A stretch of 64,000 nt of DNA. It comes from Kribbella capetownensis. GTDB lineage: Bacteria; Actinomycetota; Actinomycetes; Propionibacteriales; Kribbellaceae. The stretch lies in NCBI RefSeq assembly GCF_004331485.1, contig NZ_SJKD01000011.1, forward strand, positions 62,001-126,000, given 5' to 3'. This document shows positions 1 to 64,000 of this stretch, piece after piece. A model generated the notes under the pieces. It had not been told where the DNA came from and did no database searches. It worked only from the letters and a program-made list of their open reading frames with translations. Positions within the stretch are counted from its first letter, which is position 1, and each line of letters begins with the position of its first letter. Position numbers and translations under genes: made by a program.

Positions 1-877
1 CGTCCCGCCACACCGAGACCGCACAGCGACGTACCAGGACGCGGATGTTCCGAATCGCCCGGTCCAGCGGTACGACGAGGTCGGCGACCTCCTGGACCCG
101 GACGCGGTGCCGGCGGACGAACGGCGACAGCCGGACCACGGCGACGCCCTCGTCGGCCGCGCTGCGCAGGTCGTCCAGCTGGGACTCGCTGGCGCGGGCG
201 CGGCGGAGCGCGTCGGTGACGGCCTCCTCGTCCCGGGCGCGGAGGCCGTCTGCTGTCTCGATCAGGATCTCGGCCAGCTCGTTCAGTACCCCGGAGGCTT
301 GTTGCCGGGGGCGTCTGATCGCGGTGGCCGGGGCGATGGTGGCGGCAGCGAGCGCGACCAGGCCGCCGAGTGCCGCGTCGAGCCAGCGGCTGAAGCCGGC
401 GCCTGGGTTCGGTAGGAGGGTGGTGACGATCGCGGCCTGGACTCCGGCTTGCGTGGTCATCAGGGTGCCGGCGCCGAGCAGGACCGCGACGCTCATCGCC
501 AGCGCGATCACGAACACGATCTGCGGGATCCCGGTGCCGAAGACGCGGACGAACAGGTCGGCGACCGCGACCCCGACCGCCACGCCGGCCATCACCTCGG
601 CCACCCGGCGCAGCCGCTGACCGAAGCTGAACCCGAGGCACACCATCGCCGCGACCGGTGCGAAGAACGGCTGCCGGTGGCCGAGGACGTACCGGGCGAG
701 GGCCCAGGCCACGCCGGCGGCGATCGCGCACTGGGAGATGAAGAAGACGCGGCTGCGCAACCGGTCCACCCGGGTCCGGACCGACGCGCGCGAGCGGAGG
801 ACGGCCTGCGGCGCGATGTCGTCGCGCAGCTCCCGCAACTGGTCCAACGTCAGCCTGACCGGATCCACGGACCCCAT
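1..877 (-). CDS. FUSC-family / aromatic acid exporter-like membrane protein, C-terminus cut off by window edge
   Basis: Reading frame open from an ATG at 877 to the left edge of the window, so the C-terminus is missing. After a basic N-terminal 40 residues (VRTRVDRLRSRVFF) come about five hydrophobic segments (for example AMSVAVLLGAGTLMTTQAGV and AALGGLVALAAATIAP), then a charged, helix-rich cytoplasmic region with many Arg, Glu and Ala. This hydrophobic half plus soluble half is typical of FUSC/DUF939-like proteins that are thought to export aromatic acids or remodel the envelope. The substrate cannot be told. It is divergent from the DUF5709 gene, with only 58 bp between the starts. Confidence 0.75.
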   Translation of the reverse strand, partial: MGSVDPVRLTLDQLRELRDDIAPQAVLRSRASVRTRVDRLRSRVFFISQCAIAAGVAWALARYVLGHRQPFFAPVAAMVCLGFSFGQRLRRVAEVMAGVAVGVAVADLFVRVFGTGIPQIVFVIALAMSVAVLLGAGTLMTTQAGVQAAIVTTLLPNPGAGFSRWLDAALGGLVALAAATIAPATAIRRPRQQASGVLNELAEILIETADGLRARDEEAVTDALRRARASESQLDDLRSAADEGVAVVRLSPFVRRHRVRVQEVADLVVPLDRAIRNIRVLVRRCAVSVWRD

Positions 878-935
878 TGTCCAGGCATTCGCGCTCCAGC
901 TTGCTTCACCGCCCCCATGCGGTCAGGGTTGAGGC

Positions 936-1439
936 ATGACCGAGAACAACCGTGAGGACTACGGCAGCTACAGCGTCGACGACGAGGACCAGCTGCAACC
1001 CACGGACACCCTGAACGACCGTGGCGTGGACGACCTGCTCGACGAGGGCTACTCGCCGCCGGAGAAGTGGTCCGCCGGTGAAGGATTCGGTACGACGCCC
1101 GACGAGGCGCTGCAGGGGGAGTCGCTGGACCAGCGGATCGCCCAGGAGGAGCCGGACGCCGACCCGTACGCCGAGGACGGCGAGGACGTCGGCGGGCCTG
1201 AGGTCGGCGTGGTCCGGTCCGGCCGCCTCGTCGCGCCGGACGAGGGCGCGCACAGTGACGGCGACGACGAACTGGTCGCCGAGGACGTCGGCTTCGACGG
1301 CGCCGCAGCCTCCGCCGAGGAAGCCGCCGTCCACGTAGTAGACGCCGACGAAAACTTCGAACTGGACGACGAAGACGAAGAAGACCTCCCGTCGTACCAA
1401 AACGTAGACCTGGGCGACATCACCGACCCCGAAGACTGA
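936..1439 (+). CDS. DUF5709 domain protein, highly acidic
   Basis: 167 residues, strongly acidic throughout, with the DUF5709 hallmark near the N-terminus (SVDDEDQLQP, then RGVDDLLDEGYSPPEK) and an Asp/Glu tail. This family is small, soluble, restricted to actinobacteria and of unknown function; the composition suggests an intrinsically disordered protein. No Shine-Dalgarno sequence precedes the ATG. A CAGGGT hexamer ends 6 nt upstream, a near match to the leaderless pattern seen at other genes here. Two hairpins follow the stop. Confidence 0.85.
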   Translation: MTENNREDYGSYSVDDEDQLQPTDTLNDRGVDDLLDEGYSPPEKWSAGEGFGTTPDEALQGESLDQRIAQEEPDADPYAEDGEDVGGPEVGVVRSGRLVAPDEGAHSDGDDELVAEDVGFDGAAASAEEAAVHVVDADENFELDDEDEEDLPSYQNVDLGDITDPED

Positions 1440-1440
1440 A

Positions 1441-1514
1441 CCCAGGCTGAGCCTGGGTGGCGGGTTGCGCGCCGGCTGGCGGGTTGTTTGCGCGCCAGCG
1501 GTGGAACAACCCGC
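1441..1514. terminator. Two hairpins between convergent DUF5709 and P450 genes
   Basis: CCCAGGC (1441-1447) pairs with GCCTGGG (1451-1457) across a 3-nt loop directly after the DUF5709 stop. GCGGGTTGTT (1479-1488) pairs perfectly with AACAACCCGC (1505-1514), which touches the P450 stop codon. No T-run follows, as is usual for GC-rich actinobacteria. Probably a bidirectional terminator. Confidence 0.6.
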
Positions 1515-2851
1515 TATCGGGGTGGGGTACGGCGAGTGACGGTGACCTCGGCGCCTCGGCTGGGGACCAGGGTTACGTTTTTGGATTGGGCTGGTTCTGG
1601 TTTGGGGTGGGGGGCGGTGAAGTCGTAGGCGGCCAGGGCGGCGCGGAGGATTTCGGTGCCTTCCATCAGGGAGAAGCCGGCTCCGATGCACCGCCGCGCC
1701 CCACCGCCGAACGGCATCCACGTCCCCGGGGCCGGCGGGTCGTCGTCCAGGAACCGCTGCGGCCGGAACTCCTGCGGCATCGGGAAGTGCTCACCGTCGC
1801 GATGCACCAGCCCGACCGCGGCCATGATCGTCGTACCCCGGGGCAGCCGGTAACCGGCGATGTCGGCCGTCTCGGTCAACCGCCGGCCAACCTGATACAC
1901 GACCGGGTGCAGCCGCATAGCCTCCTTGAGAATCGCCTCCAGCTCATCGTCCGCGCCCGTGTCCGCCGCCCGCTGACCGAACTCCAGGTCCTCACGGCTC
2001 CGCGCCAGCTCGTGGAACGTCCAGGCCAGCGCCGTCGCAGTGGTCTCGTGCCCGGCCAGCAGCAACGTGACCAGCTGGTCCCGCAGCTCCACGTCCGACC
2101 AGGTGCCGGCGGCAAGCAACCGGGACAGTACGTCGTTGCGCCCGGCAAGGTTCCCGCGGCGCTTGGCGATCTCGTCGTACAGGATCTCGTCGACCTGCTG
2201 CTGCACATCCAGGTAGGTCCGCCACGGCCGGACCCGGAGCAGGGCCGGGTAGAACCCGCCGAGCATGATCACCGGCGAGACCGAGACGATCTTGTCCAGC
2301 AGCGGCCGGAGCTGGTTCAGCCGGTCGCGGTCCGTCACGCCGAAGATGACCTGGAGGATGATCTCGAGGGTCAGGTTCCGCATCCGCTGGTGCACCTTGA
2401 ACGGCTTGCCGGTCGGCCAGGTCGCGACGTCGGCGCGGGCCAGTTCGTGCACCATCCCGGCGTACCCACGCAGCGCCTGACCGGAGAACGCCGGCATGAG
2501 CTGCCGCCGCATCCGCACATGGTCCTCGTCGTCCAGCAGCAGCAGCGAGTGCGCGCCCATGATCGGCTTCAGCACCGTGTTGCCCTCGCCCGCGTGCATC
2601 ACCGACGGCGCACTGCCGAACACCTCGCGAATGTCGTCGGGCCGGCTCAGGACCACGCACACCCGGCTGGACGGCACCAGGCGGATCGTGAACACGTCAC
2701 CGTACTTCCCCCGCATCCGGGGGAAGAATGTCCGGCGATGGCTCGCGAACAACACGGTCTGCGCCAGCGTCGGCAATCGCGGACCCGGCGGGAGTGTGCG
2801 CGCCGTCTGCCGGTCGAGCGTCCGGCCACCGAGCAGGGGTGTCGAAGCCAT
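1514..2851 (-). CDS. Cytochrome P450
   Basis: 445 residues, normal for a bacterial P450. Visible are the proline-rich start (LPPGPRLP), the I-helix oxygen-activation motif AGHETTAT near residue 267, the ExxR motif in KEAMRLHP near 310, and the heme-binding loop FGGGARRCIGAGF with the thiolate Cys near 388. It is a haem monooxygenase that needs ferredoxin and reductase partners; none lies next to it, so it must borrow them. The substrate is unknown. The start at 2851 is supported by TAGCGT ending 6 nt upstream, the leaderless pattern. Divergent from the ABC operon. Confidence 0.93.
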   Translation of the reverse strand: MASTPLLGGRTLDRQTARTLPPGPRLPTLAQTVLFASHRRTFFPRMRGKYGDVFTIRLVPSSRVCVVLSRPDDIREVFGSAPSVMHAGEGNTVLKPIMGAHSLLLLDDEDHVRMRRQLMPAFSGQALRGYAGMVHELARADVATWPTGKPFKVHQRMRNLTLEIILQVIFGVTDRDRLNQLRPLLDKIVSVSPVIMLGGFYPALLRVRPWRTYLDVQQQVDEILYDEIAKRRGNLAGRNDVLSRLLAAGTWSDVELRDQLVTLLLAGHETTATALAWTFHELARSREDLEFGQRAADTGADDELEAILKEAMRLHPVVYQVGRRLTETADIAGYRLPRGTTIMAAVGLVHRDGEHFPMPQEFRPQRFLDDDPPAPGTWMPFGGGARRCIGAGFSLMEGTEILRAALAAYDFTAPHPKPEPAQSKNVTLVPSRGAEVTVTRRTPPR

Positions 2852-2919
2852 ACCTTCACGCTACGTCAGCCGGGTGAACGACGGGGAAAACTCGCTGGAC
2901 ATCGTTTTCCTGGCCGGTC

Positions 2920-3171
2920 TAGCGTCGTCGCTGGCAGCCGTACGTCGGAAGGACCTGAGGACATGCCCGCACTTCGTCGAGACAGCGGTCGATCGTTGAC
3001 TTAGCAAACTCCGTAGCGGTTCGCGGTCGGAGCGATCGCACAGCCGGGAGGGGCCGAGAGGACCCCCGGCCGAGTCGGCTTGGCGATGTGACGGCAGTTC
3101 CTGCGCTCAGCGCGGTGACGCTGCCCGGTCCGAAGTACAACCGACTCGCGAAAGCGGTGCTCCACTCATGA
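2920..3171 (+). promoter_or_regulatory. Long leader of the ABC exporter operon with two mini-ORFs
   Basis: The 316 bp between the P450 start and the ABC ATPase hold no full gene. TAGCGT at 2920-2925 is a candidate -10, which would give a leader of over 230 nt. Inside it, an ATG at 2963 after GAGGAC opens a 13-codon ORF (MPALRRDSGRSLT) ending at 3004. A GTG at 3088 opens a 27-codon frame whose TGA (3169-3171) overlaps the ATPase ATG (3168). Translational coupling is possible, but nothing proves expression. Confidence 0.35.
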
Positions 3172-4190
3172 ATGCTTCTCTCAACGTCCCTGCGGTCATC
3201 GCGGCGCGGGACCTCACCAAGACCTACACGTTCCACCAGCAGCGCGCCGGCCTCGGCGGCGCGGTCAAGAGCCTGGTCAAGCGCAAATACGAGACCAGGC
3301 TGGCCGTCGACCGGATCACGTTCGGCATCAACTGCGGCGAGGTGGTCGGGCTGCTCGGGCCGAACGGCGCCGGGAAGACCACCACGCTGAAGATGCTCTC
3401 CGGCCTGCTGTACATCACATCCGGCGAGCTCGACGTGCTCGGCTGCACACCGTCGGACCGCAAACACGACCACCTGCGCCGCATCGCGCTGGTGATGGGC
3501 CAGAAGTCGATGCTCTGGTGGGACGTGCCGGCGATGGAGAGTCTCCTGCTGCACAAGGAGATGTACGGCCTCGGTACGGCTGAGTTCGAGCGCAACGTCA
3601 GCGAGCTCGCCGAACTGCTCGAGGTGCAGGATCTGCTCAACGTTCAGGTGCGCAAGGTCTCGCTGGGTGAGCGGATGAAGCTCGAGCTGATGGCGGCGCT
3701 CGTGCACGGCCCGGAGATCCTGTTCCTCGACGAGCCGACGATCGGGCTCGACGTGGTGGCGAAGGCCCGGGTCCGGACGTTCCTCGCCGAGGTGAACCGT
3801 CAGCGCGGCACCACGATCCTCATCACCAGCCACGACATGGACGACATCGAGGCACTCTGCTCGCGGGTGATGATCATCGACCACGGACGGCTGCAGTACG
3901 ACGGCAGTCTGGACGAGCTCGTCCGGACGACCCGTCCGCGCAAGCTGCTGCGGGCGACGTACGCGACCGATGTCGACGGCGGCGCGCTCGCCGGGCTCGA
4001 AGGCGTCGGTGCCGTCGACTGCGACGGACAACTGATCAGGCTCGAGGTGGATCGCGAGCGCACCGGCGACGTCCTCGGTGAACTCACGCGGCTTGGCCCG
4101 CTGGTGGATCTCGACGTCGCGGACGCGGACGTCGAGGACATCATGCGCGACCTGTTCCTGCGGCGCAGCACGGTGGGAGACCAGGCATGA
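3168..4190 (+). CDS. ABC-2 type exporter, ATP-binding protein
   Basis: 340 residues. Walker A is GPNGAGKTTT near residue 66, the signature is the variant SLGERMK near 166, and Walker B is ILFLDEPTIGLD near 185, followed by the H-loop ITSHDMDD. The C-terminal 80 residues form an extra domain seen in drug and viologen-type ABC-2 ATPases. It probably energises the two permeases that follow. The ATGA overlap at 4187-4190 couples it to the first permease. This ATPase-plus-two-permeases arrangement is a common actinobacterial exporter operon with unknown cargo. Confidence 0.92.
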   Translation: MNASLNVPAVIAARDLTKTYTFHQQRAGLGGAVKSLVKRKYETRLAVDRITFGINCGEVVGLLGPNGAGKTTTLKMLSGLLYITSGELDVLGCTPSDRKHDHLRRIALVMGQKSMLWWDVPAMESLLLHKEMYGLGTAEFERNVSELAELLEVQDLLNVQVRKVSLGERMKLELMAALVHGPEILFLDEPTIGLDVVAKARVRTFLAEVNRQRGTTILITSHDMDDIEALCSRVMIIDHGRLQYDGSLDELVRTTRPRKLLRATYATDVDGGALAGLEGVGAVDCDGQLIRLEVDRERTGDVLGELTRLGPLVDLDVADADVEDIMRDLFLRRSTVGDQA

Positions 4191-4999
4191 GCGGGTTCGC
4201 GCGCGAGCTGCGGGTGCTGCGGCGGATGACCGTGGCCGAGATCGTCCAGCAGTCCATCTACCGCGGTGCGTGGGTGATCTACATGGCGGCCAACATCTGC
4301 GTCCCGATCATCTCCCTGCTGATCTGGCGGACCGCGATCGCGAGTGGTGCTCAGCTGCCGATCGACGAGCGCTATGTCACGACGTACTTCGTGCTGCTCA
4401 GCCTGGTTACGATGGCCACCTCATCGTGGATGGCCGGCTTCCTCGCGGCGGACATCCGTCTCGGTAAGCTGTCCAGCTGGATGGTGCGCCCTGCCTCCTT
4501 GCTGCTGGGCTTCGTCGCCAACAATCTGTCGGAGAAGTTCCTCAAGCTGTTCGCGCTGGTGCCGATGGTCGGGATCCTGTGGTGGATCTTCCGCGACTCG
4601 ATGAACATCCCGGCCGGACCGGGGCACTGGGCGGTGTTCGTGGTCAGTCTCGTGCTCGGGGCGATCCTGGTGTTCACGATCGACCTGCTGATCGGCTCGC
4701 TCGCGTTCTGGATGGACGACGTGGCGGCGCTCGCGCAGGCCCGGCTGATCATCGCGAGTGTGCTGTCCGGCGCGGTCGTGCCGCTGGCGCTGATGCCGGA
4801 CTGGTCGCGCGGATTCATCGACCACCAGCCGTTCCGGTTCACGGTGTCGTTCCCGGTCGAGATCGTCGCGGGCAGCCTGACCGGATCGGAGCTCGTCACC
4901 GGCCTGGCGATCCAGTTCGGCTACGTCCTCGGGTTCGGCGTCCTCGCGCGGCTGGTGTGGTCGGCCGGGATCCGTTCGTACTCGGCGGTGGGCGCATGA
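4187..4999 (+). CDS. ABC-2 type exporter permease, first subunit
   Basis: 270 residues with about six hydrophobic helices, for example WVIYMAANICVPIISLLIW near the N-terminus and HWAVFVVSLVLGAILVFTIDL mid-protein. It resembles the COG4587 class of ABC-2 permeases. It overlaps both neighbours by ATGA, so the three genes form one tightly coupled operon. It would form a heterodimeric channel with the next gene product. Confidence 0.88.
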   Translation: MSGFARELRVLRRMTVAEIVQQSIYRGAWVIYMAANICVPIISLLIWRTAIASGAQLPIDERYVTTYFVLLSLVTMATSSWMAGFLAADIRLGKLSSWMVRPASLLLGFVANNLSEKFLKLFALVPMVGILWWIFRDSMNIPAGPGHWAVFVVSLVLGAILVFTIDLLIGSLAFWMDDVAALAQARLIIASVLSGAVVPLALMPDWSRGFIDHQPFRFTVSFPVEIVAGSLTGSELVTGLAIQFGYVLGFGVLARLVWSAGIRSYSAVGA

Positions 5000-5847
5000 G
5001 CGGGCAACGGAGGTACGCCGGCGACCGGGCACCCCTCGACCGGAACTGGCTGGCCAAGCAGCGGCGGCATCTCCGCCTCTGGCGACGGTTCTTCGTCCAG
5101 GCGCTGGTCCGCGAGACGCACTACCGGGCGCACCTCGTGACCACGCTGCTGGTCGGAGTGGTACAGCTCGGCTTGGGGATCGTGCCGATCCTGTTGCTGT
5201 TCGGCTACACCGACGAGGTGCACGGCTGGTCCCAGGCCGAGGTGATCGCGCTGGCCGGGATGTTCCAGATCGTGACCGGGCTGATGGCGACGTTCGTCGC
5301 GCCGAACATGAACCGGATGACGACGTACCTCACCGAGGGCGAGCTCGACGGGGTGCTGTTGCGACCGGTGTCGAGCCAGTTCTACCTGACGCTGCGGCGG
5401 ATCAACGTCGCTGAGCTGAGCAATGTCGCCGGCGGGCTCGTCGTGCTGGTGATCGGGCTGGTGCGTTCCGACGCCGGTCCGAGCCTGGTACACATCGGCC
5501 AGGCGCTGGTTCTCGTGGCCTGCGGGATCGTGCTGCTGTCGTCCGTGTGGTCGGCGCTGTCGTTCCTCGCGTTCTGGCTGCAGTCGGTGGACTCGATCGG
5601 GGTCATCTACCTCAACATGGTCGAGGCCGGCCGGTATCCGCTGGCCTTCTTCCCGGTGGCGGTGCGGTCGTTCCTGACGTTCGCGTTCCCGGTGGCCTTC
5701 GCATCGACGTACCCAGTCCAGGCGCTGAGTGGCGACGTCGGCTGGCTGCCGGTCGTCGGCGGACTCGCGCTGACGGCGGTGGCGGTGACGCTGGTCCGGA
5801 TGATGTGGCGGCGCGGGCTGCGAACCTACGCCAGTGCCAGCTCCTAG
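4996..5847 (+). CDS. ABC-2 type exporter permease, second subunit
   Basis: 283 residues starting at the ATG that overlaps the preceding TGA. Six or so membrane segments, including TTLLVGVVQLGLGIVPILLL and VLVACGIVLLSSVWSALSF. It matches the COG3694-like partner of the COG4587 permease. The gene ends 16 bp before a strong bidirectional terminator. Substrate unknown. Confidence 0.88.
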   Translation: MSGQRRYAGDRAPLDRNWLAKQRRHLRLWRRFFVQALVRETHYRAHLVTTLLVGVVQLGLGIVPILLLFGYTDEVHGWSQAEVIALAGMFQIVTGLMATFVAPNMNRMTTYLTEGELDGVLLRPVSSQFYLTLRRINVAELSNVAGGLVVLVIGLVRSDAGPSLVHIGQALVLVACGIVLLSSVWSALSFLAFWLQSVDSIGVIYLNMVEAGRYPLAFFPVAVRSFLTFAFPVAFASTYPVQALSGDVGWLPVVGGLALTAVAVTLVRMMWRRGLRTYASASS

Positions 5848-5863
5848 TGCCCTGCACATGACA

Positions 5864-5896
5864 CAGGCCCGCCCGTGCGATCGACGGGCGGGCCTG
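5864..5896. terminator. Bidirectional terminator between ABC operon and mannosidase
   Basis: CAGGCCCGCCCGT (5864-5876) and ACGGGCGGGCCTG (5884-5896) form a perfect 13-bp stem with a 7-nt loop between two convergent genes. Confidence 0.9.
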
Positions 5897-5902
5897 CAGG
5901 GG

Positions 5903-8900
5903 TCAGGAGCGGGTGAAGCGGAGGGTGAGGATTTGGAACGGACGGAGTTCGAAGGTGACTCCGTTGTCCTGCAGGTCCCGGTCGGCCAGGTGGCGTTCCA
6001 GGAGGTCTACCTCGGTGGCCGAGGTTGCGGCGAAGGACGGGGTGATGGTGGCGCGGGAGCGGCCGCCGGAGGACTCGTAGAGGCGGACGACGACGTCGCC
6101 GGAGCGGTCGTCGGCCAGCTTGAGTGACTCGACGATCACGTTGCCGTTGTCGACGGCAACGATCGGCTCGGCGCCGTCGGCACCGGTGACGACCCGCTCG
6201 GGCAGGTTGATCCGGTACCCCTCCTCGATCGCCTCCGGGATCCCGGCACCGACCACCAGCGCGTGGTTGACGGTGTGCACACCCTGGTCGGTCTGCGGGT
6301 CGGGGAACCGCGGCGCCCGGATCAGCGAGGTACGGATCGTGGTGGTCGTGCCACCGTCCTCGCGCGCGGTCCGGTTGATGTCGTGGCCGTACGTCGAGTC
6401 GTTGACGACGGCAACGCCGTACCCCGGCTCGCCGACGTGCACCCAGCGGTGCGCCGCGATCTCGAACTTCGCCGCGTCCCACGAGGTGTTCTGGTGGGTC
6501 GGCCGGAAGATGTGCCCGAACTGCGTCTCGGACGCGGACCGGTCGGCGTGCACGTCGACCGGGTACGCCGCCTTGAGGAACTTCTCTGCCTCGTGCCAGT
6601 CCATCGTGGTCTCGATGTCGACCCGCTTCGTGCCGGGCCGCAGCCGCAGCGTCTGGGTGACCGACGACCGGCCGAACGAGCGCTTCACGACGACCGTCGC
6701 GACGCCGGAGTCGGTGCTGAAGTCGACGCTGTCCACCTCGGTCACGTCGCGGACGTTGTTCTTGTAGAACGAGTCCACGTCCCAGGCGTCCCAGTTGTTC
6801 GGGGTGTCCACGTGCAGCTGCAGAAGGTTGCCCACGGCACCCGGCGCGATCACCTCGCGGCCGGCCTCGACGTCGTACAGCGAGGTGATCAGGCCGCGGT
6901 CGTCGATCGTGACCCGGATCAGCCCGTTGTCCAGTACGCCGTCCTGCACCGACACGGCCTGGCCTTCGCCGGCCGCGACACCCGCGCCGAGTCCGGCGAT
7001 GCCGTTGCGGCCGTGCGGAGCGGCGTTGAAGACGATCTGCGCATCGCCGGAACCGGCCAGCGCCTGCTGCGCCGTCGCGATGATCGCCTCGAGCTCCGAA
7101 GCCAACCGGGCGTAGGTCTCCTCGGCCTCGCGGTGCACCCAGGAGATCGACGAACCCGGCAGGATGTCGTGGAACTGGTTCAGCAGCACGGCCTTCCAGA
7201 TCCGGTCCAGGTCCTCGTACGGGTAAGCGTCCAGCTTGCCCGCGACCACGGCCGCGGTGGACCACAGCTCGGCCTCGCGGAGCAGGTGCTCGCTGCGCCG
7301 GTTGCCCTGCTTGGTCTTGGCCTGCGAGGTGTACGTGGCCCGGTGGATTTCCAGGTAGAGCTCACCGGACCAGACCGGGGCGTGGTCGTGGTACTCCTCC
7401 TCGGCGGCGCTGAAGAACTCGGTCGGGGACTCGATCGTCACCCGCGGCGAGGACTCCAGGTTCGCCACCCGGCGCACGGTCGCGACGAACTCGCGGGTGG
7501 GGCCGCCACCGCCGTCGCCGTACCCGAACGGGACCAGCGAACGGGTCGCCGCGCCGTTCTCGGCGAAGTTGCGCTGGGCGTGCGCGAGCTCCCGGCCGGA
7601 CAGGTCGGAGTTGTAGGTGTCGATCGGCGGGAAGTGGGTGAACACCCGGGTCCCGTCCAGGCCCTCCCACCAGAAGGTGTGGTGCGGGAACCGGTTCTCC
7701 TTGTTCCAGGAGATCTTCTGGGTCAGGAACCACTTCGACCCGGACAGCTTCACCAGCTGCGGCAGCGCCGCGGTGTAGCCGAAGGAGTCCGGCAGCCAGA
7801 CCTCCTGGGTGTCGATCCCGTACTCGTCCAGGAAGAACCGCTTGCCGTGCACGAACTGCCGGGCCAGCGCCTCGCTGCCGGGCAGGTTGGTGTCGGACTC
7901 GACCCACATGCCGCCGACCGGGACGATGGTGCCGTCGGCAACAGCCTTCTTCAGCCGCTCCCAGACCGCCGGGTAGTTCTCCTTCACCCACGCGTGCTGC
8001 TGGGCCTGCGAGAACGCGAAGACGAGCTCCGGGTACTCCTCGGCCAGCGTCGCGACGTTGGACACCGTCCGGGCGACCTTGCGGCGGGTCTCCCGCAGCG
8101 GCCAGAGCCAGGCGGAGTCGATGTGCGCGTGCCCGACCGCGGACAACTGGTGTGCGCTGGCGTGGGCCGGCCGGCTCAGTACGTCGGTCAGTTGCGCGCG
8201 GGCGTCCGCGGCGGTGGCGGCGACGTTCTCGTAGTCCAGGGCGTCCAGCGCACGGCTCAGCGCCCGCAGGATCTCCCGGCGGCGCGGCTCTTGCAGGGAC
8301 AGTTGCTCCTGCAGACCGTTCAGGGCCTCCAGATCGAGGATCAGGTCCCAGACCTCGGCGTTGAAGACGGCGACGTCGGCACGGGCCAGCCGGTAGATCG
8401 GCGTACCGCCCGGCTCGGGCTTGCCGCCGACGTCGGTCGGTGCGAACGCGTTCGACCCGAGGACCTCGGGGTTCGCGGCGGCCTCGACGTAGAACTCGAT
8501 CCGGTCGCCCGCGTGCGCCGGCGTACCGTCGGGGCCGAGGATGGACAGCGGGGCGTAGGTCTGCCGCGGGTGCAGGCCCTTGAGCGGTACGCCGGACGCG
8601 GTGTGGACCAGGCCCTCCGCGGAGAACCCGGGGCCGCCGCCGAAACCGAGGTCGATGACGGCCTCGATCTCGCTGCCGGCCCACTCGGCCGGGACCTGGC
8701 CGCTGAACTTGAACCAGGCAGTGCCCCAGGCCGCGCCCCACGGCAGGCCGATCGCGGCCGGCTCGTAGGTCTGGGCGAGTGCCTCGGCGGGGGACACCGG
8801 CTCACCGGGGGCGTGCCACACCTCGATGTCCAGCGGGACGGAGGCGCCGTAGATCGCGGGGCGGATCCGCTCCCGCAGGGCGCGCTGGAGCCGCTCCTCG

Positions 8901-8923
8901 ATGAGTTGACGGTCGTCGTGCAC
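5903..8923 (-). CDS. Alpha-mannosidase, glycoside hydrolase family 38
   Basis: 1006 residues, a usual size for bacterial GH38. The zinc site is visible as GHAHIDSAWLWPLRE near residue 270, and the catalytic nucleophile Asp as EVWLPDSFGY near 378. The C-terminal half is the beta-sandwich region (VFNAAPHGRNGIAGL onward). No signal peptide, so it is cytoplasmic and probably trims imported mannosides or mannosylated oligosaccharides. The GTG start at 8923 has GGAGG 8 nt upstream. A LacI-type operator lies 60 bp further upstream. No sugar transporter is adjacent. Confidence 0.94.
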   Translation of the reverse strand: MHDDRQLIEERLQRALRERIRPAIYGASVPLDIEVWHAPGEPVSPAEALAQTYEPAAIGLPWGAAWGTAWFKFSGQVPAEWAGSEIEAVIDLGFGGGPGFSAEGLVHTASGVPLKGLHPRQTYAPLSILGPDGTPAHAGDRIEFYVEAAANPEVLGSNAFAPTDVGGKPEPGGTPIYRLARADVAVFNAEVWDLILDLEALNGLQEQLSLQEPRRREILRALSRALDALDYENVAATAADARAQLTDVLSRPAHASAHQLSAVGHAHIDSAWLWPLRETRRKVARTVSNVATLAEEYPELVFAFSQAQQHAWVKENYPAVWERLKKAVADGTIVPVGGMWVESDTNLPGSEALARQFVHGKRFFLDEYGIDTQEVWLPDSFGYTAALPQLVKLSGSKWFLTQKISWNKENRFPHHTFWWEGLDGTRVFTHFPPIDTYNSDLSGRELAHAQRNFAENGAATRSLVPFGYGDGGGGPTREFVATVRRVANLESSPRVTIESPTEFFSAAEEEYHDHAPVWSGELYLEIHRATYTSQAKTKQGNRRSEHLLREAELWSTAAVVAGKLDAYPYEDLDRIWKAVLLNQFHDILPGSSISWVHREAEETYARLASELEAIIATAQQALAGSGDAQIVFNAAPHGRNGIAGLGAGVAAGEGQAVSVQDGVLDNGLIRVTIDDRGLITSLYDVEAGREVIAPGAVGNLLQLHVDTPNNWDAWDVDSFYKNNVRDVTEVDSVDFSTDSGVATVVVKRSFGRSSVTQTLRLRPGTKRVDIETTMDWHEAEKFLKAAYPVDVHADRSASETQFGHIFRPTHQNTSWDAAKFEIAAHRWVHVGEPGYGVAVVNDSTYGHDINRTAREDGGTTTTIRTSLIRAPRFPDPQTDQGVHTVNHALVVGAGIPEAIEEGYRINLPERVVTGADGAEPIVAVDNGNVIVESLKLADDRSGDVVVRLYESSGGRSRATITPSFAATSATEVDLLERHLADRDLQDNGVTFELRPFQILTLRFTRS

Positions 8924-8982
8924 GAAATCATCCTCCGGCCAGGTCTGAATGGGCTGCTCACGCGATCCGCGCGACCGCTGCC

Positions 8983-8996
8983 TGACAACGCTGTCA
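8983..8996. promoter_or_regulatory. LacI-family-type operator TGACAACGCTGTCA
   Basis: Perfect inverted repeat TGACA-ACGC-TGTCA with the central CG typical of LacI/GalR family operators. It lies 60 bp upstream of the mannosidase GTG and 116 bp upstream of the TAXI gene start. It probably marks sugar-induced control of the mannosidase. Confidence 0.55.
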
Positions 8997-9111
8997 CACC
9001 CACCCCGTACCCGTCCAGACGCAGTTCACCGTGGTACCTGCGGGTAGCGGTTCGGTTGCGGGCGGGGTACGTAACTACCCGGAGAGCCGGATGTTGTCTA
9101 GGTTGTCTTGC

Positions 9112-10146
9112 ATGGATCGCCCCCGCCTGTTCACCCCCGACAGGAACAGCCTCCTCAGACCCGACGGAATGACCCGGCGTAGCCTGCTCGGTCTGGGGGC
9201 CGCGGCGGTCGCCGCGATGGCAGTGCCCGGATGCTCCCGCGGCCGCTCCGACGAGCCCGCACCGGACGGGCCGGGCATCTTCGCGACCGGCAACAAGGGT
9301 GGCGTCTACAACCAGTTCGGCATCGACCTGGCCAAGCTGATCAGTGAGGTCACCGGCGTCACGCTGCAGCCGATGGTCACCGGCGGTTCGGTCGACAACC
9401 TGATCAAGGTGTCCAGCCAGAAGGCCGACATCGGCTTCTGTACGTCGGACACCGCGCTGGCGGCGTACGAGGCGACCGGGATGTTCGCCTCCGGGAAGCT
9501 GAAGTTCAGCGCGCTGGCCCGGGCGTACGACAACTATGTGCACGTGGTCGTGCCGATGGCCTTCAAGGGCCAGGAGCTGAAGGCGCTCGAGGGCAAGGTG
9601 GTCAGTGTCGGCCAGCAGACCTCCGGCACCAGGATCGTCGCCGACCTGATCCTCAACACCGCCGGGGTGAAGGTGACGAAGCGGTTCCTCAGCCTGGAGG
9701 ACTCGGTCAAGGCGCTGGAGGCGAAGGCCGAGGACCCCAAGGCGAGGGGCGGCATCGACGCGCTGATCTGGAGCGGCGGCGTGCCGACCGAGCCGATCGG
9801 CAAGCTGCAGGACTCGATCGGCTTCCGGCTGCTCGACATCGGCAACGTCGCTCAGACGATCGCGCTCAAGGAGTTCGGCGGCTACGTGGTGTCCGCGATC
9901 CCGCCGTCGGCGTACAAGCTGGCCAGCTCGGTGCCGACGCTGGCGATCCCGAACTACATCGTGGCCAAGCCGAACCTGTCCGACTCGTGGGCCTGGTGGA
10001 CGGTCAACACCCTGTTCCGCCGCCAGAACGATCTGATCGCGGCACATCCGGAGGCCGGCGCACTCGACCCGCGCTCGGCGATCGCGACGATGCCGATCCC
10101 GCTGCACCCGGCGGCCGAGCGCTGGTACCGCGAGAACCACATCTGA
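9112..10146 (+). CDS. TAXI-family TRAP transporter solute-binding protein (first copy)
   Basis: 344 residues. Residues 20-44 form a twin-arginine type lipoprotein signal (MTRRSLLGLGAAAVAAMAVP then GC), so the protein is probably Tat-exported and lipid-anchored. After it come the TAXI hallmarks FATGNKGGVYNQFG and DIGFCTSDTALAAYEATG. It binds an unknown, probably carboxylate, substrate for the fused permease at 12333. The start at ATG 9112 is chosen because TAGGTT ends 7 nt upstream (leaderless pattern); ATG 9169, right at the signal, is the alternative. Converges with the sensor kinase gene. Confidence 0.85.
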   Translation: MDRPRLFTPDRNSLLRPDGMTRRSLLGLGAAAVAAMAVPGCSRGRSDEPAPDGPGIFATGNKGGVYNQFGIDLAKLISEVTGVTLQPMVTGGSVDNLIKVSSQKADIGFCTSDTALAAYEATGMFASGKLKFSALARAYDNYVHVVVPMAFKGQELKALEGKVVSVGQQTSGTRIVADLILNTAGVKVTKRFLSLEDSVKALEAKAEDPKARGGIDALIWSGGVPTEPIGKLQDSIGFRLLDIGNVAQTIALKEFGGYVVSAIPPSAYKLASSVPTLAIPNYIVAKPNLSDSWAWWTVNTLFRRQNDLIAAHPEAGALDPRSAIATMPIPLHPAAERWYRENHI

Positions 10147-10171
10147 GCGCGGCGTACGCCGTACGTCCGGC

Positions 10172-11545
10172 TCAGGCGTCGTAGTCGTCGATCAGCGGGA
10201 CGCGGACCTCGATCACCAGGCCGCCGCCGATCGGCGGACGGGCGACGACGCGGCCGCCGACCCGGGCGGCCTCGGAGCGGACGATCGCCAGCCCCAGACC
10301 GGTGCCCGGCATCTCCCGGTGGTGCGCGCTGCGCCAGAACCGCTCGCCGACCTTCTTCAGGTCCCGCGAACCGAGGCCGAGCCCGTGGTCGCGGACCGAC
10401 AGCACCACTTCGGTGCCGTCCCGGGTCACCGACACCTCGACCGGCGGAGCGCCGTACTTGGAGGCGTTGTCGAGCAGTACGTCGAGGATGTCGTCCACCT
10501 CGAGCTCGGGACCCACACCGCCCGGCACCATCTCGCCGATGATCAGTTCCATGTCGTCGGCGGCGTACACGGCCTTCCAACCGACCAGCCGCTCCTTCAC
10601 CGCCTGGGCCAGGTCCAGCGGCTCTTCGTTGCCCTCGGCATCGGCTCCGGGGCGGTCCGAGCCGGCCAGCCGGGACAGCCGCTGGACGATCCGGCCGAGC
10701 CGGTCGATGTCGCTGAGCGCGAACCGCGCGGTCGGCGACAGCCGGGACAGGCCCTCGATGTGGATCCGCGCCGAGGTCAGCGGCGTCCGGAGCTGGTGCG
10801 AGGCGTCGGCGACGAACTCCCGCTCACGCTGGCGGGCCTGGTGGAGGCTCAGCGCCATCGAGTTGAAGCTGTCGCCGAGGCGGCGCAGCTCCGGTGCGCG
10901 TCCGTCGGTGGACACCCGGGTGTCCAGTGCGCCGCGGGTGATCTGGTGGGTGGCGTTGTCCAGGTCACCCAGCGGCCGCAGCACCCAGCGGGTGATTGGG
11001 CGGACGATGCCGATGATGATTGCGCCGATGCTGATCAGCAGTCCGCCGAGGAGCAGCAGCAGACCGCGCTGCACCTGGTCGCGGGCCTCCTCGGTCGGAA
11101 CCCGCAGGACCGCTGCACCCAGCACGCTGCCGTTGTTGACGACCGGACGGGCCACCACCATCTCGCCGGACCGCCACGGCCACAGGGCCGGCGGCTCGGG
11201 CGGCAGGCGGCCGGCCAGGGTGCTGTGCAGGGCGGCCTCGAGGTCAGGCTCGTCCACGTCGACGCCGGACACCGAGGTAGCCACGACCCGTGAGTCGACG
11301 TCGACGACGAACACGGGCGTGTTGTAGAGCTCCTGGTACCGGACCGCCATCTCACGCAGGTTGGCGATGTCACCGGACTGCAGCGGCGCCTCGGCCATGG
11401 CGGCGAACCAGTCCGCGTCGTTGCTGCGGGACAGGAAGAGGGTGCGCGACGTACTCGTGGCGATGTAGTTGGCCAGCGGTACGACGGCCACGATGGCCAG
11501 TGCGACGACCATCGGAACGAGGGACTGCAGCAGTCGACGGCGCAA
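10172..11545 (-). CDS. Sensor histidine kinase of the TAXI-TRAP locus
   Basis: 457 residues. TM helix at about 12-30, an extracytoplasmic region of roughly 120 residues, a second TM (LLLLLGGLLISIGAIIIGIV), HAMP, then the H-box FVADASHQLRTPLTSARI, an N-box (LLDNASKYGAP) and G-boxes (DHGLGLG, GTGLGLAI). The start is a TTG at 11545, three bases after the regulator stop and the first start possible in this frame; ATG at codon 12 is an alternative. Co-transcribed with the response regulator. Its position suggests it senses the TRAP substrate. Confidence 0.9.
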   Translation of the reverse strand: MRRRLLQSLVPMVVALAIVAVVPLANYIATSTSRTLFLSRSNDADWFAAMAEAPLQSGDIANLREMAVRYQELYNTPVFVVDVDSRVVATSVSGVDVDEPDLEAALHSTLAGRLPPEPPALWPWRSGEMVVARPVVNNGSVLGAAVLRVPTEEARDQVQRGLLLLLGGLLISIGAIIIGIVRPITRWVLRPLGDLDNATHQITRGALDTRVSTDGRAPELRRLGDSFNSMALSLHQARQREREFVADASHQLRTPLTSARIHIEGLSRLSPTARFALSDIDRLGRIVQRLSRLAGSDRPGADAEGNEEPLDLAQAVKERLVGWKAVYAADDMELIIGEMVPGGVGPELEVDDILDVLLDNASKYGAPPVEVSVTRDGTEVVLSVRDHGLGLGSRDLKKVGERFWRSAHHREMPGTGLGLAIVRSEAARVGGRVVARPPIGGGLVIEVRVPLIDDYDA

Positions 11546-11548
11546 CGG

Positions 11549-12214
11549 TCAGTCCGAACCCAGGCGGTAGCCGACGCCGCGGATGGTCTGCACGAGCTCG
11601 GGCCGGCCGAGCTTGGCGCGCAGGCTCGCCACGTGCACGTCCATCGTGCGCGACGAGGCTTCGAAGACGGACTGCCAGGCGTACAGGGCGACCTGTTCGC
11701 GCGGCACCACCCGGCCGTGGTGGGCGGCCAGCACAGCTAGCACGTCGAACTCCTTGCGGGTCAGACTGATCGGCTTGTCCGCGACCTGCACCGTCCGGGC
11801 CTCGATGTCCACGGTCAGGTCGCCGACGGTCACCCGGGGGCGGGGCTGCAAAAGGCCGGTACGACGAAGTACAGCATCGATGCGGGCCAGCAGCTCGGAT
11901 ATCGCGAACGGTTTGACCACATAGTCGTCCGCGCCGCTGCGCAACCCGCGCACGCGGTCGGCGGCCTCACCGCGCGCGGTGACCGCGATCACCGGTACGT
12001 CGGACACCGTCCTGATCTGCCGGCACACGTTGATGCCGTCCCCGTCGGGCAACCCGAGGTCCAGCAGGACCAGGTCGCCGGGGTCCGCCGCGAGGGCGTC
12101 CGCGGCCGTCCGGACGTGCGTCACCATCAGGCCGTAGCGCCGCAACGCGGGTATCAGGGCATTGGCGATATCGAGATCGTCCTCGACCAGCAGAATCCGT
12201 ACCGCGCCACTCAT
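11549..12214 (-). CDS. OmpR-family response regulator of the TAXI-TRAP locus
   Basis: 221 residues. Receiver domain starts at ILLVEDDLDIANAL, the phospho-acceptor Asp is in LVLLDLGLPDGDG, and the conserved Lys is in DYVVKPF. The C-terminal winged helix ends RTIRGVGYRLG. ATG 12214 is chosen since it begins directly at the receiver; upstream starts lack homology. Divergent from the TRAP permease over 118 bp that hold a 12-bp palindrome, so direct control of the permease operon is likely. Confidence 0.92.
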   Translation of the reverse strand: MSGAVRILLVEDDLDIANALIPALRRYGLMVTHVRTAADALAADPGDLVLLDLGLPDGDGINVCRQIRTVSDVPVIAVTARGEAADRVRGLRSGADDYVVKPFAISELLARIDAVLRRTGLLQPRPRVTVGDLTVDIEARTVQVADKPISLTRKEFDVLAVLAAHHGRVVPREQVALYAWQSVFEASSRTMDVHVASLRAKLGRPELVQTIRGVGYRLGSD

Positions 12215-12277
12215 GCGGTGATCGTAGGCCAGGAGACGCTCATGTGTGTCAGATCTTGGTAAAGACGTAATCACGCG

Positions 12278-12289
12278 ACTGCATGCAGT
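12278..12289. promoter_or_regulatory. Perfect palindrome ACTGCATGCAGT between regulator and TRAP permease
   Basis: 12-bp perfect palindrome in the divergent intergenic region, 43 bp before the permease ATG and 63 bp before the regulator start. Its place makes it a candidate operator. OmpR-type regulators more often bind direct repeats, so another factor is possible. Confidence 0.35.
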
Positions 12290-12332
12290 GTTCGGCAACA
12301 TTAGCCTTCCGACCACAGGAGGGAACCGGTAG

Positions 12333-14396
12333 ATGACTGTCGGTATCGGTACGGGGGGCGGCTTGACCGCGCCCTCCGAGGAAGAACTGGCCGAGTACGA
12401 GCAGGAACGCCCGGCTCGGCGGCTGAGGCCTGCCCTCGACCTGGTGATTTCGGTCTGGTGCGCCATCGTCAGCGTCGGCGTGCTCTGGCAGGTGTTCTTC
12501 CCCTTACCACAGGGAACGCAGTTTTACCTGGTGATCTTTCTCGCAGCCGTTCTGCCGATCACGCTGCTGTGCTACCGGGGCTGGAAGGTCCCGGCGTTCC
12601 TCAACCCGTTCAAGAACCGGGCCACCGACGACCCCGGGATCACCGACTGGATCCTGGCCGTGGTCGCGCTGGTGGTCTGCGTCTACCCGCTGATCGACTT
12701 CGACGGTTATCTGGAACGGCGCCAGGCTCCGACGACTCTCGACATCCTCGCCGGGACCGTCCTGCTCATCCTGTTGCTCGAGGCCTGCCGTCGTACGACC
12801 GGCTGGGTGCTGCCGGTCTTCAGCCTGGTCTTCATCGCCTACGCCTACTACGGCGGCTACCTGCCCTACACCTGGTCGCTGGCGCACCAGGGCTTCAACT
12901 TCGACGCGATCATCGCGCAGTTCACGATGGGCACGGCCGGGTTCTACGGCACACCGTTGAGCGTCGCGGCCAGCTACATCGTGCTGTTCACCATCTACGG
13001 CGCGGTGCTGGACTACTCCGGGGCCGGCAAGTTCTTCATCGACCTGTCGTTCGCCGCCTTCAAGCGCAGCCGGACCGCGCCCGGTCGCACGGTCACCTTG
13101 GCCGGCTTCCTGCTGGGCAGTGTGTCCGGCTCGGGCACGGCGACCGCGGTATCGCTCGGCACGGTGTCGTGGCCGATCCTCCGCCGGGCCGGCTACCCGC
13201 CCGAACCGGCAGGCGGAATGCTCGCCGCCTCCGGCATCGGCGCGATCCTGTCGCCGCCGACCCTGGGCGCGGCCGCGTTCATCATCGCCGAGTTCCTGCG
13301 CGTCTCCTACCTGACCGTGCTCGGGTACGCCGTCATCCCGACGATCCTGTACTACCTGGGCATCCTGCTCGCGATCGAGATCGACGCCCGCCGGCACGGG
13401 ACGAAGTCGGCCGAGACCTCTTCGGACTCGGCACTGCGGTTGTTGCTGCGGTTCGGGTACCACTTCCTCTCGCTGTTCGTGATCATCGGCTTCATGGCGG
13501 TCGACGTACCGCCGTTCAAGGCCGTGGTCTACGCGGTGATCATCCAGTTCGGGTTGTCGTTCCTGGATCGCGAGCACCGGCTGACCGCCGGGCGGCTGTT
13601 CAAAGCGCTTGCCCAGGGCACCCGGTCGGTGCTGCCGGTGGCGGCGACCTGTGCGACCGCCGGCATCATCGTCGCGGTCACCACGCAGAGCGGACTCGGG
13701 CTGAACCTGGCCGAGATCATCGTCAGCGCGGCACACGGCCTGACCGAGAACCACACCGTGGTGCTGTCGCTCACCGTGCTGCTGTCGGCGATCGCCGTAC
13801 TGATCCTGGGCCTGGCGGTGCCGGTGACGGCCTCGTTCATCATCGCCGCGGTGATCATCGCGCCGGCGTTGACCCAGCTCGGGGTGACGCAGCCCGAGGC
13901 GTACATGTTCATCTTCTACTACGCCGTACTGTCCGAGGTGTCGCCGCCGACCGCACTGGCCGCGGTCGCGACGTCCGCCATCACCGGCGGCAAGGTGATC
14001 CCGACGATGTGGCAGGCCTGGAAGTACACGCTGCCCGCCTTCCTGGTGCCGTTCGCGTTCGTCCTGACCGACAACGGTGCACACCTGCTCGGTCAGGGAT
14101 CGTTCGTCGGCATGCTGTGGACGCTGGCGGTGTCGATGCTCGCGGTCGCCGCGCTCGCGGTGGTGACCGGTGGCTGGATCGTGGTGGCGACGAGTTGGGT
14201 CGAGCGGTTGCTGTGTGTCCCGGCGGCCGTGCTGCTGCTTTACCTCGCGCCCGTAACCATCACGGCCGGAATCGGTTTGCTACTTGTTGCCGTCGTCATC
14301 AATCTGGTCCGGCGGCAACGCAGTTCGAAGTCTGACCCCACCCCACCATCCCGGTCAGGTGCCGCCACCCCGAAGGAAGGACCCGTCACCTCATGA
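12333..14396 (+). CDS. TRAP transporter fused permease (4TM/12TM type)
   Basis: 687 residues, almost all hydrophobic helices, matching the fused DctQM permeases that work with TAXI receptors. Signature stretches are GSVSGSGTATAVSLGTVSWP, SGIGAILSPPTLGAAAF and YYAVLSEVSPPTALAAVA. It drives Na+- or H+-coupled uptake of the ligand captured by the TAXI proteins. AGGAGGG lies 9 nt before the ATG, one of the best ribosome sites in the window. The ATGA overlap at 14393-14396 couples it to the second TAXI gene. Confidence 0.94.
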   Translation: MTVGIGTGGGLTAPSEEELAEYEQERPARRLRPALDLVISVWCAIVSVGVLWQVFFPLPQGTQFYLVIFLAAVLPITLLCYRGWKVPAFLNPFKNRATDDPGITDWILAVVALVVCVYPLIDFDGYLERRQAPTTLDILAGTVLLILLLEACRRTTGWVLPVFSLVFIAYAYYGGYLPYTWSLAHQGFNFDAIIAQFTMGTAGFYGTPLSVAASYIVLFTIYGAVLDYSGAGKFFIDLSFAAFKRSRTAPGRTVTLAGFLLGSVSGSGTATAVSLGTVSWPILRRAGYPPEPAGGMLAASGIGAILSPPTLGAAAFIIAEFLRVSYLTVLGYAVIPTILYYLGILLAIEIDARRHGTKSAETSSDSALRLLLRFGYHFLSLFVIIGFMAVDVPPFKAVVYAVIIQFGLSFLDREHRLTAGRLFKALAQGTRSVLPVAATCATAGIIVAVTTQSGLGLNLAEIIVSAAHGLTENHTVVLSLTVLLSAIAVLILGLAVPVTASFIIAAVIIAPALTQLGVTQPEAYMFIFYYAVLSEVSPPTALAAVATSAITGGKVIPTMWQAWKYTLPAFLVPFAFVLTDNGAHLLGQGSFVGMLWTLAVSMLAVAALAVVTGGWIVVATSWVERLLCVPAAVLLLYLAPVTITAGIGLLLVAVVINLVRRQRSSKSDPTPPSRSGAATPKEGPVTS

Positions 14397-15370
14397 GACT
14401 CCGTCGCCTGCCCACCGCCGCGGTGGCGTTCGCTGCTGTCTTCTCGCTGGTTGCCTGTGGCGGGCAGCGTGAACCGACCGGCTCCGGTACGGCGGCCGGA
14501 GGCCGGCTGACGATTGCCACCGGCAACACGACCGGCGTGTACTACCAGTTGGGTGGCGCGCTGGCCTCGGTGATCTCGCAGAAGATGTCCGGGTACCGGG
14601 CGACGGCCAGTGAGACCGGCGCCTCGGTGCAGAACGTGCAGGGCCTGGTGGCCGGCAACTACGACATCGCGTTCTCGCTCGGCGACACCGCGGCCGACGC
14701 GGTGAAGGGCGAGAACAGCTTCAAGTCCAAGCAGGACGTGGTCGCCCTGACCCGGCTCTACAACAACTACACGCAGGTCGCGGTCCGTACGTCGGCCGGG
14801 ATCAACTCGATCGCGGACCTGAAGGGCAAGCGGGTCTCCACCGGTTCGCCGAACTCCGGCACCGAGGTGATCGCCCGGCGGCTGCTCGAGGCCGCCGGCC
14901 TGGACCCGGCCAAGGACGTCACCGCGCAGCGGCTCGGCCTGCCCGAGTCGGTCGACGCGATGAAGTCCGGCACGATCGACGCATTGGTCTGGTCCGGTGG
15001 CCTGCCGACCGGCGGCATCACCGACCTGATGACGAGCATGGGCAAGGGCGTGAAGCTGATCCCGATCGTCGACCTGCTGCCGAAGATGCAGGACAAGTAC
15101 GGTCCGGTCTACAGTCAGGCACCGATCCCGGCGGCGACGTACAAGCAGCCGGCCGACGTGGCGACGATCATCGTGCCGAACGTGCTGCTGGTCCGCTCCG
15201 ACATGAAGGACGAGTTGGCCGAGCAGTTGACCAAGGTGCTGTACGACAACAAGGACGCCCTGGTCGCGGTGAACGCGGCGGCCAAGGACATCACGCTCGA
15301 CAACGCCGAGAAGACCGACCCGGTGCCGCTGCACCCAGGCGCGAAGAAGGCGATCGACGGTCTGAAGTAG
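14393..15370 (+). CDS. TAXI-family TRAP transporter solute-binding lipoprotein (second copy)
   Basis: 325 residues. The Sec lipoprotein signal ends LVAC with Cys near residue 22. TAXI motifs are IATGNTTGVYYQLG and YDIAFSLGDTAADAV. It is paralogous to the protein at 9112 (shared pattern ending in VPLHPGAKK versus IPLHPAAER). Translationally coupled to the permease, so it is the likeliest cognate receptor. Confidence 0.93.
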   Translation: MRLRRLPTAAVAFAAVFSLVACGGQREPTGSGTAAGGRLTIATGNTTGVYYQLGGALASVISQKMSGYRATASETGASVQNVQGLVAGNYDIAFSLGDTAADAVKGENSFKSKQDVVALTRLYNNYTQVAVRTSAGINSIADLKGKRVSTGSPNSGTEVIARRLLEAAGLDPAKDVTAQRLGLPESVDAMKSGTIDALVWSGGLPTGGITDLMTSMGKGVKLIPIVDLLPKMQDKYGPVYSQAPIPAATYKQPADVATIIVPNVLLVRSDMKDELAEQLTKVLYDNKDALVAVNAAAKDITLDNAEKTDPVPLHPGAKKAIDGLK

Positions 15371-15381
15371 TCCCTTGACCG

Positions 15382-15492
15382 CCCTCCCCCGCACACCAGG
15401 CGCAGCGGGGGAGGGTGTTGGGACCCACCTCCACACACCAGGCGCAGTGGAGGCGGGACCCGCCGGCTCCCACAACCAGGCGCAGTGAGAGC
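15382..15492. repeat. Three tandem hairpins with an almost invariant loop
   Basis: Hairpin 1: 11-bp perfect stem 15382-15392/15405-15415, loop ACACCAGGCGCA. Hairpin 2: 7-bp stem 15428-15434/15447-15453 extended by CCC/GGG across one mismatch, same 12-nt loop. Hairpin 3: 8-bp stem with one mismatch 15466-15473/15485-15492, loop AACCAGGCGCA. Stems differ in sequence but stay paired, while the loop is kept. The array sits between the TAXI stop and a separate terminator. It could be a structured RNA, a stacked terminator or a palindromic repeat element. Confidence 0.75.
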
Positions 15493-15497
15493 AGGCA

Positions 15498-15542
15498 GAC
15501 CGGGCCCGGCCCTCGGAGGCATCCGAGGACCCGGGCCCGGTC
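15498..15542. terminator. Long bidirectional terminator
   Basis: GACCGGGCCCGG (15498-15509) pairs with CCGGGCCCGGTC (15531-15542); an inner stem CCTCGG/CCGAGG caps it. Lies between the convergent TAXI and hemerythrin-like genes. Confidence 0.85.
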
Positions 15543-15551
15543 ACTTTGCGT

Positions 15552-16208
15552 CTAGTGCTGCTCTTCCTGGTCCTCCGTGATCGCGGTGCCGTAGAGGTAG
15601 TGGGACAGGGCGGAGTCGCGTTTCGGATGCACGTGGTACTTGGTCGGGATGACGCGTCCTTCGGCGCTGTCCCAGGCGCTGTCTGCCAGCCGCCACATGC
15701 GGTGCACCATCCGGCCCGCCATGCCGGTGTGCGGCGAGTACGGATGCGCCCGCGTGGGCGCGACCTCCTCGGCTTGCAGGATCTCTTCGGTCAGCGTGTT
15801 CACGTGCGAGTCGTCCAGTTGCTCACAGATCTGGTGGGTGTACGACGTCTCCAGCCGCTCGTGTTCGGCGAGCAGCCGATCGACGGACGTCCACACCTCC
15901 AGGTCGGTCAGGTTCTGCACCCGGCTGTCGCCGTACTGGCGTCCTTTCAGGAAGCGCAGTGACCGCTCCAGCTCCTTCGCGTTGCCGACGTACCTGGTGA
16001 CCAGGCTGCTGCCGTCGGGGAGCCGGCGTACGTGCGGGAGGAGGACGTCTTCGGCGGCGGCCAGGTGCTGCGCGGCGATGGCGTAGAACCAGTCGGTCTG
16101 ATGTCTGCGCTCGGGGTGCGCGGCGGCCGGGTGGTGAGCCTGGTCAGCCAGCTCACGGATCCGGGCATGTTCGTAGGTCAAGGCCAGTTCGAGCGTCGAA
16201 GCGGTCAT
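15552..16208 (-). CDS. Hemerythrin-like (HHE) domain protein
   Basis: 218 residues, helical and rich in His and Glu. The first helix YEHARIRELADQAHH and later QHLAAAEDVLLPHVRRL and LLAEHERLETSY have the His/Glu spacing of HHE cation-binding proteins. Such proteins bind a di-iron centre and are used in oxygen, nitric oxide or redox sensing. The C-terminal 90 residues are unassigned. Start ATG 16208 has GGAGG 8 nt upstream; upstream ATGs lack homology. Confidence 0.65.
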   Translation of the reverse strand: MTASTLELALTYEHARIRELADQAHHPAAAHPERRHQTDWFYAIAAQHLAAAEDVLLPHVRRLPDGSSLVTRYVGNAKELERSLRFLKGRQYGDSRVQNLTDLEVWTSVDRLLAEHERLETSYTHQICEQLDDSHVNTLTEEILQAEEVAPTRAHPYSPHTGMAGRMVHRMWRLADSAWDSAEGRVIPTKYHVHPKRDSALSHYLYGTAITEDQEEQH

Positions 16209-16304
16209 GACAACCACCTCCAGGAGGGTCTCTCCTCCAGCCTGTGCCCAACCCGGGGCCACCGCAACCACCCGACCCCGTACCGTGACCCTCGCGCCCG
16301 GGGG

Positions 16305-17339
16305 CTAGCCGTCCGAGCTCTTCTTCCACAGGTTGATGCCGGCCTCGACGGCGTCGGCGTCGATCGCCTCGAGCTCCTCGGCGCTGAACTTCAGGTTCCG
16401 GACGGTGGCCAGGTTGTCCTCGAGCTGGGCGACGCTGGAGGCGCCGATCAGCGCGCTGGTGACGCGGTCGTCGCGCAGCGTCCAGGCCAGCGCCAGCCGG
16501 GCGACGGACTGGCCGCGCTCCTTGGCGATCTCGGCCAGCGCGCGGACGTGCTTCAGCGTGTCCTCGGTGAGCGAGTCCGGGTTCAGCGACTTGCCCTGCG
16601 CGGCGCGGGAGTCGGCCGGGACGCCGTTCAGGTAGCGGTCGGTGAGCACGCCCTGCGCCAGCGGCGAGAACGCGATCACGCCGACGCCCAGCTCGCCGAC
16701 GGCGTCGAGCAGGTCCTCCTCGATCCAGCGGTTCAGCATCGAGTACGACGGCTGGTGGATCAGCAGCGGCGTACCCAGCTCCTGCAGGATCCGCGCCGCC
16801 TCCCGGGTCCGGTCCGCCGAGTACGACGAGATGCCGGCGTACAGCGCCTTGCCCGAACGTACGGCGGAGTCCAGCGCACCCATCGTCTCCTCGAGCGGGG
16901 TGTCCGGGTCGAATCGGTGCGAGTAGAAGATGTCGACGTAGTCCACGCCCATCCGGGCCAGCGACTGGTCCAGCGAGGCGAGCAGGTACTTCCGCGAGCC
17001 GCCACCCTGGCCGTAGGGACCCGGCCACATGTCGTAACCGGCCTTGGTGGACAGGATCAGCTCGTCGCGGTACTTGGCGAAGTCCCGGGCGAAGTGCGTA
17101 CCGAAGTTCGTCTCGGCCGAGCCGTACGGCGGGCCGTAGTTGTTCGCCAGGTCGAAGTGCGTGACGCCGAGGTCGAACGCCCGGCGCAGGATGTCGCGCT
17201 GCGTGTCGAACGGCTTGTCGTCGCCGAAGTTGTGCCACAGCCCCAGCGAGATCGCGGGCAGCTGTAAGCCGCTGCGCCCCGTCCGGCGGTAGGCCATCTG
17301 GTCGTCGTACCGGTCCTGGGCGGCTACGTAGTCAGTCAC
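16305..17339 (-). CDS. Aldo/keto reductase, YghZ-like (L-glyceraldehyde 3-phosphate reductase family)
   Basis: 344 residues. The catalytic tetrad is visible: Asp and Tyr in HFDLANNYGPPYGSAE, Lys in LILSTKAGYD, His in FYSHRFDP. The N-terminal stretch YRRTGRSGLQLPAISLGLWH and the GIISYS-type core fit the YghZ subgroup that reduces small aldehydes with NADPH. The start is the GTG at 17339 (VTDYVAAQDRYDD), matching family N-termini; CAGACT lies 8 nt upstream. A further TTG start at 17375 is less likely. Confidence 0.9.
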   Translation of the reverse strand: MTDYVAAQDRYDDQMAYRRTGRSGLQLPAISLGLWHNFGDDKPFDTQRDILRRAFDLGVTHFDLANNYGPPYGSAETNFGTHFARDFAKYRDELILSTKAGYDMWPGPYGQGGGSRKYLLASLDQSLARMGVDYVDIFYSHRFDPDTPLEETMGALDSAVRSGKALYAGISSYSADRTREAARILQELGTPLLIHQPSYSMLNRWIEEDLLDAVGELGVGVIAFSPLAQGVLTDRYLNGVPADSRAAQGKSLNPDSLTEDTLKHVRALAEIAKERGQSVARLALAWTLRDDRVTSALIGASSVAQLEDNLATVRNLKFSAEELEAIDADAVEAGINLWKKSSDG

Positions 17340-17432
17340 GAGAACCCAGTCTGCCGCATGTCGTGACAGGTGCAAACCCCTTGTTTTACAGCAGAAACCC
17401 CAGCACTGAGAGCCAGAACCCCGCCTTCTTGA

Positions 17433-18311
17433 TCAGGTCAGGTCACGCCACGGCTCGGGCGGTCCGGCGGCGAAGAACCGCAGCAACCCGAGCACCCGGC
17501 TACCGGGCGGTGCGGTCCAGTGCCGCTGCCCGGGCCACGGGTCGGCGGTCAGCTTCCCCAGCCCCCAATCCAGGTGGAACCACAGCGTGGCCGCAGCCAC
17601 CTCCTCCTCCCGTACGGCGTGCTGCGTGTGGCGGACGTACTCCGGCAGGATCGCGGCGACATGCTCCAGCGGCAGCTTGGCGAAGTCCATGCCGCGCGGG
17701 GCCCGGGCGGCATCACCCCAGTCGATCAGCGCCCGCAGGTCGCCGTCCGGGCCGGCCAGAAGGTTGTGTGCGGCAACATCTCCGTGGATCAGCACCTTGG
17801 TCTCGTTCCGGGCGAAACGGCCGGACAGCCGGGTGAACCAGTCGCTCAGCCACTTCGCTGTCCCGAGATCGATCGTCCCGCGCTCCGCCAGTTGGTCGAC
17901 CGTCTGCCAGGGATCGTCGCGGTCGTCCTGCGGCAGCCCGGGGATCTCGGTCCGCTCATGCTGGTGCAGGCGCGCCAACTGTTCTGCCAGGCCCTTCGGT
18001 GGTCCATCGGTCGGCTCGACGCCGTGCACCCGCTGCATCACGACGTACGGCGCGTCGATGATCGCCCGGCTGTCGTCGTACTCGATGATCGCCGGCGTCA
18101 GCACGCCCGCCGCCCTGGCGACCGGCACGACCGCGGCCTCCTTACGTAGATCGCCCTCGAACCCCGCGCGGCACACCCGCAGAAACAACTCCTCCCCGAG
18201 CACGAACCCCCGATTGGCCACCCCACCCGCAACCTCAACAATCTGCCCCGCCCCAACCCCATGCCGCCGCCCGACCTCGGGGATTCCGGGCTCATCGTGG
18301 TGATCTCCCAC
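17433..18311 (-). CDS. Aminoglycoside phosphotransferase-like (APH) kinase
   Basis: 292 residues. The kinase catalytic loop is VLIHGDVAAHNLLAG and the metal-binding motif is ALIDWGDAARAP. The N-lobe contains an ATP-binding stretch (GQIVEVAGGVANRGFVLG). This family phosphorylates antibiotics, choline, homoserine or sugars; nothing here points to resistance specifically. The start at GTG 18311 is chosen for GGAGG 5 nt upstream and because longer frames run into the divergent flavin reductase. Confidence 0.82.
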   Translation of the reverse strand: MGDHHDEPGIPEVGRRHGVGAGQIVEVAGGVANRGFVLGEELFLRVCRAGFEGDLRKEAAVVPVARAAGVLTPAIIEYDDSRAIIDAPYVVMQRVHGVEPTDGPPKGLAEQLARLHQHERTEIPGLPQDDRDDPWQTVDQLAERGTIDLGTAKWLSDWFTRLSGRFARNETKVLIHGDVAAHNLLAGPDGDLRALIDWGDAARAPRGMDFAKLPLEHVAAILPEYVRHTQHAVREEEVAAATLWFHLDWGLGKLTADPWPGQRHWTAPPGSRVLGLLRFFAAGPPEPWRDLT

Positions 18312-18398
18312 ACACACCTCCGTTGCGTTCTGGCGTCCGTCGTCTCGATCCTTCAGCCGGTGCGCCACGGCGTCCACCGGATTTGATGTACTGCGAGC

Positions 18399-19022
18399 GT
18401 GCGTGTCGACCTGGATCCGGAAGCCCTCGGACGGCGTGAGTTCTACGCGATGCTGAACTCGATCGTCGTACCACGCCCGATCGCCTGGGTCTCGACCCTG
18501 TCCGCCGACGGCGTTCTCAACCTGGCGCCGCACTCGTTCTTCACCGTGGCGTGCGTGCAGCCGCCGATGGTCCAGTTCACCTCGGTCGGCCGCAAGGACA
18601 GCCTGAACAACGTCGAGGCCACCCGCGAGTTCGTGGTCAACTTCGCCGCCGAGCCGCTGTTCGAGCAGGTCAACGCCACTGGCACCAACTTCCCGCCGGA
18701 GATCAACGAGTTCGAAGCCGTTGGCCTGACCACCGAGCCCGCCCGCACAGTCGCCGTACCTCGCGTCGCGGAGTCACCGGTCGCCATCGAGTGCACCCTG
18801 CACACCACCGTCGAGTTGGGCGACTCCACCGTGGTGATCGGTCAGGTCCGCCACCTCGCGATCGACGAGGCCGTGATGGTCGACGACCGCCCCGACATCC
18901 ACCTCCTGCGTCCGTTGGCCCGCCTCGGCAAGGATGAATGGTCCACCCTCGGCGAAGTCCGCTCCATCACCCGAATCCGCCACTCCGACTGGCCCGGCCA
19001 CTTCAAACCCCCCACCACCTGA
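18399..19022 (+). CDS. Flavin reductase family protein
   Basis: 207 residues. The FMN-binding split-barrel pattern is clear: VVPRPIAWVSTLSADGVLNLAPHS near residue 23 and FVVNFAAEPLFEQVNATG. The family reduces FMN or FAD with NAD(P)H or binds FMN as an oxidoreductase; the partner is unknown. The GTG start at 18399 has TGTACT 6 nt upstream, a weak leaderless-type match. Divergent from the APH-like gene. Confidence 0.87.
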   Translation: MRVDLDPEALGRREFYAMLNSIVVPRPIAWVSTLSADGVLNLAPHSFFTVACVQPPMVQFTSVGRKDSLNNVEATREFVVNFAAEPLFEQVNATGTNFPPEINEFEAVGLTTEPARTVAVPRVAESPVAIECTLHTTVELGDSTVVIGQVRHLAIDEAVMVDDRPDIHLLRPLARLGKDEWSTLGEVRSITRIRHSDWPGHFKPPTT

Positions 19023-19118
19023 CGCGAACCTCTCCGTTCGACAGGCCGCGTAGGCTGCCCCTTCCAACCCACCGGCCCGCAGCCACGTCAGCCCGATCCC
19101 GCACCTTGCCGACTCTTG

Positions 19119-19742
19119 CTAGCGGGGTGGTGGGGTTATTGGGGTGATGGGGCGTTTGAGGGGGGCTGGGATGGTCATTGGGACTGCGATGGCTGGTTGG
19201 CCTTGGGTTACGAGGATGGCGTTGGTTCGGTAGTGGGCTCTGAGCTGCTTCTGGTCCGATGTGCTGCCGGATGTCGTCATCACCTCGACGCCGGAGCCGT
19301 CCGGTTTTGGCCCGGCACCGTTGATTGAGACACCATGCTCGCTCCAGTAGCCGGTGTCAGCGATCACTCGATCCCTCAGGTCCGCCATCTCGCGCTGGCT
19401 CATCCGCGCGTCGCGCAGTTGCACGGTGACGCCCTTGACCTTCTCGCGCACCCGGGCATCGAGAGCGGCATCAGGCTTCCGGTACACGATCACGACGCGC
19501 TTGTCGTGATCGAGCACCAGTCCGGCGAACGACTCTGCGAAATCCCGAAGCAGCAACGGGTTCAGCACATCCGCGGCAGCCGTCACGGCAGGGTCATTGG
19601 CGGACGGCGCCGGAGACCCATACGGAATCCCCGGCGAGCCACCTGCAGCCTCATCCCCGCAGCCGGCCACAACACCGGCACCAACGACAGCCGCAACGAC
19701 CACGGCGACCGATCCCAACCGAACTCTGCGCATCCACCTCAC
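19119..19742 (-). CDS. Putative secreted lipoprotein, unknown function
   Basis: 207 residues. The N-terminus is a lipoprotein signal (hydrophobic VAVVVAAVVGAGVVAGC, Cys near 28) followed by a Gly/Pro/Ser linker. The mature part has no motif that I recognise (DKRVVIVYRKPDAALDARV; SQREMADLRDRVIAD) and ends in a Pro-rich tail. The GTG start at 19742 is favoured by an AGGAG a few bases upstream. Probably an envelope protein. Confidence 0.7.
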   Translation of the reverse strand: MRWMRRVRLGSVAVVVAAVVGAGVVAGCGDEAAGGSPGIPYGSPAPSANDPAVTAAADVLNPLLLRDFAESFAGLVLDHDKRVVIVYRKPDAALDARVREKVKGVTVQLRDARMSQREMADLRDRVIADTGYWSEHGVSINGAGPKPDGSGVEVMTTSGSTSDQKQLRAHYRTNAILVTQGQPAIAVPMTIPAPLKRPITPITPPPR

Positions 19743-19782
19743 CTCACTCCTGAGGACGCCCGGACAGGCTCCGGCGTGGCAC

Positions 19783-20745
19783 TCAGGTCGGTGGAGATTC
19801 TCGGGTGGCCAGATTCTGCGTGAGCGACTGGAGTTGCGAGGAGAGACGGAGTGGCGTGTGGTCGGGGGAGGACGTGGTGGCGGGATGCCAGGTCCATGGG
19901 GTGTCGGCCGTCCGGGTGACCAGGTAGACGTCAGGTGACAGAGGACCTGGGTCGTGGCTGTGGGAGCGGGCCGTCAGGTTGAGCATCAGCCCCAGGGCAG
20001 GGATCACCGAAAGGTCCTCGATGACATGGATCAGCAGGAGGTCGCGAGAGGGGAGCGCGGCAAGTACGCCGTAGGACGGCGTCTCGGTGTGGAGGGATTC
20101 GCGGAGCACGGTGTCGAGGACAAGGGCCCGGGAGGCGGCGTACGGCGATCCGGTGACGGCCGCGATCCGGAGGTCGTCCTGGGTCAGGTACTCGACGTGG
20201 TCGGTGATGCGACGCAGGTTGGTCAGGCCGTGTCGCTCGGCTTCGGACCAGGTGAGACCGAAGTCGGTGGGGTCCAGGTACATGGTGACCACGCCGTCCT
20301 CCGTGGTCGACGGAACGGACAGCAGCCCGGGAAGGAAGTCGGGGCGTCCGGAGGTCCACTCGGTCGGCAGGGCGTCGCGGGGGACGAGACGCTGGATCAG
20401 ATCCCGTTCGGGATCGGTCGGTGGGAGTGGTGGGCCTTCGCGGAGCCGTTCCTGGAGTTGGACGAAGTGCTCCTCGACCAAGGCCGGCCAGCGGTCCTCG
20501 TCGAACCGGGCGATGACGCGGGCCAGGTTGCTCAAGCCGAGAACCGGGCTGGACGCGGACGGCTCGACCGGGACGAGCGCGGCGCCGCCCTCGTACGTGA
20601 CGTCGAGACCGAGTCGGGCCGCGGTGGACAGGCCGAGGCTGATCAACCGCGCGGCCTGGCCGCGGGTCAGGGGAGTCAGGACCGGATCCGGCCGGTCGGA
20701 GTGGTTGCCTTGGGCATGGTGGTCGGTGCAGGTGTCGATGGTCAT
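19783..20745 (-). CDS. Hypothetical protein with faint DUF1444 (YtpQ-like) pattern
   Basis: 320 residues, soluble, no signal peptide. The middle part (FGLTWSEAERHGLTNLRR, then DLRIAAVTGSPYAASRALVL and LPSRDLLLIHVIEDL) recalls DUF1444 proteins, but this is only a visual impression. Start ATG 20745 has GGAGG about 8 nt upstream; the longer frame to 21108 would overlap the thioesterase and is rejected. Its stop lies 40 bp from the start of the lipoprotein gene on the same strand, so they may be co-transcribed. Confidence 0.6.
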   Translation of the reverse strand: MTIDTCTDHHAQGNHSDRPDPVLTPLTRGQAARLISLGLSTAARLGLDVTYEGGAALVPVEPSASSPVLGLSNLARVIARFDEDRWPALVEEHFVQLQERLREGPPLPPTDPERDLIQRLVPRDALPTEWTSGRPDFLPGLLSVPSTTEDGVVTMYLDPTDFGLTWSEAERHGLTNLRRITDHVEYLTQDDLRIAAVTGSPYAASRALVLDTVLRESLHTETPSYGVLAALPSRDLLLIHVIEDLSVIPALGLMLNLTARSHSHDPGPLSPDVYLVTRTADTPWTWHPATTSSPDHTPLRLSSQLQSLTQNLATRESPPT

Positions 20746-20878
20746 CGGGACCACCTCCTCGCCCAGAGAAAGTACGAGGATCGGCACCCGTCGCGACCGG
20801 TGATTTCGAATCTGTGGACAACCCGCCCGGGATAGTCTGCGCAGACCCACCGGTAGGACCCACCCAGAAGGAGTCGGC

Positions 20879-21397
20879 ATGGCCAGCACTCCGTCGTCAC
20901 GGCCGACGTCGGTGACGCGGTTGTCGTTGTCGCACATCACCGCGCAGAACGAGACCAACCTGCTGGGGACAGTGCACGGTGGCGTGATCATGACCCTGGT
21001 CGACTCGGTCGCCGGCGTCGTCGCGGCCCGGCACTCCGGCGGCGCGGCGGTCACCGCGTCGATGGACGAGATGGTGTTCCTGGTGCCGGTCCGGGTCGGT
21101 GACGTCATCCACCTGAGCGGTCAGGTCAACTGGACCGGCCGAAGCTCGATGGAGGTCGGTGTCCGGATCACCGCGGACCGGTGGGACGCCGTCGGACCGG
21201 AGGTTCACGTCGCCTCGGCGTACCTGGTGTTCGTCGCGGTCGACGAGCACGGGAAGCCGCGCGAGGTCCCACAGGTGATCGCCGAGACCGACGAGGAGCG
21301 GCGGCGGCTGCGGGAGGCGGAGATCCGGCGGGACCACCGGCTGGCACGCCGCGCGGCGATCATCGAGTCCCGCAAGGCGGGGGAGGCCGGGACATGA
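20879..21397 (+). CDS. Acyl-CoA thioesterase, hotdog fold
   Basis: 172 residues. The hotdog signature is NETNLLGTVHGGVIMTLVDSV near residue 22, followed by the second strand set (MDEMVFLVPVRVGDVIHLSG) and a charged Arg-rich tail. It hydrolyses acyl-CoA esters, like the cytosolic YciA/ACOT-type enzymes. AAGGAG lies 6 nt before the ATG. The stop overlaps the ion channel ATG (ATGA at 21394), so both are co-translated. Confidence 0.88.
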   Translation: MASTPSSRPTSVTRLSLSHITAQNETNLLGTVHGGVIMTLVDSVAGVVAARHSGGAAVTASMDEMVFLVPVRVGDVIHLSGQVNWTGRSSMEVGVRITADRWDAVGPEVHVASAYLVFVAVDEHGKPREVPQVIAETDEERRRLREAEIRRDHRLARRAAIIESRKAGEAGT

Positions 21398-22056
21398 CTG
21401 TCGTCGGGAGCGCGCGCCGGCACCCGTCCGCTGTTCTGCTTGTGGTGCAGTTGCTCGGCGTGCTCGTCTACCCGGCGATGGAGGGATCCCGGGGCGGACG
21501 GGTCGCGTTCGAGATCCTGGGAATCGTCGTACTGGCGCTCGCCGTGTTCTCGGTGCGCGCCACACCCGGACTGACCTGGGTCAGCATCTGTCTGGGCATC
21601 CCAGCCGTCGCCCTGTCACTGGTCGACGCAGCTAACCCGACCGAGCCGGTGATCGCGATCTCCGGCCTACTGCACGCCGCCTTCTACTTCTACGCGGCGT
21701 ACAGCCTGCTCCGGTACATGCTGTCCGACCATGACGTGAGTGCCGACGAGCTGTATGCCACCGGTGCCACGTTCACCTTGGTGGCTTGGGGTTTCGCCTA
21801 CCTGTACGTGTTCGTGCAGGCTCTCGTCCCCGGGAGCTTCACCGCAGCCGTTGACCCGGCCAACGATCGCACCTGGATGGAGCTGCTGTTCCTGAGCTTC
21901 ACCACGCTGTCCAGCACTGGGCTGAGCGACATCGTCCCAATCACGTCCTGGGCCAGGTCGGTGGTCATGCTCGAGCAGCTCGCCGGGCTCGGGTACGTCG
22001 CTATGGTGGTGTCCCGCCTGGTCGGTCTGACCATCATGAGACGCAGCAACGGCTAG
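21394..22056 (+). CDS. Ion-channel family membrane protein with altered selectivity filter
   Basis: 220 residues with about six hydrophobic segments. The last two flank a pore-loop region, FLSFTTLSSTGLSDIVPITS, which aligns with the TLTTVGYGDI filter of Ion_trans_2 potassium channels. Here the GYG core reads GLS. The pore helix and the following inner helix (LEQLAGLGYVAMVVSRLVGL) are otherwise well kept. Co-translated with the thioesterase. Its stop codon overlaps the end of the TetR gene by a few bases. Confidence 0.75.
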   Translation: MTVVGSARRHPSAVLLVVQLLGVLVYPAMEGSRGGRVAFEILGIVVLALAVFSVRATPGLTWVSICLGIPAVALSLVDAANPTEPVIAISGLLHAAFYFYAAYSLLRYMLSDHDVSADELYATGATFTLVAWGFAYLYVFVQALVPGSFTAAVDPANDRTWMELLFLSFTTLSSTGLSDIVPITSWARSVVMLEQLAGLGYVAMVVSRLVGLTIMRRSNG

Positions 22057-22673
22057 ATCCGCGGCCACGTGGCCAGCATGTCGGCGGCGGCACGGCTCGC
22101 GACCTCGGTCGCGTCATCCATCGCCGCCACCCGATAGCTCACCAGTGCGCCCTCGTGCAGCAGGAGCAGACGATCGGCGAGCTCATCCGCGTCCGCAAGC
22201 CCCGCCAGCTCGGCCTGTGCTTTGAACTCGGACCGCATCCACTACTTCTGCCCGACGATCACCGGCATCGCCGGGTGGTCCGGTGCGGCCAGCTCGACGC
22301 TGGCGTTGATGAACCCGCACCCGTTCCGCGACCCCGCCACCCAGTCGGTCAGTGCCCCGAACAACGCCAGGATGACCTCCTCCGGCGTACCGGGCTCGCG
22401 CGCCGTGAGCTGTTCGTCGAGGAACGCGTGCCAGACCCGGTTCCGCCGCTCGAGGTACGCCGCGATCAGCCGATCCTTCGAACCGAACCGGTCGTACAGC
22501 GTCTTCTTGGTCACGTCGGCGGCCGCGGCGATCGTGTCCACGCCGACCGTCCGGATCCCCTGCTCGTAGAACAGCGTCGACGCCGCGGCCAGGATCCGCT
22601 CCCCGGCCGGCGTCAGCCGGGCCTCCTCGGACAGCCCGCGATCCACCCGCAGTCTCATCTGCTGAGCTAGCAC
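22053..22673 (-). pseudogene. TetR/AcrR-family regulator interrupted by an in-frame TAG
   Basis: The frame encodes a normal TetR N-terminus (AAASTLFYEQGIRTVGVDTI, then VTKKTLYDRFGSKDRLIAAY), but codon 144 is TAG (22242-22244). The same frame continues for 62 more codons with fitting C-terminal sequence (WMRSEFKAQAELAGLADAD) to a stop at 22053. Read through, the protein is 206 residues, the family norm. Truncated, it keeps the DNA-binding domain and loses the last effector helices. Start GTG 22673 follows TATACT by 6 nt. Divergent from the EamA gene, its probable target. Confidence 0.85.
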
Positions 22674-22679
22674 ACTGAC

Positions 22680-22705
22680 AGTATACCGACCTGTATGTTT
22701 ACCGT
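22680..22705. promoter_or_regulatory. Back-to-back promoters for TetR and EamA genes with candidate operator
   Basis: TATACT (minus strand, 22685-22680) sits 6 nt before the TetR GTG. TACCGT (22700-22705) sits 6 nt before the EamA ATG. Between them, ATAC (22683-22686) and GTAT (22693-22696) form inverted half-sites 6 bp apart. This is a likely TetR operator controlling both genes. Confidence 0.5.
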
Positions 22706-22711
22706 GTCCTC

Positions 22712-23650
22712 ATGACCACACAGGCCCTTCCAGTACGACGTCTGCCCGCGGTGACTGTGATCGCGGGCACCGGGTTCGTCGTGTTCTGGAGTTCCGGGTT
22801 CATCGGCGCCCGGTGGGGGACGCAGTACACGACCGCCTTCGACCTGCTGGCCTGGCGCTACGTGGTTGCGGGCGCGTTGGCTCTGGTGATCCTCGCCATC
22901 CGCCGCCCACGAGTGACCAAACGGGACCTGGTGACCCAAGTGGGGATGGCGGTACTCACCCAGTTCGTCTATCTGGGCCTCATCTTCACCGGGATCGACC
23001 ATGGCATCAGTGCGGGCGTCACTGCCCTCATCGGCTCGCTCCAACCGATCCTGATCGCCACAGTCGCCGGACCGTTGCTCAACGAACCCGTCAATCGACG
23101 TCAGTGGATCGGTCTGGCACTCGGCCTCGCCGGAGTCGCTCTCGTCGTCGCGGACGACCTCCACGCCGGCCACCTCTCACCGGTGCTCTTCCTGGTGCCA
23201 CTGGGAGGTGTGCTCGGCATGGTCGTCGGCACGTGTCTGGAACGCCGCCGCAAGCCCGCCACCAGTTCGCTCGACGCGCTCTGCATCCAGAGCCTCGTTT
23301 CCACTGTGCTGTTCGTCGCGCTGGCCGTGACCACCGACCAACTGACTGTGCCGAACGAGCCGGGCTTCTACGGTGCCGTGTTCTGGTTGGTGCTGCTGGC
23401 AACAGGTGGCGGCTGGGGCCTCTACCTGGTCAACCTCAAGCTGTCCGGTGCCACTCGTATCAGCAGTCTGTTGTACCTCGTACCGCCGACCACAATGGTG
23501 ATCGCGTACCTGATGTTCGACGAGACGATCGGTGCGCTGGCGGTGATCGGCATGCTGGTCTGTGCGGCCGCCGTACTGCTGATTAGGCTGAACGAGCGTG
23601 ACGGAGCCGTACTGGCTACGCTGCGGGGATGGCGGAACCCCGGTGGCTGA
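22712..23650 (+). CDS. EamA/DMT-family transporter
   Basis: 312 residues with ten predicted membrane helices in two EamA repeats. The N-terminal repeat starts VFWSSGFIGARWGTQYT and the second repeat contains LLYLVPPTTMVIAYLMFDE. These are metabolite or drug exporters. Start ATG 22712 has the leaderless pattern. It overlaps the following MarR gene by 22 bp, so the two are co-transcribed. Confidence 0.92.
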   Translation: MTTQALPVRRLPAVTVIAGTGFVVFWSSGFIGARWGTQYTTAFDLLAWRYVVAGALALVILAIRRPRVTKRDLVTQVGMAVLTQFVYLGLIFTGIDHGISAGVTALIGSLQPILIATVAGPLLNEPVNRRQWIGLALGLAGVALVVADDLHAGHLSPVLFLVPLGGVLGMVVGTCLERRRKPATSSLDALCIQSLVSTVLFVALAVTTDQLTVPNEPGFYGAVFWLVLLATGGGWGLYLVNLKLSGATRISSLLYLVPPTTMVIAYLMFDETIGALAVIGMLVCAAAVLLIRLNERDGAVLATLRGWRNPGG

Positions 23651-24114
23651 ACCAGACAGAGCAGCAGGCATGGCGAGCGTTCATCGCGGCCCAGCGTGTG
23701 GTGAACACCCGGATCGAGCAGCAACTGCAACGCGATGCCGGAATCCCGCACACCTACTACGAGATCCTGGTCCGGCTGTCCGACGCACCTGACGGCCGGC
23801 TGCGGATGAGTGAGCTCGCGGTCGCCACCCTTGGTTCACGCAGCCGCCTGTCGCACGCCGTGAACCGGCTGGAGCAGACCGGATGGGTACGGCGGGAGGC
23901 GATCGAGTCCGACCGTCGTGGTCAGGTGGCGATCATCACCGACCTCGGCCGGCAGAAGCTGGTCGAGACCGCACCCGGTCATGTGGAGGAAGTCCGCAAG
24001 TCGATCTTCGACGCGCTCAGCGAGGAGCAGGTCGAGCACCTCTACGACCTCTGCGCGACGCTCGCCCGGCACTCCGGCGACACGGTCGACCGCGCCGCCT
24101 GGGAGCGACGCTGA
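23629..24114 (+). CDS. MarR-family transcriptional regulator
   Basis: 161 residues. The winged helix is clear: HTYYEILVRLSDAPDGRLRM, SRLSHAVNRLEQTGWVRRE, and the wing SDRRGQVAIITDLG. It probably regulates its own operon, including the EamA transporter whose end it overlaps. Start ATG 23629 lies inside the EamA gene. Confidence 0.9.
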   Translation: MAEPRWLNQTEQQAWRAFIAAQRVVNTRIEQQLQRDAGIPHTYYEILVRLSDAPDGRLRMSELAVATLGSRSRLSHAVNRLEQTGWVRREAIESDRRGQVAIITDLGRQKLVETAPGHVEEVRKSIFDALSEEQVEHLYDLCATLARHSGDTVDRAAWERR

Positions 24115-24116
24115 CA

Positions 24117-25358
24117 ATGAGGCATCCAGCCGCTCTGGTCCTGCTGACGGCTCTCCTGCTCGCAGGCTGCAGCGACACCGACTCTCCACCCACGGCCGGT
24201 CCGAGTACGGCGCCCTCATCGTCGGTACCGCTGCCGACGACCCAGCCGCCGACCACCGAGTCACCCACGACGCCGACACCGTCAGCAACCCCGACTCCCA
24301 GGCCGACAGCAACACCGGCGAGCTGCGTCGACCAGAAGCTCAAAGCCCTCACGCTCAGCGAGAAGGCGGCCCAGCTGATCCTCACCGGCATCAGCGCCAA
24401 CGGCATGACCTCGAGCCAGCGCTCCATCGTCCAGCAGGAGAAGCCCGGCGGCGTACTCCTGCTCGGCACCGGTGGCAGCCTCTCCCACACGCGTACGGCG
24501 ATGGCTGCCGCCAGGACTGCCGCCACGGTCAAGGGCGTTCGGCCGCTGATCGCTGCGGACCAGGAAGGCGGACAGATCCAGCGCCTCAAGGGCCCCGGGT
24601 TCGACCGCATCCCTGCGGCAACCGTGCAGGGCACCTGGTCCAGCTCCAAGCTCACCAGCAACGCGGACCACTGGGGCGACCAGCTCAAGCAGGCCGGTGT
24701 GAACCTCAACCTCGCTCCGGTGGCTGACGTCGTACCGAGCTCTCTGAAGAGTCAGAACGCGCCGATCGGCAGTCTGGACCGTGAGTACGGCAATACCCCG
24801 GCCGAGGTCGGCCCGCCGGTCCAGGCGTTCGTACGCGGCATGCGGTCGGCCGGAGTGATGACCTCGGTCAAGCACTTCCCGGGGCTCGGCCGGGTGCGCG
24901 GCAACACGGACTTCTCGTCCGGAGTGGTCGACAACGTCACCGTCCGCGGGGATGCCGACCTCAAGCCGTTCGCGGACGGCGTCCGGGCGGGGAGCGACAT
25001 GGTGATGATCGCCACCGTCACCTACGCCAAGATCGATCCGAAGAACCGTGCCGTGTTCTCGCGGACCGTGATCCAGGGGATGGTGCGCGGGGACCTCGGG
25101 TTCGCCGGAGTGGTCATCACCGACGACGTCGGAGCGGCCGCGGAGGTCAAGTCGGTGCCGGTGGGGCAGCGGGCGACGCGGTTCGTGGCGGCCGGCGGGG
25201 ACATCGTGATCAACGCCACGGCGTCGCAGACCGCCACCATGGTGAACGCGCTGGTGTCCAAGGCCGAGCAGGACAAGACGTTCGCCGCACAGGTGAGCAG
25301 TAGCGTGAGGCGTGTGCTGACACTGAAGCAGAAGAACGGCCTGGTGAGCTGCGGATGA
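24117..25358 (+). CDS. Glycoside hydrolase family 3 lipoprotein (beta-N-acetylhexosaminidase-like)
   Basis: 413 residues. Lipoprotein signal ending LLLAGC (Cys near 18), then a 45-residue Thr/Pro/Ser-rich linker, then a GH3 barrel: QEGGQIQRL, SVKHFPGLGRVRGNTD, and the nucleophile Asp in VVITDDVGA. The NagZ-type His of the KHFPGHG loop is Leu here, with RGNTD following, a variant I associate with actinobacterial lipoprotein members. It probably acts on peptidoglycan sugars at the cell surface. Starts 2 bp after the MarR stop. Confidence 0.88.
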   Translation: MRHPAALVLLTALLLAGCSDTDSPPTAGPSTAPSSSVPLPTTQPPTTESPTTPTPSATPTPRPTATPASCVDQKLKALTLSEKAAQLILTGISANGMTSSQRSIVQQEKPGGVLLLGTGGSLSHTRTAMAAARTAATVKGVRPLIAADQEGGQIQRLKGPGFDRIPAATVQGTWSSSKLTSNADHWGDQLKQAGVNLNLAPVADVVPSSLKSQNAPIGSLDREYGNTPAEVGPPVQAFVRGMRSAGVMTSVKHFPGLGRVRGNTDFSSGVVDNVTVRGDADLKPFADGVRAGSDMVMIATVTYAKIDPKNRAVFSRTVIQGMVRGDLGFAGVVITDDVGAAAEVKSVPVGQRATRFVAAGGDIVINATASQTATMVNALVSKAEQDKTFAAQVSSSVRRVLTLKQKNGLVSCG

Positions 25359-25699
25359 CGGAGGAGTACGAAGAGCGCGAACCCGACTACCGCTTCACCC
25401 TGGCGAACGAACGCACCTATCTGGCCTACCTGCGGACCTCACTGGCCTGCTACGCCGGCGGTCTGTCCGCGGTGCAGTTCCTGGACCTCGGTCCGGACCG
25501 CTGGCCGGCCCGCATCATCGGTGTCGTTCTGGTCACTGTCGGTATCATCACCACGGCGGGCGCCTTCCGCCGCTGGCAGCAGAACCTGGCCGCGATCCGC
25601 CGCGGTGGGCCGCTCCCGCTGACCCGCCTGCCGCTGATGCTGGGGGCAACGATCGCCGTGGTCGGCCTGATCGGCCTGATCTTCTCACTGTGGCGATGA
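25355..25699 (+). CDS. DUF202 (YidH-like) membrane protein, first of two
   Basis: 114 residues. The N-terminal signature FTLANERTYLAYLRTSLACYA is typical of DUF202, followed by three hydrophobic helices. ATGA overlaps join it to the GH3 gene before it and the second DUF202 gene after it. Function unknown. Confidence 0.88.
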   Translation: MTEEYEEREPDYRFTLANERTYLAYLRTSLACYAGGLSAVQFLDLGPDRWPARIIGVVLVTVGIITTAGAFRRWQQNLAAIRRGGPLPLTRLPLMLGATIAVVGLIGLIFSLWR

Positions 25700-26004
25700 G
25701 CACACCCGATCCCGGGCTGCAGCCCGAGCGCACCCTGCTCGCCTGGCGCCGGACCGCCCTCGGCCTGATCGCGAACGGCGTCCTGTTGCTTGCCTCCGGC
25801 CACGGTACGTCGGACGTCCGCACCGGCCTCGGCATCGTCGTACTGGTGCTGTCCCTGTCCTGCTGGGCGGCGGTGAGCGCCGTCTACCGGCGTACCGGGG
25901 GTGCCGCGGTTCATGCCCTCGGCCACGATCGGGTGCTCCGGATCGCGGCCGGACTGGTGCTCGTGGTGGGTCTTTTCGACCTGTACGCCGTGATTACTCG
26001 TTGA
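25696..26004 (+). CDS. DUF202 membrane protein, second of two
   Basis: 102 residues with the shorter DUF202 signature LQPERTLLAWRRTALGLIANG and three membrane segments. The start at ATG 25696 overlaps the previous TGA; a GTG two codons earlier is possible. Tandem DUF202 pairs of this kind are common and may form heteromers. Confidence 0.87.
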   Translation: MSTPDPGLQPERTLLAWRRTALGLIANGVLLLASGHGTSDVRTGLGIVVLVLSLSCWAAVSAVYRRTGGAAVHALGHDRVLRIAAGLVLVVGLFDLYAVITR

Positions 26005-26143
26005 AACGATTCGGTTACTCTCCGGTCAGGTCCCCTTGGGGCAGTTCATTCCGACGCGCTACCTTGACCGGGCGGATGCGCCGTCAACCGCAAGTTCCCC
26101 CTAGCATGTTCACGGTTTGTCCCTCGTTCATCCGGAGCTTGAA

Positions 26144-26776
26144 GTGCCGTTACGTCTGCGTCCGAACGACCCGACGTTCTACGACCTTTTCACCGAATCC
26201 GCCAACCACCTCGTGGACGGATCCCGGATCCTGGCCGAATTGCTCGGCAGCACCGCCGGAACCGGGCTGTCGTCGAGCCACCAGATCGCCGCCCAGATGA
26301 AGGACGCCGAGCACGCGGCCGACGAGACCACCCACTCGATCATCCGCCGGGTCAACTCGACCTTCGTCACCCCGTTCGACCGCGAGGACATCTACCGGCT
26401 GGCCTCCGATCTCGACGACGTGATGGATTTCATGGAGGAGGCCGTCGACTCGGTCCACCTGTTCAACCTGGAGAAATTGCCGGAGGAGGTCGCCGAGCAG
26501 ATCGAGGTGCTCCAGCGGATGGCGCAGCTGACCGCCGAGACGATGCCCCGGCTGCGCACGATGAAGGACCTGGCCGAGTACTGGATCGAGATCAACCGGC
26601 TGGAGAACACCGGTGACGCGGTGCACCGCCGGATCATCGCCAAGCTGTTCAGCGGCGAGTACGACGCGCTGACCGTGATGAAGTTCAAGACCGTGGTGGA
26701 CCTGCTGGAGGCCGGGATCGACGCCTTCGAACACGTGGCCAACACCGTCGAGCAGATCGCCGTCAAGGAGAGCTGA
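26144..26776 (+). CDS. DUF47 / PhoU-like regulator of Pit phosphate transporter
   Basis: 210 residues, all-helical and acidic. DUF47 features are MKDAEHAADETTHSIIRRVN, TPFDREDIYRLASDLDDVMD and IEINRLENTGDAVHRRI. It is the usual partner of Pit permeases and is thought to control their activity. Start GTG 26144 has GGAG 6 nt upstream; a TTG at 26117 is less likely. A candidate -10 TAGCAT is at 26102-26107. It ends 2 bp before the pit gene. Confidence 0.9.
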   Translation: MPLRLRPNDPTFYDLFTESANHLVDGSRILAELLGSTAGTGLSSSHQIAAQMKDAEHAADETTHSIIRRVNSTFVTPFDREDIYRLASDLDDVMDFMEEAVDSVHLFNLEKLPEEVAEQIEVLQRMAQLTAETMPRLRTMKDLAEYWIEINRLENTGDAVHRRIIAKLFSGEYDALTVMKFKTVVDLLEAGIDAFEHVANTVEQIAVKES

Positions 26777-26778
26777 GC

Positions 26779-27777
26779 GTGGAGTTCACGCTCGTCATCG
26801 CGGTCGTCGTCATCGCGCTGGTCTTCGACTACACCAACGGCTTCCACGACGCGGCGAACGCGATCGCGACCTCGGTCTCGACCCGGGCGCTGACCCCGCG
26901 CGTCGCGCTCGCCATGGCGGCGGTGATGAACTTCCTCGGGGCGTTCCTCGGCACCGAGGTGGCCGAGACCATCGGCGAGGGCATCATCAGCGCACCGAGC
27001 GGGCAGCACGGCCTGGTCGTCGTGATCGCGGCGCTGATCGGCGCGATCACCTGGAACCTGATCACCTGGCGCCTCGGCCTGCCCAGTTCCTCCTCGCACG
27101 CGCTCATCGGTGGTCTGGTCGGCGCCGGGATCGCCTCGGGCAGCGTGGTGCTGTGGTCCGGGATTCTCGACAAGGTCGTCATCCCGATGGTGCTGTCGCC
27201 GGCGGTCGGCTTCCTCGGCGCCTTCGTGCTGATGCTCGCGATCCTCTGGCTGTTCCGGCGCAGCAATCCGGGCAAGGTCACCCGCGGCTTCCGGCTGGCG
27301 CAGTCGCTGTCGGCGGCGGCCGTGGCGCTCGGCCACGGTCTGCAGGACGCGCAGAAGACGATGGGCGTCATCTTCCTCGCCCTGCTGACCACCGGTCACG
27401 TCAACGAGAGCGACGGGATCCCGCTGTGGGTCAAGCTCTCCGCCGCGACCGCGATCTCGCTCGGGACGTACTCCGGCGGCTGGCGGATCATGCGCACCCT
27501 GGGCCGCCGGATCATCCACCTGGACCCGGCCCGGGGCTTCGCCTCCGAGGCGGTCGCCGCGACCGTGCTGTACGTGATGGCGATCGGCCTGCACGCGCCG
27601 GTCTCCACCACCCACACGATCACCTCCGCGGTGATGGGCGCCGGCGCGACCAAGCGGCTGTCCGCCGTCCGCTGGGGCGTTGCCAGAGGCATCGTTGTGG
27701 CCTGGATCGTGACCATCCCGGCCGCCGGCCTGGTCGCCGCGGCCTGCTACGGACTGGCTCACCTGATCTTGGAGTAA
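26779..27777 (+). CDS. Low-affinity inorganic phosphate transporter (Pit family)
   Basis: 332 residues, full length. The two inverted repeats keep their signatures, FDYTNGFHDAANAIATS near residue 16 and ALGHGLQDAQKTMGVI near 185, and the loop LPSSSSHALIGGLVGA is intact. It is a cation- or metal-phosphate symporter in the membrane. Operon with the DUF47 gene (GTG start 2 bp after its stop). This appears to be the working Pit in the window. Confidence 0.93.
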   Translation: MEFTLVIAVVVIALVFDYTNGFHDAANAIATSVSTRALTPRVALAMAAVMNFLGAFLGTEVAETIGEGIISAPSGQHGLVVVIAALIGAITWNLITWRLGLPSSSSHALIGGLVGAGIASGSVVLWSGILDKVVIPMVLSPAVGFLGAFVLMLAILWLFRRSNPGKVTRGFRLAQSLSAAAVALGHGLQDAQKTMGVIFLALLTTGHVNESDGIPLWVKLSAATAISLGTYSGGWRIMRTLGRRIIHLDPARGFASEAVAATVLYVMAIGLHAPVSTTHTITSAVMGAGATKRLSAVRWGVARGIVVAWIVTIPAAGLVAAACYGLAHLILE

Positions 27778-27839
27778 GAGGCGTCTGAGAACCCTGCGCC
27801 TAGTACCCCGCAGTAGGCGCAGAGTTCTCAGACGCCCTC
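27778..27839. terminator. Nested strong terminator after pit
   Basis: Outer stem GCGTCTGAGAAC (27781-27792) with GTTCTCAGACGC (27824-27835), inner stem CTGCGCCTA (27794-27802) with TAGGCGCAG (27814-27822), loop of 11 nt. It begins right after the pit TAA. Confidence 0.92.
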
Positions 27840-27855
27840 TCAGTTCCCAGGCTGG

Positions 27856-27877
27856 GTTCATTCCACGTTCACTCACC
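27856..27877 (+). promoter_or_regulatory. PHO box (two 11-bp direct repeats)
   Basis: GTTCATTCCAC (27856-27866) directly followed by GTTCACTCACC (27867-27877). Two adjacent 11-nt units starting GTTCA are the PhoP-binding pattern of streptomycetes. It lies 50 bp before the second pit gene, so phosphate-starvation control is expected. Confidence 0.75.
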
Positions 27878-27926
27878 CGGCCTACGGTCGATCGTCGCTG
27901 CTGATCGTCCGCCCCCAAGTGATCGC

Positions 27927-28664
27927 ATGGACCTCTCGTTCCTCGTCGTCGTGGTGATCATCACCGCACTGGTGTTCGACTTCACCAACGGATTCCACGA
28001 CACCGCCAACGCGATGCCGACGTCCATCGCCACCGGCGCGCTCAGACCCAAGATCGCGGTGGCCATCTCGGCAGTGCTGAACCTGGTCGGCGCCTTCATC
28101 TCCACCGAGGTGGCCAAGACCATCTCCAGCGGACTCGTCGACGACACCAAGATCACCGTCCCGGTCATCTTCGGCGGCGGCGCCACCTGGATCGCGGCCG
28201 GCAGCAGCGCGGTGCACTTCGGCACGGTGGTGCAGAAGGTCATCGTCCCTGCCGTGGCCGCACCGATCGTGGCCGGCGTCGTGGCCCTGCTGGCACGTTC
28301 CTGGCCTACAAGATCACCTAGCGGGCCGCCGGTGTGGGTGATCCTTTCGGCCGGTCTGGCCATCGCCGCCGGCACCTACCTGGGTGGCTGGCGGATCATC
28401 CGGACGATGGGCGAGGGCCTGACCGAGATCGAGTCGCCGCAGGGCTTCTCCGCGGAGACCAGCTCGACCGCGACCTTGCTGATCTCGGCCCACCTGGGCT
28501 TCCCGCTGTCCACCACCCAGGTCTGCTCCGGCAACCTCGGCGTCGTCATCATCGCCCTCCTGGCCATCGTGGCCGGTGGCGGCATCTACCTCGCGTCCCG
28601 CCGCCGCCCGGTGACGTCGGACAACGTCAACGAGTACCCGGCCACCACGGCCGCGGCGGCCTGA
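27927..28664 (+). pseudogene. Internally deleted second Pit phosphate transporter
   Basis: 245 residues, while this subgroup (PitH2-like) is usually much longer. It keeps VFDFTNGFHDTANAM, the middle GTYLGGWRIIRTMG and TEIESPQGFSAETSSTA. It lacks the SSSSHAL loop, the whole second HGxxDAQKTMG signature, and the helices after STTQVCSG. Around 28290-28320 the conserved reading TFLAYKIT is in another frame and ends in TAG, showing frame damage. This looks like a gene decayed by several deletions while its PHO box survives. A 77-residue membrane gene follows. Confidence 0.75.
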
Positions 28665-28677
28665 GAGGAGTACGGCG

Positions 28678-28911
28678 ATGCACGTCGACTGGAGTGCTCT
28701 CGGTGAGGTGGCCCTGGTCAGCCTGATCTTCGGGGTCGGGGTGGCTGTCGTGTTCGCGCTCGGAGTGGCAGCGATGGCGCGGAGGGCGGTGGCGATCGCC
28801 GAGAAGAAGCTGCCGTCGATCGTCGACACGTCAGTGGCCGGGCTCTGCTTCGCGGCCTGCCTGGCGGCCGTGTTCTACGGGCTGTACCTGATCATTCCGC
28901 AGTTCCACTGA
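28678..28911 (+). CDS. Small membrane protein downstream of pit
   Basis: 77 residues with two hydrophobic helices (VALVSLIFGVGVAVVFALGV and SVAGLCFAACLAAVFYGLYL). GAGGAG lies 7 nt before the ATG. I believe a small membrane protein of this type often follows PhoP-controlled pit genes in actinobacteria; its role is unknown. Intact, unlike the transporter before it. It ends 2 bp from the stop of the convergent hypothetical gene. Confidence 0.75.
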   Translation: MHVDWSALGEVALVSLIFGVGVAVVFALGVAAMARRAVAIAEKKLPSIVDTSVAGLCFAACLAAVFYGLYLIIPQFH

Positions 28912-28913
28912 CG

Positions 28914-29438
28914 TCAGCGGTTCCAGCGCCGTACCGACCTGGCCACGTCCTTGGAGCGGATCGAGCCGAGGTTGTACTCCCAGGCGGCGGCCAGCCGGTC
29001 GCCGAGCAGCTCTGCGTCCAGGTAGGTCTTCGGGCGGACCGCGACGGCCCAGGTCGCCGCGGCCGCGTGACCCTGCTGGTAGAGCAGGTGGTTCACGGTC
29101 GCCTCGATCCGGCTCTGGTCGTCGCCGGTGAGCCCGTTGGTCGACCACTCCTGCAGGATCGTCGTGTCGTCGGCCGTCATCCGGGCCAGGTAGGTGAGCG
29201 GACCGCGCCAGTACCCGCGGCTGCCGATGCTGTCCAGGCTCTCCAGCGGGAACCAGCCGTTCTGGCAGCGCCTGCCGTTCACCGCGGACTCGACCTCGCG
29301 GGCGCGGTCGGCCGGCAGGTCGTGGATGGCCCAGTCGACGAAGTAGACGCCGGCGTCCGGGATGTGCTCTGCCACATGCGGCGCCACCGCCAGCATCCCC
29401 GGTTCGAAGAGATGCAGCTCTTCCGGTGAATCGAACAC
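28914..29438 (-). CDS. Hypothetical soluble protein
   Basis: 174 residues, no signal peptide or membrane helix, rich in Trp, Asp and Ala, with VYFVDWAIHDLPADRAREVE and NHLLYQQGHAAAATWAV. I do not recognise a family. The GTG at 29438 is the most upstream sensible start; an ATG 14 codons in is an alternative. The 144 bp before it up to the plsC stop hold no gene, only a loose GACCCCC/GGGGGTC inverted repeat. Confidence 0.6.
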   Translation of the reverse strand: MFDSPEELHLFEPGMLAVAPHVAEHIPDAGVYFVDWAIHDLPADRAREVESAVNGRRCQNGWFPLESLDSIGSRGYWRGPLTYLARMTADDTTILQEWSTNGLTGDDQSRIEATVNHLLYQQGHAAAATWAVAVRPKTYLDAELLGDRLAAAWEYNLGSIRSKDVARSVRRWNR

Positions 29439-29582
29439 AACCTACCCCGCCTACCCGAGTACCGCCGCCGACCGGCCGGCGTCACAGGGACCCCCCAGGT
29501 TTCCTGCACTGTCAACAAGAGCCTTTCGTACCCTCGCGGTCACCCGGGGGTCAAGGTCTTGTCCGCGTTACTGACGGTGTGC

Positions 29583-30329
29583 TTACTTGCGGCGGGCCGC
29601 CCGCCGGGCGAGCTCCTCCTGGTCCAGGCGTTCCGCCTCCTCAGGGGTCGGCGCACCGCCGCCGTACGACGCGGGCAGCCACCAGGCGCCGGCCGGCTGT
29701 TCCGGGTAGTCGCGGATGGTCCGATCGAGCATCCCGGCCATCGTCGTCCGCAGGTGTGCGGTCGCCTCGGCCGGGTCGTCGTCGGTGCCGACCGTGGTCG
29801 GTTCGCCGACGGTGATCGCGATCGCGCGGTGCCGGGAGAAATCGCGCGGATGATCCTTCGTCAGCATCCGCTGCGTCCCCCACAGGATCAGCGGGATCAC
29901 CGGTACGCCGGCCTCGGCGGCCATCCGGACCGTGCCGGACTTGAACTCCTTCAGCTCGAACGACCGGCTGATCGTCGCCTCGGGGAACACCCCGACGATC
30001 TCGCCGTCGCTCAGGTAGCGGATCGCCTCCCGGTACGACGCCGTACCCGCCGACCGGTCCACCGGGATGTGGTGCATGCCGCGCATCAGCGGACCGGAGT
30101 ACCGATTGCGGAACAGCACGTCCTTGGCCATGAAGCGGACCAGCCGCTTGCTCGGCACCGCACCGAATCCGCCCAGGATGAAGTCGACGTAGCTGATGTG
30201 GTTCAGCGCGATCACCGCGCCGCCGGTCCGTGGAACGTTCTCGGTCCCGGTCAGCCGGATCTTCAGGTCCAGCACCTTGAACGCGGTCTTCGCGAAGCCG
30301 ATCACGGGCGGGTACACGAGGTCTCGCAT
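29583..30329 (-). CDS. 1-acyl-sn-glycerol-3-phosphate acyltransferase (PlsC family)
   Basis: 248 residues. The acyltransferase motif HxxxxD is in ALNHISYVDF near residue 46, and the substrate motif is VFPEATISRSF. It esterifies lysophosphatidic acid or a related lipid at the membrane. Start ATG 30329 has TAGCGT ending 6 nt upstream, the leaderless pattern. Divergent from thiC. The last 40 residues (PEEAERLDQEELARRAARRK) are charged. Confidence 0.9.
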   Translation of the reverse strand: MRDLVYPPVIGFAKTAFKVLDLKIRLTGTENVPRTGGAVIALNHISYVDFILGGFGAVPSKRLVRFMAKDVLFRNRYSGPLMRGMHHIPVDRSAGTASYREAIRYLSDGEIVGVFPEATISRSFELKEFKSGTVRMAAEAGVPVIPLILWGTQRMLTKDHPRDFSRHRAIAITVGEPTTVGTDDDPAEATAHLRTTMAGMLDRTIRDYPEQPAGAWWLPASYGGGAPTPEEAERLDQEELARRAARRK

Positions 30330-30387
30330 CCCCCGACGCTACCGGCCCGGTCAAGACGTCAGGTTAGAGTGACGGTGACAATTGGAG

Positions 30388-32109
<1,722 letters not shown>

Positions 32110-32138
32110 GCGTCCTGTTTCACGCTGACTCTCGGTGA

Positions 32139-32177
32139 GATCCGGGGGGCGAGTCGAGATGCCTCGACCCCCGGATC
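32139..32177. terminator. Terminator after thiC
   Basis: GATCCGGGGG (from 32139) pairs with CCCCCGGATC (32168-32177); an inner TCGA/TCGA pairing extends the stem. Located 30 bp after the thiC stop. Confidence 0.8.
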
Positions 32178-32255
32178 CAGCGGAGAATTAGGGGATCGGC
32201 GCTCTCGCCGGACGATCACGGGGAGTGATCGGGTGAACCGATTCAGGTTTTTTCC

Positions 32256-32270
32256 TTCACTCTACGTGAA
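32256..32270. promoter_or_regulatory. AT-richer promoter region with TTCAC-N5-GTGAA inverted repeat
   Basis: TTCAC (32256-32260) and GTGAA (32266-32270) form a perfect inverted repeat inside an unusually AT-rich stretch (32241-32290), 44 bp before the SatD-like gene. CTGT/ACAG flank a second weak repeat at 32276-32291. Candidate operator, perhaps for autoregulation by the HTH of the following gene. Confidence 0.4.
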
Positions 32271-32313
32271 TAAGACTGTAGCCTTAACAGCGTCGGGAAG
32301 GAGGTGCAGCACA

Positions 32314-32913
32314 GTGGTCTTCGTTCTCACCGTAGATCAGCGCGGCAGCCGAAGCATGACCGATCTCGTACCCGAGCTACTGAACATCCTGAACCGCCGG
32401 CCGCGGCGGACCGGTTTGCTCCGCAAGTTCGAGCGGACGGCCGGCGACGAGGTGCAGGGCGTTCTGTCGGAGGCGCGCGCCACGATCGAGGTGATCGTCG
32501 AGTTGCTGCGCGCCGACATCTGGTACGTCGGGCTCGGGGTCGGTGAGGTCGCGCAACCGTTGCCTCGCAGTACGCGGGCCGGCAGCGGGGACGCGTTCGT
32601 GTTCGCGCGGGAGGCGGTGAACCGGGCCAAGTCGAGCCCGCACCACGTCAACGTGGTCGGCTCCGACGCGCACTGCGCCGAGCAGGTCGAGACGGTGCTG
32701 TGGCTGATGGCGTCGGTGCTGCGGCGTCGGAGCGAACGTGGATGGGCTGTCGCCGACCTGCTGGCCGAAGGGCTGACCCGGCGCGAGATCGGTGTGAAGC
32801 TCGGCATCAGTCAGTCCGCGGTGACGCAGCGAGCCCAGGCAGCTGGATTCGCCGAGGAACAACGTGGACGAGTGCTGGCGTCCGAGCTACTCGACGCTGG
32901 GGCCACCGCGTGA
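32314..32913 (+). CDS. SatD-like protein with C-terminal helix-turn-helix
   Basis: 199 residues. The start FVLTVDQRGSR and the mid-region FERTAGDEVQGVLS resemble SatD-family proteins. The C-terminal part ERGWAVADLLAEGLTRREIG then KLGISQSAVTQRAQAAG is a helix-turn-helix, so it is probably a DNA-binding regulator. GTG 32314 is the start since AAGGAGGT, the strongest ribosome site nearby, sits 9 nt upstream. A GTGA overlap joins it to the membrane gene that follows. Confidence 0.75.
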   Translation: MVFVLTVDQRGSRSMTDLVPELLNILNRRPRRTGLLRKFERTAGDEVQGVLSEARATIEVIVELLRADIWYVGLGVGEVAQPLPRSTRAGSGDAFVFAREAVNRAKSSPHHVNVVGSDAHCAEQVETVLWLMASVLRRRSERGWAVADLLAEGLTRREIGVKLGISQSAVTQRAQAAGFAEEQRGRVLASELLDAGATA

Positions 32914-33464
32914 CGGCGCTCATCCTGTCGTTCACCGCCGCCGGCCTGATCCTCGCGGTTCTGGCGTGGGTCCCCAAGGCCGGGTCGACGCTGGAGATCG
33001 TGCTCAGCGGCGTGATGCTGGCCTGCCTGATCACCGTCGGCGTCCTGCTGCTGGCCGGCGACGGAGTCGAGGGTTGGCGCGAGCGCTGGTGGAACGTGCT
33101 GCTCCTGCTGGCCGGCGGGCTCGCAGTGACCGGTGGCGGCCCGCTGACGACCTCTGTGCTGGCTCTCGTCGACCGGGGCAACACGAGAGCGCAGTCGACG
33201 CAGAAGGCCGGTGAGGTGCTCCGCGGCGGCGCTCTGATCGGTTCGCTCGAGCGCCTGGCCATCTACGCGGCACTGGTAGCCGGCTGGCCGGAGGGACTGG
33301 CGGTCGTGCTGGCCATCAAGGGTCTGGCTCGCTATCCGGAGCTGCGCAGTCCCGACCAGCCGGCTTCGGTCACGCCGCAGGCGGTCGCCGAGCGGTTCAT
33401 CATCGGCACCTTCACCAGTGTGCTGTGGGCGGTGACCTGCGCCGGCTTCCTGCTGTCGCGCTGA
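32910..33464 (+). CDS. Membrane protein paired with SatD-like regulator
   Basis: 184 residues with about five hydrophobic segments (LILSFTAAGLILAVLAWV, LEIVLSGVMLACLITVGVLL, WWNVLLLLAGGLAVTGGG). The C-terminal half holds VLRGGALIGSLERLAIYAAL and a helix ending at the stop. The SatD-plus-membrane-protein pairing recurs in actinobacteria as I recall, with no known role. Its stop lies 3 bp from the convergent RDD gene. Confidence 0.75.
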   Translation: MTALILSFTAAGLILAVLAWVPKAGSTLEIVLSGVMLACLITVGVLLLAGDGVEGWRERWWNVLLLLAGGLAVTGGGPLTTSVLALVDRGNTRAQSTQKAGEVLRGGALIGSLERLAIYAALVAGWPEGLAVVLAIKGLARYPELRSPDQPASVTPQAVAERFIIGTFTSVLWAVTCAGFLLSR

Positions 33465-33467
33465 CCC

Positions 33468-34091
33468 TCAGTCCTTGAGGACGTACGTCGACATGACCTT
33501 GTCGTGCCAGGTCTGCTTCTGGTCGTCCCACAGTGGCCACAGCAGGTTCAGGAAGCAGGCGTTGTTGAAGACCCCGCTGAGGAACTCGCGCAGGAACGCC
33601 TTGCCGGCGCCGACCGGCTGGAAGTACGCGGAGTCGACCAGCCGCAGGTGCAGCGCGCTCTTGCCGACGCTCTGTCCGGTCCGGCCCTGGCGGAAGACCC
33701 GGTTCCACAGGGTCAGGCCGATGCTCGCGACGATCCCGAGCAGGAAGACGATGATCGCGGAGGCCTGCGGGTCGTCATCGGGATAGGTGTTGTTCTCGCG
33801 GGTCGCGATGTTCGCGATGAGCACGCCGTACCCGATCAGGATCGGCACCGAACTGATCAGGGAGTCGATCAGGAAGGCGCCGGCCCGCGGGCCCCAGTCG
33901 GCCAACGGCACCTGAGGTCCGTAGCCGTAGCCGTACTGCGGTTGCCCGTACGGCGGCGACATCTGCCCGTACCCGTAGGGCGGCGGCTGGCCGTACGGCT
34001 GCTGACCGTACGGGCCGTAGCCCTGCTGCTGGTGACCACCCTGGTAGGGCCGGCCGTCCTGCCCGTACGGCGGTGGCATCGGTGTACTCAC
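33468..34091 (-). CDS. RDD-family membrane protein with Pro/Gln/Tyr/Gly-rich N-terminus
   Basis: 207 residues. The first 75 are low-complexity (repeated PYGQ, GYGPY and PPYG units), followed by an RDD domain: DWGPRAGAFLIDSLI with its Arg-Asp signature, a second helix (SAIIVFLLGIVASIGLTLW), then GRTGQSVGKSALHLRLVD and LWPLWDDQKQTWHDKVM. Start GTG 34091 has TACGAT ending 6 nt upstream. One of four such proteins in this window; role unknown. Confidence 0.88.
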   Translation of the reverse strand: MSTPMPPPYGQDGRPYQGGHQQQGYGPYGQQPYGQPPPYGYGQMSPPYGQPQYGYGYGPQVPLADWGPRAGAFLIDSLISSVPILIGYGVLIANIATRENNTYPDDDPQASAIIVFLLGIVASIGLTLWNRVFRQGRTGQSVGKSALHLRLVDSAYFQPVGAGKAFLREFLSGVFNNACFLNLLWPLWDDQKQTWHDKVMSTYVLKD

Positions 34092-34173
34092 TGCGGCATC
34101 GTATTGGCTGGCGCGGGGAACGCCGAACGCCGCGGCCTGAACAGGCCACGGCGTCCGGATGAAGCCTGAAACG

Positions 34174-34875
34174 TCAGAGCTTGATGACGTAGGTGTTGTT
34201 GATCTTGTCCGCGAACGTCTGCCGCTTCTCGTCCCACAGCGGCCACAGGTAGCCGATGTAGCAGGCGGCGCCGTCCAGGATGTGGGTGAGCTGGCGCAGG
34301 AACGCTTTGCCCGGACCGACCGGCTGGCCGGAGATCCCGTCCACCAGCTTGAGGCCCAGCGCCGACTTGCCGAGCGTCTGCCCGGTGGTGCCCTGCCGGA
34401 ACACGATGTTCCAGATCCCCAGGCCGATGCCGACCAGGTAGAACAGCAGCGCCAGGATGGCCATGCCCGAGTTGTTGCCGCTCGCAAGCGCCACGCCGAT
34501 GCCGTACGGCACACCGATGATCAGTACGTCGATCAGCCAGCCGCCGACCCGGTTCGGCCAGGCCGCCAGGTTGCTGGGTACGCCGTACCCGCCCGGCTGA
34601 CCGTACTGCTGCGGGTAGCCCGGCTGACCGCCGTACTGCGGGTAACCCGGCTGCTGCCCGTACTGCTGAGGCTGCTGCCCATACTGGCCAGGCTGCTGAC
34701 CGTACTGCCCAGGCTGTTGCCCGTAGCCCGGCTGCTGGCCGCCATAGCTGGGCTGCTGCTGCCCGTACTGGCCCGGCTGCTGCCCGGGCTGCCCGTACTG
34801 GCCTGGCTGGCCGTACTGACCCGGCTGCTGGGGGTCCTGCGGGCCGTAACCCGGCGGTGGCGTCGGATTGCTCAC
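34174..34875 (-). CDS. RDD-family membrane protein with long PGQYGQ repeat tail
   Basis: 233 residues. About 95 N-terminal residues consist of QPGQYGQ-type repeats. The RDD domain then shows NRVGGWLIDVLIIG, GTTGQTLGKSALGLKLVD and LWPLWDEKRQTFADKI. Close paralogue of the neighbouring RDD gene. The GTG start at 34875 is preceded by AAGGGA. The Gln/Tyr-rich tail may mediate self-association or protein contacts at the membrane face. Confidence 0.88.
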   Translation of the reverse strand: MSNPTPPPGYGPQDPQQPGQYGQPGQYGQPGQQPGQYGQQQPSYGGQQPGYGQQPGQYGQQPGQYGQQPQQYGQQPGYPQYGGQPGYPQQYGQPGGYGVPSNLAAWPNRVGGWLIDVLIIGVPYGIGVALASGNNSGMAILALLFYLVGIGLGIWNIVFRQGTTGQTLGKSALGLKLVDGISGQPVGPGKAFLRQLTHILDGAACYIGYLWPLWDEKRQTFADKINNTYVIKL

Positions 34876-34980
34876 GACGATCCCTTCTAGTGAATACAGA
34901 TGAGGAGTGAGTTGCAGGCTAACGGTCTGACGGCTCAGCTCCGGCTACGGATCCCACGCGATGAGAGTTACCGTTGTCCG

Positions 34981-35421
34981 GTGAGTCTTTCGCTGAGCGT
35001 CGTACTCCGGCCGACCGGTCCGGTCCGCCCGCTGGACCGCCGAGTGCTCGGCGCGGCGGCCGTCGGAGTGGGCGGATTCGCCCTCGCGGCCGTGTACCAG
35101 TTGTCCGGCCAGCGGATCGGCATTCCCTGCATCCTGCACGCGACCACGGGTCTGAACTGCCCGTTCTGCGGCTCGACCCGGATGGCAGCCGCCTTGCTGC
35201 GTGGGGATCTGGACGCGGCCTGGCACTTCAACCCGGTGGTGCTGGTGATCGGCCCGCTCATCGGTGTTGCCATCGGCTACCAAATGCTGGCTTGGGCGCT
35301 CGAATCGCTGCGGCTGATCCGTCTGCCCCGGCTGACGATCGGCCCGCGCACAGTCGGCTGGCTGACCAAGGCGCTGGCCGTGATCCTGATCGTGTACGGC
35401 GTCGCCCGCAACCTGAACTGA
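34981..35421 (+). CDS. DUF2752 membrane protein
   Basis: 146 residues. The family mark is GLNCPFCGSTRMAAALLRGD near residue 57, with three or so hydrophobic helices and a conserved AWHFNP segment. Start GTG 34981 has TACCGT ending 6 nt upstream (leaderless pattern); a longer frame from 34900 lacks support. Divergent from the RDD genes, convergent with the DUF4190 gene. Function unknown. Confidence 0.88.
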   Translation: MSLSLSVVLRPTGPVRPLDRRVLGAAAVGVGGFALAAVYQLSGQRIGIPCILHATTGLNCPFCGSTRMAAALLRGDLDAAWHFNPVVLVIGPLIGVAIGYQMLAWALESLRLIRLPRLTIGPRTVGWLTKALAVILIVYGVARNLN

Positions 35422-35426
35422 GAGGG

Positions 35427-35460
35427 CGTCGCGGGCGGACCACCGCCGCCGCCCGCGACG
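35427..35460. terminator. Bidirectional terminator
   Basis: CGTCGCGGGCGG (35427-35438) and CCGCCCGCGACG (35449-35460) form a perfect 12-bp stem with a 10-nt loop between convergent genes. Confidence 0.9.
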
Positions 35461-35465
35461 AGCCG

Positions 35466-36110
35466 TCAGCTGTACTGCGTGATGGTGTAGATCGTCGAGA
35501 GCACGATCGAGACGATGCCGCCGATCCAGGCGACCTTCGCCAGCGTGTCCGGCTTGCCCTGCTCACGGAACTTGCCCTGGGCAACCAGACCGAGGACGAC
35601 CGAGGCGATACCGCAGCAGAACCAGCAGACGATGCCGATGATCGACAGCACCTGCGGGGTGTTGTTCTGTGGTGCGGCCGGAGCGCCGTACCCGTAGGCC
35701 CCGCCCGGGTACTGGCCGTACTGACCCGGCTGACCGGGCTGCTGACCGTACTGTCCAGGCTGCTGGCCGTACTGCCCTGGCTGCTGCTGCCCGTACTGCC
35801 CGGGCTGCTGTTGACCGTACTGGCCGGGCTGCTGGCCGTACTGCCCTGGCTGCTGCTGGCCGTATCCCGGCTGCTGCCCATAGCCCTGCTGCCCCGGCTG
35901 CCCGTACTGCCCAGGCTGGCCGTACTGCCCTGGCTGCTGCTGCCCGTACTGCCCAGGCTGTTGACCGTACTGGCCGGGCTGCTGGCCGTAGGGATCCTGC
36001 TGCTGCTCGCCGTACTGGCTCGGCTGGTCGTTCCCGCTCTCGTCGGGAGTGTCCTGCGGCCTGTTCTGGTCGTTCTGATCATCGCCGGGGGGAGGCGTCG
36101 GAGTACTCAC
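35466..36110 (-). CDS. DUF4190-like membrane protein with extensive [12 protein letters not shown] repeats
   Basis: 214 residues. An acidic start is followed by about 100 residues of near-perfect QPGQYGQ-type repeats, then two C-terminal helices ([20 protein letters not shown] and [19 protein letters not shown]) typical of DUF4190. The repeats are also alike at DNA level and read long in all frames, so length changes by slippage are likely. GTG start at 36110 with AGAAGGGA upstream, much as in the RDD gene at 34875. Confidence 0.85.
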
Positions 36111-36211
36111 CGCAGTCCCTTCTGAGACGTCTAGGAATTCTCGCAGGCTATCTTTTCCACAGGTTCCTGGTCACGCCCCCGCGCCGCTCCCCAGCCCCCT
36201 ACGCTGAGTGG

Positions 36212-36625
36212 GTGACCGAGAGCCCGATGCCATTCCCAGTGCCTGTCCCGCATCAGCAGTCCTCGCAGCGGCTGCCCGGCGGACCGGTCCTCGTGACCAT
36301 CGGCGACATCTCCGTGGAGCAGTTCCGGATCGTCAGCCCGGCGGGGGTGTTGCCTACGCGTGGGGCGAACTGGTGGGCGATGGACATGTCGCGGACGGAG
36401 GAGCGGATCCCGGGCTGGGCGATCGCGTTGGCCATCGTCTTCGCGTTGGCCTGCCTGCTCGGCTTGTTGTTCCTGTTGTGCAAGGAGCGTACGACGACCG
36501 GGTTCGTGCAGGTCAGCGTTCAGAGTGGCGGCCGCACGCACACCACCCACGTCCGGGTGAGCTCCGCGCACCAGGCTGCCGATGTGCTTGCTCGCGTGAA
36601 CTACGCGCGGACCGTCTGCCTGTGA
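36212..36625 (+). CDS. Single-helix membrane protein, unknown function
   Basis: 137 residues. A beta-rich N-terminal region (VLVTIGDISVEQFRIVSPAG), one transmembrane helix (WAIALAIVFALACLLGLLFL) and a short C-terminal region with Thr/Val strands (GFVQVSVQSGGRTHTTHVRV). I do not recognise the family with confidence. Start GTG 36212 has TACGCT ending 6 nt upstream. Terminated by a hairpin shared with pstB. Confidence 0.7.
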   Translation: MTESPMPFPVPVPHQQSSQRLPGGPVLVTIGDISVEQFRIVSPAGVLPTRGANWWAMDMSRTEERIPGWAIALAIVFALACLLGLLFLLCKERTTTGFVQVSVQSGGRTHTTHVRVSSAHQAADVLARVNYARTVCL

Positions 36626-36633
36626 AACGGCGA

Positions 36634-36659
36634 ACGGCCGCCGCGAGAGCGGCGGCCGT
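36634..36659. terminator. Bidirectional terminator at the 3' end of the pst operon
   Basis: ACGGCCGCCGC (36634-36644) and GCGGCGGCCGT (36649-36659) form an 11-bp perfect stem with a GAGA loop, a stable tetraloop. Confidence 0.92.
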
Positions 36660-36677
36660 GCCGTTGGGTGGAACGGG

Positions 36678-37454
36678 TCAGCCGAAGCGGCCGGTGATGT
36701 AGTCCTCGGTGGCCTTCTCGGTCGGGTTGGAGAAGATCTGCTTGGTCGCGCCCATCTCGATCAGCCGGCCGGGCTTGCCGGTCGCGGCCAGGTTGAAGAA
36801 CGCGGTCTGGTCCGAGACCCGGGCCGCCTGCTGCATGTTGTGCGTGACGATGACCACGGTGAACCGGTCCTTCAGCTGCTCGATCAGGTCCTCGATCGCC
36901 AGCGTGGAGATCGGGTCCAGCGCCGAGCACGGCTCGTCCATCAAGATCACCTCGGGCTCGACCGCGATCGCCCGGGCGATGCACAGCCGCTGCTGCTGAC
37001 CACCGGACAGACCCGCGCCCGGCTTGTCCAGGCGGTCCTTGACCTCGTTCCACAGGTTCGCGCCGTGCAAGGACTTCTCCACCGTCTCGGTGAGCCGCTT
37101 GCGGTCCTTGACGCCGTTCAGCTTCAGCCCGGACGCGACGTTGTCGAAGATCGACATCGTCGGGAACGGGTTCGGCCGCTGGAACACCATGCCGACCACC
37201 CGGCGGACGGCGACCGGGTCGATGCCGGAGCCGTACAGGTCCTGCTGGTCCAGCAGCACCTTGCCCTCGACCCGGGCGCCGGGGATCACCTCGTGCATCC
37301 GGTTCAGGGTCCGCAGATAGGTGGACTTGCCGCACCCGGACGGACCGATGAACGCGGTGACCGAGCGGGGCTCGATCGTCATCGACACGTCCTCGACGGC
37401 CTTGAAGTCGCCGTAGTAGACGTTGAGGCCACTGACCTCGATGCGCTTGGCCAT
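36678..37454 (-). CDS. pstB: Phosphate ABC transporter ATP-binding protein PstB
   Basis: 258 residues. Walker [18 protein letters not shown] near residue 37, signature [14 protein letters not shown] near 149, Walker [14 protein letters not shown], and the PstB-typical [17 protein letters not shown]. It powers high-affinity phosphate import with PstA and PstC. Last gene of pstSCAB, 22 bp after pstA. No phoU lies next to it, unlike in many genomes. Confidence 0.98.
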
Positions 37455-37476
37455 ATCGACTCAGAACCTCTCGTGA

Positions 37477-38397
37477 CTATTTCGACTTGACGGCGCTGAA
37501 CCGGGCAACGAACCGGGCCAGCAGATTGAGTGCCAGGACAAGGAGGATCAGGGTGAGTGCCGCCGCCCAGACCCGGTCCGCGGCCGGCTGCAGCGCCAGT
37601 TCGGTCCGGTCCTGGTTGATCATCGTCGGCAGCGCGCCCATGAACCCGTCGAACGGATTCAGGTTGATGTTCTTGGAGTAGCCGACCAGGATCAGCAGCG
37701 GCGCGGTCTCACCCATCACCCGGGCCAGGCCGAGCATCACGCCGGTGATGATGCCGCCGAACGCGGTCGGCACGACCACCTTGAGGATCGTCTTCCACTT
37801 CGGTACGCCGAGTGCGTACGACGCTTCCCGTAACTCGTCCGGGACGAGTTTCAGCATCTCCTCGGTCGAGCGCAGGACGACGGGCAGCATCAGCAGTACC
37901 AGCGACAGCGACACCGCGAACCCGACCCGGTTGAAGCCGAAGATCGTGATCCAGACCGCGTAGATGAACAGCGCGGCGACGATCGACGGGACACCGGTGA
38001 GGATGTCGATCATGAAGCTGACCGCCCGGGCCAGCCGGGTGCCCTTGCCGTACTCGACCAGGTAGATCGCGCCGAGGATGGCGATCGGGACCGCGATCAC
38101 GGCCGTGATCAGGCCCATGATCAGGGTGCCCATGATCGCGTGGTAGGCGCCGCCGCCCTCGCGCCGGACGGTGATCCCGCGCTGCGACTCGCTCCACCAG
38201 CCGGCGTCGAACAGCAGGTGGTAGCCCTTGCTGACGACGGTCCACAGAATCCAGATCAGCGGGATCATCGCGAGCACGAAGGCGAGCGTGATCAGCACGG
38301 TGGCGAGCGTGTTCTTGAAGGCCCGCGCGCCCGATTTCCCGGTCAGGTCCAGCGCCTGCCCGTCGTACGCCGGTTTGTTGGCTGCAAGCGTGGTCAC
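37477..38397 (-). CDS. pstA: Phosphate ABC transporter permease PstA
   Basis: 306 residues with six membrane helices and the permease EAA loop region (REASYALGVPKWKTILKVVV). LTGVPSIVAALFIYAVW is characteristic of PstA. Start GTG 38397 overlaps the pstC TGA (GTGA), so translation is coupled. Confidence 0.96.
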   Translation of the reverse strand: MTTLAANKPAYDGQALDLTGKSGARAFKNTLATVLITLAFVLAMIPLIWILWTVVSKGYHLLFDAGWWSESQRGITVRREGGGAYHAIMGTLIMGLITAVIAVPIAILGAIYLVEYGKGTRLARAVSFMIDILTGVPSIVAALFIYAVWITIFGFNRVGFAVSLSLVLLMLPVVLRSTEEMLKLVPDELREASYALGVPKWKTILKVVVPTAFGGIITGVMLGLARVMGETAPLLILVGYSKNINLNPFDGFMGALPTMINQDRTELALQPAADRVWAAALTLILLVLALNLLARFVARFSAVKSK

Positions 38398-39479
38398 GCT
38401 ACGGCTCCTTCCTTCGCGGCGGCTCCGCCGGCGCTGCGGTTGCGTCGTGTCCGCTTCCCGCCCGGTCCGCTGCGGGCGACGATGAGCCGGGCCGCGGAGT
38501 TGACCAGGAACGTCACCACGAACAGCACCAGGCCGGCCGCGATGTAGGCGCCGGTCTTCTCCGGCGAGTCGAACTCGGCGGCGTTGTTGGCGATCTTCGA
38601 CGCGAAGGTCTCGCCACCGGCGAAGATCGACGAGTTCCACGGGTCGTTGGCGTTCGGCACCGACAGAATGATCAGCACCGCGACGGTCTCACCGAGCGCC
38701 CGGCCCAGGCCGAGCATCGAGGCACTCACCACGCCGGACCGGCCGTACGGCAGCACAGCCATCCGGATCATCTCCCACTTCGTCGCCCCGAGGGCGAGTG
38801 CGCCCTCGCGATGCGCGACCGGGGTCTGGGTGAAGATCTCCCGGCTGATCGCGGTGACGACCGGCAGGATCATGATGGCCAGTACGACGGATGCGGTGAA
38901 CACCACGCCGACGTTGTCGCCCGGCGGCTTCTCGAACAGCGGCAGCCAGCCGAGCGCGGCGGCCAGACCGTTGATCACCGGCCGCAGGATCGGTGCGAAG
39001 AACAGGATGCCCCACAGGCCGTAGATGATCGACGGGACCGCGGCGAGCAGGTCGACCGCGTGCGCGACCGGCGTGGCCAGCCGCTTCGGCGCGTAGTACG
39101 TGACGAACAGCGCGACCCCGACCGCGATCGGGACCGCGATGATCATCGCGATGATCGAGCTGATCACGGTGGTGTAGAACATCGCCGCGATGCCGAACCG
39201 GGGCTGGTCGCCGCCGGGCTCCCAGATCCGGGAGAAGAGGAAGCTGCTCTGGTCGTCGGCCAGTGCCGGGATCGCCAGCGCCAGCAAGAAGATGCCGACG
39301 AACGAGACGATCGCGATCACCAGGGCGCCGGAGCCGTGCGCCAGGCTGCTGAACAGCCGGTCGCCGAGGTGGCCGACCGGGCCGAGATCGAGCTTCGGTC
39401 CCGCCTGGTCGCCGGTTGCCGCCACGGCGGCGGGTTCCGCCGGCCGGCCGGGCGGTTCCGTACCGTCTGGACTACTCAT
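38394..39479 (-). CDS. pstC: Phosphate ABC transporter permease PstC
   Basis: 361 residues. A 45-residue Pro/Ala-rich N-terminus precedes six helices. LLAAVPSIIYGLWGILFFAP and REGALALGATKWEMIRMAVL identify PstC. It forms the channel with PstA. It follows pstS after 161 bp that contain an attenuator-like hairpin. Confidence 0.96.
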   Translation of the reverse strand: MSSPDGTEPPGRPAEPAAVAATGDQAGPKLDLGPVGHLGDRLFSSLAHGSGALVIAIVSFVGIFLLALAIPALADDQSSFLFSRIWEPGGDQPRFGIAAMFYTTVISSIIAMIIAVPIAVGVALFVTYYAPKRLATPVAHAVDLLAAVPSIIYGLWGILFFAPILRPVINGLAAALGWLPLFEKPPGDNVGVVFTASVVLAIMILPVVTAISREIFTQTPVAHREGALALGATKWEMIRMAVLPYGRSGVVSASMLGLGRALGETVAVLIILSVPNANDPWNSSIFAGGETFASKIANNAAEFDSPEKTGAYIAAGLVLFVVTFLVNSAARLIVARSGPGGKRTRRNRSAGGAAAKEGAVA

Positions 39480-39564
39480 CGATGGTGCTCCAAGCGCCTT
39501 GGTCGTGGGGTCGGGTCCGGACTGAGAATCACGCCGGTCCCGCTCCCGGGTCCGACGAGGCGAA

Positions 39565-39601
39565 GCCCCGGCCGCTTCCGATGACTCGGACCGGCCGGGG
39601 C
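39565..39601 (-). terminator. Hairpin between pstS and pstC, likely attenuator
   Basis: GCCCCGGCCG (39565-39574) pairs with CGGCCGGGGC (39592-39601), capped by TCCGA/TCGGA. Placed inside the operon after pstS, it would stop part of the transcripts so that the binding protein is made in excess over the permeases. Confidence 0.75.
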
Positions 39602-39640
39602 TCGCATCAGTGCTGCTTCGTCGTCAGCTGATCGACTGAC

Positions 39641-40753
39641 TCAGCTGATCGACTGGATGGCCGCGTCGACCTTGGTCCGGATCTCCTCCGGCAGCGGCGC
39701 GTAGTTCAGGTCGGTCAGCGACGCCTGGCCGTCCTTGCTCGAGAAGTAGGTCAGGAAGCTCTTCACCAGCGCGGTCTTCTCGGCCGGCAGACCCTTGGTG
39801 CAGGCGATCTCGTAGGTGACCAGGATGATCGGGTAGGCGCCCGCCTCCTTGGTCGCGTAGTCCAGCTTCAGCGCCAGGTCCGAGCCGGTACCGGCCGGCT
39901 TCGCGGCGGCCAGCGCCTTGCCGGCGGACTCGGCCGTCAGCTCGATCGGGGTGCCCGAGCCGTTGTCGATCTGGGCGATGCCGAGCTTGTTGTCGACGGC
40001 GTACGACCACTCGACGTAGGTGATCGAGTTCTTGGTGCTCTTCACGCCCTCGGCCACACCCGCGGACTTCTCCTTGCCGGCACCCGTGCCGGTCCACTTC
40101 TTGGCCGGCTCACCGGTCCAGGCACCGGCGCCGGAGGCGGCCAGGTACTTGGAGAAGTTCTCGGTGGTGCCGGACTCGTCGGAGCGGAAGAACACCGAGA
40201 TCGGAGCCGACGGCAGAGTGGCGCCCGAGTTCAGCTTGGCGATCGCCGGGTCGTTCCAGGTCTTGATGGTGCCCTGGAAGATCTTGGCGGCGGTCGGGCC
40301 GTCCAGGACCAGCTTGTCCAGGCCCTCGACGTTGTAGGCGATCGCGACCGGGCCGATGACCATCGGCAGGTCGACGGCCGCGTTGTTCGCGCAGCGCTTC
40401 GTGGCCGCGGTCATCTCCTCGGGCTTGAGGGCCGAGTCGGAGCCGGCGAAGTCGACCTGCGACGCGTTGAACTGCTTGATGCCCGCACCGGAACCGGTCG
40501 GGTTGTAGTTCACCGTGACGTCGGCGCACTTCTCGTTGTACTTGCTGATGACCTCGTCGATGGCGTTCTTCTGCGCCGAGGAACCCTCGGCGTTCAGGGT
40601 GCCCTGCGGGCAGTCGGCGGCGGCCGAGGAATCCGAGCTGCTCGGGTTCGAGGAGCCGGACGGCTCCGGGTCACTGCCACAGGCGCTCAGAGCGAGCACA
40701 CCGAGGGATGCCACGGCGACGGAGCCGACGCGGAGCAGACGATTGACGGACAC
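39641..40753 (-). CDS. pstS: Phosphate-binding lipoprotein PstS
   Basis: 370 residues. Lipoprotein signal ending LALSAC (Cys near 25), Ser-rich linker, then the PstS fold: LNAEGSSAQKNAIDEV, VNYNPTGSGAGIKQF (phosphate loop), QVDFAGSDSAL and FRSDESGTTENFSKYL. It captures phosphate outside the membrane. GTG start 40753 with AAGGG upstream. First gene of the operon, under a PHO box. A 15-bp sequence at its 3' end is repeated just after the stop. Confidence 0.97.
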   Translation of the reverse strand: MSVNRLLRVGSVAVASLGVLALSACGSDPEPSGSSNPSSSDSSAAADCPQGTLNAEGSSAQKNAIDEVISKYNEKCADVTVNYNPTGSGAGIKQFNASQVDFAGSDSALKPEEMTAATKRCANNAAVDLPMVIGPVAIAYNVEGLDKLVLDGPTAAKIFQGTIKTWNDPAIAKLNSGATLPSAPISVFFRSDESGTTENFSKYLAASGAGAWTGEPAKKWTGTGAGKEKSAGVAEGVKSTKNSITYVEWSYAVDNKLGIAQIDNGSGTPIELTAESAGKALAAAKPAGTGSDLALKLDYATKEAGAYPIILVTYEIACTKGLPAEKTALVKSFLTYFSSKDGQASLTDLNYAPLPEEIRTKVDAAIQSIS

Positions 40754-40832
40754 GAGAGTGTTGCCCTTCTGCGGGAATCAGACTTCTGAACTTCCACAGA
40801 CGGTAGGGAGACCAGGTGACCGACCGGTCCGT

Positions 40833-40854
40833 CGCCGGTGAACGACCGGTGAAC
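40833..40854 (-). promoter_or_regulatory. PHO box upstream of pstS
   Basis: On the minus strand, GTTCACCGGTC (40854-40844) is followed directly by GTTCACCGGCG (40843-40833), two near-identical 11-nt PhoP-binding units. TACCGT (40805-40800) downstream is a candidate -10. Additional single GTTCACC-like copies occur on the minus strand near 40909 and 40994. Confidence 0.88.
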
Positions 40855-41008
40855 GATTCCAATAGCGTGTGCGACGGTTGGCGTGCCGCCAGGCGGCCAG
40901 CAGGTGAACTGCGTTAAGAGCCGTGACTCTGCGTAGAACCAAACGCTCGTTGGCCCACATTTCGGTGACGCTGGGCACACCGCCGCAGGTGAACAACCGG
41001 CGTCTGGT

Positions 41009-41482
41009 TCAGCTGGAGAAATCCTCCGGGGCCACGCCGTCGAGGAACTGGCGGAAGCGTTCGAGCTCGGCCTGCTCCTCCTCCGGCGTCGCCACGCCGG
41101 CTTCGCGGAGCACCTGTTCGGTACAACGGATCGGCGTACCGAGCCGGACCGCGAGGGCGACCGAGTCGCTCGGCCGCGCGGAGACCCGGGCACCGTTGCC
41201 GAGGACAAGTTCGGCGTAGAAGACCGCGTCGCGCAACTCGACGATCTCGACCGCCTCGATCTGCACGCCGAAGGCCTCGATCAGGTCGCGCATCAGGTCG
41301 TGGGTGAGCGGACGCGACGGGCGCAGGCCCTGCTCCTCGTAGGCGATCGCGGTCGCCTCGACCGAGCCGATCGAGATCGGCAGGTAGCGGTAGCCCTCGG
41401 TCTCGCGCAGCATCATCACCGGGGCCCGGTTGGGCGATTCCATCCGGATCCCGATCAGTGTCAGTTCTCGCATCATCGTCAT
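41009..41482 (-). CDS. Bifunctional nuclease / DUF151 family protein
   Basis: 157 residues. DUF151 landmarks are PVMMLRETEGYRYLPISIG, RPLTHDLMRDLIEAFG and ARPSDSVALAVRLGTPI. Homologues are cytosolic and some show nuclease activity in plants; the bacterial role is unclear. GAGGAG precedes the ATG. It lies upstream of pstS on the same strand, but the PHO promoter lies between. Confidence 0.9.
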   Translation of the reverse strand: MTMMRELTLIGIRMESPNRAPVMMLRETEGYRYLPISIGSVEATAIAYEEQGLRPSRPLTHDLMRDLIEAFGVQIEAVEIVELRDAVFYAELVLGNGARVSARPSDSVALAVRLGTPIRCTEQVLREAGVATPEEEQAELERFRQFLDGVAPEDFSS

Positions 41483-41634
41483 GGTGCGCCCCGAACCTCT
41501 CCTCAGACCGGCACCCGGTGGGGCGCCGGTTCCTCGGTAGGAACATACCCGGCACTACCAGTGTCACCCCGATGCCCCAGCCGCTGTGCCTGGATCGTCA
41601 CCGAGCCGTGCCCGGGGTGTGTCAACGATCACGG

Positions 41635-42513
41635 TCAGGGGGCGCTGAAGCGCTCGTGCACCAGCTGCCCGTCGGCCAGTTGGTGCGCCACCACGAAGGC
41701 GCCGGGGGAGAACTTGCCCACCCTCAGCCCCAGCTCGCGGGCCAGCGCCGGGAGCACCGGCCGGTGCGAGCAGACGGCCGTCACCTTGCCCTGTTTCCAG
41801 GCCCGGTCCGCCAGTCCACGGATCCCGTCCGGATCGGCGTCGTACCCACGCTCGGAGATCTCCGGCCACAGGTGCATGTGCCGTCCGATCGAAGCGGCGT
41901 ACGGCGTGAGGGTCGCGGCGCACCGCTCCGCATCGCTGCTGATCACCCGGTCCACTCCCAGGGCGGCCAGTACGTCGGTCAGCCGCTCGGCAACCGCCGT
42001 ACCGGTGTCGTTGAGCGGTCTGTTGGTGTCTTTGCCGTCCCAGTCCTTGCGCTTCACCGCCTCGGCGTGGCGGACCAGGACGAGGGTGGCGACGACCGGG
42101 ATCACCCGGTCGAGGTTGTCCAGGATGTCCACGTCGCGCGGGTAGCTGAGCTTGGTGCGGGCCTTGTCCACCGGCAGCCAGGCGACCTCGTCCACCTCGT
42201 CGTTGGGGCGGAAGTCGCCGTCGTCGACCGGTGTGGCGGACCAGTAGTGCACCAGCTTCGGCGCGGTCCCGCCGTTCTTGCGGACCGTGTAGCGCTGCAC
42301 GCCGACCGGTGGGCCGAGCACGACCCGGAGTCCCGTCTCCTCCTCGACCTCGCGGGCGGCCGCACGCAGGACATGCTCGTGCTGATTCAGTTTCCCCTTG
42401 GGCAGGGACCAGTCGTCGTACCGGGGACGGTGCACCAGCAGCACCTGCCGGGTGTCGCGGCGCTCGCGCCACACGACACCACCCGCGGCGATGACCGTCG
42501 CCGGGTTGCTCAT
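41635..42513 (-). CDS. Nudix hydrolase fused to histidine phosphatase (MutT1-like)
   Basis: 292 residues in two domains. Nudix box: LPKGKLNQHEHVLRAAAREV followed by EEETGL (residues about 37-62). Histidine-phosphatase domain from about 142: LVLVRHAEAVKRKDW with the RHA catalytic triad and a late His in VCSHRPVLP. This matches mycobacterial MutT1, which removes 8-oxo-GTP and related or diadenosine polyphosphate products. Start ATG 42513 lies 9 bp after the ppk stop and has TAGGCT ending 6 nt before it, so it may have both read-through and its own promoter. Confidence 0.92.
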   Translation of the reverse strand: MSNPATVIAAGGVVWRERRDTRQVLLVHRPRYDDWSLPKGKLNQHEHVLRAAAREVEEETGLRVVLGPPVGVQRYTVRKNGGTAPKLVHYWSATPVDDGDFRPNDEVDEVAWLPVDKARTKLSYPRDVDILDNLDRVIPVVATLVLVRHAEAVKRKDWDGKDTNRPLNDTGTAVAERLTDVLAALGVDRVISSDAERCAATLTPYAASIGRHMHLWPEISERGYDADPDGIRGLADRAWKQGKVTAVCSHRPVLPALARELGLRVGKFSPGAFVVAHQLADGQLVHERFSAP

Positions 42514-42522
42514 GATGTCAGC

Positions 42523-44718
42523 CTAGGTAATCGGGTCAGCGGTTCTGCGTCGGCCACGCGTGGCGATGAGTCTTTCCTGCAAGTCGCGCAGCGGCTCTCC
42601 GTCCGGTCCGGTCAGTTTCGCCTGCCAGGTGTCGTCGGCCTGCAGCCACCACGACTGGGTGTCCTCGTCGAGCGCGAGGTCGAAGAGCTCGTCGAGCTCG
42701 GCGATGTGGTCCTGCTGCTTCAGTTGCACCAGCACCTCGACCCGGCGGTCCAGGTTGCGATGCATCAGGTCGGCCGAACCGATCCACACCTCAGGTTCAC
42801 CGCCGTTCTCGAAGTAGAACACCCGGCTGTGCTCGAGGAACCGGCCCAGGATGCTGCGCACCTGGATGTTCTCGGACAGGCCGGGGATACCGGGCCGGAG
42901 CGTGCAGATGCCGCGGATCCACAGCTCGATCGGTACGCCGGCCTGCGACGCCCGGTACAGCGCGTCGCAGAGGGCCTCGTCGACCAGGCTGTTCACCTTG
43001 ATCCGGACCTTCGCGGGCCGGCCGGCCAGGTGGTGCTGCACCTCGCGCTCGATCCGCTCCATCAGGCCCCGCCGCACCGACTGGGGTGCGACCAGGATCC
43101 GCCGGTAGCCCGAGCTGCGGCCGAAGCCGGACAGGTGGTTGAACAGGTGGGCGATGTCCTCGGTGACCACGCGGTCGCTCGTGAGCAGGCCGAGGTCCTC
43201 GTACAGCCTGGCGGTCTTGGGGTGGTAGTTGCCCGTGCCGATGTGGACGTAGCGGCGCAGGCCGTCCGGCTCGTCACGCACCACCATCGACAGCTTGCAG
43301 TGGGTCTTGAGGCCGATCACGCCGTACACCACATGGCAGCCGGCGTGCTCGAGCTGACGGGCCCACTTGATGTTCGCCTGCTCGTCGAAGCGGGCCTGGA
43401 TCTCCACCAGCACCAGCACCTGCTTGCCCGCCTCGGCCGCGTCGATCAGCGCGTCCACGATCGGGGAGTCACCCGACGTCCGGTAGAGCGTTTGCTTGAT
43501 CGCCAGCACATGCGGATCCGCGGCGGCCTGCTCGATGAACCGCTGCACGCTGGTCGAGAACGAGTCGTACGGGTGGTGCACCAGTACGTCGCGCTGCTTC
43601 AGGGCGACGAACATGTCCGCCGGGTTGGCCGTCTCCACCTCCGCCAGGTGCGGGTGGGTGGAGGGCACGAAACCGGGGTACTTCAGCTCGGCCCGGTCCA
43701 GCCCGGCGATGTTGAACAGGCCACGCAGGTCCAGCGGGCCGGGCAGCTCGAACACCTCCGCAGCGGTGACGCCAAGCTCCGACAGCAGCAGCGCCTTCAC
43801 CTGCGGGTCGATCGACTCCTCCACCTCGAGCCGGACCGGCGGACCGAACCGGCGGCGCAGCAGCTCCTTCTCGAGCGCGGCCAGCAGGTTCTCGGCGTCG
43901 TCCTCCTCGACCTCCAGGTCCTCGTTGCGGGTGACCCGGAAGGTGTGGTGCTGGGTGACCTCCATGCCGGGGAACAGCTGTCCCAGGTGGGTCGCGATGA
44001 CATCCTCGAGCGGGACGAACCGGCCCTCGGCGACCTGCACGAACCGCGGCAGCAGCGGCGGCACCTTGACCCGGGCGAAGTGGTCGCCGCCGGTGTCGGG
44101 GTTGCGGACCACGACCGCCAGGTTCAGCGACAGGCCGGAGATGTAGGGGAACGGGTGCGACGGGTCGACCGCCAGCGGTGTCAGCACCGGGAAGATGCGC
44201 TCCCGGAAGAACTGGGTCATCTCCTCGCGCTCACTTTGCGCGAGCTCCTCCCAGCGCAGGATGTCGATGCCCTGCTCGGTCAGCGCCGGCTGGACCGCCT
44301 TCCGCCAGGTCTCCGCGTGCCGGTCCATCAGCTCTCGGCTGCGGGCCAGGCTGCGGTCGAGCACCTCGCGCGGGAGCAGGCCACTGGCCGCCTTCACCGC
44401 GACACCCGCCGCGATGCGACGCTTCAGACCGGCGATCCGGACCATGTAGAACTCGTCCAGGTTGTTGGCGAAGATGGCCAGGAACTTGGCCCGCTCGAGC
44501 AGCGGGATCCGGTCGTTCTCGGCCAGCTCGAGAACGCGCTGGTTGAACGCGAGCCAGCTCAACTCGCGATCGGAAAAACGGTCTTCCGGGAGGTCGCCGG
44601 CCGCCGTGATGTCGTACGGCGGCTCGACGTCGTACTCCCGGTTGTGGGACGCCAGCAAGTCTCCTGCCACGTTGTCCAGCATCCCACCCTTTGGTGAACG
44701 GGAGGTAGCCACGGGCAT
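42523..44718 (-). CDS. ppk1: Polyphosphate kinase 1
   Basis: 731 residues, full length. Domains in order: N-terminal ([20 protein letters not shown]), middle head region, then C1/C2 with the catalytic phosphohistidine segment [17 protein letters not shown] and [18 protein letters not shown]. It makes polyphosphate from ATP at the membrane. Placement beside pst and pit genes fits a phosphate-storage role. No PHO box is visible in its short upstream region. Confidence 0.97.
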
Positions 44719-44775
44719 GTCCGAATCCCAGCCGGTACCGCCCTGGACCGGCCGCTGTTGCTAGCGTCTCGCCTT

Positions 44776-45831
44776 GTGAACCCACGACTGGACTCGCTGC
44801 TCGGCTCCGCGGTGTCCGCCGTACAGGCGAACGCGGTCAAGCCGCTGTACGCGCTGCCGACGGCCGTCCGGAGGCGGCTGGCCGGTGCACCGATCCAGAT
44901 CGACGGCAACACCCTCGACCCCGAGGTGCAGCTGCTCCTGCGCGCCGACGGTTTGTTGCCAAGCACAACGAAATCGGACGTGGCCACGGCCCGTGCGCAT
45001 CTGCGTACGGCGTGCAAACTGGTCGCCGGCAACCCGCGGGAACTACACCGTGTGACCGAGCTCACCGTCCGCGGTGCCGATGGCCAGCTCGGCGCCCGCC
45101 TGTATGTGCCCAAGGACGCCGGCCGTGGGCTGCTCGTGTTCCTCCACGGCGGCGGCTGGGTCGTCGGCGATCTCGACACCCACGACTGTCTGTGCCGGGC
45201 GCTGGCCGACGAGGCCGGTATCCGGATCCTCTCGGTGGACTACCGCCTCGCCCCGGAGGCGCCGGCGCCCACGGCCGCCGAGGACGCCATCGCGGCCTTC
45301 ACCTGGGCGGTCGACCACGCCGAGGACCTCGGAGTCGATCCGGCCCTGGTCGCTGTCGGCGGCGACAGTGCCGGCGGCAACCTGGCCGCCGTGGTCGCCC
45401 AGCAGTGCGTCAGCCGCGACCTCCCACGTCCGGCGCTCCAGGTCCTCCTCTATCCGGGGCTCGACCTCGTCCACCGTCGCCCCAGCCGGGACCTGTTCCC
45501 GGACGGCTTCATCATCACCGAGCACGACATCATCTGGTACCGGGACCACTACACCCCTGACCCCGGGGTCAGGCCGGACCCGCTGGTCTCGCCCATCCTG
45601 GCTCCCGACCTCACCGGTCTGGCCCCCACCTACATCGCCACCGGCGGCTTCGATCCCCTCCGCGATGACGGCAACGAGTACGCCGATGCCCTGAAGTCAG
45701 CCGGCGTCGAGGTCACCCACATCTGCCACAGAGGGCTGACCCACGGCTTCATGAATCTCCTCGCCGTCCCCGGCGCGGTCCAGGAGGCACGCGCTCACCT
45801 CACCGATCACCTCAGGGCCGTGCTCCGCTGA
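44776..45831 (+). CDS. Alpha/beta hydrolase (hormone-sensitive lipase family)
   Basis: 351 residues. The oxyanion motif is LLVFLHGGGWVVGDLDTHD, the nucleophile elbow is VGGDSAGGNLAAVV, and the C-terminal part has PTYIATGGFDPLRDDG (acid) and CHRGLTHGFMNL (His). It is an esterase or lipase acting on short esters. Start GTG 44776 is preceded by TAGCGT at 8 nt. Divergent from ppk1. Confidence 0.92.
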   Translation: MNPRLDSLLGSAVSAVQANAVKPLYALPTAVRRRLAGAPIQIDGNTLDPEVQLLLRADGLLPSTTKSDVATARAHLRTACKLVAGNPRELHRVTELTVRGADGQLGARLYVPKDAGRGLLVFLHGGGWVVGDLDTHDCLCRALADEAGIRILSVDYRLAPEAPAPTAAEDAIAAFTWAVDHAEDLGVDPALVAVGGDSAGGNLAAVVAQQCVSRDLPRPALQVLLYPGLDLVHRRPSRDLFPDGFIITEHDIIWYRDHYTPDPGVRPDPLVSPILAPDLTGLAPTYIATGGFDPLRDDGNEYADALKSAGVEVTHICHRGLTHGFMNLLAVPGAVQEARAHLTDHLRAVLR

Positions 45832-45845
45832 TCGATGGTTGGGGG

Positions 45846-45891
45846 CCAGGAGCCGCCCGGCTGGGGGGTAAGAGGCACGGACGGCTCCTGG
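45846..45891. terminator. Terminator between hydrolase and mshD
   Basis: CCAGGAGCCG (45846-45855) and CGGCTCCTGG (45882-45891), perfect 10-bp stem with a long 26-nt loop, between convergent genes. Confidence 0.7.
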
Positions 45892-45960
45892 TTGATGGTG
45901 TGACGTGTCCGGCCGCGGTTTATGACGCGATGTGAGCCGGCGACTTCGCTGTGACGTCAT

Positions 45961-46878
45961 TCACAGGGTGGCGGAGGGTGCGTACTGGACGTCCAGCGCG
46001 GCTGTCGTGAAGCCGAGGGATGTGTAGAGACGACGGGCCGCGGTGTTCGTGCCGTCGACGTACAGGACGACCGCATCGAGGCCGCGGTCCTCCTGGAGAT
46101 AGTGGAGGCCCTGGAGCGTCAGCGCCTTGCCCAGCCCGCCGCCCTGGTGGTCGGGGGAGACCCCGACCACGTAGACCTCTCCGACCCCGTCCTCCACCTT
46201 CGTCCAGTGGAAGCCGGCCAGATCGCCGCTCTTGGCATCCACGGCCAGGAAGAACCCAGCGGCATCGAACCACGGCTGCTGCAGCCGCTCGGCCAGATCC
46301 TCCGCCGTCCAGCTGCCCTGCTCCGGGTGGTCCGCGAACGCCCGCGCGTTCACCTGCAGCCAGGCCGCGTCGTCCTGCCCCTCCACAAACGTCCGTACGT
46401 CGATGCCGTCGGCCCACACCGGGTCGGGCAGTGCCGCCCGGGTACGCCGGAGGAAGTAGAGCTCCCGGGTGACCTCCAGACCCAGCCGTGTGGCGAGCTC
46501 GTCGGAGCCGGGCAGCCGTCCGTGGGCCCAGACCCGGATCCGGTCGCCACCGTGGTCGAGCAGCATCCGGAGCAGCGCCGTACCCGTGCCTTGCCGTCGT
46601 GCCGATGGGGTGACGACCAGTTCGGCGGAGCCGTCGGGGGCCAGGGCGCCGTACCCGATCAGGTTCCGGGCGCTCTGCAGGCCGGAGACCTCGATGGTGC
46701 CGGGTTCGCCCTCGTACGCGAGGACGTGGACGTCGCCGGAGTGCTCGCCGTCGAGATGGAGCAGCGTGCGCTCCGACAACGGGTTGACTCCGTCGCTCTG
46801 TGCCGCCGCGTGGGCGAGCTCTGTGACGGCGGCGGCAGTGGCCGAGGGCAACGGTGAGGGTACGGCTTCGAGAGTCAC
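45961..46878 (-). CDS. mshD: Mycothiol synthase MshD
   Basis: 305 residues with two GNAT acetyltransferase repeats. The N-terminal repeat is degenerate ([20 protein letters not shown]); the C-terminal repeat carries the acetyl-CoA loop [20 protein letters not shown]. It acetylates Cys-GlcN-Ins to finish mycothiol, the actinobacterial thiol. Start GTG 46878 has TACGGT ending 6 nt upstream. Its nearness to glnR and pst genes matches mycobacterial gene order. Confidence 0.93.
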
Positions 46879-46995
46879 CCGAATACCGTAAAAGGTCCGG
46901 ACGAGTTCATGCTCGAGTCCTTTCAGCGGCCGGGCGAGTCGGGTAATTTCGCGGCACCGCGCATCAAAGGTGATCGCAACGACGACGGAGAAGAC

Positions 46996-48774
46996 ATGGC
47001 CTTGACAGGACGAGACAAGACGTGGCCGAGGAAGCGATGGGCCCTCGGGCTGGTCGCCGCCGGGGCGGTCGCTGCGCTCGGCTTGGCCACGGGGGGAACC
47101 GTGACCCAGGCGGCGCCGGCGAAGCCCAAGCCGACGCACACCCAGATCCAGCTGCTCGCCGTCAACGACTTCCACGGCAACCTGGAGCCGGCGACAGGCT
47201 CGAGCGGCAACATCAACGGCACGCCGGCCGGTGGGGCGGCCTACCTCGCCACGCACCTGAAGCAGCTGCGGGCGGCCGCGGAGGCCAAGGGCCAGGATTC
47301 GGTCACGGTCGCGGCTGGTGACCTGATCGGCGCCTCGCCGCTGCTGTCGGCCGCGTTCCACGACGAGCCCACGATCGAGGCTCTGAACGGGATGGGCCTG
47401 GAGGCCGCCTCGGTCGGCAACCACGAGTTCGACGAGGGCTGGCACGAGCTGCTCCGGATGCAGACCGGCGGCTGCCTGCCGGACGGCGACGGACAGAACA
47501 ACCAGAACTCCTGCCCGGACGCCAAGCACCCGTTCAAGGGCGCCAAGTTCAAGTACCTGTCGGCGAACGTGTTCTTCGAGAACACCCAGAAGACGCTGTT
47601 CGCGCCGTACACGATCAAGAGCTTCAAGGACGGCCGCAAGGTCGGGTTCATCGGTATGACGCTGGAGAACACGCCGAACATCGTCACCAGGTCCGCGATC
47701 GAGGGCCTGACCTTCAAGGACGAGGTCGAGACCGCGAACGCGCTGGTCCCGGCGCTGAAGAAGAAGGGCGTGGAGTCGATCGTCGTGCTGCTGCACGAGG
47801 GTGGCTTCCCGGCCGACCCGCGCGCCTACAACAGCTGCCCGGGCATCTCCGGACCGATCGTCGACATCAACGCCGGGCTCGACCCGGAGATCGACGCGAT
47901 CATCTCCGGCCACACCCACCAGGCGTACAACTGCACGCTGATGGACAGCGCCAAGCAGCCGCGGCTCGTCACCAGCGCCTCGTCGTTCGGGCGGCTGGTG
48001 ACCGATGTCCGGCTGAGCATCGACAACAAGACCGGTGACGTCGACCGGCTGAACACGATGGCGAACAACCAGATCGTCACCCAGGACGTGCCGCAGGACC
48101 GCAAGACCAGCGAGCTGATCGCGAAGTACAAGACGCTGGTCGACCCGATCGCGAACAAGGTGATCGGCCACCTCACCACCCCGTCGGTGGTGCGCACTCC
48201 CGACGACTCGCTCGAGTCACCGCTCGGCAACCTGATCGCGGACGCGCAACTGGCCGATCCGTCGGTGGTGACGGACGGGAAGACGTCGGTGGTGGCGTTC
48301 ATGAACCCGGGCGGCATCCGGGCCGACCTGGCATCGACCGGCGGTCAGGTCACCTTCGGGCAGGCGTTCACCGTGCAGCCGTTCAACAACTTCCTGGTGT
48401 CGATGGACATGACGGGCACCCAGATCAAGGCCCTGCTGGAGCAGCAGTTCTCCGGGGTCAACGGTCCGGAGCCGGCCAAGTTCAAGGTGCTCCAGGTCGC
48501 CGGCATCACCTACACCTGGAACCCGGCCGCCGCGGCGGGCTCGAAGGTGGTGGGCGGATCGATCATGATCGCCGGTCAGCCGCTGGTGGACGCGACGACG
48601 TACCGGATCGTCACGAACAACTTCCTGTCCGACGGCGGTGACGGCTTCCCGGCCTTCACGACCGCGACGAGCAAGTTCTTCGGCGGCCTCGACATCGACG
48701 CGTTCGCGAACTACCTGACCGCGCACGACCCGTACACGCCGGTGGCGACGGACCGGATCTCGATCGGTTCCTGA
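46996..48774 (+). CDS. Secreted 5'-nucleotidase / metallophosphatase
   Basis: 592 residues. A signal peptide ([20 protein letters not shown]) leads to the calcineurin-like domain: [45 protein letters not shown]. The 5'-nucleotidase C-terminal domain has [14 protein letters not shown] and [14 protein letters not shown]. It would release phosphate from extracellular nucleotides, fitting the phosphate theme. ATG 46996 has GGAG 5 nt upstream. TAATTT at 46944-46949 is a candidate -10. Confidence 0.95.
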
Positions 48775-48776
48775 CG

Positions 48777-49085
48777 TCAGAAGAAGAACTTCACCAGCAC
48801 GAAGGCCAGGGAGGCGGCGGTGGTCAACGCCGCCTTCCCTGAGCCGAAGCCGCGCTTGAACGCGGTGCCGAACACGGCGATCGTCAGCGGCACCAGCATG
48901 ACCAGCAGCGTGATCCCGGCCGCGTGTACGCCGACGTGCGACCGCCCGGTCAGCACCAGGCCAAGGACGAACGCGAACGTCAGCCCGAGCCAGGTCGTGA
49001 TCTGGATCGGCCCGTCGTCACTGCGATGCCCACGATGCGACGCTCGGGTCGCACGGCGATGCGATGTCGGAGCAACGTGCGCCAT
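48777..49085 (-). CDS. Small membrane protein, unknown
   Basis: 102 residues. A basic, His/Arg-rich N-terminus (TSHRRATRASHRGHRS) followed by three hydrophobic segments (WLGLTFAFVLGLVLTG, ITLLVMLVPLTIAVFG, LTTAASLAFVLVKFFF). GGAAGG lies before the ATG. Convergent with the nucleotidase; only 2 bp separate the stops. No family recognised. Confidence 0.7.
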   Translation of the reverse strand: MAHVAPTSHRRATRASHRGHRSDDGPIQITTWLGLTFAFVLGLVLTGRSHVGVHAAGITLLVMLVPLTIAVFGTAFKRGFGSGKAALTTAASLAFVLVKFFF

Positions 49086-49149
49086 CGGTCACCTTCCGAA
49101 AAGAACCGAGTACGCAAGGTAGCAGCATCTTCCCCAGAAGGTAAAAGTC

Positions 49150-49389
49150 TCAGCCGCCCGCGAACGGAGGCAGAGCATCGACCTGGGCACCCGCGTGCAG
49201 CGGCGTGCCGGGATCGGCCCGCCGGCCGTCCAGCAGGAACGTGCAGATGCCGAGCACCCGGGCCAGCTCGGGCCGGTTCGTGGAGACGGTGCCGATCAGG
49301 TCGCGGATCGAGTCGGCGTCGGCCGTCGCGGAGGACTCGCCGGCGGCGCTGCGCGCGGCGGCGAAGTACCTGATGGTCACTTCCGGCAT
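49150..49389 (-). CDS. MoaD/ThiS-like sulfur carrier
   Basis: 79 residues with the ubiquitin-like start [14 protein letters not shown] and the C-terminal di-glycine PPFAGG needed for thiocarboxylate formation. It is probably a molybdopterin synthase small subunit or other sulfur carrier. No moaE neighbour. Divergent from glnR, and within reach of the sulfurtransferase gene cluster. Confidence 0.87.
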
Positions 49390-49516
49390 CTGGGAGTTCG
49401 CCTCACTGGTCGATAGCTCTTCCGCTATTATGTCAGCTTGCTGTTGCTACCCAGTGTGTCTCAGGTCCGCGGCAACGACGCCGCCGGGGCCTGACGACCG
49501 GGCACGAGGAGACAGC

Positions 49517-50230
49517 GTGAGTACGTTGCTGCTGCTGACGAACGCACTGCAGGCCTCCACGGAGGTGCTGCCGTCGCTCGCGCTGCTTCCGCATCAGATC
49601 CGGATCCTGCCCGCCGAGGTCGCGGCGCTGGTCGATGCTCCCGACGCGGATGCCGTTCTACTCGACGCACGCCGTGACCTGGTCGCCGTCCGGAGCGTGT
49701 CCCGCCTGATCCGCACCACCGGGATCGAGGTGCCGCTGATCCTGGTGGTCACCGAGGGCGGTCTGACCGCGGTGAACGCCGACTGGGGTGCGGACGACGT
49801 ACTGCTCGACACCGCCGGTCCCGCCGAGATCGAGGCGCGGCTGCGGCTGGTGATCGGCCGCCTCGCCGCGGCTCGTGACGAGGACCCCGACTCCAGCCTG
49901 ATCCGCACCGGCGACGTCGTGATCGACGAGGCGTCGTACACGGCGAAGCTGAACGGGCGGGCGCTCGACCTGACCTACAAGGAGTTCGAGCTGTTCAAGT
50001 TCCTCGCGCAGCACCCGGGCCGGGTGTTCACCCGCGAGCAACTCCTGCAGGAGGTCTGGGGCTACGACTACTTCGGTGGCACCCGGACGGTCGACGTGCA
50101 CGTACGACGGTTGCGCGCGAAGCTCGGCCCGGAGCACGAGTCCCTGATCGGCACCGTGCGCAACGTCGGCTACCGCTTCGTCGTCCCACCGGTCACCACC
50201 ACCCGCGAGACAGCTGACGCGCCGGCCTGA
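49517..50230 (+). CDS. glnR: GlnR-type orphan response regulator
   Basis: 237 residues. Start [20 protein letters not shown], receiver-like domain with [20 protein letters not shown], then winged helix [20 protein letters not shown] and [20 protein letters not shown]. This matches actinobacterial GlnR, the global nitrogen regulator, which acts without a cognate kinase. Start GTG 49517 follows GAGGAG. TATTAT at 49426-49431 is a good -10, implying an 80-nt leader. Confidence 0.93.
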
Positions 50231-50234
50231 CCTC

Positions 50235-50660
50235 TCAGTCCTCCGGGCGGCTGCGGAGGCGCTTGGTCTGGCCTCGGCGTTTCTTGTCGTCGAGCCGGCG
50301 CCGGACCGACGACTTGCTCGGTTTGGTCGGACGCCGCTTCCTCGGCGGTGGCGCGATCGCTTCCCGGATCAGCACCACGAGCCGCTCGCGCGCCGCCTCC
50401 CGGTTCCGCCACTGCGACTTGTACTCCGACGCCGCGATCGTCACCACACCATCGACCAGCCGCGACCCCAGCCGCTCCAGCGCCCGCGACTTCAGTACGT
50501 CGCTCAACGCCGTGGTCGCCGCCACGTCGAAACTCAGCTCCACCCGGCTGTCCGTGGTGTTCACCGACTGCCCACCCGGACCGCTGGACCGCGAGAACCT
50601 CCACCCCAACTCACTGTCCGGAATGACCACCCCCGCCCGCACCACCAGCCCGTTCTCCAC
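50235..50660 (-). CDS. arfB: Alternative ribosome-rescue factor ArfB (YaeJ-like peptidyl-tRNA hydrolase)
   Basis: 141 residues, the normal ArfB length. The GGQ motif is in FSRSSGPGGQSVNTTDSRV near residue 30, and the basic tail (KRRPTKPSKSSVRRRLDDKK) inserts in the mRNA channel. It frees stalled ribosomes. GTG 50660 is chosen as the start; GACAAT ends 6 nt upstream. Convergent with glnR, with 4 bp between the stops. Confidence 0.92.
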   Translation of the reverse strand: MENGLVVRAGVVIPDSELGWRFSRSSGPGGQSVNTTDSRVELSFDVAATTALSDVLKSRALERLGSRLVDGVVTIAASEYKSQWRNREAARERLVVLIREAIAPPPRKRRPTKPSKSSVRRRLDDKKRRGQTKRLRSRPED

Positions 50661-50732
50661 CCGCCCATTGTCCAGTCCGAGGGGTGAAACGGCTGGTTGA
50701 GGCGTAAACACAGCGACGTACTGTGGATTTCC

Positions 50733-51173
50733 ATGAGCCTGGGGACGTGGGTACTGGTCGCGGCGGTTGCCACCGGTGTCCTGTTCAGCCTGGCGAAAGT
50801 GTGGTGGGACGGGCGGTTCCGGAAGGTCGTGACGCGGGAAGTGGACGGCGTGGAGCGGGTTTCTGCGGCGGAGGTCGGTGTGGAGCTGGGGGAGCGGGCG
50901 ACGCTGCTGCAGTTCTCGTCGGCGTTCTGTGCACCGTGCCGGGCGACCCGGCGGACGCTGGCCGAGGTCGAGGGCATGGTCGACGGCGTCCGGCACGTCG
51001 AGCTCGACGCGGAGTCGCACCTGGAGCTGGTCCGGCGGCTCGACATCCTGCGGACTCCGACGACGCTGGTGCTCGACCGCACCGGAGCGGTCGTCAAACG
51101 CGCCAGTGGTGCGCCGCGCAAGCCCGACGTGATCGCCGCGCTGGCGACCGCGCTCGACCGCCAGCCGCAGTAG
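50733..51173 (+). CDS. Membrane-anchored thioredoxin-fold protein
   Basis: 146 residues. One N-terminal helix (LGTWVLVAAVATGVLFSLAK), then a thioredoxin domain with the redox pair in FSSAFCAPCRATRRTL and the cis-Pro in ILRTPTTLVLD. Corresponds in position to thiX of the mycobacterial cluster. ATG 50733 has TACTGT ending 8 nt upstream; the longer frame from 50697 has no support. Confidence 0.88.
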   Translation: MSLGTWVLVAAVATGVLFSLAKVWWDGRFRKVVTREVDGVERVSAAEVGVELGERATLLQFSSAFCAPCRATRRTLAEVEGMVDGVRHVELDAESHLELVRRLDILRTPTTLVLDRTGAVVKRASGAPRKPDVIAALATALDRQPQ

Positions 51174-51235
51174 ACAGTGTCCGGTAGCTGCAACCCGATG
51201 GCGGATGCACCGGCTCGTAGGGAATGCTGTCCCAC

Positions 51236-52147
51236 GTGAGCTACCCAGCCGGTTGGTACGACGACCCACAGGACCCGACCCAGCAGCGCTACTGGGACGG
51301 TAACGCCTGGACTGATCAGCGCCGCGGCCAGCAGGGTCCCGGTCCGTACCAGGGCCAGCAGTACGGGCAGCCCGCCCAGCACGGCCAGGTGTACGGCGCA
51401 GGGCAGTCCGGCCAGCCGACCCAACCGCAGTACGGCCAACCCGCCCAGTACGGCCAACCAGCGCAGTACGGACAGCCGGCGCAGTACGGTCAGCCGCAGC
51501 AGTACGGGCAACCGCAGTACGGGCAACCGCAGCAACAGGGGCAGGGCGGCTACCCGGCGTACCCGCAACAGCAGCAGGGCTACGGCTACCCCGGCCTGCG
51601 AGTGCCCTCGACTCCTGACGGTCAGCCGCTGTCCGGCTGGTGGCGCCGCGTCTGGGCCCGCGTCCTCGACTCGATCATCGTCGGGATCATCGGTCTGCCG
51701 CTGACCGGCTACTTCTACTACCAGTACTTCCAGGTGATCTGGGACTACCTCGAAGACACCATGGACTCCGCGGCCGCGGGGAACACCCAGCCCAGCACGA
51801 CGCTGCCGACCGAGGCGTACCAGTGGATGATCCCGGCGGTGCTGATCGGCCTGCTGGTCTCCTTCGCCTACGAGTACCTCTTCCTGACCAAGAAGGGCGC
51901 GACCCCGGGGAAGAAGGCCCTCGGTATCGCGGTCCGGCTGCGCGACGTCCCCGGCCTGCCGCCGGGTCCGGCCGTGGCCAAGCGGTACGGCTTCATCGTC
52001 GGCCTCAGCCTGCTCGGCGCCATCCCGCTGGTCGGGACGCTCTTCGGCTTCATCGCGCTGATCAACTACCTCTGGCCGCTCTGGGACGACAAGAAGCAGG
52101 CCCTGCACGACAAGGTCGCCGGCACGAACGTGGTCCGGACGAATTAG
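51236..52147 (+). CDS. DUF2510-RDD membrane protein with PQYGQ repeats
   Basis: 303 residues in three parts: DUF2510 at the N-terminus ([20 protein letters not shown]), an 80-residue GQPAQYGQP repeat zone, and an RDD domain ([55 protein letters not shown]). A fourth relative of the 33-36 kb repeat-tail proteins, lying 15 kb away. GTG 51236 is taken as start since DUF2510 begins there. Confidence 0.9.
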
Positions 52148-52226
52148 CCTGTCCGTAATCTGATCAGTTGTCTCACTCAGTGGGACCAGGCCCGGCCGGG
52201 TGGCCGGGCTTCCGTAGTCTCGATCC

Positions 52227-52307
52227 GTGGCATACACGACATGGCTGACCAAGCGCCGGGCAGTGGACAACTGCCGGGTGCGCTCGTCGCTGTGTCGTCG
52301 CCGCTGA
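52227..52307 (+). CDS. Cysteine-containing leader peptide of the sulfur operon
   Basis: 26 codons, GTG to TGA, product MAYTTWLTKRRAVDNCRVRS followed by SLCRRR. The RRAVDxCRVxxxLCR pattern matches short leader peptides found before sulfur-metabolism genes in actinobacteria. TAGTCT at 52215-52220 ends 6 nt before the GTG. Ribosome stalling at its two Cys codons when cysteine is scarce would couple cysteine level to expression of the downstream genes. Confidence 0.72.
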   Translation: MAYTTWLTKRRAVDNCRVRSSLCRRR

Positions 52308-52328
52308 CCAGGCGGCGTCCCGAGCGCT

Positions 52329-52417
52329 GCGGAACCGGTCGCTGAGCACGGTTCCGCGTACGTCGTCTCCCCGCAGACCCGGGCGGGCCCGGCTCGAACC
52401 ACTCCTTCTCCGGGAGT
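52329..52417 (+). promoter_or_regulatory. Hairpins in the sulfur-operon leader
   Basis: GCGGAACCG (52329-52337) pairs with CGGTTCCGC (52349-52357). ACTCC (52401-52405) pairs with GGAGT (52413-52417), which would bury the GGGAG ribosome site of the DUF4395 gene. Together with the leader peptide they form a plausible attenuation region. Confidence 0.5.
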
Positions 52418-52421
52418 CGTC

Positions 52422-52886
52422 ATGTCCTCCTCGACGGCGCAACAGCACACGGTGAAACACCCCCAGGTCGATCCGCGGGGACTCCGGTTCGCGGCCGGCG
52501 TCACCACGGTGCTCCTGGCGTTGACGCTCGTACTGAACAATGCCTGGCCGCTCGCGGTGCAGACCGTGGTGTTCGCGATCTCGGTCGCGTTCGGCGTCCA
52601 GACCTCGCCGTACGGGCAACTGTTCAAGCGGCTGATCCGGCCACGGCTCGGTCCGCCCAAGGAGTTGGAGGATGCCGCTCCGCCGCGGTTCGCCCAGCTG
52701 GTCGGCCTCGTCTTCGCAGTCGTCGGTCTGGTCGGGTACCTGACCGGTGCGACGGTGCTTGGCGTGGTCGCCACCGGATTCGCCCTGGTCGCCGCGTTCG
52801 TGAACGCGGCCGTCGGGCTCTGCCTCGGTTGCGAGGCCTATCTGCTGATCCACCGCATTCGTACGCCAAGAACCGCTACCAACTGA
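52422..52886 (+). CDS. DUF4395 membrane protein
   Basis: 154 residues with four hydrophobic helices. DUF4395 marks are VDPRGLRFAAGVTTVLLALT and AAFVNAAVGLCLGCEAYLL, the latter with a conserved Cys pair. It regularly precedes sulfurtransferase genes in actinobacteria and may move sulfur compounds or electrons. GGGAG lies 6 nt before the ATG. Confidence 0.9.
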   Translation: MSSSTAQQHTVKHPQVDPRGLRFAAGVTTVLLALTLVLNNAWPLAVQTVVFAISVAFGVQTSPYGQLFKRLIRPRLGPPKELEDAAPPRFAQLVGLVFAVVGLVGYLTGATVLGVVATGFALVAAFVNAAVGLCLGCEAYLLIHRIRTPRTATN

Positions 52887-52898
52887 GAGGCAGCACAC

Positions 52899-53747
52899 AT
52901 GAGCAGGGAATCCGCGCTCGTCTCGGCCGACTGGGTCGAGGAGCACAAGAACGACGCCGGGGTCGTCCTGATCGAGGTCGACGAAGACGTCTCGGCGTAC
53001 GACGGCGGCCACATCGCCGGTGCGATCAAGCTGGACTGGAAGGACGACCTGCAGGACCCGGTCCGGCGCGACTTCGTCAACCAGGAGCAGTTCGAGGCGC
53101 TGCTGTCCGACCGCGGCGTGAAGAACGACGACACGGTCGTGCTCTACGGCGGCAACAACAACTGGTTCGCGGCGTACGCCTACTGGTACTTCAAGCTGTA
53201 CGGGCACGGTGACGCCCGGCTGCTGGACGGCGGCCGCAAGCGCTGGGAGCTGGACAGCCGCGAGCTGACCGACGAGGTCGTCAAGCGCGAGGCCACCGAG
53301 TACAAGGCGAAGGCGCAGGACCTGAACATCCGCGCGTTCCGCGACGAGGTGAACGACGCCATCGGCGTGAAGAACCTGGTCGACGTCCGCAGCCCCGACG
53401 AGTACGCCGGCCGGCTGCTGGCCCCGGCCCACCTGCCGCAGGAGCAGGCGCAGCGCGCCGGGCACATCCCGACCGCGGCGAGCATCCCGTGGAGCAAGGC
53501 GGCCAACGACGACGGCACCTTCCGCTCCGACGACGAACTGCAGAAGCTGTACGCCGACGCGGGCGTCGACTTCGGCAAGGACACGATCGCGTACTGCCGG
53601 ATCGGCGAGCGCTCGGCGCACACCTGGTTCGTGCTGCACGAGATTCTCGGCCAGGCGAACGTGAAGAACTACGACGGATCCTGGACCGAGTGGGGTTCGC
53701 TGGTCGGCGTACCCGTTGCCCTCGGCGACGAGCCCGGAAAGGCCTGA
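52899..53747 (+). CDS. Thiosulfate sulfurtransferase (CysA2/rhodanese type)
   Basis: 282 residues with two rhodanese domains. The catalytic Cys loop is AYCRIGERSAHTWFVLHE near residue 233; the N-terminal domain (HIAGAIKLDWKDDLQDPVRR) is the inactive one. It transfers sulfane sulfur from thiosulfate to an acceptor. It follows the DUF4395 gene by 12 bp and precedes the DUF1416 gene by 3 bp. Confidence 0.95.
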   Translation: MSRESALVSADWVEEHKNDAGVVLIEVDEDVSAYDGGHIAGAIKLDWKDDLQDPVRRDFVNQEQFEALLSDRGVKNDDTVVLYGGNNNWFAAYAYWYFKLYGHGDARLLDGGRKRWELDSRELTDEVVKREATEYKAKAQDLNIRAFRDEVNDAIGVKNLVDVRSPDEYAGRLLAPAHLPQEQAQRAGHIPTAASIPWSKAANDDGTFRSDDELQKLYADAGVDFGKDTIAYCRIGERSAHTWFVLHEILGQANVKNYDGSWTEWGSLVGVPVALGDEPGKA

Positions 53748-53750
53748 CAC

Positions 53751-54047
53751 ATGTGCGGAGCGAAGAAGGGCGGCCTCGACCTCAAGGGTGTCGACGTCGA
53801 CAAGGAGGCCGTCATCCAGGGCCAGGTCCTGCGCGGCGAGGAGCCGGTCGGTGGCGCGTACGTGCGGCTGCTGGACTCCTCCGGTGAGTTCACCGCCGAG
53901 GTGCCGACGTCGGCGACCGGGCACTTCCGGTTCTTCGCGGCGCCGGGCAGCTGGACGCTGCGCACGCTGGCGCCGAAGGCCGACCCGGTCGACCGCCAGG
54001 TCGTCGCCCAGTACGGCGCGGTCGCGGAAGTGTCCGTCACCGTCTGA
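53751..54047 (+). CDS. DUF1416 protein (SseC-like)
   Basis: 98 residues. The start MCGAKKGGLDLKGVDVDKEA and GQVLRGEEPVGGAYVRLLDS identify DUF1416. It has a beta-sandwich repeat pattern and a Cys at residue 2. It is always near CysA-type sulfurtransferases in actinobacteria; SseC in mycobacteria. Function unproven. Followed by a strong terminator. Confidence 0.93.
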   Translation: MCGAKKGGLDLKGVDVDKEAVIQGQVLRGEEPVGGAYVRLLDSSGEFTAEVPTSATGHFRFFAAPGSWTLRTLAPKADPVDRQVVAQYGAVAEVSVTV

Positions 54048-54108
54048 GCCGTCGATCGTTACTGATGGTGCCACCTCCACCCGACGGTGGCCCACCCTGA
54101 AGTAAGCC

Positions 54109-54145
54109 CCGAAGGGCCCGGACCTTGCGCGTTCGGGCCCTTCGG
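54109..54145 (+). terminator. Terminator of the sulfur operon
   Basis: CCGAAGGGCCCG (54109-54120) and CGGGCCCTTCGG (54134-54145), perfect 12-bp stem, 13-nt loop. The 204 bp from here to the next start hold no gene that I can support. Confidence 0.92.
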
Positions 54146-54349
54146 CATGTCCGGATCCGCCGCCGTACAGGGCTTTGCGGGTCATCGTTCCCGGGTTACG
54201 GGTCCGGCGGGAAATCTCGGCTGCCGGGCGGCCAGGTAACGGTTTGGTCTCGGAGCGGGGTCAGCTCGTCACCTACCGCAATCGGCTGAGTTGTGTCTGT
54301 GTCCTGACCCGCACTTCGGGTCACGTCATCACTCAGGGAGGAGGGGTCA

Positions 54350-55576
54350 ATGCGACCCCGCATCGGATACAAGAAGCTCGCCGCCGTCGGAGTTGCGGCG
54401 GTTGTCGGCGTGGCTTCTACGATCGCGCTGACTTCGGGTTCTGCGTCCGCCTCGCCGGTTTTCGGATACAGCGGCTACTCGTACGGGACCGACGTTGAAT
54501 CCGGGCTGGCGAACAGCGGCCCGCAGGTGGTCAGCAAGTTCGGTTGCACCACGGACGCCACGAAGGCTGACAGGAACGACATCGCCACGGCGAACGTGAA
54601 CAACCAGGCGATCGCCCGCAGCGTGCGGACCGACACGCACGCGTTCAACGACAAGAGCGGGACCGGCGTCACCAGCAACGCGACCGCCGTCGACATCAAG
54701 GTCGGCGACCTGCTCACGCTGACGGGTGTGAAGACCACCACCACGGCGAAGTACTCCAAGGGCCAGCTGTCCTACACCGGCAACACGACGTTCGCCGGCG
54801 TGAAGATCGGCGCCATCTCGGTGCCGTCGCTGATCAAGCCGAAGTGGAACACCAAGGTCGCCGTTCCGGGCCTGGGCTACATCGTGCTGAACCGGGTCGG
54901 TGGCGTGAAGACCAGCTCCGGCATCTACTCGTACGCGCAGGCGGTCGTGCTGCACGCGACGGTGAAGAACCAGTACATCCCCGAGGGTGTCGACGTCGCG
55001 GTCCTGAAGACCCGCGCGGAGATCTCCAAGCCGGCCACCGCGCTGGTGATCGGTGACGCGTACGGCACCAAGGCCAACGCCGACAAGCTGGTCGTCTCCG
55101 GCCCGACGTCGCTTCAGACCACCTGCCAGGGTACTGAGGGCAAGACGGTGAAGGTGGCCGTCGGCGAGCTGAACATCCCGAAGGTCGCCTACGTGGGTGC
55201 GGTCTACACCACGAAGAACGGCGCCATCGGCGAGAACAAGTCCTACATCAACTTCACCTCGCACGTCGGTGGAGTGAAGGTCGGCAACCTGTCGATCGGC
55301 GCCATCGAGTCCTCGGCGTCGGCGTGGAAGACCAAGGACGGCAAGGGCGGCGTGAGCTCGTCCTCGAGCATCGCCTCGATCAAGGTCGGCAACAAGACCT
55401 ACCCGATCGCGACCGGCGAGAACAAGACGCTGGACATCCCGGGTGTTGCCCGGCTGACCTTCAACCAGGTCATGCGGCAGCAGCGGTACATCTCCGTGAA
55501 CGCCCTGGTGATCGACGTCTACAGCCTGAACACCAAGGTCATCGTCGGCCACTCGGCCGCCGGTGTTGTCAGCTGA
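54350..55576 (+). CDS. Secreted choice-of-anchor-P-like protein
   Basis: 408 residues. Signal peptide (AAVGVAAVVGVASTIALTSG, then SASA), followed by an all-beta, Thr/Ser/Gly/Val-rich mature part with repeated strands (TNATAVDIKVGDLLTLTGV-like and SIASIKVGNKTYPI) and only two Cys residues. The repeat pattern fits choice-of-anchor P family proteins, thought to be surface exposed. GGGAGGAGG sits 5 nt before the ATG, a strong ribosome site, so it is probably abundant. Confidence 0.8.
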   Translation: MRPRIGYKKLAAVGVAAVVGVASTIALTSGSASASPVFGYSGYSYGTDVESGLANSGPQVVSKFGCTTDATKADRNDIATANVNNQAIARSVRTDTHAFNDKSGTGVTSNATAVDIKVGDLLTLTGVKTTTTAKYSKGQLSYTGNTTFAGVKIGAISVPSLIKPKWNTKVAVPGLGYIVLNRVGGVKTSSGIYSYAQAVVLHATVKNQYIPEGVDVAVLKTRAEISKPATALVIGDAYGTKANADKLVVSGPTSLQTTCQGTEGKTVKVAVGELNIPKVAYVGAVYTTKNGAIGENKSYINFTSHVGGVKVGNLSIGAIESSASAWKTKDGKGGVSSSSSIASIKVGNKTYPIATGENKTLDIPGVARLTFNQVMRQQRYISVNALVIDVYSLNTKVIVGHSAAGVVS

Positions 55577-55631
55577 TCCAGCTCGACGCACCTTTCTGAG
55601 TCGAACCTCACCGACCCAGAACAGCACACAC

Positions 55632-55673
55632 CCGGCCCCGGGCCCGGATCTCACGATCCGAGCCCGGGGCCGG
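55632..55673. terminator. Long bidirectional terminator
   Basis: CCGGCCCCGGGC (55632-55643) pairs with GCCCGGGGCCGG (55662-55673), with an inner CGGATC/GATCCG stem. Lies between convergent genes. Confidence 0.93.
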
Positions 55674-55675
55674 TG

Positions 55676-56581
55676 CTATTCCTGCCGCAGCCGGGCCGCG
55701 AGCTCCGCGTTGCGTTGCGCGAACGTCCGCCAGGCAACCGGCGTGGCCTCCACCCGGTCGCGGGCGGTCGTCTCCGTCACCGCCTGCTGCGTCCACGTCT
55801 GCATCCGGCCACCGATCATCCGGAACCGCACCAGCACACCATCCGACCAGCCGTGGACGTCGACATCGTGTGGCTCGAGCCGGGACACCTTCTGCTCCGC
55901 GACGATCCACTCGAACGCCGCGATCTCGTCCTGCAACTTGGCCGCGAACTCGAATCGGAGCCCGGCCGCGGCGCGGTCCCGGCGACGGACCAACTCGGCG
56001 CGCAACGCCGTCACCGCGGCCGGATCACGCTCGAGTACGGCGTACGCCGTACGGGCCAGCGCCTCGCGGTCGTCCGGCCCGATGCCGAACACCTCGGCGA
56101 ACTCACGGACCGAACCGTTGGAGTCCGCCGTGTACTGCAACGGCAGCACCCGCTGAAGCGCCGAGATCGCTTGCCGTACGCGCAATCCGCCGAGGTACGG
56201 ACCGAAGTGCGGTGCCGCGGGGCTGACGGTATGCGTGAACCGCAGGCCCGGCCGCTGGGGTCCGTCGTCGAAGCGGATGTAGCCGACGACCTCGGCCCCG
56301 CCCTCCGTGCGGTTCCACCGCGGCTTCGAGTGCTCCAGCAGGTTGCGCTCCAACCAGGCCGCCTCGTGCTCCGAGTCGCACCACACGCTCTCGATCCGGG
56401 CGATCCGCTTGACCATCCGGGCCAGCCGCGGCCGGTCGCCGAGGTGGGTCCAGTACGACTGCACCCGGCGGCGGAGGTTGACCGCGCGGCCGATGTACAG
56501 CACCTTGCCGGTGTCGTCGCGGAAGCGGTAGACGCCCGGCTCCGGTGGGAGCCGGCGGGCAACAGCGCGGGCGGCGGTCAC
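55676..56581 (-). CDS. GIY-YIG nuclease / UvrC N-terminal-like protein
   Basis: 301 residues. The GIY-YIG nuclease core is PGVYRFRDDTGKVLYIGRAV with a downstream conserved Arg and a Glu in EHEAAWLERNLL. A UVR-like helix follows (AAAGLRFEFAAKLQDEIAAF). The C-terminal RNase H-like endonuclease and HhH domains of UvrC are missing, so it resembles Cho-type or UvrC-like short nucleases. GTG start lies 6 bp after the dtd stop, forming an operon. Confidence 0.88.
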   Translation of the reverse strand: MTAARAVARRLPPEPGVYRFRDDTGKVLYIGRAVNLRRRVQSYWTHLGDRPRLARMVKRIARIESVWCDSEHEAAWLERNLLEHSKPRWNRTEGGAEVVGYIRFDDGPQRPGLRFTHTVSPAAPHFGPYLGGLRVRQAISALQRVLPLQYTADSNGSVREFAEVFGIGPDDREALARTAYAVLERDPAAVTALRAELVRRRDRAAAGLRFEFAAKLQDEIAAFEWIVAEQKVSRLEPHDVDVHGWSDGVLVRFRMIGGRMQTWTQQAVTETTARDRVEATPVAWRTFAQRNAELAARLRQE

Positions 56582-56587
56582 GGGCGG

Positions 56588-57013
56588 TCAGGCGTCCAGG
56601 ATGAGGGTGACGGGCCCGTCGTTGACGAGGGCGACGTCCATATGGGCGCCGAACCTGCCGCGTTCGACCTTGGCTCCGAGTGACTCCAGGGCCGCGCAGA
56701 AGGCGTCGTACAGGGGTTCGGAGATCGGGCCGGGAGCGGCGGCGCTCCACGACGGGCGGCGGCCCTTGCGGGTGTCGGCGTACAGGGTGAACTGGCTGAT
56801 CGCGAGGATCGGTGCCTGGTCGTCGGAGGCGGACCGCTCGTCGTGGAGGATCCGCAGGGTCCAGATCTTGGCGGCGAGGGTCTTCGCCTTCTCCTCGGTG
56901 TCGTCGTGGGTGACGCCGAGCAGGACGACCAGCCCCGGGCCCTCGATCGCTCCGACCACTTCACCGTCGACGGTCACCGACGCCTGCCTCACCCGCTGTA
57001 CTACAGCTCTCAT
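56588..57013 (-). CDS. dtd: D-aminoacyl-tRNA deacylase
   Basis: 141 residues. Landmarks are [20 protein letters not shown], the active-site [18 protein letters not shown], and the C-terminal cross-subunit motif [10 protein letters not shown] (the usual NxGPVT). It removes D-amino acids or glycine from mischarged tRNA. Start ATG 57013; the longer frame to 57403 is antisense to the next gene. Confidence 0.96.
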
Positions 57014-57047
57014 GGAACCATCCTGCCCTGCGGGATATGGTCCGGTC

Positions 57048-57878
57048 ATGGCGTCCACTCTGATCACCGTTGCCCCGACCGGTGCCGAGACCGCGAAGGC
57101 GGACTGCCCGGCCCTGCCGACCACGCTCAACGAGCTGGTGGAGGCGGCGAAACGGTGTGAAGCCGCCGGCGCGGCGATGATCCATCTGCACATCCGCGAC
57201 GGCGAGCACCGGCCGACGCTCGAGCTGAGCCGCCTGACCGACGCGGTCGCCGCGATCCGGGAGAACACCGGGCTCATCGTCCAACTGTCGACCGGTGGCG
57301 CGGTGACCGATCCGTACGACCACCGGCTCCGGGTGCTGGACGCGGGTCCCGACTCCTGCTCGCTGACGATGGGGACCGTCAACTTCGGTGACGACGTGTT
57401 CATGAACCCGTGGCCGTTCGTGGCCGAGCTCTACCAACTCAGCCAGGAGCGTGAGGTGGTGCCGGAGTTCGAGCTGTTCGACCTCGGGCATGTGGCCGCG
57501 CTGCACCGGCTGCTGGACAAGTTCGGTCTGCCGTACGGCGGTCGCGTGCACTGCGACCTGGTGATGGGCGTCCCAGGCGGCATGCCCGGTACGACGGACG
57601 CCCTCGTGGCAGCCGTCAACGCGCTCCCCGCCGCGGTCACGTCCTGGTCGGCGACAGGGATCGGGCGTACGTCGCTCAGCGTCGCGCTGGCCGCCTTGTC
57701 GAAGGGTGGCCACCTCCGCGTCGGCATGGAGGACACGCTGACGCTGGCCAAGGGGCAGCCGGTCACGCACAACGCCGAACTGGTCGAGCGCGCCGCGGCC
57801 CTTGCGACGATGGCTCAGCGCCCGCCGATGTCGCCGGACGAGGCGCGCGACCTCTTGAACGTGAAGCGGGACCGCTGA
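57048..57878 (+). CDS. BKACE-type beta-keto acid cleavage enzyme (3-keto-5-aminohexanoate cleavage family)
   Basis: 276 residues. TIM-barrel features: [16 protein letters not shown], the metal-binding [16 protein letters not shown] near residue 44, [15 protein letters not shown], and [11 protein letters not shown]. The family condenses a beta-keto acid with acetyl-CoA and cleaves it; the actual substrate is unknown. Start ATG 57048 has TATGGT ending 6 nt upstream. Divergent from dtd. Its end overlaps the next minus-strand gene by 64 bp. Confidence 0.9.
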
Positions 57879-58270
57879 ACCACGAACCACACCGCGCCGG
57901 CCACCACGATCGTTGCCTCCAGCAATAGCCAGTCGCGGAGGTAGTCGCGCGGGAGCACGGTCGGGTTGACGCCCTTGCCCTGTCGCAGCAGCAGCGGGAT
58001 CGCGATCAGAGTGGTCAGACCGACGTACAGCAAGGTGGTTCGGACCGCGCTGATGGTGCGGTGATGGTCCGGACCGGCCGACCAGCGCGTGACCAGCCAG
58101 CCGGTTCCAACGGTCAGCGGAACCAGGAAGAAGTCGTCGGCCAGCACCGCGCCGGCGAGCCAGAGCGGCAGCCGGATGAGCGCTTGGACCTGCACCGTGT
58201 GCAGCAGGAGCCACAGTCCCCACAGACCGACGCCGATACCGACAGCTGCGAGGGATGCCCGGAGCTTCAT
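57815..58270 (-). CDS. Membrane protein next to molybdoenzyme
   Basis: 151 residues with four hydrophobic helices (LAAVGIGVGLWGLWLLLHTV; LPLWLAGAVLADDFFLVPLT). Start ATG 58270 overlaps the TGA of the molybdoenzyme gene (ATGA), so it is co-translated and possibly a partner subunit. No family recognised. The 64-bp tail overlap with the convergent BKACE gene is unusual but both frames look intact. Confidence 0.72.
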   Translation of the reverse strand: MKLRASLAAVGIGVGLWGLWLLLHTVQVQALIRLPLWLAGAVLADDFFLVPLTVGTGWLVTRWSAGPDHHRTISAVRTTLLYVGLTTLIAIPLLLRQGKGVNPTVLPRDYLRDWLLLEATIVVAGAVWFVVQRSRFTFKRSRASSGDIGGR

Positions 58271-59418
58271 GCGATCACCTCCAGGCGGTGGACCCACTTG
58301 GTCTGCAGTACGCCGGGGCGGTTCGGGGCGATAACGCGAGCCGGGTACCCGTGGTCGAGGGCCAGCTCACTGCCGTTCAGGCGTAGCGCGAGCAGGGTCA
58401 GTGGATCATCGACGAACTCGGGCGGGAGCTCACTGGTCCCGTAGAAGCCGCCCTTCTCCATCGAGACCACCCGGACCCGGGAGCCCTCCGGCGCACCGCA
58501 CAGCCGCAGGAGATCACGGATCCGGATGCCTTCCCAGCGAGCGCCCTGACTCCAGCCCTCGACGCACGCGATCGGCAGGGCGGACCGGCTCTGCGGCAGC
58601 TGCCGCAGTTGGTCGAGCGTGTACGACAGCTCCTGCGGTCCCTTGATCGTGAAACGCCAGTCCGGTCCGATCCCGGTGACACCCGCGTCGTGCGCCGTAC
58701 GGTTGACCGGCAGACCCTGCGGACCGACGTTCGGCTTGCGAGGCGCCAGCACCGCGACCGGTCCGAGGGCCGGAACGGACTGCCCGACCGACGTGATGCC
58801 GGCCAGCGCAGCCGCCCCGGCGACGGTCCGGAACAGCCTGCGGCGGGTCAGTCCGGTGATTGCTGGTGGCAACGAGTCGGCGACGGGCTCGGGCGTTGCG
58901 CGCCAATGCGCGACGATCAGTGGGAGCTTGACCGAGAGGTGGACAAGCAGTGCCCCGACGATGATCCAGGCCAGGGCATAGTGCGTTTGCTTGAAGGGGA
59001 ACGGCCAGGGATACCACTGCAGCGTGTTGACGAACCCGATGAAGAGCTCGAGCGCCAGCGCGGAGACCAGGACCAGGATCGACAGCCGCTCGAGGACGTT
59101 CGCGAGTGCCTGTCGGCTGGGTGGCCAAGGGAGTTTGGCGAACAGCTTCGGGTAGACGGTCCACAACTTTGCCAGCAGCAACGGCACCGCGACCGTGCCG
59201 CTGAGGACGTGCAGGCCCTGCGTCACGCGGTACAAGTTGGCCGGCCGGCTCGGGATGTGAAGCCAACCAGGGGTCTCCTGCTGGAAGTGGCTGAACAGCC
59301 CGGTGAGGAAACAGATCGTCACGGCGATCCCGAGCCAGCGTCCGATCACTATCGCCACCCGTGGATGGTGCAGCGGTGAGCGGAACGACTTCTCCGTCGG
59401 GGGCGCCGGAAGCTTCAT
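58267..59418 (-). CDS. Molybdopterin-dependent oxidoreductase (sulfite oxidase fold) with membrane domain
   Basis: 383 residues. The first ~165 form four to five helices with spaced His residues (LHVLSGTVAVPLLLAKLW; THYALAWIIVGALLVHLSV), resembling a cytochrome b561-type anchor. A twin-arginine-like TRRRLFRTVAGAAALAG follows, then a sulfite-oxidase-like molybdopterin domain with the Cys ligand in IACVEGWSQGARWEGI and GYPARVIAPNRPG. It would be an envelope redox enzyme drawing or passing electrons through the membrane. Confidence 0.9.
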   Translation of the reverse strand: MKLPAPPTEKSFRSPLHHPRVAIVIGRWLGIAVTICFLTGLFSHFQQETPGWLHIPSRPANLYRVTQGLHVLSGTVAVPLLLAKLWTVYPKLFAKLPWPPSRQALANVLERLSILVLVSALALELFIGFVNTLQWYPWPFPFKQTHYALAWIIVGALLVHLSVKLPLIVAHWRATPEPVADSLPPAITGLTRRRLFRTVAGAAALAGITSVGQSVPALGPVAVLAPRKPNVGPQGLPVNRTAHDAGVTGIGPDWRFTIKGPQELSYTLDQLRQLPQSRSALPIACVEGWSQGARWEGIRIRDLLRLCGAPEGSRVRVVSMEKGGFYGTSELPPEFVDDPLTLLALRLNGSELALDHGYPARVIAPNRPGVLQTKWVHRLEVIA

Positions 59419-59489
59419 GCTTCCACTACAACGCAGATCACGTGCTCCGAACGCCGTTCACCGGTTACTGCTCGCGAACGGCCGGACCG

Positions 59490-59852
59490 TCAGTAGACGA
59501 TCGCCTGGGTCCCGTCGGTGAGGATCTCCTCGGTGAACGCCGGAGCGCCGGCGATCCTGGTGCCGGGGAGCAGATCGTCCTCGGCGAGCCCGCGACGCTT
59601 CGCGCACTGGGTGCAGACCGTGAGCTGTCCGCCCGCCAGAACCGCGCCGACCAGGTCCGCCAGCGGCGCCGCGTGCGGGAGCTCGAAGGACTCGGCGCGC
59701 CCGGGAACGGCGAACCAGACGGCGTCGCCGGTCAGCCACAAGGAGACGGTGGCTCCGGCGGTCACTGCGGTGGCAGCGACGGTGAACGCCTGGTTCGCAC
59801 GTTCGGCCTCTTCGGCGCCTGCGGTCAGCTTGATCACCAGGGTGCGGGACAT
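59490..59852 (-). CDS. DsrE-family-like protein
   Basis: 120 residues. A Rossmann-like start (LVIKLTAGAEEAERANQAFT), the flexible VSLWLTGDAVWFAVPG, and a Cys pair in LTVCTQCAKRRGL. DsrE/F-like proteins handle sulfur relay; the CxxC-type pair supports redox or sulfur work. ATG 59852 has TACCGT ending 6 nt upstream. Divergent from the small membrane gene. Confidence 0.82.
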   Translation of the reverse strand: MSRTLVIKLTAGAEEAERANQAFTVAATAVTAGATVSLWLTGDAVWFAVPGRAESFELPHAAPLADLVGAVLAGGQLTVCTQCAKRRGLAEDDLLPGTRIAGAPAFTEEILTDGTQAIVY

Positions 59853-59903
59853 CACGCCACGGTAACCGAAGCTTCCGGGCCGGTATCCCCTAGACTGGCC
59901 GAC

Positions 59904-60011
59904 GTGTTGCACGTCATCTTCACCACGCTGCTGGTCCTGGTCTGTGTGTTCATGGGCTGGTTCTCGGCATTCGTCGTCTACCGGCTGTACCGCGGCCGCA
60001 GCGCGAACTGA
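59904..60011 (+). CDS. 35-residue single-helix membrane protein
   Basis: GTG to TGA, 35 residues. One helix (VIFTTLLVLVCVFMGWFSAF) with a basic tail (YRLYRGRSAN), giving an inside-positive C-terminus. TAGACT at 59891-59896 ends 7 nt before the GTG, as at other leaderless genes here. It ends 8 bp before the nitrobindin-like gene, so both are probably on one transcript. Function unknown. Confidence 0.6.
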   Translation: MLHVIFTTLLVLVCVFMGWFSAFVVYRLYRGRSAN

Positions 60012-60019
60012 GTGACCTG

Positions 60020-60517
60020 ATGGCGTTCGAGCTCCCGCAGGACCTGCACCCCGACCTGATCCCACTCGCGTGGCTGCTCGGTCGCTGGGAGGGCCGCGGC
60101 CACGGCGACTACCCGACGATCGAGAAGTTCGAGTTCGGTCAGCAGATCGACTTCAGCCACAACGGCAAGCCGTACCTGCACTACGTCAGCCAGACCTACG
60201 TGGTCGGCGAGGACGGGACCAAGGAGCGCCCGCTGGCGGTCGAGACCGGCTTCTGGCGGCCGCAGCCGGACAACAAGGTCGAGGTCATCCTGGCCCACCC
60301 CACCGGCTTCGCCGAGATCTGGTACGGCGACATCGACGGCGCGAAGATCGAGTTGGAGACCGACGTCATCGCCCGGACCGTGAGCGCCAAGGAGGTCACC
60401 GCCGGCCACCGCCTCTACGGCCTGGTCAAGGGCGAGCTGCTCTGGGCCTACGACATGGCCGCCGAGGGCCAGCCCCTCCAACCCCACCTCTGGGCCACGC
60501 TCGTCCGCTCCAGCTAA
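60020..60517 (+). CDS. Nitrobindin / DUF1794-like heme-binding beta-barrel protein
   Basis: 165 residues. The barrel opening motif LAWLLGRWEGRGHGDYPTI near residue 18 and the conserved YTV-type core (NKVEVILAHPTGFAEIWYG) fit the nitrobindin/THAP4-like family, which binds ferric heme and isomerises peroxynitrite. The TAA overlaps the convergent regulator TAG within CTAA at 60514-60517. Confidence 0.88.
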   Translation: MAFELPQDLHPDLIPLAWLLGRWEGRGHGDYPTIEKFEFGQQIDFSHNGKPYLHYVSQTYVVGEDGTKERPLAVETGFWRPQPDNKVEVILAHPTGFAEIWYGDIDGAKIELETDVIARTVSAKEVTAGHRLYGLVKGELLWAYDMAAEGQPLQPHLWATLVRSS

Positions 60518-61191
60518 CTCTCGGCCACCCACGAGTACTCGACTTTCGGGCGTCCGCTGCGGCCGTCGTATCGCTGGGTGCGGAGCGCCTGGCCCTGGTC
60601 GGCGAGGTGCTCGAGGTAGCGGCGCGCGGTGATCCGGGACGTGCCGAGCGACGTCGCGACCTCCTCCGCGGTCCAGCCCTCCCGGTTGCCGAGTAGCTGG
60701 ACGACGCGATCCAGCACTGATCCCGCCAGGCCCTTCGGCACCGACGAGACGGTTGCTGGGTGCAACAACCGGTCGACCTCGTCCTGATCGGCGACCACCT
60801 GCCCCGCCTCCGCCGCTCGCCGCTGGCGCGCGTACGCCGTCAACCGGTCCCGCAGGGTCTCGTAGGCAAAGGGTTTCAGCACATACTGCACGACGCCGAT
60901 CCGCGCCGCGGCCTGCACCGCCGCCACCTCGCGCGCCGACGTCACCGCGACCACGTCGATCTGGTTGCCCAGGGCCCGCAGTCGGCGGACCACGTCGAGC
61001 CCGTGGCCGTCGGGCAGGTTCATGTCCAGCAGCACCAGGTCGATCTCGCCACGGGTCAGCACCTGCAGCGCACGGGCCGCCGTACCGGCGACGCCGATGC
61101 AGGTGAAGCCCTGCAGGCGGTCGACGTACGTGCGATGGGCCTCTGCCGCGACCGGGTCGTCCTCGACGACGAGGACCCGCAGGTCAGGCAC
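60514..61191 (-). CDS. CitB/DcuR-type response regulator
   Basis: 225 residues. Receiver: VLVVEDDPVAAEAHRTYV, acceptor Asp in LVLLDMNLPDGHGL, Lys in YVLKPFAYETL. The C-terminal helix-turn-helix (GWTAEEVATSLGTSRITARR) fits the CitB family that controls C4-dicarboxylate or citrate uptake. Overlaps the kinase gene by 8 bp. Expected target: dctA across the kinase gene. Confidence 0.93.
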   Translation of the reverse strand: MPDLRVLVVEDDPVAAEAHRTYVDRLQGFTCIGVAGTAARALQVLTRGEIDLVLLDMNLPDGHGLDVVRRLRALGNQIDVVAVTSAREVAAVQAAARIGVVQYVLKPFAYETLRDRLTAYARQRRAAEAGQVVADQDEVDRLLHPATVSSVPKGLAGSVLDRVVQLLGNREGWTAEEVATSLGTSRITARRYLEHLADQGQALRTQRYDGRSGRPKVEYSWVAES

Positions 61192-62440
61192 TGGCGCTCA
61201 CCGCCCGCGGCAGCCGGACCCGGACAGTCAGCGCCGGTACGTCGTCCAGCTCGGAGTCCGGGTCGACCATCAGCGTGCCCTGCCAGCGCTCGACCGTGCT
61301 GCGCACCAGCACAAGGCCGAGTCCGTGGCCTGGCTCCGCCTTCGTCGTCCAGCCCCGGTCGAACATGCGGGCCAGCTCGGTCGCACCCAGCTCCGCTCCG
61401 GTGTTCGTGACGATCAGGTCGATCGCGTCGCGCGTCGTACCGGCCCGCAGCTCGACCCGGCGTGGAGCGGGACCACCCCGCGCGGCCTCGATCGCGTTGT
61501 CGAGCAGGTTGCCGACGACCGTGACCACGTCCTGCGCGGGCAGCCGCGTGTTCAGCGGCTCCTGGCCGAGCTCCAGCGTCAGCACGACACCGCGTTCCTG
61601 CGCCTGCGCGAGTTTCGCGAGCAGCAGCGACGCGAGCACGGGATCACCGACCGTGCCGACCACGCGATCCGTCATCGCCTGCGCGAACTGCAGCTCGGAC
61701 ACCGCGAACTCGCGCGCCCGTTCCGGTCTGCCGATCTCGATCAGGCTGACCACGGTGTGCAGCCGGTTGGATGCCTCGTGGTTCTGCGCCTGCAGGGATT
61801 CGGCCAGACTGCGCACCGCGTCCAGCTCACCGAGCAGCCGCTGCAGCTCGGTGTGATCTCGCAGCGTCACGATCCGGCCGGAGCGTGACGGTTGCTGGTT
61901 CACGACCACGACACCCTGCTTCCCGAGGTGAAGCTCGTCGTACGCCGTCCTGCCCGCGCCCAGCAACTCCGCGAGGGTGGCGGGGAGATGCAGGTCCTCG
62001 ATCGGCGTACCCGGGACGACCTCGCTGAGGCCGAGCAGCTCCAGGGCTTCGTCGTTGGCGAGCTGGACGCGACCGTCGGCGTCCAGCAGGATCAGGCCTT
62101 CGCGGGCGGCGTGCAGCACGCCCTCGTAGAAGTCGAGCATCCGGGCCAGCGACTGGGTGCCCATCCCGCGGGTGGCCCGGCGAACCCGCCAGGTGACCAG
62201 CGCGTTGCCGGCGATCGCGACCCCGAGCATCAGGCTGGCGACGCCGAGCATCGAGCGCATGTCGAGTTGGATCAGCTCCCACCAGCCGGGTGGCGCGACA
62301 CCGGCAGCCGCCGCGTCCCGCTCGGCCTGGGCTCGGGAGCGGCTGACCATGGTGATCGCCACCATCAGGATCAGGACCGCGACCGTGACCGTCTGCAGCC
62401 AGAGAACCTGGCGGCGCAGTTCCCACGGCCGGCGACGCAT
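61184..62440 (-). CDS. CitA/DcuS-type sensor kinase with very short extracytoplasmic part
   Basis: 418 residues. TM1 at about 14-32 and TM2 at about 64-84 are separated by only some 30 residues, too short for the usual PASC/Cache sensor. A cytoplasmic PAS follows (GLILLDADGRVQLANDEALE), then the H-box HEASNRLHTVVSLIEIG, N-box NLLDNAIEAARGG and G-boxes. Start ATG 62440 is preferred; an in-frame GTG 14 codons upstream is possible. Divergent from dctA. Confidence 0.9.
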   Translation of the reverse strand: MRRRPWELRRQVLWLQTVTVAVLILMVAITMVSRSRAQAERDAAAAGVAPPGWWELIQLDMRSMLGVASLMLGVAIAGNALVTWRVRRATRGMGTQSLARMLDFYEGVLHAAREGLILLDADGRVQLANDEALELLGLSEVVPGTPIEDLHLPATLAELLGAGRTAYDELHLGKQGVVVVNQQPSRSGRIVTLRDHTELQRLLGELDAVRSLAESLQAQNHEASNRLHTVVSLIEIGRPERAREFAVSELQFAQAMTDRVVGTVGDPVLASLLLAKLAQAQERGVVLTLELGQEPLNTRLPAQDVVTVVGNLLDNAIEAARGGPAPRRVELRAGTTRDAIDLIVTNTGAELGATELARMFDRGWTTKAEPGHGLGLVLVRSTVERWQGTLMVDPDSELDDVPALTVRVRLPRAVSASA

Positions 62441-62566
62441 GCGGACAGTCTGCACCGAGAACGATATGAACGAAACGCGCACTTCGCCTGTGCGTCACGT
62501 CACAGTTACCCAAGCAGCATCCGGCCCCTCCTCCACTGCCCGCCGGCCGATACAGGGAGTCCCACC

Positions 62567-63949
62567 ATGTCGAGCCCGACCGAACCGCGACCGACCCCGG
62601 TCCGCAACGACCGGACCCATTTCCTCTACATCGCCGTCATCGTCGCCGTCCTGCTCGGCATCGGTGTCGGCTTCCTGTTCCCGGACTTCGCGGTCGAGCT
62701 GAAACCGCTCGGCACCGGGTTCGTGAACCTGATCAAGATGCTGATCAGCCCGATCATCTTCTGCACGCTGGTGCTCGGCATCGGCTCGGTCCGGCAGGCC
62801 GCCAGCGTCGGCAAGGTCGGCGGTCTCGCGCTGCTCTACTTCCTGGTGATGTCGACGGTCGCGCTCGCCATCGGCCTGGTGGTCGGCAACATCGTCCAGC
62901 CGGGTTCCGGTCTGAACCTGACCGACAAGCTCCGGGAGACCGGCCAGAAGCAGGCCGCCGGCGCCCACGAGAGCACGACCGACTTCATCCTCGGCATCAT
63001 CCCGAAGTCGCTGCTGTCCTCGCTGACCGAGGGTGAAGTGCTGCAGACCGTGCTGGTCGCCCTGCTGGTCGGCTTCGCGCTGCAGGCGATGGCTGCCAAG
63101 GGGGAGCCGATCCTGACCGCCATCGGCCACATCCAGCGGCTGGTGTTCAAGATCCTGTCGATGATCATGTGGACCGCGCCGATCGGTGCGTTCGGTGCGA
63201 TCGCGGCCGTCGTCGGCGCCACCGGCTGGGACGCGCTGGTCAGCCTGGGCAAGATCATGCTGGCCTTCTACATCACCTGTCTGCTGTTCGTGATCGTTGT
63301 CCTGGGCACCGTTCTCCGCGTGGTCACCGGGATGTCGATCTTCCAGCTGCTGCGCTATCTGGGCCGCGAGTTCCTGCTGATCGTGTCCAGTTCGTCGTCG
63401 GAGACCGCGCTGCCGCGGCTGATCGGCAAGATGGAGCATCTCGGCGTCGGCAAGCAGGTCGTCGGTATCACCGTCCCGACCGGCTACTCGTTCAACCTGG
63501 ACGGCACCGCGATCTACCTGACGATGGCGTCGCTGTTCATCGCCGAGGCAATGGACACGCCGTTCTCGATCGGCCAGCAGATCTCCCTGCTGCTGTTCAT
63601 GATCGTGGCCTCGAAGGGCGCCGCCGGTGTCACCGGTGCGGGCCTGGCCACGCTGGCCGGCGGCTTGCAGTCGCACCGGCCGGAGTTGGTCGACGGCGTC
63701 GGTTTGATCGTCGGCATCGACCGGTTCATGTCCGAGGCCCGCGCGCTGACGAACTTCGCCGGCAACGCGGTCGCGACGGTCCTGGTCGGGCACTGGGTCG
63801 GGGCGTTCGACAAGGAGCAGGCCAAACAGGTCTTCGCCGGTGACGATCCGTTCGACGAGGCCGCCTTCGCGGCCGGAGACACCCACGCGGGGGACGTTCC
63901 CCTGGAAGACAGTCGCAGTACCGAGCCCAGCCGCAGTATCGACCACTGA
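62567..63949 (+). CDS. dctA: C4-dicarboxylate/proton-sodium symporter DctA (DAACS family)
   Basis: 460 residues. DAACS signatures are all present: SSSSETALPRLIGKMEHLGV, PTGYSFNLDGTAIYLTMASL, SKGAAGVTGAGLATLA and DRFMSEARALTNFAGNAVAT. It imports succinate, fumarate or malate. GGGAG lies 8 nt before the ATG. Divergent from the sensor kinase, which likely controls it. The hydrophilic tail of about 45 residues is acidic. Confidence 0.95.
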   Translation: MSSPTEPRPTPVRNDRTHFLYIAVIVAVLLGIGVGFLFPDFAVELKPLGTGFVNLIKMLISPIIFCTLVLGIGSVRQAASVGKVGGLALLYFLVMSTVALAIGLVVGNIVQPGSGLNLTDKLRETGQKQAAGAHESTTDFILGIIPKSLLSSLTEGEVLQTVLVALLVGFALQAMAAKGEPILTAIGHIQRLVFKILSMIMWTAPIGAFGAIAAVVGATGWDALVSLGKIMLAFYITCLLFVIVVLGTVLRVVTGMSIFQLLRYLGREFLLIVSSSSSETALPRLIGKMEHLGVGKQVVGITVPTGYSFNLDGTAIYLTMASLFIAEAMDTPFSIGQQISLLLFMIVASKGAAGVTGAGLATLAGGLQSHRPELVDGVGLIVGIDRFMSEARALTNFAGNAVATVLVGHWVGAFDKEQAKQVFAGDDPFDEAAFAAGDTHAGDVPLEDSRSTEPSRSIDH

Positions 63950-63978
63950 GCCACCTGTCCCACCCCTCCGGCACTGCC

Positions 63979-64000
63979 CGTCAGCTCCCCCCCGCTGACG
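63979..64000 (+). terminator. Hairpin after dctA at window edge
   Basis: CGTCAGC (63979-63985) pairs with GCTGACG (63994-64000), 8-nt C-rich loop, 30 bp after the dctA stop. May extend beyond the window. Confidence 0.5.

Follow-up and report, generated by a model that had tools for sequence, protein, structure and literature searches.

Among the genomes searched, a tandem array of hairpins located behind one transporter operon is an undescribed structured element which is restricted to the genus Kribbella, and it is not a dispersed palindrome. Its hairpins display nearly the same loop throughout the genus, while the stems change in sequence and keep their pairing. The array is probably a 3′-UTR RNA, and we tentatively propose that a protein reads its loops and sets the fate of the transporter mRNA. 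The analysis was done on a window of 64,000 nucleotides (C2:62001-126000) from an 8.83 Mb Kribbella genome; positions without a prefix are counted from the first letter of this window.

Search and alignment procedures

The hairpins were tracked with R1, a covariance model of one hairpin. When whole genomes were searched with R1 and R2, scoring covered the top 17-150 first-look candidates of each genome. Alignment A1 holds 42 of 49 distinct hairpins, seven with shifted stems or odd loops having been removed by hand and L029_4042 earlier. Alignment A2 holds 37 of 38 rows (L181, with a 13-nt loop, was left out), A4 holds 41 of 43 rows (two with GTAGGCGCG were left out) and A6 holds 27 of 30 loci of the 38 genomes. 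Stem changes were also placed on a tree of the TAXI gene, in which the middle hairpin class consists of the 27 three-hairpin genomes and the branches L152 and L161 are distorted because the gene is truncated there. For the scan of tandem hairpins with the same loop, the pairs at L223, L226 and L212 were inspected closely besides the array, and the remaining pairs were assessed from the loop and arm sequences as listed.

The array and its genomic setting

The features of the locus are collected in Table 1. The permease gene is presumed to be the first gene of an operon with the TAXI gene, which overlaps it by 4 nt, and this pair is divergent from the sensor kinase and response regulator genes. 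The nearest named relative is K. pittospori NRRL B-24813 (99% over the TAXI protein). The array is placed between two converging genes, the TAXI gene and a gene on the opposite strand (15555-16208) for which no match was found in Pfam or NCBIfam. A second protein, encoded at 9031-10146 on the plus strand and convergent with the sensor kinase gene, resembles a TAXI solute-binding protein by reading of its translation.

Table 1. Hairpins of the array and neighboring genes in the window
Feature	Position	Strand	Stem arms	Loop or tip	Evidence or remark
Sensor kinase gene	10172-11545	-			own reading of translation
OmpR-type response regulator gene	11552-12214	-			domain/family profile matches
TRAP transporter fused permease gene	12333..14396	+			TIGR02123 E 1.8e-135; PF06808
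TAXI-family TRAP solute-binding protein gene	14393..15370	+			TIGR02122 E 1.4e-92
Hairpin 1	15380..15417	+	15380-15392 with 15405-15417	ACACCAGGCGCA at 15393-15404	model R1, 60.1 bits
Hairpin 2	15424..15457	+	15424-15434 with 15447-15457	ACACCAGGCGCA at 15435-15446	model R1, 55.3 bits
Hairpin 3	15462..15496	+	15462-15473 with 15485-15496	AACCAGGCGCA at 15474-15484 (11 nt)	model R1, 51.8 bits; last-type, CAC..GTG closing stem
Terminal hairpin	15498..15542	+		GGAGGCATCC at 15515-15524	possible terminator without U-run

The three tandem hairpins occupy 15380-15496, the first stem beginning 9 nt past the TAXI stop codon, and their linkers measure 6 and 4 nt. All three had been marked by the initial annotation and were found in place, and the near-invariance of their loops (12, 12 and 11 nt) was likewise as described, with one loop sequence occurring twice and its shorter form once. 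The complementarity of the arms, also claimed, is good in hairpin 1 (13 pairs) and hairpin 2 (one A.C mismatch) and only rough in hairpin 3, which has two internal mismatches. The predicted folding energies are -26.9 kcal/mol for hairpin 1 (15381-15416; z -4.42) and -18.3 kcal/mol for hairpin 2 (z -3.16); hairpin 3 folds at -13.0 kcal/mol with a z of only -1.44, 18 of 200 shuffles being equally good. For the 201-nt array region as a whole the z is -4.84 and none of 200 shuffles was equally good. With at most one mismatch allowed, 12 copies of ACCAGGCGCAG were counted in the window where 2.43 would be expected, and the three exact ones are those of the array. The distance of 9 nt from the stop codon leaves no room for a promoter of its own outside the coding sequence, and the array is therefore most simply read as co-transcribed 3′ UTR. 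A search of 14300-15700 for sigma-70-type promoter-like sites found none, although this test has little power in such a genome.

The larger hairpin which follows (-41.8 kcal/mol, z -6.42) has the stable GC-rich form expected of an intrinsic terminator. A separate strong terminator had been claimed at this place; the very stable hairpin is there, and its role as a strong terminator is unproven because no T-run stands behind it in the window, where ACTTTGCG comes next, and the terminator scan of the window does not list it. Longer T-tracts follow the hairpin in some relatives. Its tip is in place in 35 of the 38 Kribbella genomes while the stem varies in sequence and length; this invariance is partly by construction, since the sequences were collected by the tip itself (alignment A5, with 35 of 36 exact tip matches, the match of L152 lying outside the array and being dropped). 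The tip has one other occurrence in the first 1.26 Mb read of its own genome. As it is fixed and no U-run follows in the window, the tip may serve recognition as a second site and be more than the loop of a terminator.

Distribution across genomes

R1 located an array at a single place in every one of the 38 Kribbella genomes (best 150 candidates per genome), and the 3′ part of the TAXI frame lies directly upstream in all of them, with 6-71 nt between its stop codon and the first stem. Counted with looser loops, these arrays contain 118 hairpins, from one to six per genome: three in 27 genomes, four in six, two in three, one in one and six in one. The starts of successive hairpins are 36-43 nt apart, and 70 of the 80 spacings measure 39-42 nt. 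Several successive units of the six-hairpin genome have nearly the same 42-nt sequence, hence the array grew there by tandem duplication, and such alike units in one genome must be recent duplicates. The genome with a single hairpin (G031, locus L181) has a 13-nt loop and is without the terminal tip hairpin; multivalency is thus not essential everywhere.

Two genomes, G002 (L152) and G014 (L161), keep only the C-terminal part of TAXI before an array of three complete hairpins, and in G014 this remnant continues in frame from the permease. The truncation may be a recent loss or an assembly fault, or the array may not serve TAXI; its retention is also compatible with an array that persists in its own right. 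The usual downstream gene is without a match in the 1.5 kb examined in 5 of the 38 genomes and the array stays behind TAXI in these as well, so it belongs to the TAXI side.

Outside the genus, the array was found in none of the 158 other sampled genomes of the order, all 38 carriers among the 196 being Kribbella (best-scored candidates per genome). In the sample of the class, again among the best-scored candidates per genome, R1 matched in 3 of 394 genomes, namely its own and two with weak single palindromes (34.5 and 35.4 bits) of other sequence, whose loops are without AGGCGC. A set of 78 TAXI loci gave plus-strand matches in 21, which are the loci R1 was built from and which are all Kribbella-named except L044, and in none of the other 57, including the Kribbella paralogues L049 and L106. 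L106, which adjoins L050 on the same contig, is without the array. L044, from a record named Streptomyces sp. SID13031, carries a Kribbella-type TAXI gene (79%) and a complete array and is probably a misnamed Kribbella. In L056, AGGCGC was seen within one GC-rich hairpin.

Rfam 15 gave no match in the window at the gathering cut-off, and a permissive search gave sub-threshold matches only. No description of this element was found among the matches listed in literature searches, including those worded by its architecture.

Loop constraint and covariation of the stems

The loop core CCAGGCGCA is exact in 103 of the 118 hairpins and its heart AGGCGC is present in 116; the predicted loops have 11-12 nt in 112 hairpins and 9-13 nt in all. 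The hairpin classes differ, the last having mostly a CAC..GTG closing stem with an 11-nt loop and the first CGC..GCG with 12 nt. Between genomes (666 pairs from the 37 genomes with at least two hairpins), the identity of the core is 99.4% in hairpin 1 and 100% in the last hairpin, against 68.1% at four-fold degenerate sites of TAXI, 90.7% in the stem of hairpin 1 and 73.4% in the last stem. Without the two genomes with truncated TAXI (595 pairs) both cores reach 100%, the four-fold sites 69.4% and the two stems 90.3% and 73.0%, respectively.

The stems were expected to covary, and they do so across all 38 Kribbella genomes, in the paralogue-mixed alignment as well as within the hairpin classes. 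Both sides vary in 11 of the 12 pairs of the mixed alignment, whose covariation score is 0.440 against 0.199 for shuffled and at most 0.125 for slid controls. Pairs changed on both sides number 4 of 13 in the first hairpin, 6 of 11 in the middle and 7 of 11 in the last, and neither in the mixed nor in any class alignment was the score reached by any of 500 shuffles or by a slid control. Other measures set hairpin 1 less clearly apart from its shuffles, of which 107 of 500 had at least as many pair types and 10 of 500 at least as many pairs altered on both sides. Replacements of one Watson-Crick pair by another in which both bases differ number 20 on the TAXI tree (6 first, 6 middle, 8 last).

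A constrained loop on a free stem means that something reads the loop. The initial annotation had suggested recognition by a protein or an RNA, and the conserved loops on covarying stems are as this predicts; they do not by themselves separate protein from RNA.

Loop copies elsewhere and a second hairpin region

A dispersed or mobile element was considered and rejected. The loop 11-mer occurs 28 times in its own genome and so does its reversed control, and when the folds of these sites were judged by eye, matching hairpins were seen only at the three array copies; one further copy, at L023, is embedded in a GC palindrome of greater length whose loop is not tightly closed. The suggestion of a mobile palindromic element is thus not supported: the loop is unenriched, the array has one place per genome among the best 150 candidates scored, and R1 matches with E < 0.5 gave no second place in the 2.46 Mb searched, or 28% of its own genome. 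The copies which the annotation proposed to look for exist in the relatives, in all 38 Kribbella genomes, and at no other place in these 2.46 Mb. A likeness of the loop complement to the arm of the pit terminator (27794-27804, minus strand) had also been pointed out; it is one mismatch off and sits in paired arms rather than in a loop, and is treated as chance. Behind the pit gene, at 27780-27835, a long near-perfect inverted repeat was seen by eye with CTGCGCCTA and TAGGCGCAG in its arms; by the position of the motif it is unrelated to the array.

Strong hairpins with AGGCGC in the loop were counted in 1.26 Mb of the same genome. With stems of at least 10 pairs there were 10 where 8.1 were expected, and with at least 12 pairs 5 where 1.9 were expected; the latter include the array and locus B (see below), one each. 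We read this as no clear enrichment.

The strictest scan for tandem hairpins with the same loop gave 20 pairs in 2.46 Mb of this genome and 5-9 in three shuffles. Besides the array, the one convincing case is locus B (C11:790760-791130, L223:10760-11130), an apparently non-coding region of several hairpins in whose loops TGAGGAG and GAGGTG recur (CTCCTCA and CACCTC when read on the opposite strand). All 38 Kribbella genomes have locus B, which was found in none of the 158 other sampled genomes of the order (best-scored candidates per genome). In its stems 8 of 24 pairs covary, with a score of 0.116 against 0.068 shuffled that none of 500 shuffles reached and with fewer pair types than the shuffles. 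In Rfam it has sub-threshold matches only, to ar14 (E 0.009) and scr5239 (E 0.99), both on the minus strand, and it is possibly an sRNA of anti-Shine-Dalgarno type. In the first hairpin of locus B (L223:10775-10800) the loop is CAGGCGC and so includes the AGGCGC heart of the array loops; because AGGCGC is not clearly enriched in strong hairpin loops, this link is suggestive at most. The scan also met a short-unit tandem repeat (CGGTTGACC) at L212:16168-16245, which folds into long hairpins.

Comparison with known systems

RNAs of the CsrB/RsmZ type are free-standing sRNAs which titrate a protein, CsrA/RsmA, by repeated hairpins presenting one loop motif. The array is like them in its repeated hairpins with one motif that would be shown in the loop to a protein. 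It is unlike them in that its core is without GGA, that it probably stands in a 3′ UTR, and that CsrA (PF02599) was found in none of the 38 Kribbella genomes and in 3 of 14 control genomes. REP/BIME elements are palindromic units of variable number scattered between genes in many copies; the array shares the intergenic palindromic units and their variable number and differs in having one locus per genome (best 150 candidates each) with no dispersal seen.

ANTAR-target RNAs are described, in the available parts of PMC3369931 and PMC8164766, as dual hairpins bound by ANTAR proteins, with hexanucleotide loops that have A1 and G4, and as widespread in actinobacteria; the tandem small hairpins, conserved loop residues, variable stems and short linkers resemble those of the array. 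Two hairpins with a linker of 2-25 nt are given for them in the text available of PMC8164766, and the array has at least two hairpins in 37 of 38 genomes, with starts 36-43 nt apart. Unlike the hexaloops, 112 of the 118 array loops have 11-12 nt, with a conserved core of 9 nt and one to six hairpins in a row, and the array follows its gene whereas many ANTAR targets, according to the same portion of PMC8164766, lie before a gene or at its start. The s-SodF RNA of Streptomyces is, in the accessible sections of PMC3919588, another structured RNA that immediately follows a gene of an actinobacterium and may be cut from its mRNA; it has a perfect 19-nt match to its target, whereas no such partner was found for the array and repeated identical loops are another design. 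By analogy with sodF, it is possible that the array is an sRNA derived from a 3′ UTR. The array would work like the loop-read hairpin elements (ANTAR targets, CsrB-type) and yet fails their defining features.

Proposed function and alternative explanations

We propose that the permease-TAXI mRNA of Kribbella carries the array as a structured RNA element in its 3′ UTR, where one to six, mostly three, GC-rich hairpins would display one single-stranded loop with the near-invariant heart AGGCGC and a larger hairpin with a fixed tip would close the array. The stems would serve as structure only and the loops would be what is read. A so far unnamed RNA-binding protein would dock cooperatively on the repeated loops, and its docking would set the fate of the transporter mRNA by stability, 3′-end processing or translation. 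We give this proposal slightly less than an even chance. A protein is more likely than an RNA as the trans-acting partner because no long base-pairing partner is apparent, the loop 11-mer and the 13-mer ACCAGGCGCAGYG being no commoner than their controls; no enrichment of loop or anti-loop was seen elsewhere in its own genome or in the 38 genomes, as is expected for a protein partner.

It is somewhat unlikely, in our judgment, that the array is instead the body of an sRNA cut from the 3′ UTR, whose loops pair with other RNAs by kissing or as seeds, or titrate them. An architecture in which a stable terminal hairpin closes a row of hairpins would suit such an RNA, as would the array kept in two genomes with truncated TAXI and the presence in the same genomes of locus B, also with several hairpins and invariant loops; a regulatory RNA processed from a 3′ UTR, s-SodF, is known in Streptomyces from the available part of PMC3919588. 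Against it, the 13-mer on both strands is about as frequent outside the arrays as its reversed control (190 vs 179 in 38 genomes, after 92 array copies were subtracted), and the recurring anti-loop matches in the operon itself are 8 nt long and lie within coding sequence. One, GTCTGGTG (or GCCTGGTG) at 12453, falls on Val-Trp-Cys codons 120 nt into the gene and recurs thereabouts in 17 of 20 relatives; the other, GCCTGGTG (or GTCTGGTG) at 14643, is coding too and recurs in 8 of 20. In rRNA the loop matches 10 nt of 23S (9 Watson-Crick pairs and one G.U) and 8 nt of 16S. These short matches in rRNA and in the permease and TAXI coding regions are provisionally held for chance or coding constraint, and pairing by seeds of 6-8 nt may still occur. 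The GCGC palindrome, by which loops could kiss each other, is broken by CCAGACGCA and CCAGGCGTA.

An unlikely explanation is a passive one, in which the array stabilizes the 3′ end or forms a terminator of several parts, blocking exonucleases or RNA polymerase, and the loops are alike by recent duplication or gene conversion. The first, second and terminal stems are very stable, the array lies between converging genes, and near-identical copies within G037 show that the units do duplicate. However, the loops are kept across genomes whereas the stems that carry them and the neutral sites of TAXI diverge, duplication would homogenize stems as much as loops, and the terminal tip is fixed too (partly by tip-based collection); a passive role needs neither conservation.

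The proposed docking of a protein could be extended to a circuit private to Kribbella, in which a dedicated protein reads AGGCGC-type loops in the TRAP-TAXI 3′ UTR, gaining avidity by repetition, and the RNA of locus B, whose first hairpin displays such a loop (CAGGCGC) once more, is a sponge or competitor; we consider this extension improbable. If it is true, neither the RNA nor its protein partner belongs to any described family.

It is very improbable that the element acts as DNA, in which case a DNA-binding protein or a recombinase would recognize a cruciform or a single-strand hairpin: single changes to G.U and to A.C number 18 vs 13 on the TAXI tree with its two distorted branches (first 14:4, which taken alone favors plus-strand RNA, middle 1:4, last 3:5), and overall this marks no clear RNA strand, and the spacings are regular, but the array keeps to one locus behind one gene in all 38 genomes, has no other place in the 2.46 Mb, and at none of the four IMG/VR viral contigs with its 18-nt pattern does the match extend into a long stem.

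Significance

To our knowledge, the structured RNAs that follow bacterial genes have been little surveyed, and even less so in GC-rich actinobacteria. Locus B is unlinked to the array and built on the same plan, which suggests that Kribbella employs such loop displays in more than one place. The 118 natural variants of the array separate what must be sequence, namely the loop and the terminal tip, from what must be structure, namely the stems. The element is thus a ready bait for a putative RNA-binding factor and a test case for the 3′-UTR control of a nutrient transporter.
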